DNA from: Verrucomicrobiia bacterium
GTDB taxonomy: Bacteria; Verrucomicrobiota; Verrucomicrobiia; Verrucomicrobiales; Akkermansiaceae
Assembly (NCBI GenBank): GCA_030432565.1
Contig: JAUIGV010000008.1
Span: 1 to 64,000 of the forward strand
Direction of reading: 5' to 3'
Length of the DNA: 64,000 nt
The position numbers were made by a program, and so were the translations under genes. Below, in pieces: positions 1 through 64,000 of the stretch (its first letter is position 1; each line of letters begins with the position of its first letter). The notes under the pieces were generated by a model. The model was not told where the DNA came from, searched no databases, and saw nothing but the letters and a program-made list of their open reading frames with translations.

Positions 1-87
1 GTTTGAAGCGCCCGGCCTTAATCTGCAAGCAGTATGAAGAGAGCTTGATTCATCCCAATCCCCGTGAGAATCTCCGCCCGCACCAGA

Positions 88-163
<76 letters not shown>

Positions 164-540
164 GGACTTCCCCATGAACTGGCCTTCAGATTGAATGCCT
201 GTCAACCGGGCAATGCGCGCAGAGCGCGAAATCCCCGCCTCGAACATCGTTCCGTTTCATGTGAGGAGCGAGACCCCGGGGACGACCCCGACATTTCGAT
301 GCTGTCCGGCTTCGCTCCCCTCTCGTGTTACTCCACAACGAGGCAAAAGAGAGTCAATTCACCCGGATTAAAACCGGAACGGACGAATCCGTTTTCGAAG
401 CAGCGCTCTCAAGATTAAGGAGGACCACCCGCCACCACTTCAAAAGCTTGTCGCGACGACGAATCATTCTTTAGAAAATGTCATTCCAAGCTCAGAATCC
501 TCCACAGAAGCATCAACCCCCATCGTTTCCTACGACCTCC
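164..540. other. Intergenic region, no gene recognised
   Basis: This stretch between the tRNA and the DnaJ-like gene has a short open frame (191-418, 75 codons) with no recognisable domain and an arginine-rich, out-of-frame look. The 63 bases before 541 are open in the DnaJ frame, so the gene could start at 478 instead. No clear hairpin with a T tract is seen. Confidence 0.5.
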
Positions 541-1485
541 ATGAATTACCGTGACTACTATGAAATTCTGAATGTCTCCAAATCCGCAACCCAGGACGAG
601 ATTCGCAAGGCTTTCCGCAAGCTGGCCCGCAAATACCATCCCGACGTTGCCAAAGACAAGGAATCCGCCGAGGAAAAGTTCAAGGAACTGAACGAAGCCT
701 ATGAAGTCCTGGGCGATCCTGAGAAACGGAAGAAATACGACACACTCGGCAAAGACTGGGATCATCCGGGCGCAGGGTTTCAACAGTCGGGTTCCTACGA
801 GCAACGCTACAGTGGCACCGGATTTAGTGACTTCTTCGAACAAATGTTTGGTGCCGGGGCGCATCCCGGCCAGAGTGGGTTTCATTCCTTTGGCGGAGAT
901 CCACGCGGGCGGAACACCCCGGCCCGGGGACAAGATTCCCACGCCGATATTCTCGTCAAGCTGGAGGAAGTCATGAACGGAACGGAACGAACCTTACAAC
1001 TCCAACAGGTAAATCGTGCCACGGGCCAAAGCGAAATGAAGACTTCAAAAATCCGCATTCCCAAGGGAATCACCCAGGGCCAACTCATCCGCTGCGCGGG
1101 CCTCGGGAATCCGGGTCGAAATGGAGGCAAGCCCGGCGATCTTTTCCTTCATGTTCGTTTGGAAAAACATCCGGATTTTCGCGTCATTGGTTCTGATCTC
1201 TACTATGAACTTTTGCTCGCTCCATGGGAGGCTGTTCTCGGAGCAGAGGTGACCGTGAAATCCCTCACCGGAGAAGTCCGCATCAAGATCCCTCCGTTGA
1301 CCAATCATGCGACCGAATTTCGCATCAAGGGACGCGGTCTTCCCACCGGCACCAGTGAAACAAACGGAGATCTCTACGCCGTCGTCCAGCTCGCGATCCC
1401 GGAGGCACTCTCTGAAGAGGAAACCAAAGCCTGGCAGGATCTTGCGCGAAAATCCTCCTTCAACCCGCGCTCGACCCTTCATTAA
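541..1485 (+). CDS. DnaJ/CbpA-like co-chaperone (type II J-domain protein)
   Basis: Co-chaperone that would stimulate the ATPase of a cytoplasmic DnaK and deliver substrates. The N-terminal J domain (about residues 2-70) has the HPD triad at 33-35 ([10 protein letters not shown]). It is followed by a Gly/Phe-rich linker with an [10 protein letters not shown] stretch. The C-terminal substrate-binding domains (about 125-300) follow, with no CxxCxGxG zinc repeats, so this is the CbpA-like type II class and not DnaJ proper. I chose ATG 541 because [12 protein letters not shown] is the usual J-domain start; an in-frame ATG at 478 would add a 21-residue Pro/Gln-rich leader. No dnaK or grpE lies nearby. 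No strong ribosome binding site precedes either start. Confidence 0.9.
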
Positions 1486-1769
1486 GGCTCCTATCAATCT
1501 CCGGGCGACAATATCCCACCGCATTGGCAGCATAGCGACACGCCATCACCACAAAACGCCCGATAATCGTCGTTTCGATTGCACAACTCGAATTTGCGTA
1601 TTCCCGATCGCAGCTTTGGAATGTCGGAGTCCATTTCCTTTTTGGGCAAGTGATGCCGGAAGCTTGCCGTTCCCTCTGGGTCGGGGAGGCTGAAGACCGT
1701 GCGACCCCTCCAAAGCAGCACAACAAGAGCAGAAAGATTGGAGCTGTGTCATAAGGGAACGTCCTATGA

Positions 1770-2063
1770 TGTGAGGTGAAGACCAAGGTCCGAAAGATCA
1801 AGTGGACCGGCACCGGCCTGAAGGTCGGCGATCTCATCACCGTCGTCTATTGGCTGGAGAACGACAGCGAAAATGGAGACGAGCGGATTGGCGCGGGTGC
1901 CTACCACAGGGCATCCCCGACCATGTAAGCGGGTGAACGTTGGATCCTCGCTCTGGATCAATCGAAGGAAGGAACCTACCGTCCGGATACCATCAGCATG
2001 GACGGCATGTATGAGGAACCGGAAACGGGTAAAACCAGATTCGGTCGCTGGCGCGAACGTTGA
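1770..2063 (+). pseudogene. Decayed hypothetical gene with an in-frame stop
   Basis: Reading frame 1770-2063 gives protein-like sequence (KIKWTGTGLKVGDLI, then YWLENDSENGDERIG) up to a TAA at 1926-1928. It resumes in exactly the same frame with ERWILALDQSKEGTYRP and PETGKTRFGRWRER, ending at TGA 2061-2063. There is no good start codon; GTG 1776 is the best candidate. The composition (acidic, Gly, Trp and Tyr mixed as in a folded domain, continuous on both sides of the stop) argues for a real gene broken by a nonsense mutation. I do not recognise the family. The overlapping frames on both strands look like shadows. Confidence 0.5.
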
Positions 2064-2147
2064 AGACCCAGTTTGGAAACTTGAGGGCGGGCCCATGAGT
2101 GTCGGACCACCCTTGGGAGCCTTTCCGACGGAATCGCAGATTCGTGC

Positions 2148-2759
2148 TTATTTTTTGGGGGCCTCTTTGACTACCTTGATCCAGTCGACCTCCAGTTTGA
2201 AGGGGCCGTCCTTTTTATCGTAGAGATGGAACCCGATCGATTCGAATTGGTTCACCTCGAGGTTGGGAGCGTTCCGTTTCATGCGATTGCCAAACATGTT
2301 GGCCTTAAAATCCTGGAAGGGTATGAAGACAGTGGCCCACTCGTTCGCGGGGGCGTCGAAGGAGGCGCGGAAGGGCGTTTTCCATGATCCCCGGCTCACG
2401 TTGGTCCGGATCGAGGTGGTGTAGGAACGACCATCGCTCTTGAGGCGCATCAGGATGCCGGCGTAGCCGCTGAGATCGACCGGGGCGGGCTTGGTGCGAA
2501 TGGACGAGAAGCCTCCACCATTGGTGTTGGTGCTCCCGGAAAAGGTCAGCACTCCCTTCCCGAAGCTTGGCCCGCCTTTGGAGCGTCCGCCCATCACGTT
2601 GTCATTGACGGTTTTCCATTGCAGGCCGGCCTCCGCGGCATTTTCAAAATCATGGAGAACGAGGGAGGCCTGGTCACCGGCGTCGGGATCCGCGAAAGCG
2701 GCAGGAGCTGTAAAAAGGCCCAGGCCCAGAAGAGAGATGAATCGGAAATACTTTGTCAT
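2148..2759 (-). CDS. CIA30-family secreted protein (complex I intermediate-associated protein 30 fold)
   Basis: About 203 residues with an N-terminal signal peptide (MTKYFRFISLLGLGLFTAPAAFA) followed by a CIA30/galactose-binding-like beta-sandwich. Family hallmarks are visible: DFEN near the mature N-terminus, WKTVNDNVMGGRS, an FSG..NTNGGGFSSIRT block, and a C-terminal GFHLYDKKDGPFKLEVDWIKV. Bacterial members are of unclear function, sometimes annotated as NADH:ubiquinone oxidoreductase assembly relatives, but a link to complex I here is not supported by position since nuoDEF lies 33 kb away. I chose ATG 2759 because it gives a clean signal peptide; the frame stays open 38 codons further upstream. 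It is transcribed divergently from the next gene. Confidence 0.85.
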   Translation of the reverse strand: MTKYFRFISLLGLGLFTAPAAFADPDAGDQASLVLHDFENAAEAGLQWKTVNDNVMGGRSKGGPSFGKGVLTFSGSTNTNGGGFSSIRTKPAPVDLSGYAGILMRLKSDGRSYTTSIRTNVSRGSWKTPFRASFDAPANEWATVFIPFQDFKANMFGNRMKRNAPNLEVNQFESIGFHLYDKKDGPFKLEVDWIKVVKEAPKK

Positions 2760-3037
2760 GATTGGATCATCGCCCGGTTTTTGGAAATTGAGTCGGAAAA
2801 TGATAGAAATCTCGCACCGCCCCGGCATCCAGGGCGAGTTGCCAATGAATCCGGGTGGGACAGTGGCCGCCATTGCATCCTTGTGGAGAACAAGGCTGGT
2901 TCATACGGTGGGGAATGGTTTCTTGGAAAAGTTGTTTCCCCTCCTTGGCACGGGCTGGTCGCGGTGCGTTCGATCGCAAAGCTCTACGATCCGGCGGATT
3001 TGGGTCCAAGGTCCTCAAAGATCACGGCCTGCAATTC

Positions 3038-3616
3038 TTGAATCCCCTCCGGAAGTTTAGGTCACTTTCGTTCGTGCTGATGCTCGCTACCGGGCTGGCA
3101 TCTGGAGAACCGGTGACTCTCAAGCTGGAACCCCATGCCGACCTGGAGAATGAAGATTATCGAGATCAGATCGTGGACAAATTTGGAGCTCTGTTGAAGT
3201 CCGACAAAGCTTTGGAGGCGCGATTTTCGAAATTCGAAGCCGGTCCGAAAAAGAGGGCCGGAGGGAGATACGGGGGCGCCGAGGCGTCCTCCTTCGTGAT
3301 GCGTCGGTCCTGGGCCGCTGATTTCCACGAGAGCCGTGAGGATGGTGGCGAATACACGTTCACGCAAACTGTCGTGGTTTGCTATTCCTTCCGGGAAGGG
3401 TATCGCCGGGGCATGGACGTGACCTTCGGAGTCTTCGCGATCTTCGATTTATCCGGTCGACAGATTTTCAAGAAGGGAGGCGATCATGAAATTCAGACTC
3501 ATCGGGTGACTGCAAAGTTCCGGGGATTTCAGACCCAGCTGGAGGCTGGAAATGGTAACGCAAAAGTGGTGGAGGAGCCGAAGCCGAAATCGGCCGGGAA
3601 GAAACTGAAACGTTGA
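3038..3616 (+). CDS. Hypothetical secreted protein
   Basis: I do not recognise this protein. From a TTG at 3038 it has a short basic N-terminus (LNPLRKFRS), a hydrophobic segment (LSFVLMLATGLASG) typical of a signal peptide, and an exported domain of about 165 residues rich in charged and aromatic residues, ending in a Lys-rich tail (KPKSAGKKLKR). The frame is open back to ATG 2855, but that would give an unlikely 60-residue Trp/Gly-rich leader, so the start is uncertain (TTG 3038 or GTG 3073 region). It is divergent from the CIA30 gene with no visible partner downstream. Confidence 0.6.
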   Translation: MNPLRKFRSLSFVLMLATGLASGEPVTLKLEPHADLENEDYRDQIVDKFGALLKSDKALEARFSKFEAGPKKRAGGRYGGAEASSFVMRRSWAADFHESREDGGEYTFTQTVVVCYSFREGYRRGMDVTFGVFAIFDLSGRQIFKKGGDHEIQTHRVTAKFRGFQTQLEAGNGNAKVVEEPKPKSAGKKLKR

Positions 3617-3758
3617 AGGAGTCCAATCCGGAGTCGCCGGGGGACAGGTAGAGCGCATACCACTCCGGCATTTGTCTCTTTGAGAACTTGCCTTGGTATG
3701 ACTTCATCCTTGCGGGCACTTGCGAGGCCACGCCAGGGTGAGAGACGAATTTATTGAA

Positions 3759-5129
3759 ATGAAATTCAGCGTGATCAGAACCCTGGGGTTTTACCTGGGC
3801 GGCATTTGGACGGCTTGGAGAGGCCGCAAAAGAATTGAAGCCAAGCAACTGAAAAACCTGCGCTATTTGGTGAAAGTGGCCCGTGAAAAGTCCCCGTATT
3901 TTAACGAGCTCTACCGCGATTTGCCTGACAGCGAAATCATCACGCTGAGTGATCTTCCCGTGACCTCAAAGGTTGAGCTCATGGGTGAGTTTGACCGTTG
4001 GCTGACGGACCGGTCCCTGACCCTGGCCCGGGCAAGGCACCATATGGAAAGCATGGACAACCTTGGCTTACCGCTTGGTGATTACGCAGTATTTCGTACC
4101 TCGGGGACCTCGGGGGAACCTGCGGTGATCGTCTCTTCGGCCCCCATGATCGAGTATATCTTCGGGCTGACTTTGGCCCGGATGTCGAGGAGACAGTTTC
4201 GCCTGGCAAAAGAAATCGAGAGATCGGGAACCAACGTCGTTCTCACCGGCGGCGGCGGCCATTTTGTTGGTGCCGGTTTTGACCGGCTCAGACAAAATCT
4301 GAAGATTCCGCTGAAGAGAACATTTCAATTCATCCCAGCGGAACAGGCGATCGAGCAAACGGTCAAACAACTCAATGAGATTAAGCCGATGGCATCCATC
4401 GTGACGTATCCCAGCATGCTGGCGATTTTGACAAGGGAACAAGAACTGGGGCGTTTGCACATTTCACCGGACGTCATCAAGGTCGCCGGGGAAACATTCA
4501 CTTCGGATCTTCGTGAGCGCGCCCGGAGAGCTTTTCCTTCGCTTCAGTTCGACATTCTCAACGGCTACGGCTGCACGGAATGTTTGTTCATGGCCTTTGA
4601 GTGTGACTGCGGCCGCCAGCATGTTCCAGAGGACTGGGTCATTCTGGAAGCGGTGGATGAAAACCACCAACCCGTCGCCGACGGAATCTTATCGGCAACA
4701 GCGCTGCTTACGGTCCTGGCCAATGAGGTGCAGCCATTGATCCGCTATGAACTCGGTGACCGCCTGCGGTTTTATCCCGACCCCTGTCCATGCGGCTCCC
4801 CTTTCCGAAGTTTTGAGGTTGAGGGAAGACAGGCCACCCTCGTGCGGGTGGGAGAGGTTACCTTGTCACCTTTGGCCTTTGATTTGGAACATGAATGCGC
4901 CCGGAGGGTGCAAATGATCCAAACTGCAGAAGATGTTTTTGAAGTCCGGGCCGAGCTTTTGGCCGACGGGAACCCGGATCAGGTTTTTGAGCAGGTCATC
5001 GAGTCGGTCCGCGAGGTCTTTGCGAAAAACGGCCTGTCGGGGGTGGAGATTCACAAAAGTGACGCTCCACCACAACTGACGGCCAGTGGTAAGTTTCATG
5101 AGGTCATCTCCCTCCCCCTCCCCTCCTAG
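3759..5129 (+). CDS. PaaK-like AMP-forming acyl/aryl-CoA ligase (phenylacetate-CoA ligase / F390 synthetase family)
   Basis: An adenylate-forming enzyme of about 456 residues. The N-terminal helical part (KQLKNLRYLVKVAREKSPYFNELY) is the usual PaaK-family lead-in. The phosphate-binding loop is FRTSGTSGEPAVI. Further on are NGYGCTECLFMAFECDCG, which includes the adenine-binding YGxTE-type motif and a Cys pair, and RYELGDRLRF, the ATP-ribose binding YxxGD motif. The C-terminal subdomain (GRQATLVRVG onward) is present. PaaK-like proteins activate aromatic or other carboxylates with CoA; no phenylacetate genes are nearby, so the substrate is unknown. ATG 3759 was chosen over ATG 3720, which only adds a 13-residue leader. 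Confidence 0.85.
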   Translation: MKFSVIRTLGFYLGGIWTAWRGRKRIEAKQLKNLRYLVKVAREKSPYFNELYRDLPDSEIITLSDLPVTSKVELMGEFDRWLTDRSLTLARARHHMESMDNLGLPLGDYAVFRTSGTSGEPAVIVSSAPMIEYIFGLTLARMSRRQFRLAKEIERSGTNVVLTGGGGHFVGAGFDRLRQNLKIPLKRTFQFIPAEQAIEQTVKQLNEIKPMASIVTYPSMLAILTREQELGRLHISPDVIKVAGETFTSDLRERARRAFPSLQFDILNGYGCTECLFMAFECDCGRQHVPEDWVILEAVDENHQPVADGILSATALLTVLANEVQPLIRYELGDRLRFYPDPCPCGSPFRSFEVEGRQATLVRVGEVTLSPLAFDLEHECARRVQMIQTAEDVFEVRAELLADGNPDQVFEQVIESVREVFAKNGLSGVEIHKSDAPPQLTASGKFHEVISLPLPS

Positions 5130-5235
5130 CGCGAACCGGTGGCAGGACCTCACAAGGATTGCCGGGGGGGCAATGATAAAAGCAAACTTAGATTCTCATT
5201 GCTTGAAGTCGGTCTGCCTGTGATGGTGCGACCCT

Positions 5236-6231
5236 ATGGCAGAAATACCGATGAACAGTGAAACAGCGCGAGCGGTGCTGGGAAAAGTTGCGGCGCGCGC
5301 GGGCTGGATCGTCCCGGGCCTGATTTTCGTGGCGGGTGCCTTCACGAGTTATTTTACGGTCCCGGCAGATTCTGAGGCCGTCGTCCTCCGTTTCGGAAAA
5401 TACAACCGGACCGCAAATCCGGGGCTCAATTTCAAGCTCCCCTTCTGGTTCGAGACCAAGGAGATCATTCCGGTCGCGAGAACACTGAAAATGGAGTTTG
5501 GCTTTGGGACCGAAGGTTCCACGAACCCCTTTCAGAGTCGGCCAAAGGAACACGGTGCCGAACAGACCATGATCACGGGTGACAAAAACTCTGCCTTGGT
5601 CGAATGGGTCGTGCAATATCGCATCAGCGATCCCGAGGCCTACCTCTTTCGCGTCCGTGATCCCGAGGATACAATGCGCGATGCCTCGGAGTCCGTGATG
5701 CGGGAAGTGGTGGGTGATCGCACGGTTGATGAAGTCATCACCATCGGTCGTCAATCCATCGAAACGGATGCGCTTGTGAAACTTCAAGCCCTCGTTGATT
5801 CCTACGGACTCGGCCTTCAGATCGACCAGCTCCAGCTCAAGAACGTCAACCCGCCCCGACCGGTTCAGCCCTCCTTTAACGAGGTGAACCAGGCCCAGCA
5901 GGATAAGGCCAAGCAAATCAACGTAGCAAAGGGTCTCTACAATAAAGCGGTCCCGCGAACTTTGGGAGAAGCCGATCAGAAGATCAGTGCCGCCGAAGGA
6001 AGCAAGCTCCAGCGGGTGAATGAGGCGACCGGTGATGCCGAGCGCTTTTTGGCCCTCTTTGCCGAATACGAGAAAGCTCCGAACATCACCCGCCAACGGC
6101 TCTACCTCGAAGCGATCAAAAAAGTCATGCCCCGTCTCAAAAGCAAAGTCATCATGGATGGAGAGGCCAGCAAGCCGCTGCCGCTTCTGGACCTTAACAA
6201 CGCCTTGAATGGAAAGGGAGGTGCCCGATGA
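5236..6231 (+). CDS. hflK: HflK, membrane SPFH protein that modulates FtsH
   Basis: Subunit of the HflKC cage that surrounds FtsH in the inner membrane and limits proteolysis of membrane substrates. After a short N-terminus, a transmembrane segment (AGWIVPGLIFVAGAFTSYF, about 23-41) leads into the SPFH/band-7 domain (VPADSEAVVLRFGKY, NPGLNFKLPFWFE). The predicted helical region has the NPPRPVQPSFNEVNQAQQ turn typical of HflK (residues about 205-225). At 331 residues it lacks the long Gly-rich N-terminal arm of proteobacterial HflK. It overlaps hflC by 4 bases (ATGA), so the two are translationally coupled. Confidence 0.95.
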   Translation: MAEIPMNSETARAVLGKVAARAGWIVPGLIFVAGAFTSYFTVPADSEAVVLRFGKYNRTANPGLNFKLPFWFETKEIIPVARTLKMEFGFGTEGSTNPFQSRPKEHGAEQTMITGDKNSALVEWVVQYRISDPEAYLFRVRDPEDTMRDASESVMREVVGDRTVDEVITIGRQSIETDALVKLQALVDSYGLGLQIDQLQLKNVNPPRPVQPSFNEVNQAQQDKAKQINVAKGLYNKAVPRTLGEADQKISAAEGSKLQRVNEATGDAERFLALFAEYEKAPNITRQRLYLEAIKKVMPRLKSKVIMDGEASKPLPLLDLNNALNGKGGAR

Positions 6232-7190
6232 AAAAAGCGATTGGATTTTTCGTGGCCGCCTTCGTGCTTCTGGTCCTGCTCTTCGTCACCGGGACCATCT
6301 ACACCGTGCGGGAAGACCAGCAGGTGGTCCTGACCCAATTTGGAAAACCGGTGGGTGAGCCCGTCACGGAAGCCGGGATTCACTTTAAGATCCCCTTCAT
6401 CGTAAAGGTCAATATCATCGAGAAGCGGGTCCTCGCCTGGGATGGTGTGAGTTCGCAGATGCCGACCCGCGATAAGACCTATATCCAGGTCGACACCTTC
6501 GCCCGGTGGGAGATTTCTGATCCGCTGGCCTACTTTCAGAAATTGCGGGACGAACGGAGTGCCTTGTCGCGCCTCGATGACATCCTGGGCTCCGAGACTC
6601 GAAATGCCGTGGCGAGACATGACTTGATCGAGGTTGTGCGCTCGACCAAAGACCGCCAACCCGACCGGACGGATGTGCAAACAGAGTCGGAGATCGACTT
6701 TGAACCCATTCAGGTAGGTCGCCGTGCGATTGAGAAGGGTGTTTTTGAAACTGCCAAATCCAAGCTCGAGGACTTCGGGATCACTCTGCTGGATCTCCGT
6801 TTTAAGAGGATTAACTATAACAGCGACGTTGCCCCCGACATTTACCAGAGAATGATCTCTGAACGCCAGCAGATCGCCGAGCGATTCCGCTCCGAAGGCG
6901 CGGGTGAAGCGGCCCGGATCATGGGTAAGATGGAGCTCGAGGTAAAAAAGATCGAATCGGAAGCGTATCGAACAGTACAGTCCATCCTCGGAGAGGCGGA
7001 TGCAGAATCCACGCGCATCTACGCCGAGGCCTATGGTGGCTCCGAGCAACGCGAGAGCTTTTACGAGTTCGTAAAAACCTTGGAGGCCTACGATGAAATC
7101 CTCGACGAAAAAACGACTGTCATCCTCTCAACGGATTCTGACCTCTTCCGCCTGCTGAGAAGCGCCAAACCCGGAGAAAACAAAGAGTAA
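6228..7190 (+). CDS. hflC: HflC, partner of HflK
   Basis: 320-residue SPFH protein. A membrane anchor (FFVAAFVLLVLLFVTGTIY, residues about 7-26) is followed by the band-7 domain (VREDQQVVLTQFGKP, EAGIHFKIPF, WDGVSSQMPTRDKTY). The long helical part carries YQRMISERQQIAERFRSEG and the C-terminal EFVKTLEAYDEIL region with ILSTDSDLFRLL, all HflC hallmarks. It starts inside the hflK stop region (4-base overlap) and no other gene follows in the operon before the convergent AraC-type regulator. Likely function is quality control of membrane proteins with FtsH, which is not in this window. Confidence 0.95.
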   Translation: MKKAIGFFVAAFVLLVLLFVTGTIYTVREDQQVVLTQFGKPVGEPVTEAGIHFKIPFIVKVNIIEKRVLAWDGVSSQMPTRDKTYIQVDTFARWEISDPLAYFQKLRDERSALSRLDDILGSETRNAVARHDLIEVVRSTKDRQPDRTDVQTESEIDFEPIQVGRRAIEKGVFETAKSKLEDFGITLLDLRFKRINYNSDVAPDIYQRMISERQQIAERFRSEGAGEAARIMGKMELEVKKIESEAYRTVQSILGEADAESTRIYAEAYGGSEQRESFYEFVKTLEAYDEILDEKTTVILSTDSDLFRLLRSAKPGENKE

Positions 7191-7226
7191 GGAAAGCCGG
7201 TCCAAATTTGAAATTTTCGAGCAGAC

Positions 7227-7262
7227 TGCCCGGACACTGACAGCATTCATTTTGTCCGGGCA
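7227..7262. terminator. Inverted repeat between convergent genes, possible bidirectional terminator
   Basis: TGCCCGGACA at 7227-7236 and its exact complement TGTCCGGGCA at 7253-7262 form a 10-bp stem with a 16-base loop, lying between the hflC stop and the stop of the convergent AraC-type gene. There is no good T tract on either side, so termination without Rho is doubtful; the position is what suggests the role. Confidence 0.45.
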
Positions 7263-7264
7263 AG

Positions 7265-8254
7265 TCAGGGAGTTTCCTGCCGCCTCACACTTCCTGGCGT
7301 TTGCCCGGTGGCCTTTTTGAAGGCGCGGGAAAAACTCGCTTCGCTTTCGTAACCGAGCTGCCCGGCGATCTCCGCCTGCGTCTGATCGGTATCGCGCAGC
7401 CAGTTGCGGGCGACCTCAAACCGCCACTGTCGCAGGTAGGTCATCGGACTTTCGCCCACGAGGTCGGCAAAGCGCGCCGCAAGACCGGAGCGGGAAACGC
7501 CGACCGCCGCCGCGAGCGTTTCCACCGTCCAGGGGTGCGTGGGATCGCGATGGATCAGAGTGAGCGCGTGGCCGACTTGCGGATCCTGAAGCGCGCCCAA
7601 CCAGCCGGTCTGCGCGTTGGGATTGGAACGGAGCCAATGACGGATCGCCTGTACCACGAGAATATCGGAGACACGGGTAATGACGGCATCACCACCGGGG
7701 CCAAGGCTCAACGCCTCCTGCATCATGAGTTGGACGGATCCGCACAACCATTCGTTACCGGGCGTCGCGGCCTTCATGGGGATCATTCCCGGAAGGAGAC
7801 CCACCATGCGCCGGGCGGCGGGATCCTTGACCGAGACGACCCCACAGATCAAGCCGGCCCTGGCACCGCCACCATCGATGGTGAGCACCTCATAACGCGG
7901 GCTCAGAAGCGGGCGTTCGTAATCATAAAGGTTGATCGCACGGGTCTCCGGGGCGTCGACAATGGCATGTCCGCGGCCCTGTGGCACCAGCACGAAATCG
8001 TTCTCCTCCAGCAACAGACGCTCGCCATTGGCAAAGGTGATCCAGGCCGAACCTTCAGTGACAATATGAAACATCAGGCTGTCGGGCATCGCCGGGAGAT
8101 CGATCCCCCACGGCGCGCTCAGTTCCGACCGACAAAAGAAGGTCCCACTCAAGCGCAACGCGTGCAGCGCCTCTCCAAGCGGATCGACTGAGCGGAAGGC
8201 TTCCTCGGTGGAATTTGCCATGGGAGTTTCCGACATGGGGGTATTGACGGCCAT
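7265..8254 (-). CDS. AraC-family transcriptional regulator with cupin sensor domain
   Basis: About 330 residues. The N-terminal half is an AraC_binding-type cupin (FHIVTEGSAWITFANGE, LLLEENDFVLVPQGRGH). The C-terminal half is a double helix-turn-helix AraC DNA-binding domain (VETLAAAVGVSRSGLAARF, then AEIAGQLGYESEASFSRAFKKATGQTP). It is divergently transcribed from the NAD(P)-binding protein and DUF1772 genes at 8328-9763, an arrangement in which such regulators usually control the neighbour. I chose ATG 8254; ATGs at 8236 and 8221 are also possible. The frame remains open upstream only because it runs antisense through the neighbouring gene. Confidence 0.9.
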   Translation of the reverse strand: MAVNTPMSETPMANSTEEAFRSVDPLGEALHALRLSGTFFCRSELSAPWGIDLPAMPDSLMFHIVTEGSAWITFANGERLLLEENDFVLVPQGRGHAIVDAPETRAINLYDYERPLLSPRYEVLTIDGGGARAGLICGVVSVKDPAARRMVGLLPGMIPMKAATPGNEWLCGSVQLMMQEALSLGPGGDAVITRVSDILVVQAIRHWLRSNPNAQTGWLGALQDPQVGHALTLIHRDPTHPWTVETLAAAVGVSRSGLAARFADLVGESPMTYLRQWRFEVARNWLRDTDQTQAEIAGQLGYESEASFSRAFKKATGQTPGSVRRQETP

Positions 8255-8327
8255 TTTGGACGAATGGTCAATTCTCTTGGAGCTGCTGCCATAGCGCCCC
8301 GCGAGGTGATCAATCATAGTGAGGGCG

Positions 8328-9191
8328 ATGAAAACAACCACGATATCCCAGCCCATCCCGCATACCAAAACCACGAATGCCCCATTCCTTGTGATCGGGG
8401 GCAACGGAAAAACCGGCCGTCGTGTCGTCGAGCGCCTCAAAGCCCTCGGGCACGACGTCGGTAGTGCCTCCCGCTCCAGCAGCCCGAGCTTCGATTGGAA
8501 CGATGATTCCAACTGGAGCGAAGTCCTCACCGGCGTCAAGGCACTCTATGTCACCTACCATCCCGACCTCTCGGTCCCCGGAGCCTCGGATCACATCCGC
8601 TCACTCCTCACGATCGCCAAAGCTCAGAAAGTTGAGCGGATCGTTCTGCTCTCCGGCCGGGGCGAGGAAGAGGCTGAACTCTGCGAGCGCCTCGTGCTCC
8701 ACTCCGGCATTCGTGCAACGATCGTTCGCTGTGGTTGGTTCAACCAAAACTTCTCGGAATCATTCTTCCGCGACCTCCTGATGAGTGGAACGCTCGCAGT
8801 GCCCAACGCCCACGTCGGCGAAGGCTACGTCGACGCCGATGATATTGCGGACGTCGTGACCGTCGCCCTCACTGAGGATGGGCATGGAGGTCAGATCTAT
8901 GAGCTAACCGGCCCCGAACTGCTCACCTTCCGGGAGGTTGCTTCGGTCTTCCGGGAGATTACCGGCCGGGAGATCACGGTAGTCGATGTCTCACGGGAAG
9001 CCTTCGTCGAAGGACTCGAAGCGGCGCAGCTTCCGGACGGCATGGTTCAGCTGGTCGACTACCTTTTCAACGAGGTTCTCGACGGTCGGAATGCCAGCCT
9101 CGGAGACGGAGTCCAGCGCGCCCTGGGCCGCCCCCCTCGTGATTTCCGCAGCTTCCTTCAGAAGGCCCACCTCTCCGGAGTCTTCGCCTAA
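8328..9191 (+). CDS. NmrA-like NAD(P)-binding oxidoreductase (atypical SDR)
   Basis: 287 residues with an N-terminal Rossmann fold (FLVIGGNGKTGRRVVERL, a GGxGxxG-type dinucleotide motif at about residues 21-30). The remainder is of the NmrA/NAD(P)H-binding type: RIVLLSGRGEE, IRCGWFNQNFSE-like strand, VDADDIADVV, YELTGPELLTF. These proteins act as redox sensors or quinone/isoflavone-type reductases; the substrate is not evident. ATG 8328 was preferred over GTG 8319. It forms a unit with the DUF1772 gene 65 bp downstream and is divergent from the AraC-type regulator, which probably controls it. The regulator, oxidoreductase and DUF1772 trio suggests a small stress or secondary-metabolite module. 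Confidence 0.85.
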   Translation: MKTTTISQPIPHTKTTNAPFLVIGGNGKTGRRVVERLKALGHDVGSASRSSSPSFDWNDDSNWSEVLTGVKALYVTYHPDLSVPGASDHIRSLLTIAKAQKVERIVLLSGRGEEEAELCERLVLHSGIRATIVRCGWFNQNFSESFFRDLLMSGTLAVPNAHVGEGYVDADDIADVVTVALTEDGHGGQIYELTGPELLTFREVASVFREITGREITVVDVSREAFVEGLEAAQLPDGMVQLVDYLFNEVLDGRNASLGDGVQRALGRPPRDFRSFLQKAHLSGVFA

Positions 9192-9256
9192 TCCAACCCC
9201 TGGAGGGCGCACGACCCCAATCGCCCTCCCCTTCCAACCTCTCTTCAATACTTCCC

Positions 9257-9763
9257 ATGATCACCAGCGAATTGATCTTCAACGGACTCCTCCTCTTTGC
9301 CACTCTCACCACTCTCCTTGTCACCGGTCTTCTCTTCACCTTCGCCCTCCTCGTCATGCCTGGCCTCGGGAAACTGGATGATCGCAGCTTCCTGCGCGGG
9401 TTTCAGGAAATCGATGGGATCATCCAGCGCGGTCACCCTGTCTTTGGCGTGGTCTGGCTAGGATCCATCGTCAGCCTCCCGGCCGTCACCGTGATGGGTT
9501 TTGGTCAACTCGGGGGATGGGCGCAGGGACTGCTTGTGATAGCTACGGCGCTGTATGTTCTGGGCGTTCAACTGCCGACTTTTCGAGGTAACGTTCCCCT
9601 CAATAACAGGCTGCAAACACTCGAACTCGCAACAATGAGCGAGCTAAAAATCGCTGAAGCACGCCGTGCTTTCGAACCAGCGTGGAACCGACTCAATCAC
9701 TTTCGGACGAGCATCGGGCTGGCCGTCGCAATGCTTCTGACCGTGGTCCTCTGCATGAGGTAG
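9257..9763 (+). CDS. DUF1772 (anthrone-oxygenase-like) membrane protein
   Basis: 168 residues with about four hydrophobic segments: LIFNGLLLFATLTTLLVTG, GVVWLGSIVSLPAVTVMG, GWAQGLLVIATALYVLGV and a C-terminal IGLAVAMLLTVVLCM. The pattern matches DUF1772: an N-terminal FALLVMPGLGKL with the AFEPAWNRLNHFRT block before the last membrane helix, and VPLNNRL in the middle. Fungal relatives act on anthrones; bacterial function is unknown. It follows the NmrA-like gene closely and probably shares its promoter and its AraC-type regulator. Confidence 0.82.
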   Translation: MITSELIFNGLLLFATLTTLLVTGLLFTFALLVMPGLGKLDDRSFLRGFQEIDGIIQRGHPVFGVVWLGSIVSLPAVTVMGFGQLGGWAQGLLVIATALYVLGVQLPTFRGNVPLNNRLQTLELATMSELKIAEARRAFEPAWNRLNHFRTSIGLAVAMLLTVVLCMR

Positions 9764-9901
9764 ATGAGGAGGCTGAACTGAAACAAACTGCCCAATCATT
9801 GGGCGGACCTTCCTTTTAGTCACTCCACTCGCGCATTGCGATCATGCAAACATAAACAAGCGAACGAAACACGCTCCCTTGCCAAACCCAAAAGAATCAA
9901 A

Positions 9902-10012
9902 ATGATGAATCACAGCAACCACGAAACAGTCTTTGCTTCCGCCTGGAATCGCGAAGGTCACACCAGTATCGAACTCGAACCGCTCGATGTGAACCGGGCC
10001 CCTAAAAAATGA
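9902..10012 (+). CDS. Possible very small protein or gene fragment
   Basis: A 36-codon frame starting with a double ATG (MMNHSNHETVFASAWN...) and ending with APKK and TGA. The residue mix looks protein-like, but no family is recognised and no ribosome binding site is clear. It lies in a 330-bp gap between the DUF1772 gene and the 3' end of arsA and is followed by a strong hairpin at 10049. It may be the relic of a longer gene. Confidence 0.25.
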   Translation: MMNHSNHETVFASAWNREGHTSIELEPLDVNRAPKK

Positions 10013-10048
10013 CCTCGCTTACATTCGAAGCACTGCGCTTGACCGGGC

Positions 10049-10083
10049 CCTCCATGGGGTAAAACCCCACCGGGAGGTTTTTT
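10049..10083 (+). terminator. Hairpin with T tract (rightward)
   Basis: CCTCC (10049-10053) pairs with GGAGG (10073-10077), enclosing an inner TGGGG/CCCCA hairpin, and is followed by six T residues (10078-10083). It would terminate rightward transcription before the convergent arsA gene. Confidence 0.6.
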
Positions 10084-10093
10084 CAGTTGGGGT

Positions 10094-11893
10094 TCACTTA
10101 CGATTCGACTGCAGCTTCGACGACGCCAGCTTTGCAAGAGCATCCGGCCCAATTGGTTCCTCGGACTGCCATGGGAGCCAGGCAGTACGCCCGGCATGCT
10201 TTTCCACCACTTCGGTCAAGTAGCGATGTTCGGAAGCTTCGCGACGCTGAAGCAGAGGATCACATGAGCCGCTATTGAGCAGGCTTTGATTGATCACCCA
10301 CGCGAAAGGCTCGATGCGAGCGCGACGTAAGTCCTCCTGCAATGCGGCCGCCTCATGCACGGGAGTCGCTTCGGGCAGGGTGACGAGCAGGATGCGCGTG
10401 AAATCGGGATCGCGGAGGCGTTCCAAGAGCTTCAAAACTTCCTCGGGCTGACTGCTCCGGGCCTGGCGTTCGAGTTCCCGTTGATAGGATTCGCTGGCAT
10501 CGAGCAAGAGCAAGGTGTGTCCGGTCGGTGCGGTATCGAGCACGACGAAGCGATCTGTGCCCTGCCCCACCTCCCGGGCAAAGGCACGAAAGACGGCGAT
10601 CTCTTCGGTGCACGGCGAGCGCAAATCTTCCTCCAACAAGGCGCGGCCGGCCTCGTCCATTGCGGCACCCTGCCCCCTCATGACTTCCGCTTGATAAGCG
10701 GCAGTCTCGGCCGCGGGATCGATCTTGCTGAGGGTGAGCCCCTCAACCCTGCCATTCAAAGTCTGCATGAGATGCGCGGCGGGATCGGTGGTGCTGAGAT
10801 GCACCGAATGGCCGCACCGGGCGAGCATGACGGCGATGGCTGCGGCAACTGTGGTCTTGCCCACTCCGCCTTTGCCCATCGTCATGACCACACCCTTGCC
10901 CTGCTGTTCCATGGTGGCAACGAGATCTGCGAGGCTCTCCATTTCGGGGGGGACCCACCCGCTCTCCCCAGCCTTCACAGATGTGCCTGCGGCATCACCG
11001 CTCAGGAGCAAACGCAGACCACCGACACCAAGGATATTGATGGGACGCAGCGGCACGATGAAGCTCGGCATCGATCTGATAAATTCACACGCTGCGGTCA
11101 GCGCCGACAAACCACGCTGCTGCATGGCCTGCGCCGTTAAATCTTCCTGGCAGTCCGTTTGAAACATACCGTTCACCACGAGACATTGATTGCCTATCCC
11201 AATGGCACGCAGTTCCCGGGAAGTCCGTTCGGCTTCACGTAATGCCGAGCCTTGCGGACGGCTTACGAGCACCAGTGTGGTAGCGGTGGCATCTGCCAAA
11301 GTCTCAACCGTGGCTTCATAAATGGCGCGTTGCTTTTCCAAACCAGCCAAAGGGCCAAGGCAGGAAGTGCCGCTGGTGTTGTTGTCGAGAAACTGATCCC
11401 ATGCCTTCGCCAAACTCATCAGGCGCAGTGTGTGGCCGGTCGGAGCGGTGTCGAAAATGACGTGGTCATATTCCTTTGCTGTTTCGGAATCGCCGATGAG
11501 CCCGGAAAACTCATCAAAGGCTGCGATTTCCACCGTGCAGGAGCCCGATAACTGCTCCTCCATACTGCGCAAGGCAGCCTCCGGCAGAAGACCTCGCATG
11601 GGGCCTATCAAACGCTCGCGGTAGGACTCCGCCGCGTCGACCGGGTTAATGTTCAAGGCATCGAGCCCCGGCACTCCCTTGACCGCAACCGGAGCATTGG
11701 TGAGTTTCGTTTCGAGCACTTCATCGAGATTCGATGCCGGATCGGTGCTCACCAGAAGCACCCGTTTGCCGGCATCAACGAGCCTCAGCGCGGTGGCACA
11801 AGAGAGCGAAGTCTTACCGACCCCTCCCTTGCCGGTAAAAAAAAGAAAGCGCGTCGCGGTGGCCGCATCGGGCTGAAATAAAGGCAGCTTCAT
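10094..11893 (-). CDS. arsA: ArsA, arsenite-stimulated ATPase with two nucleotide-binding halves
   Basis: 599 residues, two homologous ATPase halves as in the classical ArsA. P-loops GKGGVGKT are at about 21-28 and 340-347, and both halves have the DTAPTGHTL signature (148 onward, and again in the second half). The metalloid-binding cysteines are in place: C119 (GSCTVEIAAF), C178 (TSCLG) and the equivalent of the second-half cysteine (SPCTEEIAVF). ArsA normally energises ArsB or Acr3 to expel arsenite from the cytoplasm. No pump gene is in this window. It overlaps arsD by 4 bases and is co-transcribed after it. Confidence 0.95.
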   Translation of the reverse strand: MKLPLFQPDAATATRFLFFTGKGGVGKTSLSCATALRLVDAGKRVLLVSTDPASNLDEVLETKLTNAPVAVKGVPGLDALNINPVDAAESYRERLIGPMRGLLPEAALRSMEEQLSGSCTVEIAAFDEFSGLIGDSETAKEYDHVIFDTAPTGHTLRLMSLAKAWDQFLDNNTSGTSCLGPLAGLEKQRAIYEATVETLADATATTLVLVSRPQGSALREAERTSRELRAIGIGNQCLVVNGMFQTDCQEDLTAQAMQQRGLSALTAACEFIRSMPSFIVPLRPINILGVGGLRLLLSGDAAGTSVKAGESGWVPPEMESLADLVATMEQQGKGVVMTMGKGGVGKTTVAAAIAVMLARCGHSVHLSTTDPAAHLMQTLNGRVEGLTLSKIDPAAETAAYQAEVMRGQGAAMDEAGRALLEEDLRSPCTEEIAVFRAFAREVGQGTDRFVVLDTAPTGHTLLLLDASESYQRELERQARSSQPEEVLKLLERLRDPDFTRILLVTLPEATPVHEAAALQEDLRRARIEPFAWVINQSLLNSGSCDPLLQRREASEHRYLTEVVEKHAGRTAWLPWQSEEPIGPDALAKLASSKLQSNRK

Positions 11894-12219
11894 GGAGCCG
11901 CCTCCTCTTTACCAAGCGCGGCACGGATCCAAGCCGGACGCTCCTCCTTGGTCGGATAACGGCCTTTTAGGTATTCCTCACCATCCCAGAAGATCACCGG
12001 CAGCGCCTCAGCTCCTTCTTTTTCCAGCAAAGCCTTCACGCCGGGGTGCTCCGCAAATGCCATGGGCTGACTTCCAAGATTATAGCGCTCGATCTTGATC
12101 CCGCGTGTGGCGAGCTGCGAGAGCATGGCGGCAAAGCCGACCAGATCAGGATCAATGTCGGGACCGCAAACGCCGGTCGAGCAACACATGGGCGGATCAT
12201 AAATTTGGATGGTTTTCAT
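11890..12219 (-). CDS. arsD: ArsD, arsenic metallochaperone
   Basis: 109 residues in a thioredoxin-like fold. The arsenite-binding cysteines C12, C13 and C18 (PPMCCSTGVCG) are all present. The later vicinal cysteine pairs of some proteobacterial ArsD proteins are missing; they are not essential for chaperone activity. ArsD takes As(III) from glutathione and hands it to ArsA, raising ArsA affinity. Its stop overlaps the arsA start by 4 bases. About 220 bp separate it from the upstream ArsR-family gene, so it may have its own promoter. Confidence 0.95.
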   Translation of the reverse strand: MKTIQIYDPPMCCSTGVCGPDIDPDLVGFAAMLSQLATRGIKIERYNLGSQPMAFAEHPGVKALLEKEGAEALPVIFWDGEEYLKGRYPTKEERPAWIRAALGKEEAAP

Positions 12220-12440
12220 GGTTTTGTTGAAAAATAATTCGTGGGGTTTCAGTCATCGTATTCTGCCGAATCGCGCTCCGCCGTATATCCTTAACCCATC
12301 CCTTATCGATCGATGGCGGGAAAATTTTCTATTAACCCTTATCTCATTCCGCTGGATCATGTCAATGATCACCCGCGCCAAACTCGCCTCCGGACACTTT
12401 GGCAGTCCGGGATGAGAGACGGTATCGAAACACGTTTCAG

Positions 12441-12803
12441 CTAGATCTCCGGATCAAAAGCCAATGCAGCAGCCTTGCCCTCCATCTCTTCCCGCAAGCG
12501 CGAGCACATCATTTCGCAGAGGTCCTTCACAATCGCATCCGCAATAAAGCAAACAGTCGTCAGGCCCTCCTTGCGTGAAGCAACCATGCCCGCCTCACGC
12601 AACACCGCCAGATGCTTGGAGACGTTCGCCTGCCCAAAACCAGACGCCGCCACCAGCTGCCCGACGGTGTGCTCGCCCTGCATCAGGACATTGAGCAGGC
12701 GCAGCCGAACCGGCTCGGAGAGCGCTCGAAAACGACGGGCAATAAGTTCCAGAGCAAGGGAGGACAACTCCTTTGGAGATTCTTCTTTTTTGGTTCGCTT
12801 CAT
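12441..12803 (-). CDS. ArsR/SmtB-family repressor, probably sensing sulfur species or arsenic
   Basis: 120 residues with a winged helix-turn-helix (FRALSEPVRLRLLNVL, VGQLVAASGFGQANVSKHLAVLREAGMV). The classical ArsR metal-binding motif in helix 3 (ELCVCDL) is absent. Three cysteines remain: C85 and a C-terminal pair C96/C100 (KDLCEMMCSRL). The divergent operon encodes rhodanese, a persulfide-dioxygenase-like fusion and a sulfur-anion exporter, the genomic setting of BigR/SqrR/YgaV persulfide-sensing ArsR proteins. Those use one N-terminal and one C-terminal cysteine; the N-terminal one is not seen at the expected place (LLNVLMQGEH). It could equally control arsDA downstream. Sensing ligand is therefore inference. 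Confidence 0.85.
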   Translation of the reverse strand: MKRTKKEESPKELSSLALELIARRFRALSEPVRLRLLNVLMQGEHTVGQLVAASGFGQANVSKHLAVLREAGMVASRKEGLTTVCFIADAIVKDLCEMMCSRLREEMEGKAAALAFDPEI

Positions 12804-12831
12804 TTTGGAAATTTTACTTGTTATATTACCA

Positions 12832-12845
12832 TATAGCGATATAGT
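12832..12845. promoter_or_regulatory. Candidate ArsR-type operator (direct repeat ATATAG-CG-ATATAG)
   Basis: The 74-bp AT-rich gap between the divergent ArsR-family gene and the rhodanese gene contains the exact direct repeat ATATAG CG ATATAG. Its location upstream of both starts and its AT-rich spaced repeat fit a binding site for the ArsR-family repressor. The repeat is not a perfect inverted repeat, so the assignment is tentative. Confidence 0.4.
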
Positions 12846-12877
12846 GAATTAAATCAAACGGAAATACCTATTTTAAC

Positions 12878-13444
12878 ATGAAGACCCACAATCCATCCAT
12901 CCATTCCGACGAGCTTAAAGCCCTTTTGCCATCCGGCTGTTGTCTGGTTGATGTGCGCGAGCCCGTTGAGCATGCGGAAAGTCACATCGAGGGAGCAAAA
13001 CTCATCCCGCTGGCCCAACTCGAAAAACGCATCGAAGAAATCGATCGCGATGCACCGGTTGTCGTGATGTGTCGCAGCGGCAAGCGCGGCATGGAAGCAC
13101 TGAATAAGCTCGAGTCCCTGGGCATCGAAAAGGTTCGTAATCTGGAAGGCGGCATCCTCGCCTGGGAGGCCGCGGGCCACCCGGTCGGCAAGCATGATCA
13201 AAAAGTATTTCCGCTCATGCAACAGGTTCAAATCACCATTGGTCTCGGCGTGCTGGCCGGCGTCGTCCTCTCGCAAACGGTCGATCCGAGGTTTGTTTAC
13301 CTGAGTGCCTTCTTTGGAGCCGGCCTCGTCTTTGCCGGCACCACCGGTTGGTGTGGCCTGGCCATCCTAGTGTCTAAAATGCCATGGAACCGTGTCGCCG
13401 GACAATCGTCCTGCGCCTCAGGAAACTGTTCAACCTCCAACTGA
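12878..13444 (+). CDS. Membrane-anchored rhodanese (YgaP-like, rhodanese + DUF2892)
   Basis: 188 residues. The N-terminal rhodanese domain (about 8-105) has LVDVREPVEHAESHIEGA and the active-site loop MCRSGKRG with catalytic C65, which would carry the persulfide. The C-terminal part has two hydrophobic helices (IGLGVLAGVVLSQ, LSAFFGAGLVFAGTTGWCGLAILV) of the DUF2892/YgaP type, ending in a Cys-rich tail (SSCASGNCSTSN). E. coli YgaP is a membrane sulfurtransferase regulated by the ArsR-like YgaV, a pairing mirrored here. First gene of the three-gene sulfur operon; the next start is 9 bp downstream of its stop. Confidence 0.9.
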   Translation: MKTHNPSIHSDELKALLPSGCCLVDVREPVEHAESHIEGAKLIPLAQLEKRIEEIDRDAPVVVMCRSGKRGMEALNKLESLGIEKVRNLEGGILAWEAAGHPVGKHDQKVFPLMQQVQITIGLGVLAGVVLSQTVDPRFVYLSAFFGAGLVFAGTTGWCGLAILVSKMPWNRVAGQSSCASGNCSTSN

Positions 13445-13453
13445 ACCAATCTC

Positions 13454-14905
13454 ATGTTCCTCCGACAAGTCACCGATCCATCACTGGCGCAAAACGCTTA
13501 TCTCATCGGCTGCCAACGCACCGGCGAGGCTATCATCGTCGACCCGGAGCGCGACGTGGATCGCTATCTCAAGATCGCCGCCGACAATGATTTAAAGATC
13601 ACGGCTGCCGCGGACACCCACATCCATGCCGACTACTTGAGCGGAGTCCGCGAGTTAATGGAGCACCACGGCGTCACCGGCTACCTCTCAGCGGAAGGTG
13701 GTCCCGATTGGCAGTTCGAATGGGCGAAGGAAAACCCCAAAGCACGCTTACTTCGCGATGGCGACATCTTCAAAGTTGGTAACATCGAGCTGAAAGCAAT
13801 GCTTTCGGCCGGACACACCCCGGAGCACATAAGCTTCCTCGTCACCGACCTCGGCGGCGGTGCGAGCGAACCGATAGCGCTCCTCAGCGGCGACTTTATT
13901 TTTGTCGGCGATGTCGGACGTCCCGACCTACTTGAAAGCGCCGCCGGGCAAGTCGGCAACATGGAACCCAGCGCCCGCACGCTCTACCAAAGCCTTCGCG
14001 ACACCTCAGCTCTGTCAGAACACCTGCAAATCCTGCCAGCCCACGGTGCCGGCAGCGCCTGCGGCAAGGCACTCGGCGCAGTGCCTACCAGCGTCCTCGG
14101 ATACGAGCGACTCAACAACGATGCTCTTCGCGAGGCGCTTGAAGGAAGCGAAGATGATTTCGTCAAAGAAATCCTATCGGGCCAACCCGAGCCGCCTCGC
14201 TACTTCGCCCGGATGAAGCGTGACAACAAAGCCGGCCCCGCGCTACTTCCCGGGGGCAGGCTCCCCAAACCGCGCCGACTCCCGGCAAGTGAAGTCGCGG
14301 GATTGGTCACTTCCGGGCAACACACCTTCCTCGATCTCCGCACCAATCGCGATGAGTTCATGAAGCAACATCTCATCGGCTCACTCTTTGCCCCCATGCC
14401 GGGCGGCAAGCTATCCGTCGTCGCTGGTTCTTATCTCGATGAAGACACTGCGATCGTTCTTCTTGTGAATTCCCAAGACGAGGTGGATGAAGCGGTCAGA
14501 CAACTCATTCGTATCGGCCTCGACAAGGTGGAAGGATGGCTTCCCGCCACCGAGGCGCTCGCCATTTCAGGAATCACCAGTAGCCAGGATTCCATCACAA
14601 CCGCCGATCTCGCCAACGCCCTTGCCACCCATCCGAAGTCCCTCGTACTTGACGTCCGGGGGGCCGGGGAATTCGCCGAATCCCATGTGGAGGGAGCGAC
14701 CAACATCGCCTACACCCGCCTCGCCGCAAGGCTCAACGAAGTCCCAAAAGACAGACGGATCTACGCTCATTGCGGCAGCGGATTGCGGGCCAGCTTTGCG
14801 GTTTCTTACCTGGCAAACCAGGATCGTGAGATCATCTACGTGGACGGACCGTTCTCCGAAATCCCCGATTCCATCATAAGCGAAAGTGTCACCACTTTAG
14901 ACTAA
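13454..14905 (+). CDS. Persulfide dioxygenase-like metallo-beta-lactamase fused to two rhodanese domains
   Basis: 483 residues. The N-terminal metallo-beta-lactamase domain (about 1-240) has THIHADY at 55-61, HTPEH at 121-125, LSGDFIFVGDVGRPD and PAHGAGS. These are the metal-binding motifs of the ETHE1/Blh glyoxalase-II-like persulfide dioxygenases, which oxidise glutathione persulfide to sulfite. Two rhodanese domains follow: the first (about 280-375) lacks an active-site Cys (LLVNSQDE), and the second (about 385-480) has HCGSG with Cys. The order metallo-beta-lactamase, inactive rhodanese, active rhodanese is known in this family. The upstream rhodanese and downstream TauE/SafE exporter point to sulfide or persulfide detoxification. 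Confidence 0.9.
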   Translation: MFLRQVTDPSLAQNAYLIGCQRTGEAIIVDPERDVDRYLKIAADNDLKITAAADTHIHADYLSGVRELMEHHGVTGYLSAEGGPDWQFEWAKENPKARLLRDGDIFKVGNIELKAMLSAGHTPEHISFLVTDLGGGASEPIALLSGDFIFVGDVGRPDLLESAAGQVGNMEPSARTLYQSLRDTSALSEHLQILPAHGAGSACGKALGAVPTSVLGYERLNNDALREALEGSEDDFVKEILSGQPEPPRYFARMKRDNKAGPALLPGGRLPKPRRLPASEVAGLVTSGQHTFLDLRTNRDEFMKQHLIGSLFAPMPGGKLSVVAGSYLDEDTAIVLLVNSQDEVDEAVRQLIRIGLDKVEGWLPATEALAISGITSSQDSITTADLANALATHPKSLVLDVRGAGEFAESHVEGATNIAYTRLAARLNEVPKDRRIYAHCGSGLRASFAVSYLANQDREIIYVDGPFSEIPDSIISESVTTLD

Positions 14906-15002
14906 CGGCCAAACCCGGCGCCGAGATCCACCCCGTCTCGACCACCCGTAATGGGCCCGTGGCATCGTGACAAAAACAAGGCGACCCGCCACGAAAAACC
15001 AC

Positions 15003-15746
15003 ATGAACACCTTCGCTTTGCTGGGAGCCGCTTTGATCGGCCTCGCCCTTGGGCTCACCGGGGCTGGTGGAAGCATCATCACCCTTCCCGTGCTGGTCTA
15101 TCTGGCGGATCTTCCGCCAAAGGAAGCGGTGGGCTTGAGCCTCTTTGTCGTCGGTGTCGCAGCCTTGGTGGGAGCTTTGCAACGTATTCGTTCCGGTGAA
15201 ATCCACCTCAAGGCCGGGATCCTCTTCGCCCTTTCCGGCATGATCGGTGCCGCAGGGGGAGCGCGGCTCACACCCATGGTATCAGGTCGCTTGCTGATGA
15301 TCTTCTTCGCCGTGCTCATGTTGACCGTGGCCCTCAACATGCTCACGGGTTCGAAAGTCGAACCCTCAACACAATCGAAATGTCATCCCGCCAGATGCCT
15401 TTCAGCAGGATTGGCCGTCGGAGTGCTCACCGGCTTTATCGGTGTCGGCGGCGGTTTTTTGCTCATGCCCGCCTTGGTGAAATTCGCAAAACTGCCGCTT
15501 CGGGTGGCGACCGGCACCTCGCTGGCGGTCATTTCCTTCAACTCCGCCGCCGGCTTCTTCAGCCATTATGGTGAAGCTCCACCCCGCTGGTCCCTGGCCT
15601 TCGTCTTCGCAGGGATTGCAGCCGCCGGAGTCCTCCTCGGCTCCAGCTTCGCAAAACGCCTTCCCGTTAACCGCCTTCGGCAGGGCTTCGCCATCATGGT
15701 CATCCTCACCGGCTCATTTGTTCTCTGGCAAAGTTGGATGGGATAG
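15003..15746 (+). CDS. TauE/SafE-family sulfur-anion exporter
   Basis: 247 residues with about eight hydrophobic segments. Both repeats carry the family signatures: GLTGAGGSIITLPVLVYL near the N-terminus and GFIGVGGGFLLMPALVKF in the second half, with TGTSLAVISFNSAAGF further on. The family exports sulfite, sulfoacetate or related anions. As the last gene of the rhodanese / persulfide-dioxygenase operon it would remove sulfite or thiosulfate formed by the enzymes. ATG 15003 was chosen over the in-frame GTG 14967, as it begins directly with the first membrane helix. Confidence 0.9.
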   Translation: MNTFALLGAALIGLALGLTGAGGSIITLPVLVYLADLPPKEAVGLSLFVVGVAALVGALQRIRSGEIHLKAGILFALSGMIGAAGGARLTPMVSGRLLMIFFAVLMLTVALNMLTGSKVEPSTQSKCHPARCLSAGLAVGVLTGFIGVGGGFLLMPALVKFAKLPLRVATGTSLAVISFNSAAGFFSHYGEAPPRWSLAFVFAGIAAAGVLLGSSFAKRLPVNRLRQGFAIMVILTGSFVLWQSWMG

Positions 15747-15829
15747 GGAAAAGAAACATCAGTCAAAAGTGAGACTGAATGACAATTCAACAGAGCGCTG
15801 GCAATCGGGGTGATCTCCCATTCAAAAAG

Positions 15830-16810
15830 CTAAGGTTGGCCAAGGTAGATCAGCCCCGAACCCGAGTCCAACAGGGCCGCCCCATTCGTCAGAAAATCCA
15901 TCCCCAGAATCCCGTCCACGGGTCGGCCGGTCGAATCCCGAAAGTATTGGCGCACGGTTCCCAGGGGGGCCACCGAGACATCAAAAACAGCAACGTTGAC
16001 CTGACCAAAAAGCAGGTTCTGCAGCCTCGCATGTCGCAGAGGAATTCGATCGCCTGAAGCATCAATCATCCGTGAATTGGTGGCACGGCTTGGCAAATTG
16101 AAGCGATCAAAACTCTCCGCTGCCATCACTGAGACTTCGGCCCCGGTATCAACAACCCAGGAAACCGGGACTCCCTGCAGGGTGCCGCTGAGAATCAAGT
16201 GAGGCAATCGCCCGGCCGTTCCCATCCTTAATATTTCCCTGCCCAAACCTGTCCTTGCTCCAAGAGGCAGGGACCCGCCGGTTCGTGCCTGCTGCGAGCG
16301 CGGTCCCGGAACCCACATTTGCCCCGCCGGGATATCGACCAAGGCCCCCGTTGCCGACAAGGCATCCAGTCCAATCTGGCCTGCATAACTGCTTGTCGAC
16401 GTCTTGCGATCGGGACTTGGAGCAATCGTAAAGGGAAACCGATCCGCTCTCATTGGGCCGATTTGGAGAGTGCCATATCCCCTGCCGCTGGAAACTTCGC
16501 GGCCCAGCGCACCCCGGGTAATGACCCGGACCGATCGATCTTCGATCAATCCGGCTGATGTTGCGAGACCCTTGTCGACATCCGTACTGTTCGCTCCCGA
16601 GTCGATCAAAAAACGCATCGGCCTGCCGTTGACGTTAAAGACGCCGGAAAAGCGGGCATCACCGCGAAGCTTCTGAAGAGGAACCGCTTGATAGCCCAAC
16701 TTGGAAAGTGTTCCCGCCCTCGACCGCCCGAATCCGGGAACGCCCGAACACTGGGTCAGAAACAAGCAAGCCAGGAAGGATGCGATAAAGTTGGTGGCGA
16801 TCTTGCTCAT
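15830..16810 (-). CDS. Two-domain aspartyl protease-like lipoprotein
   Basis: About 326 residues. A lipoprotein signal with lipobox LFLTQC directs it to the envelope. There are two retropepsin-like aspartyl protease repeats: FLIDSGANSTDVD in the first and WVVDTGAEVSVM in the second, with the C-terminal DGILGMDFL strand that closes the family fold. Both catalytic D(S/T)G motifs are present in one chain, so the pseudo-dimer could form within a single polypeptide, as in pepsins. The substrate is unknown. ATG 16810 gives a clean signal; ATG 16855 adds a 15-residue leader. No clear operon partner. Confidence 0.8.
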   Translation of the reverse strand: MSKIATNFIASFLACLFLTQCSGVPGFGRSRAGTLSKLGYQAVPLQKLRGDARFSGVFNVNGRPMRFLIDSGANSTDVDKGLATSAGLIEDRSVRVITRGALGREVSSGRGYGTLQIGPMRADRFPFTIAPSPDRKTSTSSYAGQIGLDALSATGALVDIPAGQMWVPGPRSQQARTGGSLPLGARTGLGREILRMGTAGRLPHLILSGTLQGVPVSWVVDTGAEVSVMAAESFDRFNLPSRATNSRMIDASGDRIPLRHARLQNLLFGQVNVAVFDVSVAPLGTVRQYFRDSTGRPVDGILGMDFLTNGAALLDSGSGLIYLGQP

Positions 16811-16868
16811 ACGTTGCTGTGCCCGGAAGCATACGGCCCTCAATACGGGCCGCAAATAGTCTTTTTAT

Positions 16869-18887
16869 CTACCACGCCGGTCCGACCTCCCAGGTCTCAA
16901 GCATTTCCTCGGGACAGTCCTCAAGGAATCGCGAGGGCCTCGTGATAATATCGCCGGTGTAACTCTTGGGATTAATCTGCGGATAGGTCAAATAAAGTTC
17001 ATCCTTCGAACGAGTCAGCGCTACATAAAACAATCGCCGTTCCTCCTCAAACATGTCCTGGTCATCCGCTTCCAAAACCCGTCCATTCGGGAACATCCCA
17101 TCAGCCAACCAGATCAGAAAGACCACCTTCCATTCCAACCCCTTGGCCTGGTGGATTGATGAAAGGACCACTTTTTCATCATCAGGTTCGGCTTGACTGC
17201 CGGTTGGCTCACCATCGACCGAACTCATCAGGGACAACTGGCCGAGCAGCTCCAAAACATCGTCAAAACTCTCGGAATACAAAATCAACTGCTCGATGTC
17301 CTGACGACGGTTGTCGTAGTTCTCGAAGCTGACCTTCATGTAGTCGTCATAGACTCCTTCCAAAATGCTGGTGAGCATTTCGGAAGGGCGCGCATAGCCG
17401 TCACCCAACACCAATTCGTCCAGAGTGTAACAAAGCTGCTCCCAGTCTTTTTTGGCCTTCGCCGGGACCGGAAATTTCAGCATGTGGCCGGAAAAACTCT
17501 CCGGCGGTTTCTCCTCCTTCGAAATCCCTACCTTGAGCCAGGCCCGCCAAAGCTTTGTCGCGGTCGCCGCGCCGATCCCGGGCAAGAGCAGGCAAAAGCG
17601 CTTAAAACTGACCTCGTCCCGACGATTCGTGGCGAAGCGCAGAAAGGCCGCAACATCCTTAATGTGAGCTTGCTCGAAAAAGCGCAAGCCACTGGTGATT
17701 TCAAAAGGAATTCCTCGCGCCGTGAGCTCCATCTGGATCTCCAAACTCTGGTGATGGGCGCGATAAAGGATCGCCATCTCATCAAGCTCGATCCCCTCGT
17801 CCCGAAGCTCCAAAACACGTTGCGCCACAAAATCCGCCTGCGCCCTTGGATCCTCCACGGGAACCAAAGCCGGGGTCATCGACCCACCTTTACGCGCCGC
17901 TCGAAGCGCCTTCTTAAATTGTTTTTTGTTCGCCGAAATCGCAGCATTGGAGAGATCAATCACTTCGGGAACGCTGCGATAATTGGTCTCGATCTTGTAA
18001 ACTGTTGCGTCCGGATAATGATCGGGAAACGACAGAATATTATCCATATCAGCACCCCGCCACGAGTAAATCGACTGGGCATCATCCCCCACCACCATCA
18101 CCGAATTCTGGGGCTGGGCCAGCAAGTGAATCAACTCACTCTGAACCGCGTTGGTATCCTGATACTCATCAACCAGAAGGTATTGGAAACGCTTTTGGTA
18201 AAGGCTGCGAAGATCCTCGTTTTCCTTGAGCAACTTCAACGGGAGAATCAGGAGGTCGTCAAAATCCACCGAATTTGTATCCAGCTTCTTGGCCGTGTAG
18301 GCCTCTCCTACTTTCGCGATCTCCCCACCCCATTCCTCAAAGTAGGGATAGCGGGCCTCGAGCAAGTCCTCGAGATTGACTCCGGTATTTTCGACCAGGG
18401 AAAAGATTGAAATGAGAACATCGGCTTTGGGGAACCGCCGTGACTTGGTGTCAATGTCGCATTCCGCAACCACGGTGTTCATGAGCGACTTCTGATCGTC
18501 ACGATCCATGATCGAAAACGAACGGGTCAGGCCGACCTCATCGGCATGACGCCGCAGGATTCGATTCCCAATGGCGTGGAAGGTTCCACTCCAGAGTTCG
18601 CTGAGATCCAGCGGAATCAACTCCCGAACCCGCTCCATCATTTCACGCGCCGCCTTGTTTGTGAAAGTCAGCAAAAGAAGGCTCTTGGGATCCACTCCCT
18701 GATCGAGCAGATAGGCCACCCGATAAGTCAAAGTACGAGTTTTACCGGAGCCAGCACCCGCAATCACCAGGGCGGGACCCGGCCGCGAACTCACCGCAGC
18801 ATACTGCTGCTCGTTCAGTTCCGCCTGATAATCAATTCCGGAAACGCCCTTTCGGGCTCCCTTCTTAAGCTGGTATTGCCGGGCCAT
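16869..18887 (-). CDS. UvrD/PcrA/Rep-family superfamily 1 DNA helicase
   Basis: 672 residues, SF1A 3'-5' helicase. Motifs visible in order are Q-motif and Walker A (LNEQQYAAV, AGAGSGKTRTLTY), motif Ia (TFTNKAAREM), Walker B (LLVDEYQDTN), motif III (GDDAQSIYSWRGA), motif IV (ETNYRS) and motifs V/VI (SIHQAKGLEW, EERRLFYVALTRS). The length is like Rep and PcrA without the long UvrD tail; there is no RecB-like nuclease domain. Probable role is repair or removal of protein roadblocks at forks. It starts 2 bp after the stop of the alanine/glycine symporter gene, so it is transcribed with it. Confidence 0.92.
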   Translation of the reverse strand: MARQYQLKKGARKGVSGIDYQAELNEQQYAAVSSRPGPALVIAGAGSGKTRTLTYRVAYLLDQGVDPKSLLLLTFTNKAAREMMERVRELIPLDLSELWSGTFHAIGNRILRRHADEVGLTRSFSIMDRDDQKSLMNTVVAECDIDTKSRRFPKADVLISIFSLVENTGVNLEDLLEARYPYFEEWGGEIAKVGEAYTAKKLDTNSVDFDDLLILPLKLLKENEDLRSLYQKRFQYLLVDEYQDTNAVQSELIHLLAQPQNSVMVVGDDAQSIYSWRGADMDNILSFPDHYPDATVYKIETNYRSVPEVIDLSNAAISANKKQFKKALRAARKGGSMTPALVPVEDPRAQADFVAQRVLELRDEGIELDEMAILYRAHHQSLEIQMELTARGIPFEITSGLRFFEQAHIKDVAAFLRFATNRRDEVSFKRFCLLLPGIGAATATKLWRAWLKVGISKEEKPPESFSGHMLKFPVPAKAKKDWEQLCYTLDELVLGDGYARPSEMLTSILEGVYDDYMKVSFENYDNRRQDIEQLILYSESFDDVLELLGQLSLMSSVDGEPTGSQAEPDDEKVVLSSIHQAKGLEWKVVFLIWLADGMFPNGRVLEADDQDMFEEERRLFYVALTRSKDELYLTYPQINPKSYTGDIITRPSRFLEDCPEEMLETWEVGPAW

Positions 18888-18889
18888 TT

Positions 18890-20446
18890 TTAGGAAGCAT
18901 CGCTGCTATCGGTGTAGTCGATGTAGCGGGCATATTCATCCTTCACCTTGGGCATGAGAATATACATCGCAATCACGTTTGGCACCGACATTGCAAAAAT
19001 CATCGCGTCCGAGAAATCGAAGACCTTGCTCATGCTCAGCGACGACCCCAGGACCACAAAGAAGCAGAAGAGGATTTTGTAAACCAACTCCGCGCCCTTA
19101 CTGCGACCAAACAAGTGGCTCCAAGCCTGCACACCGTAGTAGGACCACGAAATCATGGTTGAGAATGCGAACAAAATCACCGCAACTGTCAGGATGATGG
19201 GGAACCAGCCAATCACGGACTCAAAAGCAGCGGAAGTGATGGCAACCCCTTCGAGTCCGGGCGTATCGTAGGTTCCAGCCATGATAATCACCAGTGCCGT
19301 TGTGGTGCAGACCACCACCGTGTCGATAAATGGCTCAAGGAGCGCCACGATTCCTTCACTTGCAGCATACTTTGTCTTCGCAGCCGAGTGAGCGATGGGA
19401 GCAGAACCAATTCCGGCCTCGTTGGAAAACGTCGCCCGCTTCATGCCCTGGATCATGACACCAATGATTCCACCGCCAATTGCGGTCGGAGCAAAGGCCC
19501 CCGTGAAAATCACACCGATTGCGGTTCCAATCTGACCAAAGTTCACAAAGATCACGAACAATCCGGCCAGCATGTAGATTCCGCACATGAATGGTACCAA
19601 GGTCGCGGTCACCGAAGCGATGCTCTTGATACCTCCAATGATGACGAGCCCGACCGCAACGGCCATGATGAGACCAAAGGCCCAGCGGTTCTCATCAAGA
19701 TAAGAGCCCTCTCCAACAACCCCGACCAATTGCTCGCAAGCCTGGTTCGCCTGAACCATGTTCCCTCCTCCAAAAGATCCTCCGATGCAGAGGAAGGCAA
19801 ACATTCCAGCCAGAATCAAACCAAACATTCCCATTCCTTTTTCAGCGAACCCCTTTTTTAGATACTGCATCGGCCCCCCATAAACCTTGCCATTTTCGAT
19901 CGTGCGATATTTCACACCAAGGGTGCATTCGCAAAACTTCGAGGTCATTCCAAACAAGCCGATCAGGATCATCCAGAAAGTCGCACCGGGGCCGCCGACA
20001 CTAATCGCAATGGCGACGCCTGCGATATTACCGAGACCCACCGTGCCGGAAAGAGCAGCGCAAAGGGCCTGGAAGTGAGTAATCTCACCAGGATCGGTGT
20101 CCGAGCTGTATTTGCCACTGATTGTACGGGCGGCGAGGCGCCATGATCGCAAGTTCAAGAACTTGAAGTAGACCGTGATGATAACAGCCGCCAACGCCAA
20201 CCAAACGACCACCAATGGAAGTTTTACGGGCTCGCCCTCGGCATCCTTGGCGATCTCAACCCCGTAAAAGACTTTGCCGGTCACCTTGTCCAGATAAGGG
20301 CCGACATTCTGATCAATCCACTTGTCCGGAGCTTCACTGAAAACAATTTCTTCAGCTTCAGCCGCTGAAGCCGTTGACTCCTCGGCACGGAGGGAGCCCA
20401 TCGAAAGCGTGGAAAGAAAAACAAGGATCGGGAGCAACTTTTGCAT
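18890..20446 (-). CDS. Alanine/glycine:cation symporter (AGCS family)
   Basis: 518 residues with a long hydrophobic core of 10-11 membrane segments. Family signatures are GTVGLGNIAGVAIAISVGGPGATFWM and FSNEAGIGSAPIAHSAA. AGCS proteins import alanine, glycine or related small amino acids with Na+. Unusually, the first 22 residues (MQKLLPILVFLSTLSMGSLRA) look like a cleavable signal peptide. They precede an acidic region of about 45 residues outside the membrane, before the first transporter helix, so the usual cytoplasmic start of AGCS proteins is replaced by a periplasmic extension. It is immediately upstream of the helicase gene. No glycine riboswitch was recognised upstream. Confidence 0.92.
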   Translation of the reverse strand: MQKLLPILVFLSTLSMGSLRAEESTASAAEAEEIVFSEAPDKWIDQNVGPYLDKVTGKVFYGVEIAKDAEGEPVKLPLVVVWLALAAVIITVYFKFLNLRSWRLAARTISGKYSSDTDPGEITHFQALCAALSGTVGLGNIAGVAIAISVGGPGATFWMILIGLFGMTSKFCECTLGVKYRTIENGKVYGGPMQYLKKGFAEKGMGMFGLILAGMFAFLCIGGSFGGGNMVQANQACEQLVGVVGEGSYLDENRWAFGLIMAVAVGLVIIGGIKSIASVTATLVPFMCGIYMLAGLFVIFVNFGQIGTAIGVIFTGAFAPTAIGGGIIGVMIQGMKRATFSNEAGIGSAPIAHSAAKTKYAASEGIVALLEPFIDTVVVCTTTALVIIMAGTYDTPGLEGVAITSAAFESVIGWFPIILTVAVILFAFSTMISWSYYGVQAWSHLFGRSKGAELVYKILFCFFVVLGSSLSMSKVFDFSDAMIFAMSVPNVIAMYILMPKVKDEYARYIDYTDSSDAS

Positions 20447-20511
20447 GGCGCGCGCACTCTGCGGGAAAGGGACGAGGGCGACAAGTGAGAATCCCTGCTT
20501 TACTCCAAAAC

Positions 20512-20540
20512 AAAAAAACCGCCCGGATCACTCCGGACGG
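20512..20540 (-). terminator. Rho-independent terminator of the rpsR-rpmG unit
   Basis: On the minus strand the 9-bp stem CCGTCCGGA / TCCGGGCGG with a GTGA tetraloop is followed by seven T residues. It lies 32 bp after the rpsR stop and terminates leftward transcription of rpmG and rpsR. Confidence 0.88.
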
Positions 20541-20571
20541 ATTTAAAAAATAATTCTGAGAGAACCTCCGT

Positions 20572-20814
20572 TTATGGAAGAAGATTTACGGCGCGGGCGC
20601 GCTTGATCTCACGGGTAATGGCACGGTGCATTTTGGCGGAAACTCCGGTCACCTTGCGAGGAAGAATGCGACCGGTCTCGGTGGTGAACTTGGAAAGCAC
20701 CTCGGGATTCTGGTAGCTAATCTTCTCAAAAGGAAGGTCGAGACGCTTGTTGGTCATCGACTTGTTGTGCTTCCGGAAGTTGATCCGGCGCTGGATGGTC
20801 TTGGGCTCAGACAT
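20572..20814 (-). CDS. rpsR: 30S ribosomal protein bS18
   Basis: 80 residues, the usual length for bS18. Recognisable parts are the basic N-terminus (RRINFRKHNKS), ISYQNPEVLSKFTTETGRILPRKVTGVSAKMHRAITREIKRARAV, all matching the family. It binds the 30S platform with bS6, but rpsF is not next to it; instead rpmG lies 25 bp upstream on the same strand, forming a short ribosomal-protein unit closed by the terminator at 20512-20540. Confidence 0.97.
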   Translation of the reverse strand: MSEPKTIQRRINFRKHNKSMTNKRLDLPFEKISYQNPEVLSKFTTETGRILPRKVTGVSAKMHRAITREIKRARAVNLLP

Positions 20815-20839
20815 AATTAAAGGTAGTTGGGGTCAGGGA

Positions 20840-21013
20840 CTATCGAAGCTCGCGATGGAGAGTGCGGCGCTTCAGGAAAGGATTGTATTTCTTCTTTTCA
20901 AGACGACCTGGGGTATTGAGGCTCTTCTTGTTACGAGTGCTGGTGTAACGGGAGGTTGGTTTGCCCTCGGCCTTGGCCTCGGTGCATTCCAGAATAATAA
21001 TATCGCGTGGCAT
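20840..21013 (-). CDS. rpmG: 50S ribosomal protein bL33 (zinc-free form)
   Basis: 57 residues ([21 protein letters not shown]..., [35 protein letters not shown]), a complete bL33. Only one cysteine (C10) remains of the two CxxC pairs of the zinc-binding form, so this is a C-minus bL33. It is transcribed leftward just ahead of rpsR, 25 bp apart. Confidence 0.95.
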
Positions 21014-21379
21014 AATCTAAGAAAGTCAGAATTCGGGACGCGGAAGCTATGAAACCCCGCTCTATCGTCAAGGGAAAACCGAGGAAAGTTCAGAAACTTT
21101 GACCATCTGAAAAAATCGTTGATTTCGCAGGGGTTCCGGCCCAGTCTCTCCCCGGTTGAAGGTGATTGGCGCTTTTAAGACCGATTTCCTCTTTCTTCTT
21201 TGAGAGATCCTCTATCTCTGACCACGGCCCGTCCGGCATCGATAATCCCGGCCGCTCAGGCAGATGCATTTGCAGGATCCCCCTCATGCCCTCGAGCCCT
21301 TCCTGCGGGTTTTCCGGTCACCCAACTGATCGATCCCACCCATGACAAGGCTCGAACTTTCCAGATTTCCATTATCCTC
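21014..21379. other. Intergenic region between divergent rpmG and rho
   Basis: 366 bp that must contain the leftward rpmG-rpsR promoter and the rightward rho promoter and leader. An imperfect inverted repeat AAAGTT CAG AAACTTT is seen near 21085-21100. No gene is recognised; the rho frame is open upstream from ATG 21200 but that part does not look coding. Confidence 0.5.
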
Positions 21380-22717
21380 ATGATTCCACCTGACTCTGAT
21401 TCAGCGAACTCCGGCGGCCAGCAGACCTCCGACTCCGGCAACGGCAACAACAATCGAAACCGGAATAGAAACCGGAACCGCAATCGAAACCGCAATCGCG
21501 GCCAGCGACAGGGACGGGTCCGCGGATTCGGACCGCGCGACGACAACCGGGACAACCGCGAACCACGGGAACGCAAACCCTTCGAATTCACCGGAGAACC
21601 GACCACGGTCGACGGACTCTTTGAGATTGCTCCCAAGGGATTTGGATTTCTGCGAAAGCAGGAACAGGACTTTGAGCAACGAAAAGAGGACGTGTTTGTC
21701 CCGCCAGATTTGGTCAGGAAGCACGGAATCCGTCCAGGCGTCTGGATCAAGGGAATTGCCCGCGACAGCACCCGTGGCCCACAAATGATTGAGGTGACCC
21801 TCATTAATGGCCAAAAACCTGACGAGGCACGCAAGCTTCCGGCCTTTGAAGAACTCAAGGCCGTCAATCCCTGCAAACAGATCGGATTTGAGACGACTCC
21901 TGATCGCTACACCACCCGTCTCGTGGACCTTATGGCACCCGTCGGCCGGGGCCAGCGAGGGCTCATTGTCTCCCCTCCCCGTTCCGGAAAAACGACCCTT
22001 CTCCTCCATATGGCCCAAGCCGTTCAGGAAAGGCACGAGGAACATCTTCACCTCATCATCCTGCTCGTCGACGAACGCCCGGAAGAAGTCACGGAATTTC
22101 GACGCCAACTTCCCGACGCCGAAATCTACGCCAGCTCGAATGACGAATCACCGCGAAACCACTGCCGCCTCGCCGAACTCTGTATCGAGAGGGCCAAGCG
22201 CCTGGTGGAAGCCGGTCAACACGTCTTTATCCTGATGGATTCCATCACCCGGCTTGCCCGCGCCTATAATAACAACATGGGTGGGAGCAAGCAAAGCCGC
22301 GGCCGGGGCTACCAGTCCGGTGGAATCGTCGCCGGGGCCCTGGAGATGCCCCGCCGCCTTTTCGCGGCTGCCCGAAACACCCGCGAAGCCGGCTCACTCA
22401 CCATCGTTGCCACCGCACTCATTCAGACGAACTCAAAGGCTGACGAAGCAATTTTCCAGGAATTCAAGGGAACTGGAAATATGGAACTCGTTCTTGATCG
22501 ACGCATCGCCGAACACTACGTCTATCCCGCTGCCGACATCTTCAAATCCGGCACTCGTCGGGAAGAACTAATTCTTCCCGAAATGAGTCTCAAAAAGATC
22601 TACATGGTGCGTCGCGGATTGGCCGGACACAAGCCGGTTGAAGCCATGGAAAGGCTCCTTTTCTTCATGAAAAAATTCCCGAGCAACGCCCAGATGCTGC
22701 TTGAGATCAAAGGGTAG
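21380..22717 (+). CDS. rho: Transcription termination factor Rho
   Basis: 445 residues. The RNA-binding cold-shock-like domain (EFTGEPTTVDGLFEIAPKGFGFLR, DVFVPPDLVRKHGIRPGVWIKG) precedes the RecA-like motor with Walker A SPPRSGKTTLLL, the DERPEEVTEFRR motif, HVFILMDSITRLARAYN, and VLDRRIAEHYVYPAADIFKSGTRREELIL. The usual Rho_N helical domain is absent. In its place is a disordered, Arg/Asn-rich stretch (residues about 25-45, repeated NR) followed by RGQRQGRVRGFG. The Q-loop region has an insertion (GGSKQSRGRGYQSGG). ATG 21380 begins a sensible N-terminus; an ATG at 21200 would add 60 residues of unlikely sequence. Directly upstream of hpf. Confidence 0.97.
   Translation: MIPPDSDSANSGGQQTSDSGNGNNNRNRNRNRNRNRNRNRGQRQGRVRGFGPRDDNRDNREPRERKPFEFTGEPTTVDGLFEIAPKGFGFLRKQEQDFEQRKEDVFVPPDLVRKHGIRPGVWIKGIARDSTRGPQMIEVTLINGQKPDEARKLPAFEELKAVNPCKQIGFETTPDRYTTRLVDLMAPVGRGQRGLIVSPPRSGKTTLLLHMAQAVQERHEEHLHLIILLVDERPEEVTEFRRQLPDAEIYASSNDESPRNHCRLAELCIERAKRLVEAGQHVFILMDSITRLARAYNNNMGGSKQSRGRGYQSGGIVAGALEMPRRLFAAARNTREAGSLTIVATALIQTNSKADEAIFQEFKGTGNMELVLDRRIAEHYVYPAADIFKSGTRREELILPEMSLKKIYMVRRGLAGHKPVEAMERLLFFMKKFPSNAQMLLEIKG
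21452..21499 (+). repeat. Hexanucleotide-repeat tract coding Asn-Arg repeats in Rho
   Basis: Eight degenerate AAYCGN-type hexamers (AATCGA, AACCGG, AATAGA, AACCGG, ...) in tandem encode alternating Asn-Arg in the disordered N-terminal part of Rho. Such a tract may be prone to slippage in units of two residues. Confidence 0.75.
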
Positions 22718-22796
22718 ATTTTCCGCCGAAAGATGTGGCGATCCACCCACCCTCCTGCTATGGATTAGGTAAGGTAGTTTTTTACCGAAATTCATT

Positions 22797-23396
22797 ATGC
22801 AAACAAGAAACGTAGACCCAAACATCACCGTGACCGTGCGTCACGAAGACGTCACTGATTCACTGCGGCAGTATGCCCAGGACAAGATCAGTGGCATTCA
22901 TCTGGATTATCCGCGCATCATCGAGGCCAAGGCCATACTCGATGTCGAAGGAAGCCGTCGGCATAAAGCCGAAATCATCCTCTTTTGCGCCAACCATATC
23001 GTCATCGATGCTTCGTCCGAGACCGATGACATGTATAAGAGCATCGACTTTACCATCGACAAAATCGCGCGACGCATGCGCAAGCACAAGACCCGACTGC
23101 TGAAGCGCCGAACTCCCCGGCAGGAGGAGAGCATCCGCTACCTCGACGAAAGAAACTACCGGGCCGACTTCCTCGACAACCTGCCGGACGAAGTCAATGA
23201 AATGGAGGAACCGGAGCCCTTCTTCGTTCACAAGGAATCCTTCAGCCTCAGAAAGCTCTACAAGGAAGAAGCGGTCATGGAACTGGACCTCACCGAGCGT
23301 CCATTTGTCGTCTTCAAAAACGCGCGACGGGACGTGACTTCCATCGTTTGGCGCAAGCCCGATGGCGACTACGGCATGGTCGACATTGCCGACTAG
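22797..23396 (+). CDS. hpf: Ribosome hibernation promoting factor (long form, HPF/YfiA family)
   Basis: 199 residues with the S30AE/HPF domain at about 1-105 (ITVTVRHEDVTDSLRQYAQDK, SRRHKAEIILFC, DDMYKSIDFTIDKIARRMRKHKTRLLKRR) and a C-terminal dimerisation domain at about 135-195 (FFVHKESFSLRKLYKEEAVMELDL, RPFVVFKNARRD). Long HPF makes 100S ribosome dimers in stationary phase or stress. It is downstream of rho by 79 bp, on the same strand. A strong terminator follows. ATG 22797 has no ideal ribosome binding site. Confidence 0.95.
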   Translation: MQTRNVDPNITVTVRHEDVTDSLRQYAQDKISGIHLDYPRIIEAKAILDVEGSRRHKAEIILFCANHIVIDASSETDDMYKSIDFTIDKIARRMRKHKTRLLKRRTPRQEESIRYLDERNYRADFLDNLPDEVNEMEEPEPFFVHKESFSLRKLYKEEAVMELDLTERPFVVFKNARRDVTSIVWRKPDGDYGMVDIAD

Positions 23397-23422
23397 GCGG
23401 TCTTCATCTTCAAAGACCCTCC

Positions 23423-23455
23423 TCCGGATGATCCATGGATCATCCGGATTTTTTT
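23423..23455 (+). terminator. Strong terminator after hpf
   Basis: A perfect palindrome (TCCGGATGATCC and GGATCATCCGGA) at 23423-23448 is followed by seven T residues at 23449-23455. It separates rightward hpf from the leftward osmC-like gene that ends at 23461. Confidence 0.92.
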
Positions 23456-23460
23456 GCGCC

Positions 23461-23871
23461 TTAAGCCTGCCAGCGCCAATCGATATTCACCTCGATTTCG
23501 GGGTGAATGCTGTGCTGCACCGGGCAGGTCAGAGCGGCATTTTCAAGGACTTTACGATCAGGATGATCTCCGGCGACCGGCACGTGAATCTCGACATCCA
23601 GGCGGGCGATCCGGCGAGGAAGGTCGGCGGACATTTCCTTCAGCACAATCAAGCGAAGACCTTTGAGATTGATCTCCCGCTGTCTCGCCACGATTCCCAT
23701 GATGGTGGCCATGCAGGTTCCCAGCGCGGTCGCCACCATATCGGTCGGGGAAAAACTTTCACCCCGCCCCTCGTTATCAACCGGGGCGTCGGTCGTCACC
23801 TTGTTCCCGGACGGCATGTGCTCAGCCGAGCACCGCAACTGGCCTTCATAATCAATTTGGATCTCCACCAT
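23461..23871 (-). CDS. OsmC/Ohr-family thiol peroxidase-like protein
   Basis: 136 residues matching the OsmC family: an N-terminal strand region (VEIQIDYEGQLRCSAEHMPSG), PVDNEGRGESFSPTDMVATALGTCMATIMGI with first cysteine C53, and AALTCPVQHSIHPEIEVNIDW with second cysteine C116. The two cysteines at this spacing are the catalytic pair that reduces organic hydroperoxides, usually with dihydrolipoyl or thioredoxin-type reductants. It starts within the last 20 bases of the PEGA-FGE kinase gene and shares its operon. The frame continues open upstream through that gene, but ATG 23871 gives the correct family N-terminus. Confidence 0.9.
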   Translation of the reverse strand: MVEIQIDYEGQLRCSAEHMPSGNKVTTDAPVDNEGRGESFSPTDMVATALGTCMATIMGIVARQREINLKGLRLIVLKEMSADLPRRIARLDVEIHVPVAGDHPDRKVLENAALTCPVQHSIHPEIEVNIDWRWQA

Positions 23872-26461
23872 TTTCTTCGTTCTCTTCGTTTTCTTCAGTG
23901 ATTTCCTGTTCGACATCCCGGGCCAAAACAACCCGAAACCCAAAGCTATCACTCCGGTGCTCCACATCAATCGGAAAGCGGAATCGTGTTTCCAGATGCT
24001 CCTCACTAAAAGTATCCCAACCTCCGCCGCGCAAGATTCCCCGGCGGGCATTCCCGTATGAATCAGAGACCCATTCATGCACATTCCCTCCAATATCGTG
24101 CAAGCCAAGGGAGTTTGATGCAAACTGCCCCACCGGAGCCAGCTTTTTAAAACCATCATCGTAGTCCGCGATGATTCGGTCACTGTCGATAAACACAATC
24201 GCTGAGAGATCGGCATAGTTCCCGACCAGTCGATCCGGAGGGAAAGTCTGACCCCAGGGAAACTGCCCTGCATTGACGACGTCAGACTCCCGCTCGGCCG
24301 GCGTTTCACCGATTTCAATCAAGCCCGCCATCCTGCTCCATTCCGAATCGGTCGGTAAGCGGTAACGGTAATCCTTCGTAATTCGGTTGAGATCTGCGTT
24401 GGGGTTATCCCGCTCGCTCTTGGTCAGCCATTCGCAAAACGCTTCACACTCCGCGCGGGTCAGACCAACGACCGGGACCAGGGGATCCTCGCTCAAAACC
24501 TCATCCCCGACCTTCTTTCCGGTCGCTTTAAGAAAGCGGCGATAGTCCATGGTGCGAGTCTCCCACTTTGAAACACTCAGCTCATCATCGGGCATCGACA
24601 CCAACTCCATCTTAATGCTGTTCGTCCAGGCTTTCCCGGGCTCAAAACTCTCGTCGGGAACCAAATCATAGACCTTGCTAAACTCTCCCCGATCCGGGAG
24701 ATAGACGTTGTCGACCCTCGTCTTTTTGCCTCCCATCGCAAGAGTGATCTCAATGTCGCCCGGAGCAATATTGGGACCGTTAAAGGGCGTTACCCCCACC
24801 AAAACCTTATTCAAGTAGAGGCTCGCTCCACTAGGGTTCGAATCGATTGTCAACGAGCCATAAGGGATTGGTCTGACCCAACAATAGAAGGGTCGCAGGA
24901 GCTTGCCTCCCTTCTTGGCCTCTGCAGGAAGTCTTGTGGCATCAAAAGACAGATCATAGTGTGGAATGATCTGACGATTCCTCTCCGGATTTTCGTCCGA
25001 ATACTCGTCAAAATATCCCTGATCAATGCATTTCTCCTCCAGCCACTTTGCGTAGCCCACTGTCCAGGCCTCTGGAACCGCAACGACCTTGCGACCACTG
25101 TAGTCGAAAGGGATTGCCTTGAGTTTTTGCTTTTGGTTCGTCTCCTTCAAATAGAGTTCCCAATCCGCCTCACTGACATGGTCTACCGCCTTGTGCAGAT
25201 CCAAATAGGGCTTGTAATCATTCCCCAGCGCATCAGTCCATATTTCTTCAAACTTGGGTGGCGAAAAGAGATTCATCACCCTATCGATAATCATGACCTG
25301 ATTCCCCTCGTCGACCACTTTTTGATCGATGATCAGGTCACGGCGATTGGGCGCTTTGATCTGCAACTCCAACACCGAATCCACTTCAACCCCGGTTAAA
25401 GTGGCCGGCGTGTAGCCCAACCGCTTCCCTTCATTATTAAAAACCTCGGCACCTGCCGGAGTTGTGAGAACCTTAACCATCACATATCGTTCCGGCAGAG
25501 GCTCCAACTGTCCTTCGATTACGTGCGTCCCCCATGTCTTTTCGAGCCAGATCTGACTCGTAAACAAGCCCATCACGAAGAGCACACCCAGAGCAACCTT
25601 GGCGTAACCCGGCACTTTCTTGGGAGCATTCTTGCCGCGCTGAAGGTGACTCAGGGCATGGGCCAGGTCGCGTCCGGTCTGAATCTTGCGCTTGGCCATT
25701 CGCGGATCGCAGATGTCGCAGATCATGCGATTCAGCCGGATCCATTTCTTGCGATAATCATCGGCCGGCGTCTCATCCGGCAACTCGGGAAACTGCAAGC
25801 GATCCATCCCGGTCGCCATCTCGTAAAGAACTTTCCCAAGGCTATAAATATCCGCCTGCTCCGAGCCCGGTCCCTCGGGAGGCACAAAACCCTCCGTCCC
25901 AACAAAAGTCCGCTGGTCCTTGGCCGCCACCAATCCGATGTCTGCCAACTTCGCCTTGCCATCGACAAAGATGACGTTCGACGGTTTGACATCGCGGTGG
26001 GTCAGACCGCGTTCATGTAAGGCGGCCAGAGCGTCGGCGAGACGCTTCCCGGTTTCGATACAGAAGTTCGTCGACAGCGGTTTCCCGTTCGCCCGCATCA
26101 TGTCGGTGCGCAGCGTCCGCGGCTCGTATTCCACCGGATTGATTTCATCATCACTGTGGGCGTCGTCACCCAACTCCATCACGTAATAATAAAACTCGCT
26201 GTGATCATCACTACGTCCGACGTGAAGAATATTCACGAAGCCCCGGTGGTCCCGCGAGATCGGCTCAAATCTCAAGATCCCCTCGAACTCACGCTCGAAA
26301 GTCCGCTCATCGGAGAAGTCCTCGCGATAGACGATTTTCACCGCCCTCATCGCACCGGTGACTCCACGAGCCAACCAGACTTCACCATAGGCCCCGCCCC
26401 CGATTTTACGGAGGACTTCGTGATCCGGGATCAACGGGTCTGGCCTAATCTTTTTTTGCAT
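23852..26461 (-). CDS. Ser/Thr protein kinase with membrane anchor, two PEGA domains and a formylglycine-enzyme-like domain
   Basis: 869 residues. The Hanks-type kinase (about 10-285) has the glycine loop IGGGAYGEVW (20-29), catalytic Lys in RAVKIV (K42), HRDVKPSN (155-162) and ADIGL in place of DFG. A single membrane helix at about 285-305 (VALGVLFVMGLFTSQIW) separates it from two PEGA-type repeats (around 327-360, TTPAGAEV...GYTPATL; and around 545-585, SNPSGASLYLNKVLVGVTP). The C-terminal FGE/sulfatase-modifying-factor-like domain (about 600-855) has GGNVHEWVSDSYG and RGILRGGGWDTF. It ends with an acidic tail. Stop lies within the osmC-like gene (20-base overlap) and its start overlaps the sigma factor gene by 17 bases. 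The kinase is therefore expressed with an ECF sigma factor. Confidence 0.9.
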   Translation of the reverse strand: MQKKIRPDPLIPDHEVLRKIGGGAYGEVWLARGVTGAMRAVKIVYREDFSDERTFEREFEGILRFEPISRDHRGFVNILHVGRSDDHSEFYYYVMELGDDAHSDDEINPVEYEPRTLRTDMMRANGKPLSTNFCIETGKRLADALAALHERGLTHRDVKPSNVIFVDGKAKLADIGLVAAKDQRTFVGTEGFVPPEGPGSEQADIYSLGKVLYEMATGMDRLQFPELPDETPADDYRKKWIRLNRMICDICDPRMAKRKIQTGRDLAHALSHLQRGKNAPKKVPGYAKVALGVLFVMGLFTSQIWLEKTWGTHVIEGQLEPLPERYVMVKVLTTPAGAEVFNNEGKRLGYTPATLTGVEVDSVLELQIKAPNRRDLIIDQKVVDEGNQVMIIDRVMNLFSPPKFEEIWTDALGNDYKPYLDLHKAVDHVSEADWELYLKETNQKQKLKAIPFDYSGRKVVAVPEAWTVGYAKWLEEKCIDQGYFDEYSDENPERNRQIIPHYDLSFDATRLPAEAKKGGKLLRPFYCWVRPIPYGSLTIDSNPSGASLYLNKVLVGVTPFNGPNIAPGDIEITLAMGGKKTRVDNVYLPDRGEFSKVYDLVPDESFEPGKAWTNSIKMELVSMPDDELSVSKWETRTMDYRRFLKATGKKVGDEVLSEDPLVPVVGLTRAECEAFCEWLTKSERDNPNADLNRITKDYRYRLPTDSEWSRMAGLIEIGETPAERESDVVNAGQFPWGQTFPPDRLVGNYADLSAIVFIDSDRIIADYDDGFKKLAPVGQFASNSLGLHDIGGNVHEWVSDSYGNARRGILRGGGWDTFSEEHLETRFRFPIDVEHRSDSFGFRVVLARDVEQEITEENEENEENGGDPN

Positions 26462-27134
26462 CTTTCTCGAGCTTCGCCAATTCCTTCTTCAGAACGGAAC
26501 CTACGCGATGCTTGGCGAGATAGACTTGGGCCATACTGACCCCAAGGTGATCCTGCACCTTCTTGGCATCCCACTGTTTCACCACGTAATAATCGAAAAT
26601 CTGATACTGCTTCGGAGAAACCTGGGCCTTCACCCGGGTCAGGGCCATGTCGGCGACGTTTTTTTTCCACTCAACGTCCCACATCCGCTCCAAAAGATCT
26701 CCTTTGGGATCCTCAAAGCGATCGATAATCGCGGTTTTGCGATCATCCTCCCAGCCTCCCCCCGGCATGGCGGTATCCTTCTTGCGCTTGCGAAACTGAT
26801 CATTGATCCGCCAGCGGGTCATATTCATGAGCCACGTCTTAAAAGACCCCTGCTTCGGATCGTAAAGATTCTTCTTACTTTGCTTCGCGATCGAAAGGAT
26901 CGTCTCCTGCACCGTATCGAAGGCCTCGTCGTGTCGCAGTCCGGCCTTGATTCCCACCGAATAAATCAGCTTCCAGTAGGTTTGGTAAAATTCATCCCAC
27001 GTCCGCTGGTCATCCCAATTCTCCAACCTGGCGATCAGACTCTTCCTCGTCTTGGCATATCCCTTGGTGAGATCGACCTCCTTGCCATCTCCTTTTGTCT
27101 TCTTCGCAGAATCATCTTTCTTTTCGCGGGCCAT
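26445..27134 (-). CDS. ECF-type RNA polymerase sigma factor
   Basis: 229 residues. Sigma region 2 is visible (WDEFYQTYWKLIYSVGIKAGLRHDEAFDTVQETILSIAKQ, with FKTWLMNMTRWRINDQFRKRKK), and region 4 (SPKQYQIFDYYVVKQWDAKKVQDHLGVSMAQVYLAKHRV) forms the second helix-turn-helix. There is a basic N-terminal extension. No anti-sigma factor with a zinc motif follows; instead the overlapping next gene is a transmembrane Ser/Thr kinase, an arrangement seen in planctomycete and verrucomicrobial ECF groups in which a kinase is thought to control the sigma factor. First gene of the three-gene operon ending with the OsmC-like gene. Confidence 0.9.
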   Translation of the reverse strand: MAREKKDDSAKKTKGDGKEVDLTKGYAKTRKSLIARLENWDDQRTWDEFYQTYWKLIYSVGIKAGLRHDEAFDTVQETILSIAKQSKKNLYDPKQGSFKTWLMNMTRWRINDQFRKRKKDTAMPGGGWEDDRKTAIIDRFEDPKGDLLERMWDVEWKKNVADMALTRVKAQVSPKQYQIFDYYVVKQWDAKKVQDHLGVSMAQVYLAKHRVGSVLKKELAKLEKDAKKD

Positions 27135-27219
27135 CGTTAAGAGAATTGGTAACCCATAATTAGGGGAATGTCTTCACTCACTTTCGGGAAAATCACCATT
27201 TTGAGATAATCACGGAAAC

Positions 27220-27693
27220 CTAAGGAATCACCGGCCCCGCGAAGACATCCTCAAGGATCCTCTCGAGGCACACTCGATCCAGCTCGTCAAAAGCCCCCTT
27301 TTTTGCCGAATCAACATCCAAAACCGCGATCAGATCTCCGCTTTCGTTCCTGACCGGCACCACGATTTCGCTCTGCGAACGCTCATCGCAGGCGATATGC
27401 CCCGGAAATTCGTGAACATCCTCCACCACCTGCGTTTCACCTGTCGCCGCCGCCGTGCCGCAAACCCCCTTTCCAAACTCAATCCGCAAGCACCCCACCG
27501 ACCCCTGGTAGGGCCCGATCACCAGCTTCCCATCAACAACCCGGTAAAACCCCGTCCAGAAAAAATCCGCCATCTCATTATGCAAAACACCAGCGACAGA
27601 CGCCATTTTGGCAATCCCATCGTCCTCCCCCTCGCAAAGAGCCTGAATTTGAGTCTGACACTGTTGATAAACCTCCTCTTTGGCTGAATTCAT
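27220..27693 (-). CDS. msrC: Free methionine-(R)-sulfoxide reductase (GAF domain)
   Basis: 157 residues of a GAF-fold enzyme of the fRMsr type, which reduces free L-methionine-(R)-sulfoxide. The three conserved cysteines are C68 (GSVGCLRIEFGKG), C78 (GVCGTAAATGE) and C102 (HIACDERSQSEIV), the spacing known for the catalytic and resolving residues. Other hallmarks are NEMADFFWTGFYRVVDGKLVIGPYQG and VPVRNESGDLIAVLDVDS. ATG 27693 was chosen. It is divergent from dnaX, with 65 bp between starts. Confidence 0.92.
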   Translation of the reverse strand: MNSAKEEVYQQCQTQIQALCEGEDDGIAKMASVAGVLHNEMADFFWTGFYRVVDGKLVIGPYQGSVGCLRIEFGKGVCGTAAATGETQVVEDVHEFPGHIACDERSQSEIVVPVRNESGDLIAVLDVDSAKKGAFDELDRVCLERILEDVFAGPVIP

Positions 27694-27758
27694 CGTTCCC
27701 GATCGTATTTCCCAAACTCGGCACTGACAAACCTTCATTCCTCACTACAATCAACCCC

Positions 27759-29219
27759 GTGAGCTACCAGGTTTTTGCCCGAAAATACCGCCCCCGCACT
27801 TTTGCCGACGTTCTTGGACAGGATCATGTGGTCCGAACCCTCCGCAATGCCATCGAGCAGGATCGACTCGCCCACGCTTATCTCTTCGTCGGCCCCCGCG
27901 GCACCGGAAAAACCTCGACCTCCCGAATTTTTTCCAAAGCCCTCAATTGTCCCAACGGGCCCTCGATCGACTTCGACCCCGATGATCCCCTCTGCGTCGA
28001 AATCGCCGAAGGCCGCTCGCTCGATGTCCTCGAAATCGACGGAGCTTCCAACAACAAGGTTGATGAAGTCCGCTCCCTCCTTGAAACGGTCGGATTTGCG
28101 CCCGCCTCCAGCCGCTTCCGCATTATCTATATCGATGAGGTTCACATGCTCACCACCGGCGCTTTCAACGCTCTTCTTAAGACACTTGAGGAACCACCGG
28201 AACACGTGAAATTCATTTTCGCGACCACCGAACCCAACAAAATCCTCCCCACCATCATCTCGCGCTGCCAGCGCTTTGACCTCCGCCCAATTCCGACCGA
28301 CATTATCGCAGGCCACCTCCAGCACATCGCCACCGAGGAGGGAGTCAAACTCGATGACGCCGCCGCCTGGGCCATTGCCAAAGGAGCCGATGGCGGCATG
28401 CGCGACGCCCAGTCCATGCTCGACCAGCTTGTCGCCTTCTGTGGGAACGAAATCACCGAAACCAACGTGCTCGACATCTTTGGCTTCACCTCGCGCGAGA
28501 CAGTTGCGGCCCTTCTCCTCGGCATCTTGCAGAAAGAACCCGCCCGTATTCTCGCCGTGATTTACGAACAATTCGAAAAGGGAAAAGACCTCAGCCAGCT
28601 TCTCGCCGAAGTCGTTGGGGCCATCCGGGCTCTCGTTGTGGCCAAAATCGATCCCAACGCCGGACATGAAGGATTTCCCGAGGCCCTCTGGACCGACCTT
28701 TCAACCGCGGCCGAGTCCCTTAAGCCCGAGCGCCTCCTCGCCGTCATTGATACCTTTTCTGAAGCGGAAAGCCGGATGAAATGGGCATCCAACAAGCGAC
28801 TCCACCTCGAGATCGCCTCACTCAAAGCGATCCAGAAACTGAAGGAAATCCGCCTCACTGACGTGATTTCGGCCATCGGAAAGGCCGATCCGGAAGAAAT
28901 CGCGGACTCACTTTCGGGCATCTCCTCTGCTCCCGCGCCCGCTCCTGCCACCGATCCCGTCGCTGTGGTTGCTCCGGAAAAGAAGCCCCCGGCTGACGAC
29001 AGCTCTCTCGATCCCATCGACCGGCTCATCGCAGACGCTCCCGATCACGCCGTCGAACCGGAACCGGTGAAACTAAATCCGGACCCCGACCCGGCCCCGC
29101 AAAAGCCGGTTGAAGAAAATAAAGCAGAGAAAGACAACACCGCCAAAGCAGACGAATTTCACAACGATCCCCTCATCGTTGAAGCGCTCAAGGTTTTCAA
29201 AGGACGCCTGATCTCCTGA
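27759..29219 (+). CDS. dnaX: DNA polymerase III subunit gamma/tau
   Basis: 486 residues, the AAA+ clamp-loader ATPase. N-terminal signature YQVFARKYRPRTFADVLGQDHV, Walker A GPRGTGKT (45-52), Walker B IYIDEVHML, sensor-1 FIFATTEPNKILPTIISRCQRF and GGMRDAQSMLDQL are all present. The zinc-binding module after Walker A, normally four cysteines, has only C64 and C79, so it is largely lost. A Pro/Ala-rich linker (residues about 395-450) leads to a short C-terminal end without a clear tau domain V, so the product may act mainly as a gamma-like protein. It starts with GTG at 27759 and is followed 13 bp later by the next gene in the operon. Confidence 0.95.
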   Translation: MSYQVFARKYRPRTFADVLGQDHVVRTLRNAIEQDRLAHAYLFVGPRGTGKTSTSRIFSKALNCPNGPSIDFDPDDPLCVEIAEGRSLDVLEIDGASNNKVDEVRSLLETVGFAPASSRFRIIYIDEVHMLTTGAFNALLKTLEEPPEHVKFIFATTEPNKILPTIISRCQRFDLRPIPTDIIAGHLQHIATEEGVKLDDAAAWAIAKGADGGMRDAQSMLDQLVAFCGNEITETNVLDIFGFTSRETVAALLLGILQKEPARILAVIYEQFEKGKDLSQLLAEVVGAIRALVVAKIDPNAGHEGFPEALWTDLSTAAESLKPERLLAVIDTFSEAESRMKWASNKRLHLEIASLKAIQKLKEIRLTDVISAIGKADPEEIADSLSGISSAPAPAPATDPVAVVAPEKKPPADDSSLDPIDRLIADAPDHAVEPEPVKLNPDPDPAPQKPVEENKAEKDNTAKADEFHNDPLIVEALKVFKGRLIS

Positions 29220-29232
29220 AGATCCCGCAGCC

Positions 29233-30255
29233 ATGAGTATTCGCGGACTTTTGCGACTCATTCCTCCGGCGCTCCTTTTGCTCTCGCTGGGACTGCACTT
29301 CTTCACCATCGTCCTTTATGTCCGTCTTCCGCTGAAGCTCGCGGCAATCACGATTTACCCGATCTGGGTCTGGGGCATCATCGGACTGGTGCTGGCCGCT
29401 TTTTGCTACCTGTTTTTCAAGGTCAGGGGCTCAATGACCCTCATTCTTCTGTGGACCTTCACAATTCTCCTGCTCGCCGACGAAGCCCGGCCAATCTCGC
29501 GATTGGGAACCGATCCCATGGAAGAAGGTCCACCCGCCGAACATGCCGGAAGCAAGGTTCTGCGAGCCATTACTTTGAATTGTGCCGGCCAATCCGACCC
29601 TCTGGAGGCCGTGCGCGAATTTGAACCCGATATCATTTTTCTGCAGGAAATTCCTCCCGGCTATCGCATCAAAAAGCTCACCGACGAGCTGTTCAAGGGA
29701 CGAGGCGACTATCGCTACAATCGTAGCATGCGATTCGGAATCATCGTCCGGGGCACCATCGAACGGGAATTTCGATTTTCCACCTACCGCACGCAGCTTG
29801 TGACCGCAGAAATGTTCGACGGGCGCAAAGTCAACCTCCTTAACCTTCATCTTCTCTCCGCAGCCACCAACATGAAACTTCACGAGCTTGATTGTTGGCG
29901 CGAGCATGTCGAGAACCACACTCTTCGCAAAATCGAACTCTCCTATTCTCTCGCCGGATTGAGACAATACGGCGCGCACCCTCGCTTTCCCACCATCGTC
30001 GCGGGAGACTTTAACGCGCCGCCCAACGATTCCGTGCATCGCATCATGCGGAAGGAATTCACCGACGCTTTTGCCACCGCCGGAACCGGTTGGGGGAATA
30101 CCTTTCATTGGAAAACTCCCTTCAATCGTTCCCTGCCTCTTCTCCGGATCGACTACATTTACTGCTCCGACAAGTTCATCCCTGTTCGCTCGCGGACCTT
30201 TACGCGCCCGAAAACCGATCACCGCATGGTCGTGGCTGATTTCGTCTATCGCTAA
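29233..30255 (+). CDS. Membrane-anchored endonuclease/exonuclease/phosphatase (EEP) family protein
   Basis: 340 residues. The first about 85 residues hold three hydrophobic helices (LLRLIPPALLLLSLGLHFF, ITIYPIWVWGIIGLVLAAFCY, MTLILLWTFTILLLADEA). The C-terminal EEP domain has the metal and catalytic motifs FLQEIPPG (acidic Glu), VAGDFNAPPNDS, DYIYCSDKF and TDHRMVVADF. The family includes DNases, phosphodiesterases and lipid phosphatases; the substrate is unknown, and the catalytic domain likely faces outside the cytoplasmic membrane. It follows dnaX closely. Confidence 0.88.
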   Translation: MSIRGLLRLIPPALLLLSLGLHFFTIVLYVRLPLKLAAITIYPIWVWGIIGLVLAAFCYLFFKVRGSMTLILLWTFTILLLADEARPISRLGTDPMEEGPPAEHAGSKVLRAITLNCAGQSDPLEAVREFEPDIIFLQEIPPGYRIKKLTDELFKGRGDYRYNRSMRFGIIVRGTIEREFRFSTYRTQLVTAEMFDGRKVNLLNLHLLSAATNMKLHELDCWREHVENHTLRKIELSYSLAGLRQYGAHPRFPTIVAGDFNAPPNDSVHRIMRKEFTDAFATAGTGWGNTFHWKTPFNRSLPLLRIDYIYCSDKFIPVRSRTFTRPKTDHRMVVADFVYR

Positions 30256-30259
30256 AGTT

Positions 30260-30568
30260 TCAAAAATCAGTATCCGGCCGGCGCTTCCGCACCGGGACAC
30301 GCCCTCCCCGCGCCCGGCGCATGGGCTCGAAAACGTGATCCGCGCCCGTTGATTTAATCTCCGAAATCATTGCCATTAATTCCCCCAACCTTCCCTTGGG
30401 CCATCCCCGCTCGGCAAACCACGAATAATACTCCGGAGGCAGGTCCGTCAGCGGAACACCACGGGGCGGATAGTTGTCCGGCCCGTATTTGCCAAAAGGC
30501 ATGTAGGCTTCGGATATCTCATGAAGAAGATTCCGAAAGTCTTCGCGGTCGATCTCGGTAAAATTCAT
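30260..30568 (-). CDS. DUF3820 family protein
   Basis: 102 residues. The family motif MPFGKYGPDNYPPRGVPLTDLPPEYYSWFAERGWPKGRLGELM is intact: F-G-K-Y, PLTDLPPEY and WF. A short basic C-terminal tail follows. DUF3820 members are sometimes called quorum-sensing-regulated virulence factor relatives because of Pseudomonas; the actual biochemical role is unknown. ATG 30568 was chosen; the frame runs further to 30634 but that part overlaps the divergent promoter region of the next gene. Confidence 0.8.
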   Translation of the reverse strand: MNFTEIDREDFRNLLHEISEAYMPFGKYGPDNYPPRGVPLTDLPPEYYSWFAERGWPKGRLGELMAMISEIKSTGADHVFEPMRRARGGRVPVRKRRPDTDF

Positions 30569-30582
30569 AGCTTCTATCTGAC

Positions 30583-30610
30583 TTGCATCCCGCCGGAATC
30601 TTCCTAAATT
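30583..30610 (+). promoter_or_regulatory. Candidate promoter of the BI-1-like gene
   Basis: TTGCAT (30583-30588), 16 bp spacing, TAAATT (30605-30610), 22 bp before the ATG at 30633. The motifs fit sigma-70-like consensus only moderately. Confidence 0.4.
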
Positions 30611-30632
30611 ATCTCCAGAAACCAATAAAAAC

Positions 30633-31352
30633 ATGGAAAGTCACAATCCTTACGCCAGTCCATACTCGGTCGCCCAAGCTCCTGAAGCCATTCGGACCGA
30701 ATTTTATCAAAAAACCTACCTCCACCTCGCCGGGGCCGTCGGAGCCTTTATCGTCCTCGAGGCCATGCTTTTTGCCATTCCAGGCATCGATGACTTTGCA
30801 TTGAAGATGATCGGCAGCGGAATGTCTTGGCTGGTTGTTCTCGGACTTTTCATGGGGGCTTCCTGGCTCGCGACCAAGTGGGCCACTTCCGATACCAGCC
30901 GTGGAATGCAATATGCGGGACTCGCACTTTACGTGGTCGCCGAGGCCATCATCTTCCTCCCCCTCCTTCTGATCGCCGTTCGTTACAGCGGGCAACCTCA
31001 ATTGGTCGGGCAGGCCGGAATCATCACCCTGGGACTCTTCGCAGGCCTCACCTTCGTAGCCTTCACCACCAAAAAGGATTTTTCCTTCCTCGGCGGAATG
31101 CTCAAAGTCGCCTGCTTCGTCGCACTCGGTCTGATCGTAGCCTCCCTTTTGATGGGCTTCAATTTGGGTATCTGGTTCTCCGGGGCCATGGTTCTCATCG
31201 CAGGCGGCTCGATTCTTCATCAGACGAGCAATATCATTCACCACTATCGCCCCGACCAGCACGTTGCGGCTTCGCTTGGCCTCTTCGCCAGCGTCGCCCT
31301 CCTGTTTTGGTATGTCCTGCGCATCCTCATGGCGCTTTCCTCCAGCGATTAA
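30633..31352 (+). CDS. BAX inhibitor-1 / YccA-type membrane protein
   Basis: 239 residues with about seven hydrophobic segments beginning near residue 32 (LAGAVGAFIVLEAMLFAI) and ending in SVALLFWYVLRILMAL. The pattern fits the BI-1 family: an N-terminal soluble tail (MESHNPYASPYSV...), a charged RTEFYQKTYLHLAG lead into helix 1, and GLFAGLTFVAFTTKKDFSFLGG and NIIHHYRPDQHVAAS near the last helix, typical of bacterial YbhL/YccA-like proteins. Such proteins modulate FtsH or calcium leak; the precise role is unknown here. It is followed by a terminator. Confidence 0.85.
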   Translation: MESHNPYASPYSVAQAPEAIRTEFYQKTYLHLAGAVGAFIVLEAMLFAIPGIDDFALKMIGSGMSWLVVLGLFMGASWLATKWATSDTSRGMQYAGLALYVVAEAIIFLPLLLIAVRYSGQPQLVGQAGIITLGLFAGLTFVAFTTKKDFSFLGGMLKVACFVALGLIVASLLMGFNLGIWFSGAMVLIAGGSILHQTSNIIHHYRPDQHVAASLGLFASVALLFWYVLRILMALSSSD

Positions 31353-31372
31353 ACGGTATTTCGTTTACCTCC

Positions 31373-31408
31373 AAGAACCCGGACACGGCTCGTGTTCCGG
31401 GTTCTTTT
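31373..31408 (+). terminator. Terminator after the BI-1-like gene
   Basis: AAGAACCCGGA pairs with TCCGGGTTCTT around a CACGGCTCGTG inner hairpin, followed by four T residues. It separates the BI-1-like gene from the following gene, which has its own promoter. Confidence 0.85.
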
Positions 31409-31427
31409 GTCTCTCTGAGATCCGTTT

Positions 31428-31457
31428 TTGACAAATTATCCCTTTTACCTCTAAACT
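31428..31457 (+). promoter_or_regulatory. Predicted promoter of the coiled-coil protein gene
   Basis: TTGACA (31428-31433), 18 bp spacing, TAAACT (31452-31457), 12 bp before the ATG at 31469. It follows directly after the terminator, which supports an independent transcription start. Confidence 0.55.
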
Positions 31458-31468
31458 CCGGCACACCT

Positions 31469-32164
31469 ATGAACACCACAAACATCCTTCTCGGAACGAC
31501 TTCCATCCTGATCGTCGTTGCCTTTGCCCTCTCCTTCGGGGGCTTTAACGATGGCCGCAACAGTAAATCCAGTAAGACCGAACTTGCTGACTTGAAAAGC
31601 GAGGTCGAGAAACTGGCCGCTGAAAACCGTGCTCTTGAACTAAGCCACCTGCGGGCCACCCGGTCGAACTACCAAAGCACTGCCGCTCCGGTCAACACTC
31701 CGACACCTCTCCCCATCGCACCCGGACCAGCTGTGACCTCCACTCCCGACCCGGAAGCGCTCGATAAAATCAAAGAACTCGAGGACAAAAACCGCGAGCT
31801 CGAGGAAAAAGCCCTGGCTCTCGAAGAGGAAAACGACCGCGCCAACGAGGAGCGCAGACAAATCACCATCGAGCAAAACATGAAGGCCAAAAAAGTCCAA
31901 ATGGCCATGGACATGGGGACCGTCAAATCGGCAAACAAAGAACAAGCCATCGTTATTTACGAACCATCCCCCAGCGCCCCAAGCTTCCAGCCCGGTCGCG
32001 TTCTCGCGATCCGACGGAACACCGGGATCATTGGAACGATTGTCATCGAACGACTCGATGCCAGCGGACAGTATATCGCCACCATGAGACCTCACGGCTA
32101 CTCACCCGATGGTTACCCGGACATCCAACCCGGAGATACCGTCATCGTCGATCCAAACGGCTAA
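31469..32164 (+). CDS. Membrane-anchored coiled-coil protein
   Basis: 231 residues, no family recognised. A single N-terminal hydrophobic helix (ILLGTTSILIVVAFALSFGG) is followed by two charged coiled-coil stretches (about 35-60, KTELADLKSEVEKLAAENRALE; and about 95-140, with LEDKNRELEEKALALEEENDRANEE). Between them is a Pro/Thr-rich linker. The C-terminal domain (about 155-231) contains VLAIRRNTGIIGTIVIERLDASGQYIATM and a hairpin-like PDIQPGDTVIV, resembling the small beta barrels at the end of FlgT/LysM-like proteins, though I cannot name it. ATG 31469 is set by the promoter above. It is followed by a clear terminator. Confidence 0.8.
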   Translation: MNTTNILLGTTSILIVVAFALSFGGFNDGRNSKSSKTELADLKSEVEKLAAENRALELSHLRATRSNYQSTAAPVNTPTPLPIAPGPAVTSTPDPEALDKIKELEDKNRELEEKALALEEENDRANEERRQITIEQNMKAKKVQMAMDMGTVKSANKEQAIVIYEPSPSAPSFQPGRVLAIRRNTGIIGTIVIERLDASGQYIATMRPHGYSPDGYPDIQPGDTVIVDPNG

Positions 32165-32194
32165 CCCTCTTTCCTTTACCCAAAGCAATTCCAG

Positions 32195-32219
32195 GCCCGG
32201 ATCTCTCCGGGCTTTTTTT
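32195..32219 (+). terminator. Terminator after the coiled-coil protein gene
   Basis: GCCCGG ATCTCT CCGGGC, a 6-bp GC stem, followed by seven T residues (32213-32219). Confidence 0.9.
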
Positions 32220-32324
32220 GTATCCACGGAGAGACTGTCTCGAGACCGGCTGCGCGATCCTTCGCTGGAAACCATCGATCAAATTGTAATTACCGGATTT
32301 GGAGCACATTCTTAACCTCCTGTC

Positions 32325-33344
32325 ATGTTTCGTTCAACTCTCACTCTTTGTGCCTTACTCAGCCTCACGTCTTGTGACTGCGAACCCGGCCCAACCGGGC
32401 CACATGCTTTCGTCCAGAATTACATCATCAGTGAAAAAGGCCGACAGCCCGACGAAACAACCCTCAAGCGCTTCCAATCCTCCCTCAAAACCTTCCCGTT
32501 TGATGAACTCATCGAGCTTGTCGAAGTGATTCATCATTCATTCCCGGAGAGCACCGAGGCGACGGCATCAGTCACCATCCTCGCCGGGGAGATTTGGAAT
32601 CGTGAACCAACCCCCTTTCAATTTCACGGGATTCTCGGCGGATGGGGCAATGACGATCGATTCAACAATCCGTTCCTGAAACACATCGCCAAAACCGATC
32701 CGGAAGGAGGTTGGAGAATCATGAACGCTTGCTACCTCGCTGACTATGAAGCAGGAAACGCCGGGTTTACACGAGGAGCCGCTCTGCCCTTCTTCGAGGC
32801 CCTCCAAAACCATCACCCGGAAAAGGCCCGGCTCTACTTTAAGCAAGTCGCCGAGCGCCCGCGCATCGAAACTGGCAATCTGAAATCCCACGCCTTCTCA
32901 GGTATTCTCACGGGAATGTCCCACTCCGAAGAAGCGATCTCACTCATCCACTGGCTTCGCGAGGAGAAATTGGATCAGAGACTCATCGGCTTTCTTGATC
33001 CTCGGCCCTCCAGTCAGTTCATCAAAATTGCCCCCAATGATTTGGATGCCCAACGGGCAATTGCTAACGCTCTGACAACACTCACTCAAATCTCGCCTGC
33101 AACTGCGGAAGGTTGGCTGATTGAAAGCAAAGCAAATGGCAGTCGTCCGAAAGCATGGGCCAACGCTTACCTCCTCGGTATTTGTCGCGGCACAGGGCAA
33201 AATCTGGAGTCAGCCTTTGAATTCATCGCGCGCCATACCCGCCCCGGCGACGGCATCCTTGAAGACCTGTTCAACGGCTACTTCACGAGAACCGACGACC
33301 AAGAGGAACAGCTCTTAAAAATCCGGGCAGAGGCAAATCGCTAA
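32325..33344 (+). CDS. Hypothetical lipoprotein
   Basis: 339 residues with a lipoprotein signal (lipobox LTSC at about residue 14-17). The mature part is mostly alpha-helical and reminiscent of HEAT/TPR-like solenoid proteins of Verrucomicrobiota (repeats such as GGWRIMNACYLADYE, EEAISLIHWLREEK), but I do not recognise a named domain. It is convergent with the aldo/keto reductase gene, the two stops being adjacent with no bases between. Confidence 0.75.
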   Translation: MFRSTLTLCALLSLTSCDCEPGPTGPHAFVQNYIISEKGRQPDETTLKRFQSSLKTFPFDELIELVEVIHHSFPESTEATASVTILAGEIWNREPTPFQFHGILGGWGNDDRFNNPFLKHIAKTDPEGGWRIMNACYLADYEAGNAGFTRGAALPFFEALQNHHPEKARLYFKQVAERPRIETGNLKSHAFSGILTGMSHSEEAISLIHWLREEKLDQRLIGFLDPRPSSQFIKIAPNDLDAQRAIANALTTLTQISPATAEGWLIESKANGSRPKAWANAYLLGICRGTGQNLESAFEFIARHTRPGDGILEDLFNGYFTRTDDQEEQLLKIRAEANR

Positions 33345-34466
33345 TCACCACTCTTTGGTCAAACCATATTGCCCTGCCAAATCGAGAAGCTCCTCGCGCA
33401 TCGGCCACTCATCGGGGCGTTCGCAAGGACCGTCGTGACGTTGACTGGCCCCCTTCAGCATCATGCAGCCGGTGTTGTCCCCCATCTTACGAATGGCTTC
33501 CACCTCTTCGGCTGAGAATTTGAAATCAGCAGGAATGGCCGCATAGTCGCGAATCTTATCTTCGATCGGCACCGCGTCCTCGCCGGCTTCCTGGATCACA
33601 GTCGGCACGACACATTTCACCGGATCTTGGGAGAGATTCCAGAGCGAGGCGAATTGAATCATGCTCAGGCCATGCTTCTCGGCAATCGCACGCATCGGTT
33701 GCATCGCATCATTTCCACGTTCGACCCAACCTTCCGGACGGTAAGCGCGGTGGTCGCCCGGCCGGAAAACGTGACCCGGCTTCATATCGCCGTGGAAAAG
33801 CCCGCCGTAGTCAACCACACGGGTCAAAATATCGACCTGGTTGGCGACCGCTGAATCCAAAACATGCTGGCCGGGCCAAGGCTCAAGCGGGTTCAGAATA
33901 ATCATGGCCCAATCCAGAACCTCACCGAAATTCTCGAAGACGTGCAGGAGATCGAGGGTGAAGCCATTGGCCGGCCCGGGCGCAATACCAAGACGCTCCG
34001 AAAGCCCCTCTTCCTTGAGGGCATTCATTCCCTTCCACACAGCCTCGCTGGTGTAGCCGATCTCGTCCGGATTGTGCAGCATGACGAGATCGAAATGGTC
34101 GGTTTGACAATTCGTGAGCGAACTCTCACATGCCCGACGCAAAAAGTCACGATAGCCCGACTCACCCCGCAAGGCCGGATTGGTGAATCTTGGATATCCC
34201 TTGCTCCCCTCACGTTCGCCATCAATAAAATCATGCCCGAGCATTCCGACAAGGCAGTAGCTGTCGCGGGGATATTCCGAAAGCACCTCACCCAGTGCCG
34301 CGTCCGCTTTGCCCTGGCCATAAACATCAGCCGTCACAAAGGTCCGGATCCCTGCATCATAAGCCACTCGGATACATTCCTGGTAGCGATCTTCATCGAG
34401 AACCTCGCCAAAGTGCATAAACCGTCCGCCGCTCCAGGTCCCGTAGGCTGTCCGTGTCAAATTCAT
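33345..34466 (-). CDS. Aldo/keto reductase-like protein, catalytic Lys not evident
   Basis: 373 residues with the AKR TIM-barrel signatures: YGTWSGGRFM near the N-terminus, TADVYGQGKADAALGEVL with D47 and Y49 of the catalytic tetrad, HFDLVMLHNPDEIGY with the histidine strand, and VVPTVIQEAGEDAVPIEDKI in the coenzyme-binding C-terminal part. The lysine usually found in the strand after the tyrosine is not seen (YCLVGMLGHD). The enzyme may be inactive or use another residue. Substrate unknown. It is convergent with the lipoprotein gene and stops directly at its end. Confidence 0.8.
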   Translation of the reverse strand: MNLTRTAYGTWSGGRFMHFGEVLDEDRYQECIRVAYDAGIRTFVTADVYGQGKADAALGEVLSEYPRDSYCLVGMLGHDFIDGEREGSKGYPRFTNPALRGESGYRDFLRRACESSLTNCQTDHFDLVMLHNPDEIGYTSEAVWKGMNALKEEGLSERLGIAPGPANGFTLDLLHVFENFGEVLDWAMIILNPLEPWPGQHVLDSAVANQVDILTRVVDYGGLFHGDMKPGHVFRPGDHRAYRPEGWVERGNDAMQPMRAIAEKHGLSMIQFASLWNLSQDPVKCVVPTVIQEAGEDAVPIEDKIRDYAAIPADFKFSAEEVEAIRKMGDNTGCMMLKGASQRHDGPCERPDEWPMREELLDLAGQYGLTKEW

Positions 34467-34581
34467 GCCGTGAATAAGCGACAGCCGCGGTCATCTTGCA
34501 AGCTGGAGTTTTCTTGAAAACGGCGGAGGCATAGCTCGAGCCGCACATTCGAATTTGGCGGGGGCGATGACCGGAAAAAAT

Positions 34582-35235
34582 CTATCTGAGATAGGGCTCT
34601 GCTGCAAAGAGCTCGAGCTTGGGCTTGAGGAGCGCAGCGATCTCATCTGCATCTTCAAGATTGAGCCCCCAGGCATTGACGAAGTAGATCTTCTTATCTT
34701 TGCGGGTGATGAAGGCAAACCCGGAGCGCTCGTTCTCAATGAGTTGAAAAGCAAATTTTGATTGGTCACCCCACGAAAAAATATGATTGGCCTCCTCTAG
34801 ACTCACATCGACACCGCTAAGACGATTGCCTAACTTTAACGCGCTCCATTCGGCAAGATACGAGGCCAGAACGTCACTCGACTTTCTCTCGACCGTGACG
34901 GTGCAGTTCAGAGAGATCAATTCGTCCGAATACAGGTAGGAAATCTGAAGGGAACCATCGAGATACTTTTCGCACTCCCATTCTTCAGTCCCTGTTGAGG
35001 GGTCAATCCAGGAGAAATCAGCGGCGTGGTCGACGGTCAGGATTGAGTCTTTCTGGGCCGCGTCCGGCTCGAAATCACGTGCCGTGAAGACAAAAAGGAA
35101 CCCCGCCCCAACCAGGAGGACCAGCGAGCCCAAAGTCACCCCGATTACAATGAGCGCGGTCCGCCGCCGGGAAGACTTCGGAGCTTGTGACGGGATGGGA
35201 GGTGGGCCGGGCATTTGCTGCGCCCCTTTGAACAT
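34582..35235 (-). CDS. Hypothetical membrane-anchored protein
   Basis: About 217 residues. A short Pro-rich N-terminus (MFKGAQQMPGPPPIPSQAPKSSRRR) precedes one membrane helix (TALIVIGVTLGSLVLLVGAGFLF), then an exported domain of about 165 residues (DFSWIDPSTGTEEWECEKYLDGSLQ, SWGDQSKFAFQLIENERSGFAF, FVNAWGLNLEDADEIAALLK). No family recognised. The frame continues upstream to 35304; an ATG at 35214 is also possible. It is divergent from the lipoprotein gene at 35313. Confidence 0.7.
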   Translation of the reverse strand: MFKGAQQMPGPPPIPSQAPKSSRRRTALIVIGVTLGSLVLLVGAGFLFVFTARDFEPDAAQKDSILTVDHAADFSWIDPSTGTEEWECEKYLDGSLQISYLYSDELISLNCTVTVERKSSDVLASYLAEWSALKLGNRLSGVDVSLEEANHIFSWGDQSKFAFQLIENERSGFAFITRKDKKIYFVNAWGLNLEDADEIAALLKPKLELFAAEPYLR

Positions 35236-35312
35236 GTAAAAACGAGATAAAGCAACACTCTGTTGCAGGGCGGACGCACAACCATGCACAAGTCCCGGTA
35301 TCACCTCCCCCT

Positions 35313-35852
35313 ATGACCTTGACCAGAAGAGGCGAAAGAGTTCACAGTTCCGCCGTGCGCCCCTTTCTCCTCCTTGCTTTTCTTTTGCCAATTTTTCCAT
35401 CCTGCACGGAAGTCTCCAGCGGCCCCGGGAACATGGGAGGCCTGCCCACGATCAGCACCCGAAAAGCTCAAATCGAGGCCGAACCCCGGGGCGATTTCTA
35501 CTACGGACGCCGCTATTTTGTGAAAAAAACACGCTTTTGGGGATATCTTCGGGAACCCGGCCAATCGGCGGAAAAGGCCAAATTGGTCATTTTTAACGAA
35601 TCACGGAAATTGAACCCCGACCGCCTCCCCGAAGCAGGGGGCAGCAAAAACTACGGATTCGACAACAATTACGAGTATCGGATTTACGGACGCTACACGG
35701 GGCGTGAACTCTACGAACCCAATAGCAACCAATTCCTCCCCGAATTCCTCCTCACCGACTACAAACTCGTATCAAAGAATCCAGGATGGCTCTTTTCCCC
35801 CTCGGATCGTTACTATCCCACCCGTCTCACCCTTCTTCCTCCAAGCTTCTGA
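35313..35852 (+). CDS. Hypothetical lipoprotein upstream of nuoD
   Basis: 179 residues with an N-terminal signal ending in lipobox FPSC (VRPFLLLAFLLPIFPSC). The mature domain of about 150 residues is rich in Tyr, Arg and Asn (RRYFVKKTRFWGYLREPGQSAEK, DNNYEYRIYGRYTGRELYEPNSN) and is unrecognised. It ends 75 bp before nuoD; a perfect palindrome lies between the two, so nuoD is probably regulated separately. Confidence 0.75.
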   Translation: MTLTRRGERVHSSAVRPFLLLAFLLPIFPSCTEVSSGPGNMGGLPTISTRKAQIEAEPRGDFYYGRRYFVKKTRFWGYLREPGQSAEKAKLVIFNESRKLNPDRLPEAGGSKNYGFDNNYEYRIYGRYTGRELYEPNSNQFLPEFLLTDYKLVSKNPGWLFSPSDRYYPTRLTLLPPSF

Positions 35853-35858
35853 TCCCGA

Positions 35859-35880
35859 CTTTGTGAAATATTTCACAAAG
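35859..35880. promoter_or_regulatory. Perfect 22-bp palindrome, candidate Rex or CRP-type operator of nuoDEF
   Basis: CTTTGTGAAATATTTCACAAAG reads identically on both strands: half-sites TTGTGAA and TTCACAA with an ATAT centre. It lies 47 bp before the nuoD start. The pattern fits the Rex consensus TTGTGAA-N4-TTCACAA at all specified positions, and equally fits the CRP/FNR-superfamily spacing TGTGA-N6-TCACA. No T tract follows, so it is not a terminator. A role in NADH/NAD+ (Rex) or cAMP/other control of complex I genes is inferred from position. Confidence 0.7.
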
Positions 35881-35926
35881 TCCTTGCGAGCCCCGAAGAA
35901 CGAGAGTTTCATGCCGGTGTCTTAAC

Positions 35927-37183
35927 ATGAGCGAGACCACTACTTACGAGGCCCCGGATGCCGCTGCCGTCGCAGCAAAGGCCGTTACCGATTACCAAGC
36001 GGAGACCGACGATGTCCTCGGCGAAAAGATGGTCCTGAACATGGGCCCGTCACACCCCGCCACGCACGGAGTGTTGCGCCTTGTGCTGGAATTGGACGGC
36101 GAAATCATCGAAAAAGCCGAGCCTCACATCGGCTACCTACATCGCGGCGACGAAAAGATCGCCGAGAACATGCATTACAACCAGTTCGTCCCCTACACCG
36201 ACCGACTGGATTACCTCGCACCACTCGCCAACAACGTCGCTTACGCCTGCGCGGTCGAGAAACTGATGGGCTGGGAATTGCCACCGCGCGGCCAGGCACT
36301 CCGTGTTCTTTGCTGCGAACTCGCCCGGATTTCCTCCCATATGCTTGGAGTCGGCGTCTGTGCCATGGATGTGGGAGCCATGACTGTCTTCCTTTACACC
36401 TTCACCGAGCGCGAGAAGATCTACAATTTCTGCGAACAACTCACCGGAGCCCGCTTTACGACATCCTACACTCGCGTTGGTGGCCAGATTCGCGATATTC
36501 CCGAGGGGTTGGATAAGGACATCCTCAATTTCCTCGATGAGTGCGAAAACACCATCAAGGAGATCGCCGGGCTTCTGAACAACAACAAGATTTATCTCGA
36601 GCGCATGTGCGACGTCGGCGTGATCAGCCGCGAGGACGCCATCAGCTACGGCATGACCGGCCCCAACCTCCGCGCCTCCGGAGTCGCCCGCGACCTTCGG
36701 AAAGACAGCCCCTACCTCGGCTACGAGAAATACGATTTCGACATTCCCGTCGGCCAAAATGGCGATTGCTACGACCGCTACCTCATCCGCATGGAGGAAA
36801 TGCGCCAGTCCATCAAAATTATCCGTCAGGTCCTTGCCGATTTCCCCGAAGGCGAAATCAACGTGGGCGATACCAAGTCCACCCTCCCTGACAAGGAACG
36901 CGTCCTCATGTCGATGGAGGAGCTCATCCACCACTTCATCGTCGCCACCCAGGGGATCGAGGCCCCTGCGGGCGAGGTTTATTTTGCCGCCGAGAACCCC
37001 AAAGGGGAACTTGGCTTCTACATTCATTCCAAAGGCGGCGGAGTTCCGAACCGCCTGAAAATCCGCGCCCCGTCCTTCGTCAACCTTGGCATCTGCGCCG
37101 AACTCCTCAAAGGCCATATGGTTTCCGACATTCCAGCCATCCTCGGCTCACTCGACTTCGTCATGGGCGAGTGCGACCGCTAA
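35927..37183 (+). CDS. nuoD: NADH-quinone oxidoreductase subunit D
   Basis: 418 residues, the 49-kDa subunit of complex I. Signatures are LNMGPSHPATHGVLRLVLELDGE near the N-terminus, EPHIGYLHRGDEKIAENMHYNQ, TDRLDYLAPLANN, and the C-terminal FINLGICAELLKGHMVSDIPAILGSLDFVMGECDR-type end. It faces the cytoplasm at the quinone-binding junction with subunit B. It is the first of nuoDEF, all on one strand, and the nuoABC genes are not upstream in this window, so the complex I genes are split. Preceded by the 35859-35880 palindrome. Confidence 0.97.
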   Translation: MSETTTYEAPDAAAVAAKAVTDYQAETDDVLGEKMVLNMGPSHPATHGVLRLVLELDGEIIEKAEPHIGYLHRGDEKIAENMHYNQFVPYTDRLDYLAPLANNVAYACAVEKLMGWELPPRGQALRVLCCELARISSHMLGVGVCAMDVGAMTVFLYTFTEREKIYNFCEQLTGARFTTSYTRVGGQIRDIPEGLDKDILNFLDECENTIKEIAGLLNNNKIYLERMCDVGVISREDAISYGMTGPNLRASGVARDLRKDSPYLGYEKYDFDIPVGQNGDCYDRYLIRMEEMRQSIKIIRQVLADFPEGEINVGDTKSTLPDKERVLMSMEELIHHFIVATQGIEAPAGEVYFAAENPKGELGFYIHSKGGGVPNRLKIRAPSFVNLGICAELLKGHMVSDIPAILGSLDFVMGECDR

Positions 37184-37221
37184 ATCTACGTCTAATTTTT
37201 CAACCTGATTTTTTTCTTAAG

Positions 37222-37932
37222 GTGAGTTCTAAAATTGAAGTCCCCCGCCCCCGCTCGATCGACCGGTCCAAGCTGAGCTACGTCCGTCTCCACACCCCTG
37301 AATTGCGCGAAGCGCCAAAGCCGCCTGAGATCGACCGGAGTTCTGTGGAATACAGTAGTGCGCAACCAAGCGTTCTCGAGAAGAACGTTCACTCTCCGGT
37401 CACTCCCGGCGCGGTTCACTTCCCGCCTTTCAAGGTCACTCCATCTCTGGAAAAGGCAGCTGACAAGCGCATCTCCCAGTATCCCGATGACCAACGACGT
37501 TCGGCTGTTCTTCCCCTCCTGCACGAAGTCCAGCACCGGCACGGTTTCATCAGCCCGGAGTCCATTGAATGGGTTGCCAAGAAACTCGACATCGCCGCGA
37601 TCAAGGTAGTGGAAGTCGTCACCTTCTATCCCGGCTTCCGCCAGAAAGCTCCCGGCAAGCTCCACTTCCGGGTCTGCCGTACCCTCTCTTGTGCCATGGG
37701 GGGATCCTACGAACTCATGGCCAGGCTTTGCGAACTCACCGGAATCGATCGCGGTTCCGCCGATGCTCACAAAGACCCGATTTCCGTCTCCCCTTGCGGG
37801 AACTACTCGGTCGAATACGCCGAGTGCCTGGCATCCTGCGGGACGGCCCCGGTCTGCCTCGTCAACGACGACTTCCACGAAGGCGTCACTCCCGAGAAGG
37901 CCGAGGGACTCATCGCTCAATACGAAAGCTAA
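37222..37932 (+). CDS. nuoE: NADH-quinone oxidoreductase subunit E
   Basis: 236 residues if started at GTG 37222. The thioredoxin-like [2Fe-2S] domain has the four ligands C152, C157 (CRTLSC), C202 and C206 (ECLASC), with ISVSPCGNYSVEYAECLASCGTAP. The upstream lead-in PLLHEVQHRHGFISPESIEWVAKKLDIAAIKVVEVVTFYPGF is also canonical. It has an N-terminal extension of about 75 residues, Pro/Glu/Arg-rich, that common NuoE lacks. The frame opens at 37171 inside nuoD, but the GTG at 37222 fits the intergenic spacing better. It is 39 bp after the nuoD stop. Confidence 0.95.
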   Translation: MSSKIEVPRPRSIDRSKLSYVRLHTPELREAPKPPEIDRSSVEYSSAQPSVLEKNVHSPVTPGAVHFPPFKVTPSLEKAADKRISQYPDDQRRSAVLPLLHEVQHRHGFISPESIEWVAKKLDIAAIKVVEVVTFYPGFRQKAPGKLHFRVCRTLSCAMGGSYELMARLCELTGIDRGSADAHKDPISVSPCGNYSVEYAECLASCGTAPVCLVNDDFHEGVTPEKAEGLIAQYES

Positions 37933-37961
37933 TTTTCACCACCCCCAAATTTACCAAGCTC

Positions 37962-39362
37962 ATGTCTGACATCACCTACCTCCCCGGCAAGGAACCTCAC
38001 GAAAAAGAGCATCGCCTGATCTTCAAAAATGTTGATCGCAAGGGCTGGAACACCAAGATCAAAACCTACCTCGCAGAGGGTGGCTATGAGATGGCCAAAA
38101 AAGCTCTCAAGATGGATCCGAAAGAAGTCATCGAGGAGGTGAAGACCTCGGGCCTTCGCGGGCGTGGCGGCGCCGGCTTCCCAACCGGCATCAAGTGGGG
38201 CTTCATCCCCCCAAACAATACCAAGCCGGTTTACCTGATCTGCAACTGCGACGAATCGGAGCCCGGCACGTTCAAGGACCGCTACATCGTTCACCAGGAC
38301 CCACACCAGCTCATCGAGGGCATGGTCATCTCCGCCTACGCGGTCGGAGCTCACGTCGCTTACATTTACATCCGCGAGGAATTTCCGGAAGCCGCGATCA
38401 CCCTTGAAAAGGCCATCGCCGATGCCAGGAAAAACGGCTTTCTCGGAAAAGACATCCAAGGTTCCGGCTTTGATCTCGAAATTTACGTCCACCGCGGAGC
38501 GGCCGCCTACATTTGTGGAGAAGAAACCGGCCTCATCGAGTCTCTCGAAGGCAAACGCCCCTACCCACGAATCAAACCGCCCTACTTCCCGGCAGCCATC
38601 GGCCTCTACATGGCACCAACCATCGTGAACAACGTGGAGTCGCTCTGCCACGTCGTCCACATCCTCCGCATGGGCGGCGACGAATATGCCAAACTGGGCA
38701 CACCGCGGAATTCCGGAACCCGTATCGTCTGTGTTTCGGGCGACGTTAAAAAGCCGGGCTTCTTCGAAATCGAAGTCGGCAAGGTTACCTTCGAGGAACT
38801 CCTCTACGACATGTGCGGCGGTCCCAAGGACGGACGTAAACTCAAGGCCGTTATCCCAGGCGGTTCATCATCCAAGATTCTCCGCTGCAACGAAAGCTTC
38901 AAGATCGGCCGCGGTGACGACGCCAAGGAAATGACTTTCTGGCAGTTGCCTCTCGACTTCGACACCCTCGCTGCCGCCGGCTCCATGGCGGGCTCGGGCG
39001 GTGTCATCGTGATGGATGACACCCGCCGCATGTCGTGGGTGCTCAACAATATCACCCACTTTTACGCGCACGAATCCTGCGGACAATGCACACCGTGTCG
39101 CGAAGGTTCCACTTGGATGAAGAAGGTCTCCGATCGTATCGAAGAAGGCAAGGCCACCCCAAACGACGTTCAGGTTTTGGAAGACATTGCCTACCAGATC
39201 GACGGTAAGACCGTTTGCGCCTTTGGCGAAGCCAGTGCCTGGCCGGTGGAAGCAATGATCGACAAGTTCCGCGACGAACTCGTTGGCGAAACTTCGGACG
39301 AGAACGACACCCGCTCCGCCGAGCGAATCGCTCAGGAGCAGTTCCTCTCAGCCGTTCAATAA
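37962..39362 (+). CDS. nuoF: NADH-quinone oxidoreductase subunit F
   Basis: 466 residues. NADH- and FMN-binding parts are visible (GLRGRGGAGFPTGIKWGF at about 64-82, CNCDESEPGTFKDR). The C-terminal 4Fe-4S cluster is bound by C373, C376 and C379 (ESCGQCTPC) and C419 (KTVCAFGE). The enzyme oxidises NADH and passes electrons to FMN and the iron-sulfur chain. ATG 37962 is 29 bp after nuoE. Its stop abuts the next ATG at 39363 without a gap, so the small lipoprotein gene is coupled to it. nuoG is not present next to it. Confidence 0.97.
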   Translation: MSDITYLPGKEPHEKEHRLIFKNVDRKGWNTKIKTYLAEGGYEMAKKALKMDPKEVIEEVKTSGLRGRGGAGFPTGIKWGFIPPNNTKPVYLICNCDESEPGTFKDRYIVHQDPHQLIEGMVISAYAVGAHVAYIYIREEFPEAAITLEKAIADARKNGFLGKDIQGSGFDLEIYVHRGAAAYICGEETGLIESLEGKRPYPRIKPPYFPAAIGLYMAPTIVNNVESLCHVVHILRMGGDEYAKLGTPRNSGTRIVCVSGDVKKPGFFEIEVGKVTFEELLYDMCGGPKDGRKLKAVIPGGSSSKILRCNESFKIGRGDDAKEMTFWQLPLDFDTLAAAGSMAGSGGVIVMDDTRRMSWVLNNITHFYAHESCGQCTPCREGSTWMKKVSDRIEEGKATPNDVQVLEDIAYQIDGKTVCAFGEASAWPVEAMIDKFRDELVGETSDENDTRSAERIAQEQFLSAVQ

Positions 39363-39644
39363 ATGAAATTTCTTTTCGGTTTCCTCGCTCTGGTCTGCGC
39401 CTCCTGTTCTCCCACCATTTTCGTAGTCGATGAGGCCGGTCAACCGATCGAAGATGCCCGGGTGATTCCGATGAGCCGAAGTTTCGACTGGCCCGCCAAA
39501 ATGACCAACGAGAAAGGCGGTGTCTTCGTTCATCAAGATGTCCCCACCATCGATTCAGTGCGAGTCTCTAAAGAGGGCTACCGCCCCCACCCGCTCGTAA
39601 ACTTCAACCTCCCAAAGCCCATCACCGTGGTTTTGGAGCGCTAG
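39363..39644 (+). CDS. Small lipoprotein with carboxypeptidase-regulatory-like fold
   Basis: 93 residues. The signal ends in lipobox CASC (LFGFLALVCASC). The rest (FVVDEAGQPIEDARVIPMSR, TNEKGGVFVHQDVPTIDSVRVSKEGYRP) resembles the small beta-sandwich of carboxypeptidase regulatory or CarbopepD_reg-like domains. It starts directly after the nuoF stop, so translational coupling is likely. Its link to complex I is not understood. Confidence 0.75.
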   Translation: MKFLFGFLALVCASCSPTIFVVDEAGQPIEDARVIPMSRSFDWPAKMTNEKGGVFVHQDVPTIDSVRVSKEGYRPHPLVNFNLPKPITVVLER

Positions 39645-39745
39645 ATTTTTCAATCAAAAGCTCCTCCTTTGGAAAAATTGCGCAGCTTGGACTTCACTCC
39701 GGGCATTCAAGCGCCATTTCCCCGGGCTGACCCAAAAACCTTGGT

Positions 39746-40111
39746 TCACCGAACCATTGCCAACCCGACTCCCGCGACGAGGGACGCCAGATTGCACAAC
39801 CATGTTGCATCCCGGATCTTCTTTTCCGAATGCTTTCGCCAAAAGCCAATGAGAGAGCCTAGTGAAGAGAGCCCCGCTCCAACAACCCAGATTACCGCCA
39901 TCCCGAGAACCCTCATCGCTTTGTCGAATCGATGAGGAACAATCTGGCTATTGCTTGTTTCCCCCGATTGCTCAGCCTCCTTCTCAAACCTCAAGCGGGA
40001 TGGTTGTTCTTCCAGAAGAAAGAATCCGAACCCCGCAATGACGGACAAGAAACACACAGCAGAGCCGGCCAGATGAAGCCAGTCACTGTCTTTTAACTGC
40101 AAATTTTTCAT
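39746..40111 (-). CDS. Small membrane protein at the end of the ABC operon
   Basis: 121 residues with hydrophobic stretches at about 15-35 (LAGSAVCFLSVIAGFGFFLLE), 68-90 (VLGMAVIWVVGAGLSSLGSLIG) and near the C-terminus (LASLVAGVGLAMVR). No family recognised. Its ATG overlaps the TGA of the permease gene (TGATG), which supports translation from the same mRNA. It ends without a visible terminator before the small lipoprotein gene. Confidence 0.6.
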   Translation of the reverse strand: MKNLQLKDSDWLHLAGSAVCFLSVIAGFGFFLLEEQPSRLRFEKEAEQSGETSNSQIVPHRFDKAMRVLGMAVIWVVGAGLSSLGSLIGFWRKHSEKKIRDATWLCNLASLVAGVGLAMVR

Positions 40112-41070
40112 CACCTTTGTCTTCTTACCCGCTGCTTGATCATTTCATCGGCAATCACTGCCACGAGTAGAACCACTCCCACGATCAGGAACTCCATGTG
40201 CGACTTCAACCAATCGACGAGGTTGATCATATTTTTCAAAAGCTGCATCACCGCCGTCCCGATCACGACCCCCACGATGGTTCCTTCCCCCCCGCGAAGA
40301 CTGCACCCACCCAAGACCGCGGCCGCAATCGCGTAGAGCTCGTAGAAATTTCCAAAGTCACTCGGCTGGGCGGAGTTTCCATTTAAAATAAAGAGAAGCC
40401 CGCCAAGCGCCGCCAGCATTGAGCAAATGACATAAGATAAAATCACCATTCGGTCGGTATTGATGCCACTCAATCGAGCCGCTTCCTCATTGTTCCCCAG
40501 GGCAAAGAGATATCGCCCCCAGATTGTCTTGTTCAAAAAGACCCAGGCTATCGCCGCGACGACGATCAAAATCACAAAGGGGTATGGAATCCCAAACTTA
40601 CTCGTCACCGCGATTGCTTCCGTTCCCCAACTCCGAAACGCTTCGTACTCACCGCCAAATCCCTGGGACTGATCCTCGGCAAGCCCCCGCGTCGCTCCCC
40701 GGTAAATCAGCAAACTACAGAGAGTCACCACAAAAGGCTGTAGCTTGAGCTTGGTAATGAGAAACCCGTGCCAAAGCCCAATGCACATCGACACCACAAT
40801 CGCCATCAGCACGGCAGCTCCCGGCGACCAATCTTGTTTCATCACCAGCCATGGCACCCCGCAACCGACCAGGCAAACCACCGAGCCAATCGAAAGGTCG
40901 ATCCCACCCGTAATAATCACAAACGCCACCCCGATTCCCAACAGCCCGTACAGGCCGGTCCGTTCGAGCAACTTCCCCTGATTATACCCCCCCAGAAAAT
41001 TCTCCCCCAGGAAAGCCGTCGCCACGTAGATCACAATCAGGGTGATCAGGATGCCTTTGATTTTTTTCAT
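40111..41070 (-). CDS. ABC transporter permease, ribose/sugar type (RbsC-like)
   Basis: 319 residues of the BPD_transp_2 fold with about eight hydrophobic segments. The GIGVAFVIITGGIDLSIGSVVCLVG motif and ALGNNEEAARLSGINTDRMVILSYVICS are typical of CUT2-class permeases. LKNMINLVDWLKSHMEFLIVGVVLLVAVIADEM is the conserved C-terminal part. ATG 41070 was chosen. It follows the ATPase gene by one base and is encoded with the binding protein and ATPase at 41072-43569. Confidence 0.9.
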   Translation of the reverse strand: MKKIKGILITLIVIYVATAFLGENFLGGYNQGKLLERTGLYGLLGIGVAFVIITGGIDLSIGSVVCLVGCGVPWLVMKQDWSPGAAVLMAIVVSMCIGLWHGFLITKLKLQPFVVTLCSLLIYRGATRGLAEDQSQGFGGEYEAFRSWGTEAIAVTSKFGIPYPFVILIVVAAIAWVFLNKTIWGRYLFALGNNEEAARLSGINTDRMVILSYVICSMLAALGGLLFILNGNSAQPSDFGNFYELYAIAAAVLGGCSLRGGEGTIVGVVIGTAVMQLLKNMINLVDWLKSHMEFLIVGVVLLVAVIADEMIKQRVRRQR

Positions 41071-41071
41071 C

Positions 41072-42577
41072 TTATTCTGCTTTGTTGATGTTCCCTCCCG
41101 TCGCCAATTCCATGATGGCCTCTTCACTAAAATCCTCGCGAGCCAACTCTCCCGTGATCCGCCCCTCGTGCATCACCAGCGTTCGATCCGCCATCCCCAT
41201 AATCTCCTCCATCTCGCTGGAAACAAACAGAATCGCCATCCCCTCGCTCGCAAATCTCTCCATGAGCAGGTAAATCTCCTCCTTCGCCCCGATATCGATC
41301 CCTCGGGTCGGTTCATCAAGAAGCAGCACCTTGGGCTTCAACGCCAACCACTTGGCGAGAACAATCTTCTGTTGGTTCCCTCCTGAAAGAAAACGAACCA
41401 GCTGCCACGAACCGGGCGTCTTCACACTCAGCGCAGACGTCATTTCCGCCACCAGCTCTTCCTCCTTGCTCACGTTTACAAACGGCCCTCGGGCTGCGTG
41501 CCGGAGCGAGGCCAGACTCATGTTCTCCTTCACCGCCATATCAAGGATGACCCCCTGCCCCTTCCGGTCCTCCGGAACCAGGGCAAGCCCTCGCTCAAGC
41601 GCCTCCCTCGGCGAGCGCGGCAATCCTTCCCGACCGCCCACCGACACTTCGCCTGACAAGGCAGGCCGTGCGCCAAATAAGGCGGCCAACATCTCACTCC
41701 GGCCTGCTCCCACCAGACCGGCCACCCCCACGACTTCACCCGCCCGCACCTCAAACCCGAGTTCATTCGATGGGTGCTCCACCGTCCGCAGCCCACGAAC
41801 CGAAAGCGCCACCTCTCCCAACTCATGTTCCGTCCTTTGATAAAACTGCGAAACATCACGCCCCACCATCATCCGTACCATGGCATCATGATCCACTTCA
41901 TCCCGCTCCAGCATTCCCGCGTTCTCTCCATCACGAAACACCACCACCCGGTCAGCCAACTCCTTGACCTCTCCCAGCCGATGGGAAATATAAATTACGC
42001 TCACTCCGTTCTCCCGAAGATCGCGGATCACTTCAAAGAGCCGCTCGGATTCGTTCATCGACAAACTCGACGTCGGCTCGTCCATGATGATCACCTTGGC
42101 TTCGGTCGAAAGCGCCTTCGCAATCTCAACCAACTGCTGTTTGCCCAGCGTCAATTCGCTCAGCAAAGTATCCGGCGACACCTCGAGACCGACCATCTCC
42201 AACACCCTCTTCGCTTCCCGCTCAATCGCCCTTTGGTCAATCCAACCGAATTTCCCCGGCTCACGCCCCAAAAACATGTTGGCCGCCACCGTCAGGTTAT
42301 CTGCCAAATTCAGCTCCTGGTGAATCAAGGCAATCCCCGCCTTCTGGGCGTCCTGCACGTGAGCAAACCGAACTACCTTTCCGTCGACCAACAACGCCCC
42401 TTCATCCGCGGGCTGAACCCCGGCGAGAATTTTCATGAGCGTGCTTTTCCCCGCTCCGTTCTCACCAATGAGAGCCACCACCTCGCCAACGTTCACCCGC
42501 AAGTCCACGCCCGAGAGAGCGACAACCCCTGGAAAGCGCTTCGTGATTTTTCGAACCTCCAGAAAAGGCTCTCCCAT
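41072..42577 (-). CDS. ABC transporter ATP-binding protein, sugar type with two ATPase halves (RbsA-like)
   Basis: 501 residues, two ABC modules in one chain as in CUT2 importers. The first half has Walker A GENGAGKSTLMKIL and signature-type LTLGKQQLVEIAKAL. The second half has VGAGRSEMLAALFGARP with a degenerate Walker A, and a signature FLSGGNQQKIVLAKWL with LLLDEPTRGIDIGAKEEIY. Import of a pentose or related sugar is likely but the substrate is not shown by the sequence. ATG 42577 overlaps the TGA of the binding protein (TGATG). Confidence 0.93.
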   Translation of the reverse strand: MGEPFLEVRKITKRFPGVVALSGVDLRVNVGEVVALIGENGAGKSTLMKILAGVQPADEGALLVDGKVVRFAHVQDAQKAGIALIHQELNLADNLTVAANMFLGREPGKFGWIDQRAIEREAKRVLEMVGLEVSPDTLLSELTLGKQQLVEIAKALSTEAKVIIMDEPTSSLSMNESERLFEVIRDLRENGVSVIYISHRLGEVKELADRVVVFRDGENAGMLERDEVDHDAMVRMMVGRDVSQFYQRTEHELGEVALSVRGLRTVEHPSNELGFEVRAGEVVGVAGLVGAGRSEMLAALFGARPALSGEVSVGGREGLPRSPREALERGLALVPEDRKGQGVILDMAVKENMSLASLRHAARGPFVNVSKEEELVAEMTSALSVKTPGSWQLVRFLSGGNQQKIVLAKWLALKPKVLLLDEPTRGIDIGAKEEIYLLMERFASEGMAILFVSSEMEEIMGMADRTLVMHEGRITGELAREDFSEEAIMELATGGNINKAE

Positions 42578-43569
42578 CACTTTCCAAGCTTGGAATTTAG
42601 GTCGGCCCAAAAAGCCTCCAGGTTATCCTTGCGAATCTGGCGTGCCGGAATATCGATGATTTTGCTCTCGGGAATGACCGAGGTATCGCCGTTGGCGAGG
42701 GCATGAAGGACCCTGATGGAGCGATTTCCATACTCATAAGGATCCTGAACCACGGTCCCGTGGACCGTGCCGTCCTTGATCGCTTGCAGCGTGACCTCAT
42801 CCTCATCAAAACCAACGACCTTGACTTCCCCGATCCTCCCGGCCTGCTTCAATGCCTCTAAAATGAGCGGTGGATTGTAGGCAAAAAGTCCCACCATGGC
42901 AGCGACCCCTTCGTGTTTGGTCAGCATATCTTCCACGTTGGCCTTTCCTTTCGCCCGGTCAAATTGATCAGTCAAAGTCGCAAGAACGGTGTATTTTTCA
43001 CCGATCTGCGACTGCCCCGGAGCGTCGAAACGGCTGGGATCCTTACCGCGGTCAAGGAGACAATCAATCACGCCCTGACGACGGCGCTTCGCATTATCCT
43101 GCTCAAGTCGACCGATAAAGAGAACGACCTCTCCTCCCTCGGGAATTGCCTCCTTCACCAATTCACCGCACATCCAGCCTGCATCGTAATTGTCCATTCC
43201 CACGTAAACCTGACGCTTACTCGTGGGAGCATCGGTATCCATCGTGATCAAAATAGATTTTTCCGCCACCTCGTCATACAAGCCCGCCTGGTTGACCGGA
43301 TCGATGGCCGCCACGGAAATCCCATCCACTCCCTTTGCCAGCAGATCCTCAAGCTTGGACCTCTGATCGTCGCCCGATGATGGCATCAGCACCTCGACTT
43401 CAACTCCCAGCTCTTCCCCGGCATCCTCCCCGCCTTTCTTGCAAATATCCCAAAACGAAGCAACCCCGGTAGTGACCAGAGCATAGCTCGCCTTTCCTCC
43501 GTCTTTCTCTCCACAACCGGAGAATGCGAACGCGCCAAGCGCTACCGTGCAGGCCAAAAAATTTTTCAT
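42577..43569 (-). CDS. Substrate-binding lipoprotein of a sugar ABC importer
   Basis: 330 residues with a lipoprotein signal (lipobox FSGC). The Peripla_BP_4 fold is seen in SYALVTTGVASFWDICKKGGEDAGEEL, VDGISVAAIDPVNQAGLYDEVAEK, ILITMDTDAPTSKRQVYVGMDNYDAGW and VKVVGFDEDEVTLQAIKDGTVHGTVVQDPYEYG. It is the first gene of the importer operon, followed by the ATPase and permease. The ligand is probably a monosaccharide or polyol. ATG 43569 was chosen, the frame being open further to 43713. It is divergent from dabB. Confidence 0.92.
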   Translation of the reverse strand: MKNFLACTVALGAFAFSGCGEKDGGKASYALVTTGVASFWDICKKGGEDAGEELGVEVEVLMPSSGDDQRSKLEDLLAKGVDGISVAAIDPVNQAGLYDEVAEKSILITMDTDAPTSKRQVYVGMDNYDAGWMCGELVKEAIPEGGEVVLFIGRLEQDNAKRRRQGVIDCLLDRGKDPSRFDAPGQSQIGEKYTVLATLTDQFDRAKGKANVEDMLTKHEGVAAMVGLFAYNPPLILEALKQAGRIGEVKVVGFDEDEVTLQAIKDGTVHGTVVQDPYEYGNRSIRVLHALANGDTSVIPESKIIDIPARQIRKDNLEAFWADLNSKLGK

Positions 43570-43710
43570 GAGGCGGGAATCAAACCCTGCCACCCGTGAA
43601 GGGACCAGCAGAAAAACACCTGATCTCTCCCGGGGGCAACCAACGAACTCGATTTCATGACTCAACTTTCCACCCAAAGTGAAAATTCCGAGACCTTGGC
43701 AAATCTCCAT

Positions 43711-43726
43711 CAAAGTCCTTTGATTC
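43711..43726. promoter_or_regulatory. Candidate operator in the divergent dabB / importer promoter region
   Basis: ATCAAAG TC CTTTGAT, an inverted repeat with 7-bp arms and a 2-base centre, midway between the two divergent starts at 43569 and 43772. Its position suits a regulator acting on both directions, but no regulator gene is adjacent and no known consensus is matched. Confidence 0.35.
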
Positions 43727-43771
43727 TGTTTTTAAGAACGATTTTTACCTAAAGATATATTGGATGGAATT

Positions 43772-45412
43772 ATGATTTTCGACTTATTCTCTCCCCGTCA
43801 CATGAATTCACCCATGCTTGCAAACATCGCCACCACCGTTCACCCCGCGCTCATCATCGCCGGGCCACTCCTCGTCCTCGCCTTCGGACTGGTTCCAGAC
43901 CGGGTCTCAAATCCCATCGCCCGGCGTTTCGCCAGAAATGCCTCGCTCGCCGCCATCGGGGCTTTCGTCCTCGCATGCGTTTCCACCATCGGCCTCGCCA
44001 TCTCGGGGCCGGTCAATGTCGGATTCGAAGTCAAAGGCCCCGTCCGCATCGACTTCCTCTTCGACACCCTTTCCGCGATCATGCTCCTCCTCGTCTCCTT
44101 TCTCGGAGCAGTGGTCATTCGCTTCTCCGGCAATTACCTCGCCGGAGACCCCAATCAGGGCCGCTTCACCCGCTGGATGTGCCTTACCGTCGGGTCGGTT
44201 CTCGTCCTGACAATTTCCGGAAATTTTCTAATGTTCACCCTGGCCTGGATCGCCACCAGCCTGAGCCTTCACAAACTCCTCACCTTCTACTCGGACCGGC
44301 CCGCAGCCCGGCTTTCGGCCAATAAAAAGTTCATGATCAGCCGCCTCGGTGACGCCGCCCTTATCGGAGCCCTTTTCGCCACCTACCAATGCTTCGGCAC
44401 CTGGGAATTCTCCAAAATCTTCTCAGCCAGCGAGATCGCCCGCGCTCAGAGCGAAAACGCCAACTGTGTCGGACTTTCCGCCTTTCTCCTCGTGATAGGA
44501 GCCCTTCTCAAATCCGCACAATTTCCTTTCCACAGCTGGTTACCCGATACGATGGAATCCCCCACTCCGGTCTCGGCCCTGATGCACGCCGGCATCGTCA
44601 ACGCGGGAGGCTTCCTCGTCGTTCGCTTCAGCCCCATCATTACCTTCTCAACAGCCTCGCTCAACGCCCTCGCCCTGGTCGGAGCCTTCACCGCCCTCTT
44701 CGCCTCCGTCATCATGCTGCCACAAACCAGTGTGAAGCGCTCCCTCGCTTATTCGACCATCGCGCAAATGGGCTTCATGATGCTCCAATGCGGACTCGGG
44801 GCCTTCGCCCTCGCCATCCTCCACCTCGTCGCCCATTCGCTCTACAAAGCCTACGCTTTCCTCTCCTCGGGAAGCATCGTGAGCATCAGCAAATCCGCCT
44901 GGACTCCCTCCGAGCGCCCAAGCGCCCGCCCCTTCGTTCTACTTTCCACCCTCGTCGCAGCGGTCGGACTCACCTTCGCCATCGGCTCCCTCTTCGGAGC
45001 TCACGCCTCCGGAGCGCCCGGAGTTCTTCTCCTCGGATCCATCTTCATCATGGCCCTGGTCTACCTCCTTTGGAATCTCTGGTCTTCCTCGCACCGTTCC
45101 TCGCTGATCATTTCGGGGCTCGTCATCACCAGTATCACTGCGACCGCCTACTTCTCCCTTCACACTCTTTTTGGCCACCTTCTCGCGAATGTCACCGCGA
45201 CCCACCAACCTGATCGCTCGACCGCCGAACTCGTCGTTATGGCCCTCGTCGGACTCGCCTTCATGGCCGTCCTCGTCCTGCAATCGCAACTCCCCGGATG
45301 GTCCACCACGAGGCTTGGTCGCAAGATCTACGTTCACGCCTCCCACGGATTCTACATCAGCACCATCTTCAACCGACTCACCCTTGCTCTCTTCAAAAAA
45401 AGCCACTCTTAA
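43772..45412 (+). CDS. dabB: DabB, membrane subunit of the DAB inorganic carbon transporter (NuoL/MrpA-like)
   Basis: 546 residues with about 13 membrane helices, of the proton-translocating NuoL/MrpA superfamily. Motifs are GNFLMFTLAWIATSLSLHKLLTFY, GALLKSAQFPFHSWLPDTMESPTPVSALMHAGIVNAGGFLVVRF, and SVKRSLAYSTIAQMGFMML, with the lysine and glutamate residues of the proton path. Pairing with the DUF2309 gene 24 bp downstream identifies it as DabB, which supplies the membrane energy for CO2 hydration by DabA. ATG 43772 was chosen because GGATGGAATT precedes it as a weak ribosome binding site; ATG 43802 and TTG 43760 are alternatives. Confidence 0.9.
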   Translation: MIFDLFSPRHMNSPMLANIATTVHPALIIAGPLLVLAFGLVPDRVSNPIARRFARNASLAAIGAFVLACVSTIGLAISGPVNVGFEVKGPVRIDFLFDTLSAIMLLLVSFLGAVVIRFSGNYLAGDPNQGRFTRWMCLTVGSVLVLTISGNFLMFTLAWIATSLSLHKLLTFYSDRPAARLSANKKFMISRLGDAALIGALFATYQCFGTWEFSKIFSASEIARAQSENANCVGLSAFLLVIGALLKSAQFPFHSWLPDTMESPTPVSALMHAGIVNAGGFLVVRFSPIITFSTASLNALALVGAFTALFASVIMLPQTSVKRSLAYSTIAQMGFMMLQCGLGAFALAILHLVAHSLYKAYAFLSSGSIVSISKSAWTPSERPSARPFVLLSTLVAAVGLTFAIGSLFGAHASGAPGVLLLGSIFIMALVYLLWNLWSSSHRSSLIISGLVITSITATAYFSLHTLFGHLLANVTATHQPDRSTAELVVMALVGLAFMAVLVLQSQLPGWSTTRLGRKIYVHASHGFYISTIFNRLTLALFKKSHS

Positions 45413-45436
45413 ACCAACTCCCGATCTTTCAAAACC

Positions 45437-47887
45437 ATGACCACTCAAACTGCTACCACTCCCGTAAAAGTTCCTTCACTGATGCAAAAGGCCCAAGCTG
45501 CCTGCCAGCGTATCGCGCCTCTCTGGCCGCTTCAGAATTTTGTCGCCGTCAATCCCTTTCTCGGACTCGCCGACAAGCCTTTCGTCGACGCTTGTGATCT
45601 CATCCGCAAGGTCGCTCCCGGCGGGATGCAAATGCCCCTCGATTTCTATTCGGACAAATACCACAACGCCGAAATTCAATCGGAAGACCTGCAGGCAGCC
45701 CTCGCTCACGTCACCGAAACGCTTCCTGCTTCGTGGGCCGATAAGGCCTCCATGCTGAATCAGAACGATCTCATCAAGGCACTCGAGCAGCCGAACGAAG
45801 ACTTCGACGAAATCGACATCCTCACCATCGCCGATGCTCTCGATCGATCTTCCGGCAGCAACTGGAACAACGACATCATCGAGGTCATCTCCCAATTTTG
45901 CGCCAGCTACTACGACCGGGGCCAGTCCGCCTGGAGACAACCGTGGCTCGATCAACCCCTCTTCACCGCTTGGCGCGAAACCGCCAGCCTCGACGCCAAG
46001 CCCGAGTTCCAGGGGCTCAAGAACTTCCGGAAGCACGTGCAATCGCTTCCTGAAACCGCCGACGAAGCCGTCGTCCACTCCCTCAGAGCCCTCGGCATCT
46101 CACCCAATGAGGCCACCGACTTCCTCCATCGCCAGCTCATGAGCATCCGCGGCTGGGCCGGACACGTGCAATATCTCGTTCGCAAAAACGGCATGGCCGG
46201 AAAGGAAGACGACGCCCTCATGCATCTCCTCGCGATTCGGCTCGCTTACGACACCGCCCTCCTTGCACAATTCGAAAGCCCCTCGCTGCGGGAATTCTGG
46301 AGCGCCACTCCCGTCAGCGAGTCCGGCCCCTCCGACTCCGTTCTCATTCGCTTCCTCTGGCAACTCGCCCACGAAAACGCTTGGCAGCGTCAGCTCTTCG
46401 GCCACATCGACGCCACCCCTTCCGCCGCTCCGGAGCGCCCTTCCGCCCAAGCCGTTTTCTGCATCGACGTCCGCTCGGAAGTCTTCCGGCGCGGACTCGA
46501 ATCCGCCAGCGATTCCATCCAGACCATGGGCTTCGCCGGCTTCTTCGGCATGGCCATTGAATACGTTCCCTTCGGCCAGCACGAGGGCAACACCCAGTGC
46601 CCCGTCCTTTTGAATCCGGCCTACAAAATCAGGGAGATCCCGGCCGGCACCAACCTCGATCAAGCCTGGAAAAAGCAAAGACTCGGCAAGCGGCTTCAGT
46701 ATTCCTGGAACTCCTTCAAAAGCTCTGCCATTTCCTGCTTCTCCTTCGTCGAAACCGCCGGAGTCGCCTTCGCCCCCAAGCTCTTCAAAAACTCCTTCGC
46801 CCCGTCCGGCAAAAAGTCCACTTGCGATCATAGCTATGGCCCAACTCTGGAAAGCAAGGACGGTGACACCAGCGGCATCCCTCTCGCAGAACGGATCGCC
46901 CTCGGCACCGGAGCCCTCTCCCACATGGGCTTGAAGAAAAACTTTGCCCGACTCGTCTTGATCTGCGGACACGGCAGCGAGACCACCAACAACCCTTACG
47001 GAGCCGGACTCGACTGCGGAGCCTGCGGAGGTCACGCCGGTGATGCCAACGCCCGCGTTGCGGCCGCCATCCTCAACGATCCCGAAGTCCGCGAAGCCAT
47101 CGCCAAGAACGGAATCGAAATCCCCGAAGACACCCACTTCCTCGCCGGACTTCACAACACCACCACCGACGATGTCACTCTCTTCGACAGCGAAGCAGTT
47201 CCTTCCAGCCATGCCAGGGACCTTGCCGACCTCGAGAAAGCCCTCGCCGAAGCCGCCAAAACCGCCCGGCTTGAACGGGCCACCTCGCTCGGACTAGACA
47301 CGGAAAACGACGCCCTCGATAGCCAGGTCCGGACAAAAGCCCACGACTGGGCCGAAGTCCGCCCCGAGTGGGGACTCGCCGGCAACGCCGCCTTCATTGC
47401 CGCGCCACGGGCCAGAACCAAAAACGCCAAACTTGGTGGTCGCGTCTTTCTCCACGATTACAACCACGCCGGTGACACCGACGAAGCCACCCTGGAGCTC
47501 ATCCTCACCGCCCCGATGGTCGTCGGAAGCTGGATCAACCTGCAATACTTCGCCTCCACCGTAAACAATCAGGTCTTCGGCAGCGGAAACAAGGTGACCC
47601 ACAACGTCACCGGAACCCTCGGCGTCTGCCAAGGCAACGTCGGCGACCTCCAAACAGGCCTTCCCATGCAATCCGTCCACGACGGCGAAAAGTGGATCCA
47701 CGAACCCCTCAGACTCCACGTCATGATCGAGGCCCCGCGCGAAAGCATGTCCGCTATCCTCGATAAACACGAAGGCGTCAAAGACCTCGTCCAAAACGGC
47801 TGGGTCCTCCTCTTCGCCATCGAAGACGAAGGCAAATCCACCTACCAAATCCAACCCAACGGCAGCTGGAAGAAGATTACCGCTTAG
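45437..47887 (+). CDS. dabA: DabA, DUF2309 subunit of the DAB inorganic carbon transporter
   Basis: 816 residues, cytoplasmic carbonic-anhydrase-like subunit. The zinc ligands are present: C342 and D344 (VFCIDVRSEVFRRGLE), H512 (CGHGSETTNNPYGAGLDCGACGG) and C527, with the 15-residue distance known from Halothiobacillus DabA. The N-terminal IAPLWPLQNFVAVNPFLGL and C-terminal LQTGLPMQSVHDG plus HEPLRLHVMIEAP are family hallmarks. DabAB hydrates CO2 to bicarbonate vectorially using the ion gradient. It follows dabB with 24 bp between. No carboxysome or Calvin cycle genes are near, so it probably supplies bicarbonate for anaplerosis. Confidence 0.93.
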   Translation: MTTQTATTPVKVPSLMQKAQAACQRIAPLWPLQNFVAVNPFLGLADKPFVDACDLIRKVAPGGMQMPLDFYSDKYHNAEIQSEDLQAALAHVTETLPASWADKASMLNQNDLIKALEQPNEDFDEIDILTIADALDRSSGSNWNNDIIEVISQFCASYYDRGQSAWRQPWLDQPLFTAWRETASLDAKPEFQGLKNFRKHVQSLPETADEAVVHSLRALGISPNEATDFLHRQLMSIRGWAGHVQYLVRKNGMAGKEDDALMHLLAIRLAYDTALLAQFESPSLREFWSATPVSESGPSDSVLIRFLWQLAHENAWQRQLFGHIDATPSAAPERPSAQAVFCIDVRSEVFRRGLESASDSIQTMGFAGFFGMAIEYVPFGQHEGNTQCPVLLNPAYKIREIPAGTNLDQAWKKQRLGKRLQYSWNSFKSSAISCFSFVETAGVAFAPKLFKNSFAPSGKKSTCDHSYGPTLESKDGDTSGIPLAERIALGTGALSHMGLKKNFARLVLICGHGSETTNNPYGAGLDCGACGGHAGDANARVAAAILNDPEVREAIAKNGIEIPEDTHFLAGLHNTTTDDVTLFDSEAVPSSHARDLADLEKALAEAAKTARLERATSLGLDTENDALDSQVRTKAHDWAEVRPEWGLAGNAAFIAAPRARTKNAKLGGRVFLHDYNHAGDTDEATLELILTAPMVVGSWINLQYFASTVNNQVFGSGNKVTHNVTGTLGVCQGNVGDLQTGLPMQSVHDGEKWIHEPLRLHVMIEAPRESMSAILDKHEGVKDLVQNGWVLLFAIEDEGKSTYQIQPNGSWKKITA

Positions 47888-47897
47888 AATCCTCCGC

Positions 47898-48086
47898 TTA
47901 CCGAAACTGCCCTGCTTCCTCGGAGAAATGATAATCCGCGCTGGCGAGGCGTTCGGTGAGCGATTTTTCATCCAACCCGTGGGTTTTGCAAAGATCATCG
48001 AGCGAACTTGCATTGTTGCGCAACTCGGTGTTCACGAGACCGACGAGGAGGTGGGGATCCATCGTTTCGAAGGATTTGAGATTCAT
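47898..48086 (-). CDS. DUF4250 family protein
   Basis: 62 residues (MNLKSFETMDPHLLVGLVNTELRNNASSLDDLCKTHGLDEKSL, then RLASADYHFSEEAGQFR). The VNT-LR and SSLDDLC motifs and the final DYHF..E.NQF-type end match DUF4250 small helix-turn-helix-like proteins of unknown function. It is convergent with dabA, with 10 bp between the stops. An alternative start is ATG 48062. Confidence 0.75.
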   Translation of the reverse strand: MNLKSFETMDPHLLVGLVNTELRNNASSLDDLCKTHGLDEKSLTERLASADYHFSEEAGQFR

Positions 48087-48115
48087 ACCGGGGCGGTGAA
48101 TAAGCTTGAATCGGG

Positions 48116-48144
48116 TTGACAGCGAGCGCTTTTTCCGGCTAAAC
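48116..48144 (+). promoter_or_regulatory. Predicted promoter of rpmE
   Basis: TTGACA (48116-48121), then 16-17 bp later GCTAAA/CTAAAC, 52 bp before the ATG at 48196. The -35 box is perfect, the -10 box weak. Confidence 0.5.
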
Positions 48145-48195
48145 CCCGCCCGCGCGGCGTCGGTAACGTCGCACCCCGAACTTTAAGGGCATCCC

Positions 48196-48471
48196 ATGAA
48201 AAAAGACATCCATCCTGATTACCATCCCGTAATCTTCCAAGATATGACCACAGGTCACCGTTACATCACCCGATCCACCGCCAAGTCTGATAAGACCGAG
48301 GAAGTCGATGGTGTTGAGCATTTCGTCATCTCGATGGGCCTCACGGCCGATTCACACCCCTTTTACACTGGTCAAAGCACCTTTGTGGATACCGAGGGTC
48401 GCATCGACAAATTCCAGAAGCGTTTCGGCACCGTGCGTCGTGCCAAGAAGCCCACCCGGGCCCAAGGATAG
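48196..48471 (+). CDS. rpmE2: 50S ribosomal protein bL31, type B (zinc-free)
   Basis: 91 residues with MKKDIHPDYHPVIFQDMTTGHRYITRSTA and HPFYTGQSTFVDTEGRIDKFQKRFG. There are no cysteines, so it is the C-minus type-B form used when zinc is limiting or constitutively by lineages lacking the zinc form. A terminator follows at 48500-48527. Confidence 0.95.
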   Translation: MKKDIHPDYHPVIFQDMTTGHRYITRSTAKSDKTEEVDGVEHFVISMGLTADSHPFYTGQSTFVDTEGRIDKFQKRFGTVRRAKKPTRAQG

Positions 48472-48499
48472 AAACCTCTGCTTCCCACACTTTCAAAAA

Positions 48500-48527
48500 G
48501 GCGGCTCTTCACGGAGCCGTCTTTTTT
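48500..48527 (+). terminator. Terminator after rpmE
   Basis: An 8-bp stem (GGCGGCTC with GAGCCGTC, one G-T pair) and a TTCACG loop, followed by six T residues (48522-48527). Confidence 0.9.
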
Positions 48528-48545
48528 GTGTACACTCATCCACCC

Positions 48546-48797
48546 ATGGACGAAGCTGTCGAGAATCTCCTCCCCGCCATCGAGGAACAATTGAACTCGC
48601 CCGAAACTCCCTACGTGCGAGAGGCCTTCGATCGCATTCTCACCGAACCGGATATCGAGGAAGAAGAAGCCAAGGCCATGCTCGCCTTCTGCCTCGCCGA
48701 TGAGATCGAAGCCATGATGGCCGACGAACGAGAATTCGATAGCAATCGCTACCAGATGCTCCTCACTCTCCTTCCTGTCATGCCGGAAGGACGATAG
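48546..48797 (+). CDS. Small acidic hypothetical protein
   Basis: 83 residues, highly acidic and helical (MDEAVENLLPAIEEQLNSPET, FDRILTEPDIEEEEAKAMLAFCLADEIEAMMADEREF). No family recognised. ATG 48546 was chosen; 48528 would add six residues. It ends just before the 91-bp repeated block at 48808. Confidence 0.7.
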   Translation: MDEAVENLLPAIEEQLNSPETPYVREAFDRILTEPDIEEEEAKAMLAFCLADEIEAMMADEREFDSNRYQMLLTLLPVMPEGR

Positions 48798-48807
48798 CCT
48801 CTGCGGA

Positions 48808-48898
48808 AGAACAGGAATCTTCAAGGCTGGCGGAAAGACTGGAAATCCGCCGCTGAATCCCAGCATACTAAAATGAATTCTTTCGCGTAGGCCGAGGG
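48808..48898 (-). pseudogene. Remnant of a DUF3750 gene 3' end (duplicate of 51469-51559)
   Basis: This 91-base block aligns without gaps to the 3' end of the intact DUF3750 lipoprotein gene at 51447-52103 (8 mismatches by eye). On the minus strand it still reads LGLSLGLRERIHFSMLGFSGGF, then FPPALKIPVLP, the C-terminal end of that protein, but no start or remaining gene is present. It shows a past duplication or rearrangement. Confidence 0.65.
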
Positions 48899-49041
48899 AC
48901 AACCCAAGTTTGCGAATTGCCAAATTTTCCAAATTCCTGGGGTCTCAAAAATTAAGTCCCGTTATTGACACGATCTTGGCGAATGAGCACTTTGGTAGCT
49001 CAAGAAAATTTGATCGCCCTCTCATTCTACACTCCAAAGCC

Positions 49042-49881
49042 ATGATGAAACGTCCTTTTCGCGCCCTGTCCTTTCCACTCAGCCCTCTCGCTGCACTCGC
49101 TCTCCTCTCCCTCCCGGGCTTTGCCGATCCCATTCCATTAAGCACCGGTATCGCGGCACAGAGCTCGCAGTTGGGAGGGTTTGCCGCCAGCAATGGGCTA
49201 GACGAAGCCGTCAATTTCACCCACACCCTTAGCAACGACACCAACCCAACCTGGCAAGTCCTGCTGCCCGAAACCTATAGCTTTGGGATCATTGAAGTTT
49301 TCAACCGGGCCTCGTCCAACGGAACCCTCGATTGTTGTCCGAGCCGCTTCCGCGACATCACGATCGAGATCGTCCAATTCGACGGTGACGTCGCTACCGA
49401 TTTTACCGGCGGCACCGTTGTTTACACCTCCGATCTGTTGAACCCGGAAAACGTAATCGGGGGTGGGACAAATACAAGCGGTCCTGTCAGCTTGACCGTA
49501 GACGCCGAAGGTGCGGCTGGCAATATGGTTCGGGTGCGCCGCACACCTGATCCCGACCTCTCCGGATCAGGCGGTGCCGGCAATCAAGATGAGGCGGCAG
49601 TGCTTTCGATTGATTTGATCACCGCAGAGGGTTTCCTAGGCGGTGGGACGCAGCTGGAGATCACGGAGATGGTCTATGACACAGCCGAACAGATGATCAC
49701 CCTCACTTGGTCATCCAAGAACAACCAGTCCTACGCAGTCTACTTCGGATACGACCTGACCACCTTCGATTCCGACATCAACGATAGTATCGCTTCGGAA
49801 GGTGAGACGACGAGCCTCACCTTTGAAAACCCTGATCCCAATGCGAAGAAGCTGTTCTTCCGCGTGGTCGAGAATCCATAG
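49042..49881 (+). CDS. Secreted protein, paralogue of the PEP-CTERM protein at 50336
   Basis: 279 residues with a signal peptide (MMKRPFRALSFPLSPLAALALLSLPGFADP). The central domain (about 30-190; SSQLGGFAASNGLDEAVNFTHT, WQVLLPETYSFGIIEVFNRASS, LDCCPSRFRDITIEI) resembles discoidin/F5-8-type-C carbohydrate-binding sandwiches. It is nearly the same as in the gene at 50336-50992. It ends differently: instead of a PEP-CTERM anchor it has about 80 residues (LEITEMVYDTAEQMITLTWSS, LFFRVVENP) like a fibronectin or Verrucomicrobia-specific C-terminal strand domain. Position and orientation suggest an inverted duplication. Confidence 0.75.
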   Translation: MMKRPFRALSFPLSPLAALALLSLPGFADPIPLSTGIAAQSSQLGGFAASNGLDEAVNFTHTLSNDTNPTWQVLLPETYSFGIIEVFNRASSNGTLDCCPSRFRDITIEIVQFDGDVATDFTGGTVVYTSDLLNPENVIGGGTNTSGPVSLTVDAEGAAGNMVRVRRTPDPDLSGSGGAGNQDEAAVLSIDLITAEGFLGGGTQLEITEMVYDTAEQMITLTWSSKNNQSYAVYFGYDLTTFDSDINDSIASEGETTSLTFENPDPNAKKLFFRVVENP

Positions 49882-50335
49882 GGAGGATAATACAGCTTGA
49901 AGGCCTGCTGTCTCCATCCCGTGGCCTCGAGCTTTGACGGTATGGTCGATAGAATTCCTGAAAAGTTGATGTCGGCGGCTACGGAAGTCGCCAGGGATAG
50001 GCAATCTCGAGACAATTCCCCTCAATAGCCAATGCCCACCGCTTGATCGACAGAAGACCTCGGCACCGACTAAAAAGCTGACGGCTTGAGCAAGTCTAGC
50101 GAGTGCTCTGCCCTATTCACGGCCGTTATGAACAGCTTGCGAACCCAAGCTGGTTCCGCCACCCGGAGAAAAGGGTCTCTTAAAATCCCGCGTCTTGTGA
50201 CGACTGGTGATTGAGAGGGACTCTCATCGGATTGGCTTCCCGAAAAAAATGATCGCCCACGTCAAGTGTAAGCGTCCCATATTAAAAAATAAGCGAGGTG
50301 CAACCAAGCTGTCGCAACACAAATCTAATTTGATC
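49882..50335. other. Intergenic gap between two convergent paralogues
   Basis: About 450 bp with no protein-like frame, no T-tract hairpin and no clear RNA. It is the centre of the inverted arrangement of the two secreted-protein genes. Confidence 0.5.
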
Positions 50336-50992
50336 CTATCGACGACGGCGTAGACCGAAGGCGAGTGCACCGAATATTCCAAGGATCACAGAACTTGGCT
50401 CGGGGATCGCAGAGCCCTCAGCGGTCACCAGATCCATGGAAAGAACCGCACCTTCATCGGCATTTCCCGCTCCTCCCGATCCCGAAAGATCGTCGTCAAC
50501 CGTGCGAATAATTCGGATCATATTTCCAACCGCACCGCCCGGGCTTGCGCTCAAGCTGACGGGGCCGCTCGTATTTGTCCCACCCCCGAGTACGTTTTCG
50601 GGGTTAAGGAGCGCAGAGCTGTAAATCAATGTCCCCCCGGTAAAATCAGTGGTCGCATCGCCGGAAAAATTAAGAACCTGAATGGTGATGTCACGGAACC
50701 GGCTTGGGCAGCAATCAAGGACACCATCGGAAGAGGCTCGATTGAAGGCCTCGATCGAAGTAAAAGAATAAGAATCAGGGAGCAAAACCTGCCAAGTCGG
50801 GTTGGGGTCGTTGCTAAGGGTGTGAGTAAAATTGATGGTCGTGTCGAGGGCATTACTCGCAGCAAATCCACCGAGTTGGGAACTCTGCCCCGCCGTACTA
50901 CCGGACGAAAGATCGATGACAGCGGCAGTGGCAAACTGAAGACAAAGCAAATTTGCCGCACATGCCATGGGGAAGATAGGAAGTTTCATCAT
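50336..50992 (-). CDS. PEP-CTERM secreted protein (discoidin-like)
   Basis: 218 residues. A signal peptide (MMKLPIFPMACAANLLCLQFATA) precedes a domain closely similar to 49042-49881 (SSQLGGFAASNALDTTINFTHT, DCCPSRFRDITIQV, LLNPENVLGGGTNTSGPVSL). The C-terminus is a PEP-CTERM sorting signal: IPEPSSVILGIFGALAFGLRRRR, i.e. a PEP motif, a hydrophobic helix and Arg end, cut by an exosortase. A relative of exosortase-associated CAAX proteases lies at 61337. Function probably binding on the cell surface. Confidence 0.88.
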   Translation of the reverse strand: MMKLPIFPMACAANLLCLQFATAAVIDLSSGSTAGQSSQLGGFAASNALDTTINFTHTLSNDPNPTWQVLLPDSYSFTSIEAFNRASSDGVLDCCPSRFRDITIQVLNFSGDATTDFTGGTLIYSSALLNPENVLGGGTNTSGPVSLSASPGGAVGNMIRIIRTVDDDLSGSGGAGNADEGAVLSMDLVTAEGSAIPEPSSVILGIFGALAFGLRRRR

Positions 50993-51120
50993 TAAAATTG
51001 GTAATAATGAGAATCTTCTAAATATCCTCCCCATCACTGTCAAGAATTTCATCCAGGGAATCTCTTCAGGGAATCCAACTGGGGAGACTCATTCGGGGGT
51101 TTTTGCAAATCGCCCGGCAT

Positions 51121-51351
51121 TTAGAGCGTGCGGATGAAGACATCCTCGTCGTCAAAGTTGCCGCCGCGAATCAAAGCAATCCAAGCCGGGCACCGACTGG
51201 AGAAACCCATGGTTTAGAAGATTGTTACTGTTTCACACAGCTCACGGGAAACCTCATCGAACTTAGTGATCCCGTCTTCCCAGATCAGGAAATGATGATT
51301 TGGAAGAAAACTCTGCGCACTTCCTTCAGCTACGATTGTTACCGAACCTAC
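51121..51351 (-). pseudogene. Possible remnant of a minus-strand gene
   Basis: On the minus strand a frame of 77 codons is interrupted by one in-frame TAA at 51214-51216. The pieces look protein-like (FLIWEDGITKFDEVSRELCETVTIF before, AWIALIRGGNFDDEDVFIRTL after). No family is recognised and no start codon is evident. The opposite strand also has an open frame (51103-51651), which lessens the case. Confidence 0.3.
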
Positions 51352-51446
51352 CTACCCGAGGGATCCGATCCGGATTCGAGCAAGCGGGTCAATGAGAAGA
51401 TCTCAGCCTCCCGGACATTTCCGGGACCGCGAAATTCCACGCAATT

Positions 51447-52103
51447 TCACCATCTCGGCAGAGGCGGCAGAACAGGAATCTTCAAAGCTGGCGGAAAGAC
51501 TGAAAATCCGCCGCTGAATCCCAGCATACTCAGTTCAATCCCTTCGCGTAGGCCGAGGGCCAGACCGAAAACCGGTGTCTCAACTTCGATCCCACTTCCC
51601 CCGGCAGTTCTTCCAAAATGGAAGCCCCATTCCTTGCCGATTGCGTTGTGATCCAACACCGCTGAGACGCCATCAACCTCACGAAGTAGATTCTCGGCAA
51701 AAGTGTTACTGTTTGGACCAGGGTAGGGACGATAAACTCCCGCATCGTAGCCATTTGCGTAGGAATCAATCTCGTTTACAAAATTGGGATTTTCCTTCCC
51801 GTCCGACTGACCCAGAACAACGATTTCTCCTCCCCATCTGGTTTTCTTCTCAAATTCACCTGGCTTCAATTCGCGGTGAATCAACCCGCTGTTCTTGTTG
51901 ACGATTTCGATCCGCCGCCACTTTGAACCAATGTTCTCCCGATAATCGAGCCACGTGTGCCGGGCAAACCGAGCCACCAAAGGTTCGCTCTTGGGAATGC
52001 CGACTTCCTTAACGACCAAGACCGAATCCTCACGGATTGGAGGGCCGTTACCACAACTTGAGAGACAGGCGGCGACCGGAGCTAAAAAGAGGTGAATCTT
52101 CAT
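51447..52103 (-). CDS. DUF3750 lipoprotein
   Basis: 218 residues with a lipoprotein signal (MKIHLFLAPVAACLSSC, lipobox LSSC). The DUF3750 core is seen in ARHTWLDYRENIGSKWRRIEIV, WGGEIVVLGQSDGKEN, YRPYPGPNSNTFAENLLREV and the C-terminal GIELSMLGFSGGFSVFPPALKIP. Function unknown. Its last 91 bp are repeated at 48808-48898. It is divergent from accD, with about 130 bp between. Confidence 0.8.
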   Translation of the reverse strand: MKIHLFLAPVAACLSSCGNGPPIREDSVLVVKEVGIPKSEPLVARFARHTWLDYRENIGSKWRRIEIVNKNSGLIHRELKPGEFEKKTRWGGEIVVLGQSDGKENPNFVNEIDSYANGYDAGVYRPYPGPNSNTFAENLLREVDGVSAVLDHNAIGKEWGFHFGRTAGGSGIEVETPVFGLALGLREGIELSMLGFSGGFSVFPPALKIPVLPPLPRW

Positions 52104-52234
52104 TTAGGAAGTAGCTTGGCCGGTTCAGTCCCTTGGCGACAAGCATTGTTTGTCGGCACAGATTCGACAATCCCCCAATGACGGCACAAATTGCTCTTTC
52201 GCCCGCGGAAATTCCAGCCTAAGCTCCCCTCCTC

Positions 52235-53071
52235 ATGGGCATCTTCGATAAACCACGGCTCAAGCGTGCTTCGAAAGGAAGCGACAACCTTCCCGACGAT
52301 CTCTGGACCAAGTGCCCCGATTGCGGGGAATTGCTTCACACCCTGGACCTCAAGCAAAACGACCTTGTTTGCACCAATTGCTCCCACCACTTCCTGATGG
52401 GCGCCTATGATCGCTTCAATCTCATTGCCGATGAAGGCACCTTCGAAGAGACGGAGACCGAACTCATTTCAACAAACCCCCTTGGCTTTTCGAACTACGC
52501 CGAAAAAACCGAACTCCTGCGCGCCAAAACCGGACTCAAGGACGCCGTCGTCACCGGCAAGCTCGAGATCGGGGGCAATCCGGCCATGGCCGCAGTCATG
52601 GACTTCAAGTTCTTTGCCGGCTCAATGGGGTCGGTCGTCGGCGAAAAAATCACCCGGGCCATCGAACAAGCCACCGCGGAAAGGCGGGCCATCCTGATCT
52701 TCTCTTCGTCATCGGGCGCACGCATGCAGGAAGGCATGCTCTCCCTCATGCAGATGGCCAAAACCTGTGGAGCGCTCGCTCTTCATTCCGAAGCCAAACT
52801 CCCCTACATTTCCATCTTCACCCACCCGACCACTGGTGGCGTGACCGCTTCCTTTGCGACGATTGGTGACATCAACATCGCCGAGCCAAAGTGTATGATC
52901 GGCTTTGCAGGACCACGCGTAGTCAAGGAAACGACCCACCAGGATCTCCCTCCCGGATTCCAGACAGCCGAGTTCATGCTCGACCACGGCTTGGTCGATG
53001 CCATCGTGCAACGCCGCGACCTTCGCCGTAAATTGTCGCAGTATCTGGACTACACCATGCCCGCCAAGTAG
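52235..53071 (+). CDS. accD: Acetyl-CoA carboxylase carboxyltransferase subunit beta
   Basis: 278 residues. The four-cysteine zinc ribbon C27, C30, C46 and C49 (WTKCPDCGEL, VCTNCSHHF) and the carboxyltransferase core (SSSSGARMQEGMLSLMQMAKT, HPTTGGVTASFATIGDINIAEPKCMIGFAGPRVV) are complete. It transfers the carboxyl group from carboxybiotin to acetyl-CoA in fatty-acid synthesis with AccA, which is not next to it. Convergent with the glycosidase gene, 3 bp between stops. Confidence 0.97.
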   Translation: MGIFDKPRLKRASKGSDNLPDDLWTKCPDCGELLHTLDLKQNDLVCTNCSHHFLMGAYDRFNLIADEGTFEETETELISTNPLGFSNYAEKTELLRAKTGLKDAVVTGKLEIGGNPAMAAVMDFKFFAGSMGSVVGEKITRAIEQATAERRAILIFSSSSGARMQEGMLSLMQMAKTCGALALHSEAKLPYISIFTHPTTGGVTASFATIGDINIAEPKCMIGFAGPRVVKETTHQDLPPGFQTAEFMLDHGLVDAIVQRRDLRRKLSQYLDYTMPAK

Positions 53072-53074
53072 CAC

Positions 53075-54508
53075 CTAAAGCTTCCCGAGCACCCGCGGGT
53101 GACTGGTGTTGCCATAGCGGTCCACCGCGCTCACGGCCACGGCATCAGGCATCCCCTTCACGATCATCTTGGTTCCTCGAGTGATCGAGCTCAGTCGCCA
53201 GTTCCGGCCAACGCGGACCTGAATCGCGTATTGCGAACACCCCGGCACCGGGCTCCAAACAACATTCAGATTCCCCTTCGACCCGGCCGCCAACACCTTC
53301 GGAGTTTGTGGAAGCTTGCGGTTCGCCCAAGGCATGGGAGGAACCAAGGCCGGCTCCTGATAGAATTTTTTCACAAGCTCGTTGCTGATTCCGCCCTTGT
53401 TTGCCATCAGCGACTTCATACTCCAAAAAACATGCCCAACGTAGTTGCTTCCAAGCGTTCGCGTAAGGGAAACTTGATTGACAATCTCGCTGGCAGGTCG
53501 CCCCGGATCTTCGCTGGAGTTGATCCGTGCTGCTGCAATCCCCGGCCAAACCGGACGCGTCCCCTGTGACCTCCACCAGGCGAGCAACCGACTGAAGCTC
53601 TGCGGGCTTTGGATCCGCCAATAGAGCTGGGGAGACAAATAATCACACCACCCCTGCTGCAACCATTTTCGAGAATCGGCCGCCAAATGATGGTAGGCGT
53701 CAATCGTGGCAGTGGTTCCAGCAGGAACTCCCGGACGCCAAATTCCAAACGGGCTGATCCCAACGCGAACCCACGGCTTCTTCGCCTTCACCTGGGAATA
53801 CATCGACTTCACAAACCCATCGGAGGCCGCACGTCTGGCCGCCGGCGTTTTACCGTCTGGAAAATCCTGCTTCGCACGCCCCTGCGGATCAACATCGGGG
53901 TAAGGGTAAAAATAGTCGTCGATGTGAATCCCATCAACATCGTATCGATTGACCACGTCCATGATCACCGAGAGTGCACGGTGCTGCGTAAATGCATTGG
54001 ATGGGTCCATCCATTTGTAACTCTTAAAATCCCGGATCACCGAGGGATGGGTCCTCACAACATGGTTTTTGGCCGTGGGAATCTTACTGTTTGGCAAGGC
54101 TCGAAACGGATTAAACCAGGCATGAACTTCGATGCCCCGCGCGTGCGCCTGCTGGATGCAATAGGCCAAAGGATCATAGCCCGGCGAACGCCCCTGCGTT
54201 CCACTGATCCAGTGACTCCACGGCTCAAGCCGCGATTGATAAACGGCATCGGCATTGGGACGGACCTGAAAAATGATTGCGTTCATCTTCATCAACGCCA
54301 TCCGATCAAGAATCGCTCTCATTTCTGCCTGCTGGGTATCCGCGCCCATTCCCTTTTGCGAAGGCCAATCAATATTGTAGACGCAAGCCACCCAGGCCGC
54401 GCGAAATTCGCGGGGCACCATCGGTGCAACTTCGTTGACCGGAGTGTATTTTTGGGCCTGCGAAAATCCGGAAAACAGAAGGCTCAAAAAGAATGCTCGA
54501 AACATCAT
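53075..54508 (-). CDS. GHL10-type glycoside hydrolase-like protein (DUF187 / YngK-like)
   Basis: 477 residues. After a signal peptide (FFLSLLFSGFSQAQ) the TIM-barrel begins with PREFRAAWVACVYNIDWPS and has FQVRPNADAVYQSRLEPWSHWISG, GIEVHAWFNPFRA, VDGIHIDDYFYPYPDVD with the acidic catalytic region, and VRVGISPFGIWRPG. A small C-terminal beta domain (VLAAGSKGNLNVVWSPVPGCSQYAIQV) is like fibronectin type III. Family members act on peptidoglycan or other glycans; the substrate is unknown. ATG 54508. Confidence 0.88.
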   Translation of the reverse strand: MMFRAFFLSLLFSGFSQAQKYTPVNEVAPMVPREFRAAWVACVYNIDWPSQKGMGADTQQAEMRAILDRMALMKMNAIIFQVRPNADAVYQSRLEPWSHWISGTQGRSPGYDPLAYCIQQAHARGIEVHAWFNPFRALPNSKIPTAKNHVVRTHPSVIRDFKSYKWMDPSNAFTQHRALSVIMDVVNRYDVDGIHIDDYFYPYPDVDPQGRAKQDFPDGKTPAARRAASDGFVKSMYSQVKAKKPWVRVGISPFGIWRPGVPAGTTATIDAYHHLAADSRKWLQQGWCDYLSPQLYWRIQSPQSFSRLLAWWRSQGTRPVWPGIAAARINSSEDPGRPASEIVNQVSLTRTLGSNYVGHVFWSMKSLMANKGGISNELVKKFYQEPALVPPMPWANRKLPQTPKVLAAGSKGNLNVVWSPVPGCSQYAIQVRVGRNWRLSSITRGTKMIVKGMPDAVAVSAVDRYGNTSHPRVLGKL

Positions 54509-54725
54509 ACCAAATGGTTGTCAGGCCGCGCGATTTCTCAAGACAAAACCCAACCAACCAGCTTCGGCAGCGCTTTCCCGCCGACCTCCGCCATCGACAA
54601 GACGCCTGGGGCATGAACACACCATTACCCGGAGGAAGGCCAGGCCGCCGTCCCCCTTGTGATCACCTACTCAAATGATCTCCACTCGATGACGCCCCGT
54701 GGTATTGGGGAGGTGACAAGGAGAG

Positions 54726-56048
54726 TCATGCAAGCCTCTCAACGAGCCAGCCCTCTCCCTCATACCTCAACTCATGCGTGACACAGTCCAGCCGATCCTC
54801 CGGCTCATGGGTGATATAAAGAATCTGGGTGAGCTTCGTCGACGCAATCCGGTCAATCACCTCCAACACCAGGGCACGATTGATTGGATCGAGCCCCTGA
54901 CAGGGTTCGTCAAGAACCAGAAGAGGCGGACGTTTCACCAAAGCCCTCGCAACGAGGAGCAATCGCTGCTGACCATAGCTCAGAGATCGGAACGGTCGAT
55001 CCGCCCACGCAGTCATCCCCACCAATTCAAGCCACATCCTCGCAACTTTCCAATGCCCGGGCGCGACATCCTGATAGATGCCAACACTATCGAAGAATCC
55101 TGACGCCACGATTTGCAGGGCATTGAAACTCACACGATGCTGTTGATGAAGTGATGGCGAAACGATTCCAACATAGCGTTTGATATCCCAAATCGACTCG
55201 CCCAATCCGCGGCGCATCCCCATTACGGTCACATCGTTCGAGTAACACTGCGGATGATCACCCGTGACCAGATTCACAAGAGTCGACTTCCCGCAACCGT
55301 TTGGCCCGGAAATCTTCCAATTCTGCCCGCTCTCAACCGTCCAATCGAACTCTGAAATAATCTCTCGTCCACCATGCACCACGGTGACCTTCTCCATGGA
55401 AACCAACGCTCCCGGAGGCGGAGCAATCGATTCCCCATTGGGTAAAGCCAATCCACTTTCACCAAGCCCCATCAACTGTTGAAAGGCCTCATTCCGGGCC
55501 AACTCTTCGAGCGATCCACCCAGAATCACCCGTCCATCCTCGACACAGCAGACATCGCCCGTCAGGCCCTCCAAATCACTCAAACGATTGGCAACCAAAA
55601 TCAGATCACGCCCGTCCAACAAATCCCGCAAAGGTTGCCGAAACGCCTGATCCAGCCCATCAAACGGCTCATCAAGTACGAGAAGCTTCGGATTTTGAAC
55701 CAAGGCCCGTGCCAACATGAGCCGACGCCGTTCACCGGTCGACAAGGTCAAAAAACCTTGCTCAATAATTTTAACTAAACCCAACGCCTCCGCAATCTCC
55801 TCCAGCTTTCTGCCATCGGAGCAAACCTCTTCGATCAGCTCGCGCACCGAGCGACCAAAATCGATCCGATCCAAAAACTCGCTATCGTCCTCCCGAATCT
55901 CCCGCTCGAGAAGCTCGTTCTCGAGCTCGAAAGAAACCAAAACCCCTCCGTATTTTTCGGCCAGACTGGCGGCGAGAGTCGTCTTACCGGATCCATTGCG
56001 CCCGACAATCCCCAGGCTCCGGCCCGGTCTGATTTCAAACTCACTCAC
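54726..56048 (-). CDS. Double-ATPase ABC protein (ModF/PhrA-like)
   Basis: About 440 residues from GTG 56048. Two ABC modules: Walker A GRNGSGKTTLA and signature LSTGERRRLMLARAL in the first, and GPNGCGKSTLVNLV and LSYGQQRLLLVARAL in the second, each with LLVLDEP. There is no membrane domain. ModF-type proteins are soluble ABC pairs of unclear role. The start is inside the preceding gene: GTG 56048 overlaps the RsmA-Nudix stop (TGA 56041-56043) by 8 bases, so coupling is likely. The ATG at 56114 would give a longer overlap. Confidence 0.85.
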   Translation of the reverse strand: MSEFEIRPGRSLGIVGRNGSGKTTLAASLAEKYGGVLVSFELENELLEREIREDDSEFLDRIDFGRSVRELIEEVCSDGRKLEEIAEALGLVKIIEQGFLTLSTGERRRLMLARALVQNPKLLVLDEPFDGLDQAFRQPLRDLLDGRDLILVANRLSDLEGLTGDVCCVEDGRVILGGSLEELARNEAFQQLMGLGESGLALPNGESIAPPPGALVSMEKVTVVHGGREIISEFDWTVESGQNWKISGPNGCGKSTLVNLVTGDHPQCYSNDVTVMGMRRGLGESIWDIKRYVGIVSPSLHQQHRVSFNALQIVASGFFDSVGIYQDVAPGHWKVARMWLELVGMTAWADRPFRSLSYGQQRLLLVARALVKRPPLLVLDEPCQGLDPINRALVLEVIDRIASTKLTQILYITHEPEDRLDCVTHELRYEGEGWLVERLA

Positions 56049-57399
56049 CGTTTTCAAAACGCCCGGGATTCGCTTCCTTCCATACTTCCCAACAGGCCAG
56101 AAAACCCGGCGCAAAGTCCTCCGGCACCGCCTTCACCCATTCCTCGATCTGGGGCATCCCAAACCATTCCCCGTACTCGATCTCCACACACGGGAAGCGA
56201 ATCCTCCCCTTTGCCAAAGTTGCATAGAGTCTTACATGTTCCCATCCGGTATTGGCGTGCGCCCCCAGCTTGCCGACCTCACGCAAATCGTGACCCGCAA
56301 GACCGAGTTCCTCCTCCAATTCACGTGCGGCGCAAGCATCGTATTCTTCGCCGGCATCGACATGGCCGGCTGCGCTCGAATCCCACAGCCCGGGACAGTT
56401 GTCTTTCAAACGAGAACGCTTCTGAAGGAAGATCTCACCCTTTTGATTAAGCGCAAAAATATGAACCGCCCGGTGCTTCAAACCATCGCGGTGAATGACA
56501 TCCCGCCGCTCGCTACCGACGACATTATCGTCCCCGTCAACGACCGCCAACATTTCACCGTCGCCCTGCCCTTCTTCCTTCTGGAAAAACGGATCCACCT
56601 CCCGGGTTAAGGCAACCCAATCATCGAGGCTCAGTTCCTCGGCCCGCGCGGTCGGTGAAAACTCCAGCTTCTCACAAACCTTCTCCCAGTCGACATCGTC
56701 GGGCAGGTTCTTGCGCAACTGCTTGCGACGCTGCGCGAAACCTCGTCGCACCAACTCATCAAACAATCGCCGGTCATGCACCGGCAACGCGGCCTGCCGG
56801 GGCTCCAACGTCATCACGGTCGAGTCGATCATGGGCCGCGGAATAAAACAGCTTGGAGGGACCACCTTGACGGGTTCCCCCTGCCACTCGCATTGCATGC
56901 GAAGAGTCAGAACTCCGTAATCCTTGCAACGCGGGCCAGCCAAAATCCGGTCGATCATTTCCTTCTGCAGCATGAGCACCGCCCGCTTGAACGGAGAGGG
57001 CCCCTTTAGGAAATTTCGGAGAATCGCTCCTCCCGCGGAATAAGGAAGATTGCCCAGAAGCTTGACGTTCTTGTGGGCAAAAAACGGACGAATATCAATC
57101 CGGACCGCATCGTGATTGATCACCGTCACTTCGGGGCGGTCTGCAAATTTTTTGGTCAAATACTCCGCCAGGCGACGATCATACTCCACCAGAATGACGC
57201 GTGCCACTTTGCCCACAACATGCTCCGTGAGAGCTCCGGTTCCGGGCCCCACCTCAACAATGGTATCCTCCGCTTGGAGATGTAATTGGCCCACGATCCA
57301 CTCGGCGGTATTTTGATCGACGAGGAAATTTTGCCCCAATCTTTTCGAAGGAATCACCCCGGCCTCATCGAGGACCTCTTTCAGTTCGCTTGCGGTCAC
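56041..57399 (-). CDS. rsmA: RsmA 16S rRNA dimethyltransferase fused to a Nudix hydrolase domain
   Basis: 452 residues from GTG 57399. The N-terminal methyltransferase (about 1-280) has KRLGQNFLVD, motif I VEVGPGTGALTE (48-59), NLPYS motif IV (117-121) and the C-terminal RRGFAQRRKQLRKNL. It would dimethylate A1518 and A1519 of 16S rRNA. The C-terminal Nudix domain (about 283-452) has the complete Nudix box G345-x5-E351-x7-R359-E-L-x-E-E-x-G and the HRDGLKHRAVHIF and QKRSRLKD motifs of YfcD/IPP-isomerase-like Nudix enzymes. The start is supported by AAAGGGAG ahead of GTG. The fusion is the remarkable point. Overlaps the ABC gene by 8 bases and is divergent from pgsA. Confidence 0.92.
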   Translation of the reverse strand: MTASELKEVLDEAGVIPSKRLGQNFLVDQNTAEWIVGQLHLQAEDTIVEVGPGTGALTEHVVGKVARVILVEYDRRLAEYLTKKFADRPEVTVINHDAVRIDIRPFFAHKNVKLLGNLPYSAGGAILRNFLKGPSPFKRAVLMLQKEMIDRILAGPRCKDYGVLTLRMQCEWQGEPVKVVPPSCFIPRPMIDSTVMTLEPRQAALPVHDRRLFDELVRRGFAQRRKQLRKNLPDDVDWEKVCEKLEFSPTARAEELSLDDWVALTREVDPFFQKEEGQGDGEMLAVVDGDDNVVGSERRDVIHRDGLKHRAVHIFALNQKGEIFLQKRSRLKDNCPGLWDSSAAGHVDAGEEYDACAARELEEELGLAGHDLREVGKLGAHANTGWEHVRLYATLAKGRIRFPCVEIEYGEWFGMPQIEEWVKAVPEDFAPGFLACWEVWKEANPGRFENGE

Positions 57400-57451
57400 G
57401 CTCCCTTTCAATTGCCGGAACCCCGAATGTCCACTAAAAAGGAATCCCGCC

Positions 57452-58030
57452 GTGACTCTCGCTACCGTCATTACCCTGATTCGCCTCACCCTCATTCCGG
57501 TTTTTGCCTGGATTGCGGTGCGATACGGACGATCGGTTGACGCCGGATCGGCGGACGAATCGCTGCGATGGCTCGCGGTCGCAATTTACACTCTGGCCTC
57601 GGTCCTTGACGGAGTCGATGGCTGGATCGCCCGGCACTTTAACCAAAAGTCACTCACCGGAGCCATTCTGGACCCCCTCACCGACAAAGCCCTTCTCATG
57701 ACCGGCCTCGTCACTGCCACCTTTGTGAACTGGGGAATCGATTGGCATCTCCCCCTTTGGTTCATCATTCTCGTAATCGCCAGGGATCTGGAAATTATCG
57801 GAGGAATCCTGATTCTTTACCGCATCAACAAAAAAGTCCCCATCGATCCCCACTGGACCGGAAAGGTTTGCACCGTCACGCAAATGATTGCGATGGGCTG
57901 GATCATGCTGAAATTCACTCAGATCGACCTAATCTACCCGACGATCCTGGCGACTATCTTCACCATTTGGTCCGGTTACGAATATTACATGATGGGATAT
58001 CGCCAGCTTCCCGGGAAGTCGCGTTCCTAG
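57452..58030 (+). CDS. pgsA: CDP-alcohol phosphatidyltransferase (phosphatidylglycerophosphate synthase-like)
   Basis: 192 residues with about five hydrophobic segments. The active-site motif D53-x2-D56-G57-x2-A60-R61-x8-G70-x3-D74-x3-D78 (DGVDGWIAR...GAILDPLTD) is complete. TLATVITLIRLTLIPVFAW is the characteristic N-terminus. PgsA condenses CDP-diacylglycerol with glycerol-3-phosphate; other CDP-alcohol acceptors cannot be excluded. Starts with ATG 57452, divergent from the RsmA-Nudix gene. Confidence 0.92.
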   Translation: MTLATVITLIRLTLIPVFAWIAVRYGRSVDAGSADESLRWLAVAIYTLASVLDGVDGWIARHFNQKSLTGAILDPLTDKALLMTGLVTATFVNWGIDWHLPLWFIILVIARDLEIIGGILILYRINKKVPIDPHWTGKVCTVTQMIAMGWIMLKFTQIDLIYPTILATIFTIWSGYEYYMMGYRQLPGKSRS

Positions 58031-58067
58031 TTCTTGAATTTTTCGCCCGAGCAGCCAGATTGTCGGC

Positions 58068-58877
58068 GTGTCCTTCCTGAAGCTGCAAGACCTCAAGACC
58101 CATTTCCCCGTCCGGGGCGGCGGCTTGATTCCCAAAACCACGGAAACCATCAAGGCGGTCAACGGAGTTTCCCTTGAAATTGCGAAAGGAGAAATCCTTG
58201 GTTTGGTGGGCGAATCCGGCTGCGGAAAATCCACTCTCTCGCGAACCGTGATGCAACTCCAGCCTGCCACCAGCGGCACGGTCACGCTCGATGGCGAGGA
58301 ACTCACCTCCCTTCCCAAAAACGAGGTGCGGAACCGACGCCTCGATTTTCAAATGATTTTTCAGGATCCTTATGCGTCCTTGAATCCGCGCATGACCGTT
58401 TTCTCGACTCTCGCCGAAGCAATCTGCCAACGTCACCCCGAACTCAAGAAGGATAAAAATCTAACCAACAAGGTGATTGAACTCATGAGCACCGTCGGAC
58501 TTGATCCGCGCTTCATGAAGAAATATCCCCACGAGTTTTCCGGCGGACAAAGACAACGGATCGCAATCGCCCGCGCGCTCGCACCCGAGCCCAAGTTGGT
58601 CATCGCCGATGAACCGGTTTCCGCACTCGATGTTTCCATCCAATCGCAGATCCTGAACCTCCTGCTCGACCTTCGCGACAAACTCGGGATCACCATGATC
58701 TTCATTTCCCATGACCTCTCGGTGGTCCGCTACATTGCGGACAATATCGCGGTGATGTATTCCGGGAAGATCGTCGAATACGGCGAAGCTGATGAAGTCT
58801 TCTTAAATCCAAAGCACGAATACACCCGCAAACTTCTCTCCGCGATTCCTCATCTCAAGGAACAAGCACCAGCATAA
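58068..58877 (+). CDS. Oligopeptide-type ABC ATPase (OppF/DppF-like)
   Basis: 269 residues: Walker A GESGCGKSTLSR, signature FSGGQRQRIAIARAL, Walker B LVIADEPVSALDVSIQSQ, and a C-terminal VFLNPKHEYTRKLLSAIPHL, the extension typical of peptide/nickel importers. The start is GTG 58068 (no ATG). No permease or binding protein is beside it; partners must be elsewhere. It is 37 bp after pgsA. Confidence 0.9.
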   Translation: MSFLKLQDLKTHFPVRGGGLIPKTTETIKAVNGVSLEIAKGEILGLVGESGCGKSTLSRTVMQLQPATSGTVTLDGEELTSLPKNEVRNRRLDFQMIFQDPYASLNPRMTVFSTLAEAICQRHPELKKDKNLTNKVIELMSTVGLDPRFMKKYPHEFSGGQRQRIAIARALAPEPKLVIADEPVSALDVSIQSQILNLLLDLRDKLGITMIFISHDLSVVRYIADNIAVMYSGKIVEYGEADEVFLNPKHEYTRKLLSAIPHLKEQAPA

Positions 58878-58893
58878 CTCTCAGACCAACATC

Positions 58894-59253
58894 ATGGACC
58901 CCGGCATCTACAAAATCATTCACTTCGTGGGACTCATCGTCCTCTTCCTCGGCATCGGCTCGCTCATTACCGCTGATCCCAAAAAGCCGGCCGCTTTTCG
59001 CCTCCCGGCGATGATTCACGGCATCGGTCTCCTCCTGATATTGATCAGTGGTTTTGGGTTGCAGGCCAAGTTAAAGCTGGGCTTTCCAGTCTGGATGATC
59101 AGCAAACTCGTGATCCTCATTGCACTTGGAGGATCCATCGCTCTAATTAAGCGCAAGGTCCTTCCTCCGGCTGCGGTTTATCTGCTCGCGATTATCCTTG
59201 GGGGAATTGCCGCCTACCTTGGCTTCTCCAATTCGGTCCTTCTTCGCCCGTGA
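58894..59253 (+). CDS. Small four-helix membrane protein
   Basis: 119 residues with hydrophobic segments IIHFVGLIVLFLGIGSLI, MIHGIGLLLILISGFGLQ, VWMISKLVILIALGGSIALI and AAVYLLAIILGGIAAYLGF. The layout is like SirB-type or DUF-type four-helix proteins but no motif decides it. It follows the OppF-like ATPase by 16 bp and may be co-transcribed. Confidence 0.75.
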   Translation: MDPGIYKIIHFVGLIVLFLGIGSLITADPKKPAAFRLPAMIHGIGLLLILISGFGLQAKLKLGFPVWMISKLVILIALGGSIALIKRKVLPPAAVYLLAIILGGIAAYLGFSNSVLLRP

Positions 59254-59260
59254 GACCGGG

Positions 59261-61285
59261 CTAATTCGCCTCCTCCTCTTTCAATGGAGGCGGTGGCGGA
59301 GGTGGTGACACCGTATCCTCACCACTCGAAGTCGGAAAAACGGCGTCACGCCAGATCTGCTTGCCGGTGTTTTCCTCCACTTGGTTTTCCTCTTCGGAGA
59401 GGACCTCGACGCCCTTCTCAAAGACAAGCCCGGCTTCTCCGTTCTTGGTGATCTTATTTCCCTTGATCGAAACGGCTTTGCTTCCGTGATCGAAAAGCAT
59501 CCCTCCAAGAAAGTTCTCGTGAATCTGACAGTCGGCAACGGTTACCCCATTCGCTCCTGAGAAGTAAATTCCCACCTCGCGATTCTTCTCGCTTCGCGTC
59601 GTTTTCACGCTGATCGCCGTCATCGGCTCGATCGCAAAAAGTCCGTTCCGGCCGTTACCGACCAAAACCGAACCACTCACCGAACCACTCGCTCCGTCCC
59701 AAAAATCAACTCCGTGGTGCAGGTTTTTTTCGCTGGTTACCTTGATCAAATCGGCACTGGAACCTTCACCCGTGACCGAAATCCCATCCCACCCGGAATC
59801 GGAGACCTTGCATAAGGACAAAGTTGCCTTGCCGCCATTCAGCACCGCAATGCCATGCCCGCTGGCCCGCACCACCGAGAGATCCTCGCCTTCCATCGTC
59901 CCCCCATCCACGGCCACCGCGGGAGATCGCTCATCATCGTTCACCAGCCCCGAGTGGCGCAACGTCAGAGACGCCACCCGGACATCCCTCGCGTCCCTGG
60001 GAACGGTAATCACCGCCCCCACATCGGCGGGACATTCAATGATCGTGTCCACCCGGCTTTCCCCGACTATTTGCACTCCGTCCGGCACCACCAGTGATTC
60101 ACGATAAACCCCCTTCGAAACAAAGACGCGATCGTTCTTCTTGGCCGCTTTCAGGGCGGCGGAAATCGTCTCGTGATCCCCGGGGACCTTGACCACCTTC
60201 CCGTAGGAAGCCATCCGCTTGTAAAGCTCGCGATTCGCCTCGGAAGGATCGAGCCGCACCGCTTCCTCGAGGAAGACAATGGCCTCGGCCGAGTAGGTCC
60301 CTTCGTCCAGCGCTCTCGCCTTGGCCACCAAAACCGCAGCCTTCTCCTTACGTATGATCATCTCCTCCTCGGCGGTCTTTAGAGTCGCTGCGATAAAAGG
60401 AATTCGGGGATATTCCGGATTCGCCTGCTTGAGCATCTCCAACTGGCCTTTCGCCGTCCGCCAATCCTCCGCCTCCATCGCTTTTTCGATCGAATTGACG
60501 ATCAGGCTGCTGCGGACTTCGAGCTTACTTTCACGGATCGTATCGCGAATTGCCGGAACCATGGGGTGCCCCGGTTGAAGCTTCTCCACTTCCTGACAAA
60601 AGTTCTCGGCCTCGGATAAAAGCCCGGCCTCCAGTGCCGATTGCGCATTCGAGATTAAGAAGGCAATCTGCTGCCCTTTCTCTTCTGCCCGACCATTCTC
60701 GATCTCCGCGAGAGCCTCATCGACCACCTCTTTGGCCGCGCCACCTTCCTCGAGGAGCGCGATCAAGTCCTCGGCCTCATCCCATCGACGCTTCTCAATG
60801 GCCACCTCAAAGCTACTTTGCAGCGTTTCGAGATCCACGACCTCCCGCTCGCCGCCATCAAACTCAAGCAAGCCTTGCTGATACGCGTAATATCCGCCGC
60901 CTCCGAGCAGGCCCAGAACCACGGCAAACGTCAAAAACCTCCCCTTGCCTTTCCCGCCCGCCTTTTCGGGAGCCGGAATCTCCTGCCGGGCCGGAATTTC
61001 CTGCTGCACCGACACCACCTTCGGCAAGGCCTTCGCGGGTAACTCTGCCGGCTTCTCCTCCGGCACTTCCGCTGTTGCCGCCTTCATCAAATCCCGCAAT
61101 TCAGCAAGATCCCGCTCGTAGCTCCCCTTCGCCAGGGGATTGCTTGCACTTTCCACCATCCAGACCAAACGGGACTCCAATTTCCTCCACTTCGAGAGAC
61201 CGTCCTCGAGACGTTCGCCCTCTTCAAAACCAAGCTGCTTGCGAGCGGCTTCGACAGACAATTCGGGGGGAGCAATGTCAGGCAC
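59261..61285 (-). CDS. Membrane protein with helical repeats and a right-handed parallel beta-helix domain
   Basis: 674 residues. The N-terminus (about 1-110) is cytoplasmic-looking and acidic; one membrane helix at about 118-136 (FLTFAVVLGLLGGGGYYAYQQG) follows. A TPR-like helical region (about 150-370; WDEAEDLIALLEE, AQSALEAGLLSEAENFCQEVEKLQPGHP) precedes the C-terminal right-handed parallel beta-helix (about 375-640). That domain has repeated coils such as GDHETISAALKAAKKNDRVFVSKGVYRESLVV, SDSGWDGISVTGE and VEIYFSGANGVTVADCQI-like turns. It ends in a Pro-rich tail. Probably binds or senses a surface polymer. No family name fits the whole. Confidence 0.8.
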   Translation of the reverse strand: MPDIAPPELSVEAARKQLGFEEGERLEDGLSKWRKLESRLVWMVESASNPLAKGSYERDLAELRDLMKAATAEVPEEKPAELPAKALPKVVSVQQEIPARQEIPAPEKAGGKGKGRFLTFAVVLGLLGGGGYYAYQQGLLEFDGGEREVVDLETLQSSFEVAIEKRRWDEAEDLIALLEEGGAAKEVVDEALAEIENGRAEEKGQQIAFLISNAQSALEAGLLSEAENFCQEVEKLQPGHPMVPAIRDTIRESKLEVRSSLIVNSIEKAMEAEDWRTAKGQLEMLKQANPEYPRIPFIAATLKTAEEEMIIRKEKAAVLVAKARALDEGTYSAEAIVFLEEAVRLDPSEANRELYKRMASYGKVVKVPGDHETISAALKAAKKNDRVFVSKGVYRESLVVPDGVQIVGESRVDTIIECPADVGAVITVPRDARDVRVASLTLRHSGLVNDDERSPAVAVDGGTMEGEDLSVVRASGHGIAVLNGGKATLSLCKVSDSGWDGISVTGEGSSADLIKVTSEKNLHHGVDFWDGASGSVSGSVLVGNGRNGLFAIEPMTAISVKTTRSEKNREVGIYFSGANGVTVADCQIHENFLGGMLFDHGSKAVSIKGNKITKNGEAGLVFEKGVEVLSEEENQVEENTGKQIWRDAVFPTSSGEDTVSPPPPPPPLKEEEAN

Positions 61286-61336
61286 GGGGCGAAAGCTGCC
61301 TCATTTTGCCAGCTTGGCCAACCCTAAACCACCGAT

Positions 61337-62101
61337 CTACCACAGACCCAATTTACCATAGTGGAGCGCGTAGATTCCCATTGTGGCATTGGCCACCCCA
61401 TGCATCACCACACATGCCAGCAAACTCTTGGTGTAAACGGCGACCGCATAGGTCAGCGAGCCGTAAACAAGCGCCCCGGCATAATCAATGGGAGCATGCG
61501 CCAGCACAAAAGCCAGAGTCACCACCACGAAGGAAATCTTGGACGGCTTCCCAAATGGCACCTTCCAATAATTGCCATCCATATCCAAAAGAAAGCGCAT
61601 TAAAAACCCCCTCCAAAAAATCTCTTCCACCAAAGCCACCACAATGACCGCCCGGGTCATCCGCAGAATCAGTGAAGTCCAATAAGCGGCAGGATTTTCA
61701 AAAACCCCGGGGTCAAACCCCTCTCTCCGCGGAGCAAGACCGGTGAGCTTTTCAAAAAAACCATCGGGCTTCCCCGTCATTCCGAGCCAATCATAAAGAG
61801 TCGTGGGAAGAAGCCAGAAACCGATTCCAACCAGACCGGCCAAAACCCCGATCCAGACCTTGTTGCTCCATCGAAATTCGTAATGTTTCCAGAAAAACGC
61901 CAGAACCCCGAGGCACACCACAGTCTGGATGGGATAAAAAAGCTGGTCCGGCCAGTGCCGATACCAAGGCGCGCGGTCATGCTCCCACAACATCGCCTCC
62001 CCCACAAACTGGTAGATCAGATTAAAGATCATAAAGACCGCGAAGGGCACAACATGCGCCAGCGTCCGGTCTTCCCGCCAAATCTTCAATTGATCATTCA
62101 T
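61337..62101 (-). CDS. CPBP-family intramembrane protease (exosortase-associated CAAX-protease type)
   Basis: 254 residues with about seven hydrophobic segments. The CPBP motifs are present: EEIFWRGFLMRF (two glutamates, arginine), FVLAHAPIDYAGALVYGSL (His), and CVVMHGVANATMG (His). The overall length and the N-terminal HVVPFAVFMIFNLIYQFV match the CAAX-protease-related proteins often encoded in PEP-CTERM genomes. It may process exosortase substrates such as the protein at 50336, but that is inference. It starts 3 bp after the stop of the aminotransferase gene. Confidence 0.87.
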   Translation of the reverse strand: MNDQLKIWREDRTLAHVVPFAVFMIFNLIYQFVGEAMLWEHDRAPWYRHWPDQLFYPIQTVVCLGVLAFFWKHYEFRWSNKVWIGVLAGLVGIGFWLLPTTLYDWLGMTGKPDGFFEKLTGLAPRREGFDPGVFENPAAYWTSLILRMTRAVIVVALVEEIFWRGFLMRFLLDMDGNYWKVPFGKPSKISFVVVTLAFVLAHAPIDYAGALVYGSLTYAVAVYTKSLLACVVMHGVANATMGIYALHYGKLGLW

Positions 62102-62104
62102 GCC

Positions 62105-63274
62105 TCACGAAAGCGTCCCAATGTAGCGCTCCATGGCATCCATCGCGGTCCTCAAATCATCCATTCCGGTCGCGTAGCAACAACGCAGGAATCCCTCCCC
62201 GCACTTGCCAAAGGCATCGCCCGGCACCGCGGCAACTTGCTCCGCTTCAAGAAGCCCCAACGCGAAGTCCTTGCTCGATAAGCCGAACTTCCGGATATCC
62301 GGGAAGACATAAAAGGCCCCGCCCGGCGAGTGGCAATCGATACCCATCCCGTTCAATCGGTTCACCAAAAAGTCACGCCTTTGGTGATACTCATTCTTCA
62401 TCGGGGCATACAAGTCACGCCCCCCGCTCAAAGCTTCCAGCGCAGCTGCCTGGCTGGTGATCGGCGCGCAAAGAATCCCATATTGGTGGATCTTCATCAT
62501 CGCCTCAACCAGTGGAGCAGGTGCACAAGCGTAACCGAGCCGGAAGCCCGTCATCGCAAAGGCCTTGGAAAATCCATGGAGAAGAATCGTCCGCTCGCGC
62601 ATCCCCGGAAGGGTCGCGATGCTAATGTGCTCTTCCTCATCGTATCGGAGCTCACTGTAAATTTCGTCACTCAGAACAATAAGATCATGCTCCACACATA
62701 GCTTTGCGATTCCCTCGAGGTCTTCCCGGGAAGCCACCGCCCCCGTCGGATTCGTCGGAAAATTCAGCATGACAATCTTCGTCTTCGGGGTAATCGCCGC
62801 GGCCAGGGCCTCCGGCTTCAGCGAAAAACCATCTTCCTTTGTGGTCGCAACAGGCACCGCAACCCCGTGGGCCATCACGATACTCGGAGAATAGGAAACA
62901 TAGCACGGCTCATGATAAATCACCTCATCCCCCGGATTCACCAGAGCCCGCAGGGCCAGATCAATCGCCTCGGAAACCCCCACCGTGACCAGGACTTCCG
63001 AATCAGCCTCATAGGATATGTGAAAAAAATCATCGACATACTCCGAAATCTTCTTCCGCAAACTAAGAAGCCCCAGATTCGAAGTGTAGCTGGTCTCGCC
63101 TTTTTCCAACGAATAAATCGCGGCCTCACGAATCGACCACGGCGTGGCAAAGTCCGGCTCGCCAACCCCCAGCGAAATCACGTCATCGCGCCCGATCACG
63201 AGCTCAAAGAAATCGCGAATCCCCGACCGCGGAATGGCCTGCAAATGAGTGGCTAACTTGGCAGCAATATCCAT
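62105..63274 (-). CDS. Pyridoxal-phosphate aminotransferase, class I/II
   Basis: 389 residues. VISLGVGEPDFATP at the start, TSNLGLLSLRKKI, NFPTNPTGAV, LSDEIYSELRYD and the catalytic Lys motif HGFSKAFAMTGFRLGY are all in place; PGGAFYVFPDI and GEGFLRCCYATGMDDL near the end. The set is like PatA/AlaT-type aromatic or alanine aminotransferases. It is transcribed after the Lrp/AsnC gene and before the CPBP gene, with about 10 bp gaps, so an Lrp-controlled amino-acid operon is likely. Confidence 0.92.
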   Translation of the reverse strand: MDIAAKLATHLQAIPRSGIRDFFELVIGRDDVISLGVGEPDFATPWSIREAAIYSLEKGETSYTSNLGLLSLRKKISEYVDDFFHISYEADSEVLVTVGVSEAIDLALRALVNPGDEVIYHEPCYVSYSPSIVMAHGVAVPVATTKEDGFSLKPEALAAAITPKTKIVMLNFPTNPTGAVASREDLEGIAKLCVEHDLIVLSDEIYSELRYDEEEHISIATLPGMRERTILLHGFSKAFAMTGFRLGYACAPAPLVEAMMKIHQYGILCAPITSQAAALEALSGGRDLYAPMKNEYHQRRDFLVNRLNGMGIDCHSPGGAFYVFPDIRKFGLSSKDFALGLLEAEQVAAVPGDAFGKCGEGFLRCCYATGMDDLRTAMDAMERYIGTLS

Positions 63275-63285
63275 CTCGATTTTTT

Positions 63286-63765
63286 CTACGGAGCAACCGG
63301 CAGACGAGACACCTCTGAATCTTCACCAAAGAGAAAACCCTTCTCTTTGTAAGACTTCAGCCTGAAATGGGTTGCGGTAGAAATGACGCCCTCAATCGTG
63401 CTGAGCTTCTCCGAAACAAAAGCAGCGACCGACAGAAGATCCTTCCCCTCAACCATCACGAGAAGATCATATCCCCCGCTAATCAGGTAACAGCTGGTTA
63501 CTTGTTCGAAGCGGGCAATTCGGCGCGCAAGACGATCAAATCCACCACCACGTTCCGGAGTGAGACGCACCTCAATAAACGCCGTGACATCATCATCACC
63601 ATCCAGGGCCGGATCGATCATGGCCTGATAGCCACGAATGGTTCCGTCCTCTTCCCAGGCCGCGATCTGGGCCGCTACCGCCTCTTCCGAGGAAGACGTC
63701 CGGGCTGCCAATTCAGCATTGGACTGTCGGGCATTGCGTCTGAGAAGGTCAAGAAGTTGGTTCAT
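63286..63765 (-). CDS. Lrp/AsnC-family transcriptional regulator
   Basis: 159 residues: an N-terminal helix-turn-helix (MNQLLDLLRRNARQSNAELAARTSSSEEAVAAQIAAWEEDGTIRGY) and a C-terminal ligand-binding RAM domain (VTAFIEVRLTPERGGGFDRLARRIARFEQVTSCYLISGGYDLLVMVEGK). It probably senses an amino acid and controls the aminotransferase gene next to it. ATG 63765 was chosen; a TTG at 63777 is alternative. It is 15 bp after the phosphofructokinase stop. Confidence 0.9.
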   Translation of the reverse strand: MNQLLDLLRRNARQSNAELAARTSSSEEAVAAQIAAWEEDGTIRGYQAMIDPALDGDDDVTAFIEVRLTPERGGGFDRLARRIARFEQVTSCYLISGGYDLLVMVEGKDLLSVAAFVSEKLSTIEGVISTATHFRLKSYKEKGFLFGEDSEVSRLPVAP

Positions 63766-63780
63766 ATCTGTTTTCAAAAA

Positions 63781-64000
63781 TTAGTCGCCGAAGCACACGC
63801 CAACAGCGCGGGCCGCTTTCACGACTTCGGAGTCCGATTCGACAAGGCGCAGCTCCTCCACAGCCTCCTTGATGGAAACCGAGCCAACGTGATAACTATG
63901 GTAACTCACCATCTGCCCAAACTCGCCTTCACTGGCAAGATGCGCCGCCATCACACCAAAACGAATTCCCAAAATCCGGTCGAGCGGAGTCGGTGTTCCT
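63781..64000 (-). CDS. Phosphofructokinase family, C-terminal part (runs off the window)
   Basis: Only the last about 72 codons are inside. They read GTPTPLDRILGIRFGVMAAHLASEGEFGQMVSY and then VGSVSIKEAVEEL, the C-terminal helix and sheet of ATP- or PPi-dependent 6-phosphofructokinases (compare the PxDR and RFG.AA segments of this family). Whether it is the ATP or the pyrophosphate enzyme cannot be told from this part. It ends 15 bp before the Lrp/AsnC gene and would be transcribed ahead of it. Confidence 0.85.
   Translation of the reverse strand, partial: GTPTPLDRILGIRFGVMAAHLASEGEFGQMVSYHSYHVGSVSIKEAVEELRLVESDSEVVKAARAVGVCFGD

Follow-up and report, generated by a model that had tools for sequence, protein, structure and literature searches.

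Which protein recognises the long palindrome that stands in front of the complex I genes nuoDEF in this Akkermansiaceae-like bacterium of the Verrucomicrobiia, and how far does its control reach? To our knowledge, little is known of transcriptional regulation in Verrucomicrobiales. The window considered here is the whole stretch of DNA analysed, 64,000 nucleotides (64 kb) in length. From the sequence comparisons described below, the palindrome is very probably a Rex operator before nuoDEF and one of five near-identical ones, through which a single Rex would coordinate complex I (three clusters), alternative complex III and the F1Fo ATP synthase. The features around it are as follows.

35313..35852, + strand: preceding 179-aa ORF, no Pfam family matched, ending 4 bp before the palindrome
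35857..35882, no strand: 26-bp palindrome, predicted Rex operator with extended arms; five copies in the genome, kept in relatives
35861..35878, no strand: core operator TTGTGAA-N4-TTCACAA, the same as the published Rex motif of S. avermitilis and S. aureus
35884..35889, + strand: putative -35 element TTGCGA, directly beside the operator towards nuoD, placed by TTG phasing across promoters
35907..35912, + strand: tentative and weak -10 candidate TTTCAT at 17-bp spacing from the -35, placed by phasing across promoters
35927..37183, + strand: nuoD, complex I subunit D, first gene downstream (TIGR01962 NuoD, E 1.9e-164, over cut-off)
37171..37932, + strand: nuoE, complex I subunit E (PF01257, E 3e-38; TIGR01958 nuoE_fam, E 1.8e-38, below cut-off)
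37569..39362, + strand: ORF containing nuoF (PF01512 Complex1_51K, E 3.5e-48; PF10589, E 2.4e-30)

The perfect palindrome spans 35857-35882 and measures 26 bp (GACTTTGTGAAAT/ATTTCACAAAGTC). The preliminary description had given a 22-bp perfect palindrome at 35859-35880, which is indeed perfect and forms the inner part of the longer one. It had also placed it 47 bp before nuoD; the nuoD ATG at 35927 comes 46 bases after 35880 and 44 bases after the end of the 26-mer. The core TTGTGAAATATTTCACAA (35861-35878), which has the A/T-rich centre of a Rex operator and 0 mismatches to TTGTGAA-N4-TTCACAA, is the sole exact match in the window. As had been pointed out, the palindrome fits this pattern and the CRP pattern TGTGA-N6-TCACA, exactly in both cases. 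By chance, about 0.001 perfect palindromes of at least 26 bp are expected per 64 kb, and when the window was simulated 30 times with a Markov-1 model, the longest palindrome of each run measured 14-18 bp.

The true nuoE start may lie inside the ORF at 37171..37932, and the NuoF part starts inside the ORF at 37569..39362, its domains covering residues 191-571. No Pfam match was obtained for the 179-aa ORF. Farther on, sugar ABC transporter genes (40111-43713, minus strand; permease, ATPase and binding protein, by reading of the ORFs) sit between nuoDEF and an antiporter-like gene at 43760-45412, which encodes a NuoL/Mrp-like subunit (PF00361, PF00662) apart from the nuo clusters. For this gene, the window holds no exact Rex core other than that of nuoD; at a guess, its product may serve an inorganic-carbon uptake system as the membrane component.

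Candidate regulator and predicted operators in the genome

As the preliminary description had left the choice between Rex and a CRP-type protein open and proposed a search for both genes, we examined the assembly (82 contigs, 5.93 Mb, 97.3% complete). It holds one copy of rex, found as a single PF06971 match and coding for 219 aa. This protein matched nine NCBIfam Rex models, in six cases above the model's cut-off and best with NF003995 (E 3.3e-70), and both domains of the family are present over cut-off, namely the N-terminal winged helix (PF06971, E 9e-18) and the Rossmann domain (PF02629, E 5e-19). Two CoA_binding-domain matches occur in the genome: one is this Rex and the other begins like a succinate-CoA ligase alpha subunit. 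Among solved structures, eight distinct Rex sequences matched, from E 1.4e-41 (5zz5, the best) to 8.1e-36, one of them carrying only the title AT-rich DNA-binding protein. Moreover, the nucleotide loop GVGNLG and an A-x3-Y motif align with Thermus Rex, at positions judged by eye; the Ala/Tyr pair that contacts NAD+ is Ala94/Tyr98 in T. aquaticus Rex (PMC8063818, partial text). The cNMP_binding domain (PF00027), by contrast, gave 0 matches in the 97.3% complete genome, in a search that was positive in 10 of 14 control genomes, so that the CRP reading has no protein to carry it. With one rex and no CRP/FNR-type protein detected, the search favours Rex.

Exact cores are expected about 0.01 times in the 5.93-Mb genome from its base composition; 5 are present, against 0 for the reversed control. 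The extended pattern ACTTTGTGAAA-N2-TTTCACAAAGT, with up to 3 mismatches allowed, likewise has exactly 5 occurrences across the 5.93 Mb and none in the reversed control, and all five sites precede oxidative-phosphorylation operons: nuoD(EF), nuoG(HIJ), nuoB(C), atpB and actA. On contig C38, the site is followed by nuoG (TIGR01973, slightly below cut-off), nuoH and nuoJ, with a gene for an iron-sulphur protein where nuoI would stand between the last two; on C70 by nuoB and then nuoC; on C50 by atpB and the rest of the F1Fo ATP synthase cluster. On C5, a gene for a multihaem cytochrome c is followed by those for an iron-sulphur protein and an NrfD-like protein, an order that we take to be alternative complex III, actABC. 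Here, a second, weaker copy (2 mismatches) lies 25 bp on from the first (C5:101671-101713; 5672-5714 of locus L018). Tandem actA sites were also seen elsewhere: L197 resembles C5, and at L180 and L225 both copies are exact.

The search for further copies before respiratory genes, also proposed at the outset, was thus rewarded at nuo, atp and act operons. The redox switch on nuoDEF proposed earlier does have its predicted site there, but it would extend to at least five oxidative-phosphorylation operons. The complex I genes are split among several clusters, three of which carry the same operator, and this suggests how such scattered genes can remain co-regulated. For nuoA, located elsewhere, the best nearby match has 3 mismatches, is not convincingly placed and was not counted. 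Autoregulation of rex is frequent, not universal; in this genome, the match nearest to rex is no better than 4 mismatches.

Two candidates were set aside. A sixth exact match to TTGTGA-N6-TCACAA (contig C41, TTGTGAGTGATGTCACAA) was treated as chance, because it lies inside a 1116-aa ORF and is without the AA/TT arms. A repeat element was rejected: there are only five copies, all before oxidative-phosphorylation genes. At up to 2 mismatches, TTGTGA-N6-TCACAA finds at least 270 forward matches versus 106 in the reversed control, and there may be weaker regulon members beyond the five sites.

Occurrence in relatives and in the phylum

The preliminary description had asked whether the nearest relatives share the palindrome, and many do. 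Among the best 80 of 591 nuoD loci from public genomes (nearest, an Akkermansiaceae MAG with 97% identity), the core stands before nuoD in 45/80, exactly in 43 and with one mismatch in 2; the region scanned was the 300 bp before nuoD with its first 20 bases, and L099, which has no upstream DNA, counts as a miss. The best of 400 mononucleotide-shuffled regions had 2 mismatches, and 0/400 reached one mismatch. When the 45 loci and the window were aligned (46 rows), most of the information fell in the core and the A flanking it, and a weaker TTG motif was seen from position 23 onwards.

Fifty of the 80 genomes were then searched, comprising all 34 usable ones without a nuoD site and 16 with one. 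We found rex (PF06971) in 28/50 and the exact core in 25/50 (94 sites; reversed control 0 in all 50). The two go together: rex and site occur in 24 genomes, rex alone in 4, the site alone in 1 and neither in 21, that is, an exact site in 24/28 genomes with rex versus 1/22 without (Fisher p 7e-9). Even among the 34 genomes taken because their nuoD site is missing, an exact site occurs elsewhere in 10/13 with rex and 0/21 without (Fisher 2e-6); both p-values are too small, because shared ancestry inflates the counts. The rex-bearing genomes without an exact site are G029, G031, G033 and G050, the last of which has a one-mismatch site before nuoD, and the genome with sites alone is G037, a 2.5-Mb MAG with three sites in which rex was not detected.

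We next read the genes behind 80 sites, namely 75 of the 94 exact ones from relatives (none from G041 or G042, and 3/6 from G044) and the five here. For 71/80 of these, a reference gene (nuo, atp, act, ndh2 or rex) lies an estimated 13-126 bp downstream: ActA 17, AtpB 15, NuoD 14, NuoB 11, NuoG 8, NDH-2 2, NuoF 2, NuoE 1 and Rex 1. In this count, each tandem site counts as one, NuoD includes two sites that lie between nuoD and a divergent ndh2-like gene, and the NDH-2 call rests on Pyr_redox_2 plus a sub-cut-off NDH2_C match in one of the proteins. The sites thus lie at respiratory or NADH-linked promoters, as expected for Rex operators, in 5/5 cases here and 71/80 overall.

Nine of the 80 have no reference gene (L163, L168, L171, L213, L214, L215, L217, L232 and L233). 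AtpB lies downstream of L163, MqnE (menaquinone synthesis) downstream of L168, and a CtaD-like gene downstream of L233 (TIGR02891, E 1e-159, below cut-off, the stretch being truncated where the locus ends). L171 has a polyprenyl diphosphate synthase-like gene (below cut-offs) on one side and one for a substrate-binding protein (by eye) on the other, and L232 ends at a contig edge. An exported protein with a weak, sub-cut-off CarboxypepD_reg-like match follows L213. The exported proteins after the exact cores of L213 and L214, from two other genomes, are related (L214 resembles L213 by eye), and their His/Cys motifs resemble a copper protein, again by eye.

The picture changes across the phylum as a whole. 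Of 194 genomes sampled, 112 have a PF06971 match (108 over cut-off), 13 the exact site and 1 (G183) the reversed pattern. Sites occur in 10/112 genomes with PF06971 versus 3/82 without (G090, G122 and G175; Fisher 0.24), and with no association across the phylum, the link between rex and the site holds only in and near this order. Five of the 194 genomes have more than one site (5-9 each); all five belong to the same order as this genome and all have rex. The predicted multi-site regulon is therefore a property of this order and its near relatives, and elsewhere in the phylum Rex must, we infer, use other sites or motifs. In one genus of the same family (g2), 0/17 genomes (2.2-3.3 Mb) have a PF06971 match and 0/17 an exact core, an apparent joint loss of rex and operator; this genus is presumably Akkermansia. 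In three other genomes, G034 (L218), G106 and G212, the last two from outside this class, a site immediately precedes rex, which ties the motif to the protein.

Promoter geometry, mechanism and rival readings

The position of the operator relative to the promoter was analysed in 100 rows (45 from nuoD loci and 55 read sites), 98 after identical downstream stretches had been removed. Duplicate nuoD sites, four tandem actA sites (L180, L225) and eight unassigned sites were left out, and 13/17 actA sites are included. Oriented to the gene, the 98 promoters comprise 44 nuoD, 16 atpB, 13 actA, 11 nuoB, 8 nuoG and 6 others. A TTG starts 21-28 positions from the operator start on the gene side in 79/98, mostly at 23 or 25, versus 10/97 at the matching spacing on the other flank and about 11 occurrences in shuffles; the 21-28 range was chosen after the 46-row alignment had been seen, and the shuffles preserve base content only. 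A -10-like hexamer (at least 4/6) follows such a TTG by 16-18 bp in 33/98 promoters, against 0.9 in shuffles. Together, the phasing of the TTG and the -10-like spacing place the operator directly upstream of the -35, its centre at around -50.

The actA promoters appear to be built differently. The TTG after the operator is present in 75/85 non-actA promoters versus 4/13 at actA, where 7/13 have a -10-like hexamer about 17 bp from the operator's own TTGTGA (shuffles 1.9; 7 reached in 1/2000). A -10-like hexamer at this spacing was found in 3/85 non-actA promoters (shuffles 9.3). From this spacing, the actA operator seems to contain the -35, and the second actA copy of this genome starts with TTGTGA at the -35 position. 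At nuoD itself, a generic single-sequence scan called no consensus promoter and the start site implied by TTTCAT would give a leader of only ~8 bases; the nuoD promoter is therefore tentative.

At a low NADH/NAD+ ratio, a Rex dimer would bind the palindrome beside or over the -35 and hinder RNA polymerase. When NADH accumulates, Rex would release the operator, and complex I, complex III and ATP synthase would be transcribed together; since this release would free the respiratory genes, respiratory capacity would follow the NADH supply. We infer Rex binding, the NADH response and the sign of repression at these operators. A rival reading concerns this sign: Rex would repress only at actA, by overlap, and activate at nuo and atp from just upstream of the -35. 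An operator over the -35 favours repression at actA, and one abutting it makes activation possible at nuo and atp; in the S. avermitilis footprints the -35 is covered, whereas at these genes the operator lies just upstream of it, so that the sign here is not proven. Switching aerobic genes off when NADH accumulates is also conceivable. However, Rex is described as a repressor (PMC5355995, PMC2883068, PMC8063818; partial texts), and a dimer footprint of 27-29 nt (PMC5355995, partial text) centred near -50 would extend as far as the -35 boundary, where it could obstruct polymerase, so we consider activation unlikely. A wider joint reading also seems improbable: an order-wide Rex regulon treating oxidative phosphorylation as a unit, with actA repressed over the -35 and nuo/atp activated from upstream, taking in NDH-2, oxidase or menaquinone genes in some members, and lost with rex in the small-genome genus.

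The other two rivals question the nature of the site itself. CRP-family operators have the form TGTGA-N6-TCACA, and the half-sites match exactly, so a CRP/FNR-family protein controlling complex I has to be weighed; yet the cNMP_binding domain was not found in this 97% complete genome and, among the 50 genomes, the sites do not track CRP-type genes. PF00027 is present in 45/50; exact sites occur in all 5 genomes without it (5/5), and each of the 21 that lack both rex and site carries it. The conserved arms TTGTGAAA..TTTCACAA also extend beyond a CRP site. We therefore reject this reading as scarcely credible. An RNA hairpin, acting as terminator or mRNA end of the 179-aa gene that stops 4 bp before the palindrome, fares little better and is very unlikely. 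The whole 61-nt stretch does fold at -16.2 kcal/mol (z -4.3), but any perfect palindrome implies such folding. No T-run follows, a scan for intrinsic terminators (G+C-rich hairpin with T-run) found 0 at the palindrome, and letters, not pairing alone, are kept before unrelated genes at a fixed distance from a -35-like element; the hairpin is rejected on these grounds. Of the two proteins first proposed, then, Rex is the one upheld by its gene, the further copies and their conservation, and the palindrome is almost certainly a Rex operator rather than a CRP/FNR site.

Unlike the nuoD palindrome, the only other perfect 26-bp palindrome of the window (23423-23448, TCCGGATGATCC/mirror) has a T run after it. 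It lies between convergent ORFs, identified by eye, at 22797-23396 (+, ribosome hibernation factor-like) and 23461-24318 (-, OsmC-like end), is unique in the genome even when 3 mismatches are allowed and looks like a terminator.

Comparison with known Rex systems

The comparative study of Ravcheev and others (2012) is reportedly the main one of Rex regulons. The preliminary description had held that a redox switch of this kind would be new for the lineage. We found no report of Rex in Verrucomicrobia, and none linking Rex and redox sensing to alternative complex III, in a literature search of partial coverage, by which absence from print is not established. The analysis points to a single sensor that would coordinate a large part of respiration in this bacterium and many relatives; it offers a concrete, testable regulator and target list for Verrucomicrobiales respiration, and would connect an NADH sensor with alternative complex III.

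That Rex controls nuo, ndh and atp is already known from Streptomyces (PMC5355995, partial text). According to the same partial text, Rex of S. avermitilis binds the motif TTGTGAANNNNTTCACAA, represses its targets (nuoA1-N1, atpIBEFHAGDC, ndh2 and rex) and is released by NADH; its atp genes fell under oxygen limitation with or without rex, from which the authors infer further regulators. As far as that text goes, the regulon shares its motif and its nuo and atp targets with this genome, and ndh2 with the relatives. The predicted regulon differs in that its targets include alternative complex III, with ctaD and mqnE in one relative each, and none of the 80 sites read was followed by a cyd or hem gene. 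There is no good site at rex in this genome, the complex I genes are scattered under separate operators, and the operator mostly abuts the -35 from upstream. In S. aureus, the Rex consensus TTGTGAAW4TTCACAA (PMC2883068, partial text) is identical to the operator here; there, Rex controls anaerobically induced genes, whereas here its predicted targets are those of core aerobic respiration.
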